From contig WQRP01000100.1 of NCBI GenBank assembly GCA_009786675.1, forward strand, positions 1 through 6,084: a stretch of 6,084 bases of DNA, read 5' to 3'. Under the pieces are notes generated by a model that worked only from the letters and a program-made list of their open reading frames with translations, was not told the origin of the DNA and did not search any database. The translations under genes were made by a program, and so were the position numbers. The stretch is from Treponema sp. Lineage in GTDB: Bacteria > Spirochaetota > Spirochaetia > Treponematales > Breznakiellaceae. This document shows, in pieces, positions 1 to 6,084 of this stretch (position 1 is the stretch's first letter; every line of letters starts with the position of its first letter).

Positions 1-1
1 G

Positions 2-1549
2 CCGTCCCCCCCCCCCATGTTCTACCTGTACGGCATAACCGGCTCCGGCAAGACCGAGGTTTTCCTGCGGGCGGCGCAGCACATGCTGGACGCGGGAAAA
101 TCGATCATCTACCTGGTCCCGGAAATTTCCCTGACGCACCAGACCGCCAGGCTTGTCGGCGGCCGGTTCGGGCCGGCGGCGGCGACGCTCCACTCCGGAA
201 TGACCCCCAGCGAAAGGCTCGCCGAGTGGTCGCGGATCAGACGGGGCGAGGCGCCGATTGTGGTGGGGCCGCGAAGCGCGGTGTTCGCCCCGGTGCGGAA
301 CCTTGGCATGATCGTCATAGACGAGGAGCACGACGGATCCTACAAATCGGGCAACACCCCCCGCTACCACGCGCGGCAGACGGCGATACGGCGATGCTCG
401 GTGGAGGGGGCGAAACTGGTGATGGGTTCGGCGACGCCCTCCGCCGAGGCCTGGAAGCTTATGGCCGACAGCGCGATCAGACGGCTGGATCTTTCGCTGC
501 GCCTTTCCGGCGGGGCCATGCCGGAAATAAAACCGGTCAGCCTGGAAAGGACGGGGGGCTGCCTGACGGCGGAACTGAAAAGGGAAATCCGCAAGACGGC
601 CCTGATGAAGCGGCAGACCATACTGTTCCTGAACAAGCGGGGCTTCGCGCATTTCTTCCACTGCCCGTCCTGCAACTACGAGCAAACCTGCAAACGCTGC
701 TCGGTGTCGCTTACCTGGCACAAGAGCAAGGGCCGCGCGCTGTGCCACTACTGCGGGTACTCCGAGACGCCGCCTGAGTCCTGCCCCAAGTGCGGTTCCC
801 TGGAGGCCGGCTACCGGGGATTCGGCACGGAGATGATAGAGGAGGAGGTGCGGCGGACCTTCCCGGACCTGCGGGTACGCCGCGCCGACGCGGACGCGAC
901 GAGCAAGCAGGGATCTCTGGAGGAAACCCTGGAATCGTTCAGAGCCGGCATGGTGGACATTCTTCTGGGAACGCAGATGGTGGCCAAAGGGCTTAATTTC
1001 CCCGGCGTGCGCCTTGTCGGGGTGGTGCTGGCCGACACGGGCCTGCACCTGCCCGACTTCCGCGCGGCGGAGCGAACCTTCTCGCTGATAGTGCAGGTGG
1101 CCGGACGAGCCGGGCGCTACTTCCCCGACGGAAAGGTAATCGTGCAGACCCTCCGCATTGGGGATCCGGTGATCGACAGATCCTGCGCCGTTGACATCGA
1201 CGGCTTTTTCGAGACGGAACTTGTCCACCGCAAGGCCATGGACTTTCCCCCCTATACCCGCCTGATCCGCCTAAGCGCAAGGTGCCGGGAGGAAGCCAGG
1301 GCCGACGCCGCGATGAAACGGCTGGCCGACATAGCCGCCGAGCTCCTGCCCCCCGGAGCCGACATGCTGGGCCCCGCCGAATGCCCCATAGGCGTCATCA
1401 ACAGGAACCACCGCCGGCATGTTATCCTGCGGGGCAAGTCGATGGGGGCCCTGCACGGCGCGGCGCGCATCGCGCTGGAGCGCTACGAACAGGGGCGGGA
1501 CGCGAGGGTTTACATAGAGGTGGACGTGGATCCGGTAAGCCTGCTTTAG
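2..1549 (+). CDS. priA: Primosomal protein N' (replication restart helicase PriA), 5'-truncated by window edge
   Basis: PriA is a 3'-to-5' DNA helicase that binds stalled or repaired forks and reloads the replisome through the primosome proteins. The frame is open to the left edge, so the gene starts outside the window. Numbering from the Met at base 17, the 510 visible residues hold Walker A TGSGKTE (8-14), the DEEH box (102-105), GSATPSAEAW (137-146), and motifs TQMVAKGLNFPG (319-330) and QVAGRAGR (360-367). Eight cysteines at 216, 219, 225, 228, 243, 246, 256 and 259 form the two-zinc insertion typical of PriA. The end DVDPVSLL is also typical. Full-length PriA is about 730 residues, so roughly the first 220 (3'-DNA-binding and winged-helix domains) are missing here. 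The Met at 17 is not the start, because it sits only a few residues before Walker A. The gene converges on yjbQ with four bases between the stop codons and no terminator hairpin. Confidence 0.96.
   Translation, partial: PSPPPMFYLYGITGSGKTEVFLRAAQHMLDAGKSIIYLVPEISLTHQTARLVGGRFGPAAATLHSGMTPSERLAEWSRIRRGEAPIVVGPRSAVFAPVRNLGMIVIDEEHDGSYKSGNTPRYHARQTAIRRCSVEGAKLVMGSATPSAEAWKLMADSAIRRLDLSLRLSGGAMPEIKPVSLERTGGCLTAELKREIRKTALMKRQTILFLNKRGFAHFFHCPSCNYEQTCKRCSVSLTWHKSKGRALCHYCGYSETPPESCPKCGSLEAGYRGFGTEMIEEEVRRTFPDLRVRRADADATSKQGSLEETLESFRAGMVDILLGTQMVAKGLNFPGVRLVGVVLADTGLHLPDFRAAERTFSLIVQVAGRAGRYFPDGKVIVQTLRIGDPVIDRSCAVDIDGFFETELVHRKAMDFPPYTRLIRLSARCREEARADAAMKRLADIAAELLPPGADMLGPAECPIGVINRNHRRHVILRGKSMGALHGAARIALERYEQGRDARVYIEVDVDPVSLL
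6..16 (+). repeat. Homopolymer run of 11 C inside priA
   Basis: Eleven consecutive C bases lie in frame within priA and encode part of a Ser-Pro-Pro-Pro stretch just before the first helicase motif. In other PriA proteins this is a linker position. A gain or loss of one base here would frameshift the helicase domain. It could be a genuine slippage-prone tract or a homopolymer-length error in the assembly. The sequence alone cannot separate these. Confidence 0.9.
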
Positions 1550-1553
1550 GCCC

Positions 1554-1958
1554 CTACTCGCCCATTACGCGGACGTGGACTTTCCGCGTCCTGGGGCCGT
1601 CGTACTCGTTGAACCATATTCCCTGCCAGGTTCCAAGCAGCGGCCTTCCGTCCGTGACAATCAGCGTCAGCGAGGCCCCAACAAGGCTGGACTTTACGTG
1701 CGCCGCCGAGTTGCCCTCGCCGTGGCGGAACTCGCGCCTGTCCGGGGAAATCATGTCCAGGGCAAGGCCGGCGTCGCGGGGCACGTCCGGATCCGCGTTC
1801 TCGTTTACCGTGACGGCCGCCGTGGTGTGCGGGGTGAATACCACGCACAGCCCCTCCCGCACGCCGGAATCGGAAACGGCCTTTCGCACCTGGCCGGTGA
1901 CGTCGATCCAGTCTGTCCGGCCGCCGGTGCGGACCGTGAACTCCGAAAGGGACACCAT
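1554..1958 (-). CDS. yjbQ: YjbQ/UPF0047 family protein (secondary thiamine-phosphate synthase-like)
   Basis: The protein has 134 residues, close to the usual length of the YjbQ/UPF0047 family, small single-domain proteins that form trimers. Family hallmarks are clear: FTPHTTAAVTVNENADPDV (41-59), HGEGNSAAHVKSSLVG (79-94) and LGTWQGIWFNEYDGPR (108-123). The conserved His, Glu and Asn residues in these blocks form the presumed active or metal-binding site. E. coli YjbQ has a weak thiamine-phosphate synthase activity, but the physiological role of the family is not settled. The ATG lies two bases after the stop codon of the hydrogenase-chemoreceptor gene. Only a weak GGGTG-like Shine-Dalgarno element precedes it, so the gene is probably co-transcribed and translationally coupled. 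Its stop is four bases from the priA stop on the other strand. The family call is firm; the function here is open. Confidence 0.93.
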   Translation of the reverse strand: MVSLSEFTVRTGGRTDWIDVTGQVRKAVSDSGVREGLCVVFTPHTTAAVTVNENADPDVPRDAGLALDMISPDRREFRHGEGNSAAHVKSSLVGASLTLIVTDGRPLLGTWQGIWFNEYDGPRTRKVHVRVMGE

Positions 1959-1960
1959 GG

Positions 1961-4039
1961 CTACACCCGCGCCTGCACGGCCATGATTTCCATTTCCTCT
2001 TTTAGCCGGTTTATGTTTTCGATGATCTCGTTGTAGCCTTCCTTGACGGCATCGCTGTGGGTGTAGACCTCCCGCATCGCCGAGGTTATCACCGAGCCCT
2101 CCGCCGAAAGATTGTTCAGGGTGTTGATAAAATTCGTCATGGCCACGGCAAACCCGTCGATGTACCTGGACATACCGTCGATAAGCTCGCTGGTGCCGCC
2201 GGAGCGCCTCGACGTAATGTTAATCCCCTCGATAATGTTCGACAGGGTCTGGGATATGCTCCGCGAATTTTCCCTGGTGGTCTCGGACAGCCTGCGTATC
2301 TCGTCGGCGACCACCGCGAACCCGCGCCCGGCCTCCCCCGCGTGGGCCGCCTCTATGGCGGCGTTCATCGCCAGAAGGTTGGTGTTGGAGGCAATGGCCG
2401 AGATGATCTTGATCGCCGACGCTATGCCGTCAACCGACTGCGAGATGTCGTTTACCGACCTGGTGGTCTCCAGCATGGATTCCTTCCCCTTGGCGGCGCT
2501 GTCGATAAGTCCCTGTATGGAATCCTGTTCCCGACGCGCCAGATCCGACGTGCTCAGCAAGGCCTCCCTCATGCCCTCCGCGACCTGGGAGCCACGGCTC
2601 ATTCCCTCCAGGTGCTCGTCCAGGCGATCGAGAAGCTGCTGCGTCATGCCCTGCATTCCGCCGAGCATGGAAACGGCCTTGTTAATCTGCTCGTTAAGCT
2701 GCCGGCGAATCTCCTCCCTTGTCTCCTCCACGACCAGGGCGTTGTAATGGGTGCAGTGCTCCGGCTTGTTAAGCCCGTTGAAAATCGCGACGGCCATCGA
2801 CTTGCATTTCATGTAGCCGCACGCCGTGCAGTCGTATATGTCGTCCGGGGAGTATTTCTTGAGCGTGCGGTATACGTCGTTCAGCTGGTTCTCGGTCGGC
2901 TGCACGATGGCGAAATTGCCGGACATGTCCCTGTACTCCCTTTTGTACAGGCCGGGCCTCCAGTACCTGCCCAGAACCTCGTGGTATTTTTTAAGCGCCT
3001 TTGCCGGGTTCCTCGGGCCGTCCGCGCCGACGGTTTCCTCCAGCCTGGCCATGCGCTTGCGGATGGGGCTTTCCAGCTCGTCCAGCGGCACGTCGTCGTT
3101 TCCGGTGCCCGGGCCGCCGTTGCAGCCCTTCTCGCAGTTCAGGCAGTCGATCAGCAGCGGGAATTTCATCCCCGGCGAGTTGATGAGCCTTGCGACGTCG
3201 TCAAGGTAAGGATAGACGGCATGTATCCCCTCTATTTTCCGGGTCTGCCGCCTGATGCCCGGAACGAACCTTTCGATTGTGTCCAGAAGCCCGCCGGGGG
3301 AGGAAAAGCCGGCGGCCCTTTCCGCCGCCACGCCCTCGTATTCCACGGCGGGAAACGAGTCCAAATCGATCTTGTTCGTGGCCAGGTATTTCTTAAGAAG
3401 AACCATGGTAACGTTGTATTCCCCAAGCCCGGTCTCGTCGAACTCCATCCGTTTCGCGACGCAGGGGGAAACCACCGCGATCTTGTGATCCCGGTACTGG
3501 GGATAGTACTCGCGAATCATTTTAATGGTATGCAGCATCGGGCTGTCCACCGGGGCAAGGAAGGGGATAAGCTCGGGCCGGTAGATTTCGATGTACGTTA
3601 CAATCGCGGGGCAGGGTTGGGCAATCACCATGCTGGGCTTTTTCTTTTCTATGTAGTCCAGGTAGGACAAAATCGTAAGCTCCGCGCCGAAGCTTACGTC
3701 GAACACCGTGTCCACGCCTACCGACTTTAGGTAGCCGTTCAGGCGCAGGTATGTATCAGGGAAACAGGCGACTATGGCGGGGGCGACTATGGCGACCATC
3801 TTGTCGCCCCGCCGCAAGTCGCTGAAAAAATGCGGCGTGTCGTCCACCGGCAGCCTGGCGCCATGGCTGCACACGTGTATGCAGTGCCCGCAGCCCAGGC
3901 AAAGGTCGTGGTTAATAAGAAGTTTTTCCTTGGAGCCGTCCGTACAGTACTTAACCGGGCAGGCAGTAATACACGCATGGCAGTTTATGCACTTTTGCTC
4001 GTCAACTTTGACACACGCCGTGAGCGCCGCTTTTCCCAT
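1961..4039 (-). CDS. [FeFe]-hydrogenase-like sensor fused to a methyl-accepting chemotaxis signalling domain
   Basis: The protein has 692 residues. Seen in order: a two-cluster ferredoxin module (Cys 17, 20, 23, 27 and 47, 50, 53, 57); an [FeFe]-hydrogenase large-subunit domain (about 80-360) with H-cluster motifs at AQPCP (140-144), SPCVAK (191-196) and [13 protein letters not shown] (299-311); a further 4Fe-4S domain with Cys 404, 407, 412 and 429; and a chemoreceptor hairpin (about 446-692) whose tip carries [14 protein letters not shown] (552-565) and [18 protein letters not shown] (567-584). The likely H-cluster ligands Cys143, 193, 302 and 306 are kept. The catalytic-motif positions usually Cys (before Cys143) and Met (two residues before Cys193) are Pro142 and Ser191. 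No membrane segment, HAMP domain or C-terminal CheR-binding pentapeptide is present, so it should be cytoplasmic. I infer H2 or redox sensing passed to CheA/CheW. The start ATG has a good Shine-Dalgarno element six bases upstream, and the ferredoxin module begins almost at once. It heads an operon with yjbQ. The domain calls are strong; the sensory role is inferred. Confidence 0.95.
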
Positions 4040-4045
4040 AATTCG

Positions 4046-4053
4046 TCCTCTCT
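4046..4053 (-). promoter_or_regulatory. Shine-Dalgarno site of the hydrogenase-chemoreceptor gene
   Basis: On the - strand AGAGAGGA is followed by six bases (CGAATT) and then the ATG at 4039. This is a near-ideal ribosome binding site. It fixes the start and gives this gene clearly stronger initiation signals than the other genes in the window. Confidence 0.8.
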
Positions 4054-4076
4054 AATTATTAGGGTGCCGTCACTTT

Positions 4077-4105
4077 ACTATAACCTACAGGTGCAACAAT
4101 GGCAT
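4077..4105 (-). promoter_or_regulatory. Candidate sigma-70-type promoter for the hydrogenase-chemoreceptor/yjbQ operon
   Basis: On the - strand there is a -35-like ATGCCA (4105-4100, 4 of 6 matches), a 17-bp spacer and a -10-like TATAGT (4082-4077, 5 of 6 matches). Transcription would start near 4070 and give a leader of about 30 bases. That leader contains the small palindrome CTAATTATTAG (4052-4062) immediately ahead of and touching the Shine-Dalgarno site. The call rests on consensus matching only. Confidence 0.45.
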
Positions 4106-4115
4106 AGATTGGGCG

Positions 4116-4158
4116 GAAACGTCAACAGCAAAAAAACGCGGTTTTTCCATGAAACGTC
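4116..4158. repeat. Direct repeat GAAACGTC, two copies, in the divergent intergenic region
   Basis: GAAACGTC occurs at 4116-4123 and 4151-4158, 35 bp apart start to start. The second copy overlaps a small inverted repeat AACGT-CTA-ACGTT (4153-4165). The copies lie upstream of the - strand promoter and well upstream of the + strand promoter, a position suitable for a regulator site. Eight-base repeats can arise by chance, so the function is speculative. Confidence 0.35.
4132..4146. repeat. Short A/T inverted repeat AAAAAC-GCG-GTTTTT
   Basis: This is a perfect 6-bp inverted repeat with a 3-base loop, lying between the two GAAACGTC copies. The stem is almost all A-T, so it would be a weak RNA hairpin and is unlikely to be an efficient terminator. 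It may instead be an intrinsically curved or easily melted spacer between regulatory sites. Confidence 0.4.
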
Positions 4159-4307
4159 TAACGTTCCTTTTGAAACAATACTCTTTGGAGGCATTCGAAT
4201 ATAAAATAGACTTTTTTCGGCATCCATACAGTAAATACATGCATTACGTTGTTTCGTATTGCGTCCCTTGTAGAAACGCAGGCGAACCGCTATACTATGG
4301 GCAATGA
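4149..4307 (+). CDS. Doubtful 52-codon small ORF overlapping the next start by ATGA
   Basis: An ATG at 4149 opens a 52-codon frame beginning MKRLTFLLKQYSLEAF and ending EPLYYGQ. Its TGA overlaps the ATG of the TPR-like gene as ATGA, the arrangement typical of translationally coupled genes. Against it, no Shine-Dalgarno element precedes the ATG. By my count only about 40 percent of its codons end in G or C, far below the neighbouring genes. It also contains the candidate promoter of the downstream gene. I recognise no family. It is rich in Tyr and has two Cys (38 and 41). Most likely it is a chance frame in regulatory DNA. Confidence 0.15.
   Translation: MKRLTFLLKQYSLEAFEYKIDFFRHPYSKYMHYVVSYCVPCRNAGEPLYYGQ
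4268..4296 (+). promoter_or_regulatory. Candidate promoter of the TPR-like gene, possibly giving a leaderless mRNA
   Basis: TTGTAG (4268-4273, 3 of 6 matches to the -35 consensus), a 17-bp spacer and TATACT (4291-4296, 5 of 6 matches to the -10 consensus) precede the ATG at 4304. The expected transcription start is about 4303, essentially at the start codon. This agrees with the lack of a well-placed Shine-Dalgarno element. The only purine-rich run (GCAGGCGA, 4278-4285) is too far from the ATG. Confidence 0.45.
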
Positions 4308-5053
4308 GCCAAGTATTTTCGTTGGTGTTCCTGCTTACGGCAGGCCTTGGGTTGCAGGCGGAAAGACTTCCCGAATGGATGATCCCCCTTAGGGAGGCGG
4401 TTTACGAACAGGTGCTTACGGTCGAGGAAATAAAGCCGCTGTACCTCGCCGCAAGCGCGGCGGCAAGACGGTACGCTTCCGGCGCGGACAGGTACGTCGC
4501 GTTGTCCCGCGCCGAGTTCTTTATGGGACGGGCCCTGCTTTTCGAGGAACGCAACCCCGAGGCCAGGATCCACTTCGCCGAGGGTCTTAGGCTTGCCGAA
4601 ATCGCCGTGGAAACAGGCCCAAGCGCGGAGGCCTGGATCCTGCGGTCGGGAAACCTTGGCCACCTTATACAGGCGGACGGCAGGACGACCTTCGCCATGG
4701 CGAACGGTCTTGACGTGGAAAGGTTCGCCAGAAACGCACTGGAGCTTGACCCCAGAAACGCCGCCGCCCAGCAAACACTGGCCGCCCGCTTGGTTTTCGC
4801 CCCGCGCCCCTTCGGCAACATCAGGCGCGGAATCGAAATGATGGAGGCGATCCTGGAAAACGCCGACGTGGAAAGGAACGATATCTTCAACGTGGCCGTG
4901 TCGATTGGCTGGGCGCACGTCCAGCAGAGGAATTTCAGCGAGGCGATACCCTGGCTTGAAAGGGCGGTGGAGATCTTCCCGACGAACCAGTTCGCCACGG
5001 AACTTCTTGAAACCGCGGAGGCCGGCGGCGGCGGTAGGAGAAGGTCGCGGTAA
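4304..5053 (+). CDS. Probable exported TPR-like repeat protein
   Basis: The protein has 249 residues. Residues 4-19 (VFSLVFLLTAGLGLQA) form a hydrophobic segment with a plausible signal-peptidase I site after Ala19. The n-region has no Lys or Arg, which is unusual, and there is no lipobox Cys. The rest is helical with degenerate tetratricopeptide-like repeats: about 67-103 (ALSRAEFFMGRALLF then LRLAEIAVE), 134-165 (ARNALELDPRNAAAQQTLAARL) and 192-228 (NVAVSIGWAHVQQRNFSEAI then LERAVEIFPTN), the last being the clearest. Such repeats normally scaffold protein-protein contacts, here probably in the periplasm. The C-terminus is a Gly-rich then Arg-rich tail (GGGGRRRSR). The frame is open upstream to a TAG at 4271 and would encode basic residues, but no start codon lies there, so the ATG at 4304 is the first available. 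I cannot name a specific family or partner. Confidence 0.85.
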   Translation: MSQVFSLVFLLTAGLGLQAERLPEWMIPLREAVYEQVLTVEEIKPLYLAASAAARRYASGADRYVALSRAEFFMGRALLFEERNPEARIHFAEGLRLAEIAVETGPSAEAWILRSGNLGHLIQADGRTTFAMANGLDVERFARNALELDPRNAAAQQTLAARLVFAPRPFGNIRRGIEMMEAILENADVERNDIFNVAVSIGWAHVQQRNFSEAIPWLERAVEIFPTNQFATELLETAEAGGGGRRRSR

Positions 5054-5130
5054 ACCATTCGGTCAAGGAATTCGCCGAGGCGGGTGCCACGACTTTTTCC
5101 GGGGGCAGATGCAACGGGTGAAGGGGCTTA

Positions 5131-5157
5131 ACGACTGACCCGATTTTGGCTAGTCGT
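5131..5157. repeat. Imperfect inverted repeat at the TPR gene/comF convergent junction
   Basis: ACGACT (5131-5136) pairs with AGTCGT (5152-5157). The inner G-T wobble, one mismatch and two C-G pairs extend the stem around a 7-base loop. It overlaps the comF stop codon. A competing partner, CCACGAC (5087-5093), could pair with GTCGTGG (5153-5159). Neither strand has a U-run straight after the stem, so it is at best a weak bidirectional terminator for the two converging genes. Confidence 0.35.
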
Positions 5158-5929
5158 GGAACAGGCAGAGTCCAAAAACGGTCTTCGCGCCGCCTTCCCT
5201 TAGCGCGGCGGCGCAGGCATCCAGCGTGGAACCGGTCGTCATTACGTCGTCGATAACAAGCGCGGTTTCAGGCGCGCGGCGCACGGGCACGATTCGCCCC
5301 CGCAGGTTGGTTCTGCGGCTTTCCCGCCCAAGCCCCTTCTGGCTTTCCGACGGCAGGCGCCGAAGGCAGCGGCTAACTGGGAGCCCGCCGGGTTTCCTTT
5401 CCAAAAGCCGCGCCAGGTATTCGACCTGATCCCAGCCGGTTTTACGTACCCTGCCCGGACGCGGCGGAACAGGCACCACGGAAATTTGCGAAACGGGATC
5501 CCCGGATTTCGGATCCCGCGAAAAGGCGCCGAGCCCCAGCAACTCCAGCATTTTTTCCGCGAAAAAATTCCCCAGAGCCAGGTTCCTGCCGAACTTGTAC
5601 GCGGAAAGCAGTCTTTGGTATTTGCCCATGTAGGGAAACAGGACGCCGGCGCGATCCAGCGCGGCGCCGCCCGATCGGCAGGAAAGGCAGCGCTCCCTTT
5701 CCGACACAAGGGGCCTGCCACAGTCGGCGCAGGTTTTTCCGGACAAGCTTTCGCCAAGCTCAAGCTCGATCCCGGCGCGGCAGTCCCCGCACAGGCCGTA
5801 CCACGATTCGGTGGAACCGACAAGTCCCGCGCCGCAGATCGAGCACCCAAAGGGGAAAAGATATTCCCGCAGAAAAAAAACCGCCCGACGAACCCCGGGC
5901 GGCAAAGTACCAAAATAATTTTGCGCCAT
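5150..5929 (-). CDS. comF: ComF family protein (zinc-ribbon plus phosphoribosyltransferase-like domain)
   Basis: ComF proteins are cytoplasmic factors required for DNA uptake in naturally competent species. They are also widespread in bacteria not known to take up DNA, where their role is unclear. The 259 residues contain eight N-terminal Cys in four pairs (29/32, 47/50, 67/70, 81/84), enough for two zinc sites. A phosphoribosyltransferase fold follows, with YKFGRN (111-116), VPVPPRPGRVRKTGWDQ (152-168) and the PRPP-binding loop VIDDVMTTGST (225-235). The length is normal. The ATG at 5929 is the first start after an in-frame TAA and is the best choice, although AAGG lies only one base before it, too close for good pairing. 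A TTG at codon 9 is an alternative with no better site. The hydrophobic run AVFFLREYLFPFGC is a normal ComF N-terminus, so the coding frame clearly includes the terminator-like T-run. It lies 56 bases downstream of a chemoreceptor gene on the same strand. Confidence 0.95.
   Translation of the reverse strand: MAQNYFGTLPPGVRRAVFFLREYLFPFGCSICGAGLVGSTESWYGLCGDCRAGIELELGESLSGKTCADCGRPLVSERERCLSCRSGGAALDRAGVLFPYMGKYQRLLSAYKFGRNLALGNFFAEKMLELLGLGAFSRDPKSGDPVSQISVVPVPPRPGRVRKTGWDQVEYLARLLERKPGGLPVSRCLRRLPSESQKGLGRESRRTNLRGRIVPVRRAPETALVIDDVMTTGSTLDACAAALREGGAKTVFGLCLFHD
5873..5902 (-). terminator. Intrinsic-terminator structure inside the 5' end of comF
   Basis: Read on the - strand, CCGCCCG (5902-5896), an 8-base loop and CGGGCGG (5887-5881) form a perfect 7-bp GC-only stem. 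It is followed directly by eight T (5880-5873). This is a textbook Rho-independent terminator. It covers about codons 10-19 of comF, so it could end transcription from the upstream chemoreceptor gene or act as an attenuator controlled by translation of the comF start. Confidence 0.75.
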
Positions 5930-5945
5930 ACCTTATATATGGCGC
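5923..5945. repeat. Perfect inverted repeat enclosing the comF start codon
   Basis: GCGCCATA (5923-5930) and TATGGCGC (5938-5945) form a perfect 8-bp stem with a 7-base loop. In the comF mRNA the ATG would be inside the stem, and the AAGG that could act as ribosome-binding sequence would be in the loop. Folding could therefore limit translation initiation. The AT-rich centre could alternatively be a DNA operator or part of a -10 element. Confidence 0.55.
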
Positions 5946-5960
5946 GGAATCGCGGGACGC

Positions 5961-5990
5961 TTTAGCCCCGCGAAAAATTCCCGGGCTAAA
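5961..5990. repeat. Inverted repeat across the chemoreceptor stop codon
   Basis: TTTAGCCC (5961-5968) and GGGCTAAA (5983-5990) form a perfect 8-bp stem with a 14-base loop that includes the stop codon at 5986-5988. A competing stem, CGCGGG (5951-5956) with CCCGCG (5967-5972), overlaps it. No U-run follows either on the - strand, so neither looks like a complete terminator by itself. Confidence 0.45.
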
Positions 5991-6084
5991 CGCCCAGCTT
6001 AGCGGCCGCCTCGACAATCTGCCGAGCGTCCTCCTTTACCTGCCCGGTGATGTCGTTCACCTGCGCTATCGCCTGCATTATCTG
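5986..6084 (-). CDS. C-terminal end of a probable methyl-accepting chemotaxis protein, cut by window edge
   Basis: The last 32 codons of a frame enter from the right edge: QIMQAIAQVNDITGQVKE, then DARQIVEAAAKLGV and TAG. The pattern I-x3-I-x2-V-x2-I-T-x2-V in a helical, charged stretch is typical of the descending arm of chemoreceptor signalling domains, especially treponemal ones. Those usually carry on past this point, so this copy may have a short C-terminus. With only 32 residues the family call is tentative, and an unrelated coiled coil is possible. It lies upstream of comF on the same strand. Confidence 0.5.
   Translation of the reverse strand, partial: QIMQAIAQVNDITGQVKEDARQIVEAAAKLGV

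Follow-up and report, generated by a model that had tools for sequence, protein, structure and literature searches.

A cytosolic chemoreceptor with a sensory-type [FeFe]-hydrogenase domain in Treponema: a candidate H2 or redox receptor

In 2012, Ballor, Paulsen and Leadbetter reportedly described H-domain proteins of termite-gut treponemes as hydrogen sensor/transducers possibly acting in chemotaxis; maturase-free hosts are said to have been no part of that study. The HydDB classification of 2016, in the portion drawn on here, lists [FeFe]-hydrogenase group C2 as 'chemotactic (putative)', with possible H2 sensing through methyl-accepting chemotaxis proteins (PMC5037454), and an excerpt of another source repeats the chemotactic label (PMC9431212). 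Groups C and D have, according to the relevant excerpt, lost C299 and the proton path, carry a C-terminal Cx2Cx4Cx16C motif and show hydrogenase activity that is low but real, and the enzyme TamHydS has Ser and Leu at two pocket methionines (PMC8163306). Swimming toward H2 is on record for the archaeon Methanococcus maripaludis (Brileya et al. 2013, as cited in an excerpt of PMC4266047).

The DNA analyzed here, 6,084 nucleotides of a Treponema sp. contig (WQRP01000100.1; hereafter the window), encodes a member of this recorded class, since HydDB already names group C2, and the guess in the initial annotation that the architecture might be known was correct. With a probability of roughly 0.5, we read the protein as a cytosolic chemoreceptor of the group C2 kind, in which an [FeFe]-hydrogenase-type sensory module would take H2 or redox input and CheA would receive the output. 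The features of the locus are collected in Table 1.

Table 1. Features of the receptor locus, with positions in the window.
Feature	Position	Strand	Evidence
H-domain chemoreceptor gene, soluble, 692 aa, ATG start	1961..4039	-	ORF, Pfam, homologues
N-terminal two-cluster ferredoxin module, residues 10-61	3857..4012	-	Pfam Fer4 repeats and alignment
H-domain (PF02906, Fe_hyd_lg_C), residues 80-310, E 3.6e-29	3110..3802	-	Pfam, AlphaFold fold, PDB matches
C143, first cubane ligand; P142 just before	3611..3613	-	Group-A alignment, conservation
C193, second cubane ligand (SPCVAK; S191 for Met, K196 kept)	3461..3463	-	Conservation, group-A alignment
C302 to C306, third and fourth cubane ligands (CLNCEKGC)	3122..3136	-	Conservation, group-A alignment
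C-terminal [4Fe-4S] domain FeS (PF04060), residues 402-430	2750..2836	-	Pfam, cysteine positions
Chemoreceptor coiled hairpin, residues 430-691	1967..2752	-	Model secondary structure (514-631 low confidence), MCPsignal match
Hairpin turn, residues 567-573	2321..2341	-	Predicted model; flanking tip residues conserved in 25-row alignment
YjbQ/UPF0047 gene, starts 2 bases past receptor stop codon	1554..1958	-	ORF, family searches

The initial annotation had placed a ferredoxin module, an H-domain, a 4Fe-4S domain and an MCP hairpin in one membrane-free frame of 692 residues, and Pfam, hydropathy and homologues all agree. The domain searches that it proposed match PF02906, PF04060 (25.0 bits against a cut-off of 23) and MCPsignal (PF00015; residues 513-678, E 1.6e-28) in a single chain. 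The ligands of the ferredoxin module, Cys 17, 20, 23 and 27 and Cys 47, 50, 53 and 57, are invariant in a 25-row alignment, and the first helix of the hairpin starts beside C429, the last ligand of the C-terminal cluster. Neither a PAS nor a HAMP domain is matched in the protein (Pfam, E up to 1). Since the strongest 19-residue Kyte-Doolittle mean is only 1.5, there is no clear membrane segment, and the protein thus combines an MCP hairpin with the lack of such a segment, as in a cytosolic chemoreceptor. Structure prediction, proposed alongside the domain searches, bears out part of this picture: the AlphaFold model (mean pLDDT 67.8) contains a confident H-domain and two long helices (residues 430-566 and 574-691), but pLDDT is below 50 over residues 514-631, and the shape of the hairpin therefore rests more on family knowledge than on the model. 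Each of the 50 PDB structures shown as fold matches is an [FeFe]-hydrogenase or a complex containing one, with a TM-score of ~0.4 by query length; the NCBIfam models for group-A and group-B1 hydrogenases match far under their cut-offs. The canonical methylation motif of the receptor arms has 0 matches in the window protein and is missing from 58 of 76 fusions versus 5 of 17 control MCPs, the control sequences being scanned from end to end.

The gene is genuine, and its product is a common protein of spirochaetes. A database search in which 7,997 candidates were scored, 7,728 of them below E 0.001, yielded 120 listed homologues that are 56-100% identical and all carry both PF02906 and PF00015; P0004 among these is the window's own protein in a shorter version, and the best other homologue listed is P0001, at 99% identity. 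A scan of genome contigs returned at least 585 relatives, of which 80 loci were kept, and when these were read from the DNA, 40 of the 80 had the H-domain and MCP domain in one open frame. The records with this single frame are named Spirochaetes, Chitinispirillaceae, Ignavibacteriae, Planctomycetaceae, Verrucomicrobia, Bacteroidota, Desulfobotulus and others. The initial annotation had named an assembly join of two separate genes as a way in which the fusion could prove spurious. Because the listed homologues and half of the kept loci share the single-chain architecture, a join or a chance arrangement is refuted, and we give it next to no probability.

Several individual sequences depart from the common form. 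A 12-base word recurs 15 bases apart at 3768-3797, a tandem duplication within the H-domain; P0001 is without five residues there, and one of the two assemblies may therefore have slipped; the other relatives in the 25-row alignment have residues at this place. P0054, P0080 and P0099 (809 aa) contain a receiver domain (PF00072) besides the fusion, which in P0054 and P0080 follows the hairpin. The receptor gene L119, from genome G014, is interrupted by in-frame stops.

The YjbQ/UPF0047 gene that follows the receptor is perhaps coupled to it in translation, but inspection by eye of ten other receptor loci revealed no such neighbor. These ten (four from the contig scan and six from the sampled genomes, with the first 60-70 residues of each frame read) likewise yielded no recognizable hydrogenase or maturase neighbor, and a conserved operon with either was accordingly discarded. 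At L048:8117-10086, a relative with 59% identity, CheB- and CheR-like genes adjoin the receptor in convergent orientation, as judged by eye. The minus strand of the window at about 5985-6084 holds the C-terminal end of another protein, which by eye resembles an MCP tail.

The active site is of the sensory type. Alignment with group-A proteins places P142 at the position of the proton-relay cysteine, C299, and S191 and L300 at the two pocket methionines; the proton-path glutamates are absent from the window protein. In group A, this cysteine and the glutamates form part of the proton path (roles and numbering as in CpI). The replacement of C299 and an exact Cx2Cx4Cx16C motif, at Cys 404, 407, 412 and 429, are both features of sensory groups C and D.

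The distribution of chemotaxis and maturation genes was tabulated in 193 genomes of one spirochaete order, requested at 85% completeness. The fusion profile matches in 104 of them, with full length, read from the match ranges, in 88 genomes and 101 loci; the 89 genomes without a match serve as the fusion-free set, and the comparison excludes 16 whose matches are partial or of another kind. G030 and G056, which carry the fusion, have 8 and 5 PF02906 matches, respectively. CheA is present in 87 of the 88 fusion genomes versus 73 of the 89 fusion-free ones (Fisher p 1.4e-4). Maturases, scored as HydE, HydF or HydG matches over curated cut-offs (HydG 72, HydF 82 and HydE 77 of the 193 genomes), follow the fusion less closely. 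At least one occurs in 49/88 fusion genomes versus 29/89 fusion-free genomes (p 0.0024), a contrast that becomes weaker when the 16 partial-match genomes are counted as non-fusion (49/88 versus 40/105, p 0.02). All three are found in 35 fusion genomes, two in 8 and one in 6, and in the remaining 39 of the 88 HydE, HydF and HydG are all undetected. The initial annotation had proposed such a tabulation and had set the lack of either gene set in the host genome in advance as evidence against its reading: in the sampled order the CheA half of its expectation stands and the maturase half does not, so that H2 sensing at an H-cluster is unsupported as a general rule. Its broader claim of a soluble, single-chain chemoreceptor with a sensory-type H-domain is upheld by Pfam, hydropathy and the CheA counts, and a chemotaxis output is well supported.

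The absences seem to be in part, but only in part, a matter of draft sequence. Near-identical pairs such as G170 and G147 differ in maturases, which suggests gaps in some drafts; gaps cannot explain every case, because three maturase-free hosts carry the receptor on contigs of 4,646,109, 3,431,497 and 2,731,853 bases. A recheck with one HydG protein as query found no match in five maturase-free genomes, four of them fusion hosts, and was positive in five of five maturase-bearing genomes, one being the source of the query itself. On a receptor tree of 75 rows, maturase status requires 19 changes, at least 16 of them on starred (supported) branches; shuffled labels need 25, and 3 of 500 shuffles are as low as 19. 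Maturase status is therefore scattered but also clustered.

This mismatch is strongest in the sampled order and is uneven within it. The window's clade, taken as the 21 genomes whose receptors score highest, has at least one maturase in 16 and all three in 11, while at least one occurs in 33 of the remaining 67 fusion genomes (p 0.04 for the contrast with the clade). H2 sensing in this clade is plausible given that 16 of 21 relatives keep a maturase. Another 16 fusion genomes, hand-picked from the contig scan and covering several phyla and other spirochaetes, have CheA in 16 of 16, HydF in 14 and HydG in 12. As HydF is commoner in these than in the sampled order (14/16 versus 44/88, p 0.006), the wider family seems tied to H-cluster assembly.

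The receptor is not alone in occurring without HydEFG. Group-A-type H-domain matches (best E under 1e-80) are present in 133 genomes of the order, and 58 of these, for example G073, G161 and G167, are without HydE, HydF and HydG. Motifs were read in 20 of the 58 and in 20 maturase-bearing controls. The two-cysteine type of L1 was found in 12/20 versus 12/20 and TSCSPxW in 8 versus 8, and matches to L2 (20 versus 20) and L3 (17 versus 16) are similarly even. Four more group-A-type frames, from G161, G073, G092 and G011, comprise three with TSCCPxW and one with TSCSPGW. The eight TSCSPxW proteins of the maturase-free set may lack a cubane ligand, but the controls have as many, and the motif therefore does not separate the groups. 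Among the 39 maturase-free receptor hosts, 16 have no group-A-type gene at all. G011, G015 and G016 each contain two further PF02906 genes (about 490-545 and 583-612 aa), a recurring pair 3-4 kb apart. A search of the open-licence literature for hydrogenase hosts without HydEFG returned nothing on point.

The receptor's own ligands are retained whether or not its host has maturases. Across 75 fusion receptors, of which 39 come from genomes without maturases and 36 from genomes that have them, all 16 cluster cysteines (8 ferredoxin, 4 cubane, 4 C-terminal) are kept, with departures solely in three cut or broken rows, L117, L119 and L124; the cubane ligands C143, C193, C302 and C306 are present in every readable row. 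G082, which has two maturases, falls outside this count and inside the tree, and L119 was counted by its longest matching piece only and left out of the tree. The proton-relay position is a proline in 71 of 74 readable proteins. Among readable proteins, 38 of 38 from maturase-free hosts and 35 of 36 from maturase-bearing hosts retain the lysine that in group A contacts a cyanide of the diiron site. Since ligands are kept in maturase-free hosts too, their conservation is no proof of a diiron site. Mean entropy in the pocket stretches is close in both groups, with maturase-free hosts showing the higher value in 5 of the 7, and the other conserved stretches are slightly less variable without maturases. 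Relative to those stretches, the pocket is looser in maturase-free hosts by 0.146 bits, a difference equaled in 1 of 500 shuffles (74 rows); for the pocket alone, 89 of 500 shuffles are as large, and both sets of shuffles ignore kinship. This is weak evidence that the diiron constraint has partly been lost. A link between variability at position 308 and maturase absence was rejected, as the two are not associated in independent pairs on the tree.

The hosts without maturases imply either a redox receptor free of the diiron site or an unknown maturation route. It is possible, if doubtful, that the former holds throughout the family, with an H-domain that carries a [4Fe-4S] cubane only and reads ferredoxin/NADH redox or oxidative stress in place of H2. 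The 39 of 88 hosts, 16 of them also without a group-A-type gene, point in this direction, as do the retention of ligands regardless of maturases, the proline at the proton-relay position and the slightly looser pocket, for which the shuffles, as noted, ignore kinship. Such a receptor would sit poorly, however, with the near-universal lysine at the diiron-contact position, with HydF in 14 of 16 other fusion genomes and with the enrichment of maturases in fusion genomes. The converse, an H2 sensor everywhere that is matured by an unrecognized route in treponemes without HydEFG, fits the 58 of 133 group-A-type genomes that share the deficit with motifs much like those of the controls. It is nevertheless quite unlikely, and the eight TSCSPxW proteins may argue against it by lacking a cubane ligand, with the reservation that the controls have as many. 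That the protein is no sensor, and is instead a low-turnover hydrogenase tethered to the receptor array, is very improbable: the H-domain and ferredoxin module could in principle turn over H2, and excerpted work attributes low but real activity to groups C and D (PMC8163306), but the group-A proton path is replaced, and a helix directly after the last cluster ligand suits signaling. For the many treponemes that keep the H-domain receptor with all its cluster ligands, and often group-A genes with intact motifs too, without HydE, HydF and HydG, we tentatively suggest either a conserved diiron-free redox function or an unrecognized route to the H-cluster.

We favor the reading of a cytosolic chemoreceptor with H2 or redox input and CheA output. 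Its architecture, the conservation of its ligands and its co-occurrence with CheA are demonstrated above; cofactor content, stimulus, signal path and the direction of the swimming response are what we infer. Electrons would be supplied by H2 at the H-cluster, if the host assembles this cofactor, or by reduced ferredoxin-like donors, and would shift the H-domain and its chain of clusters to a different redox or ligand state. The change would then travel via the Cx2Cx4Cx16C domain to the hairpin, which would control CheA; the last ligand of that domain, C429, lies where the receptor helix begins. For the characterized group D enzyme, H2 leaves the C-terminal cluster unreduced according to an excerpt (PMC13104023), and this argues against a simple relay of electrons to the helix. 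In HydEFG-bearing hosts, probably including that of the window, the most likely stimulus is H2, and in maturase-free relatives the receptor would respond to redox state only. As the input for the family in every host, H2 is unlikely and is unsupported by the 39 of 88 hosts without maturases.

As a stand-alone gene found almost exclusively together with CheA, the receptor lends itself to tests of H2 or redox taxis. Given the maturase mismatch, sequence alone does not suffice to call an H-domain an H2 sensor, even when its ligands are in place, which has consequences for how sensory [FeFe]-hydrogenases from gut metagenomes are annotated. The contrast between maturase-bearing and maturase-free relatives bears on whether signaling needs the diiron site. 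The class of putative H2-sensing chemoreceptors is already on record; for the mismatch, the portions of the open-licence literature consulted offered no counterpart.

The window protein shares with HydDB group C2 the four cubane cysteines and an MCPsignal domain in the same chain. This likeness is one of domain architecture; the pocket residues S191 and L300 resemble a group D enzyme. H2 sensing is putative in the HydDB portion drawn on, and maturases are undetected in 39 of the 88 fusion hosts here. TmHydS, of group C from Thermotoga maritima, is described in excerpts as having two N-terminal clusters, an H-domain without C299 and Cx2Cx4Cx16C, as here, but its cluster is followed by PAS (PMC8163306, PMC13104023). 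In the window protein this trait of characterized group C enzymes is absent, and the chemoreceptor helix takes its place. TamHydS, of group D from Thermoanaerobacter mathranii, is likewise without PAS and has Ser in place of M353 and Leu in place of M497, matching S191 and L300; in the excerpts available it is without a receptor output domain, and the window protein differs further in the proline at position 299 (PMC8163306, PMC13104023). The group D (M2e) traits of a hydroxyl residue at 353 and no PAS are thus both found, but the MCP domain is extra, and we do not file the protein in group D. The H2 taxis of M. maripaludis, as excerpted, shows that the behavior exists in an anaerobe, although one from a different domain of life. 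The input of the energy-taxis receptor Aer is a flavin-bound PAS domain. Aer and TlpD likewise report redox or energy state to CheA, but their input modules are unrelated to the hydrogenase-type module of the window protein.
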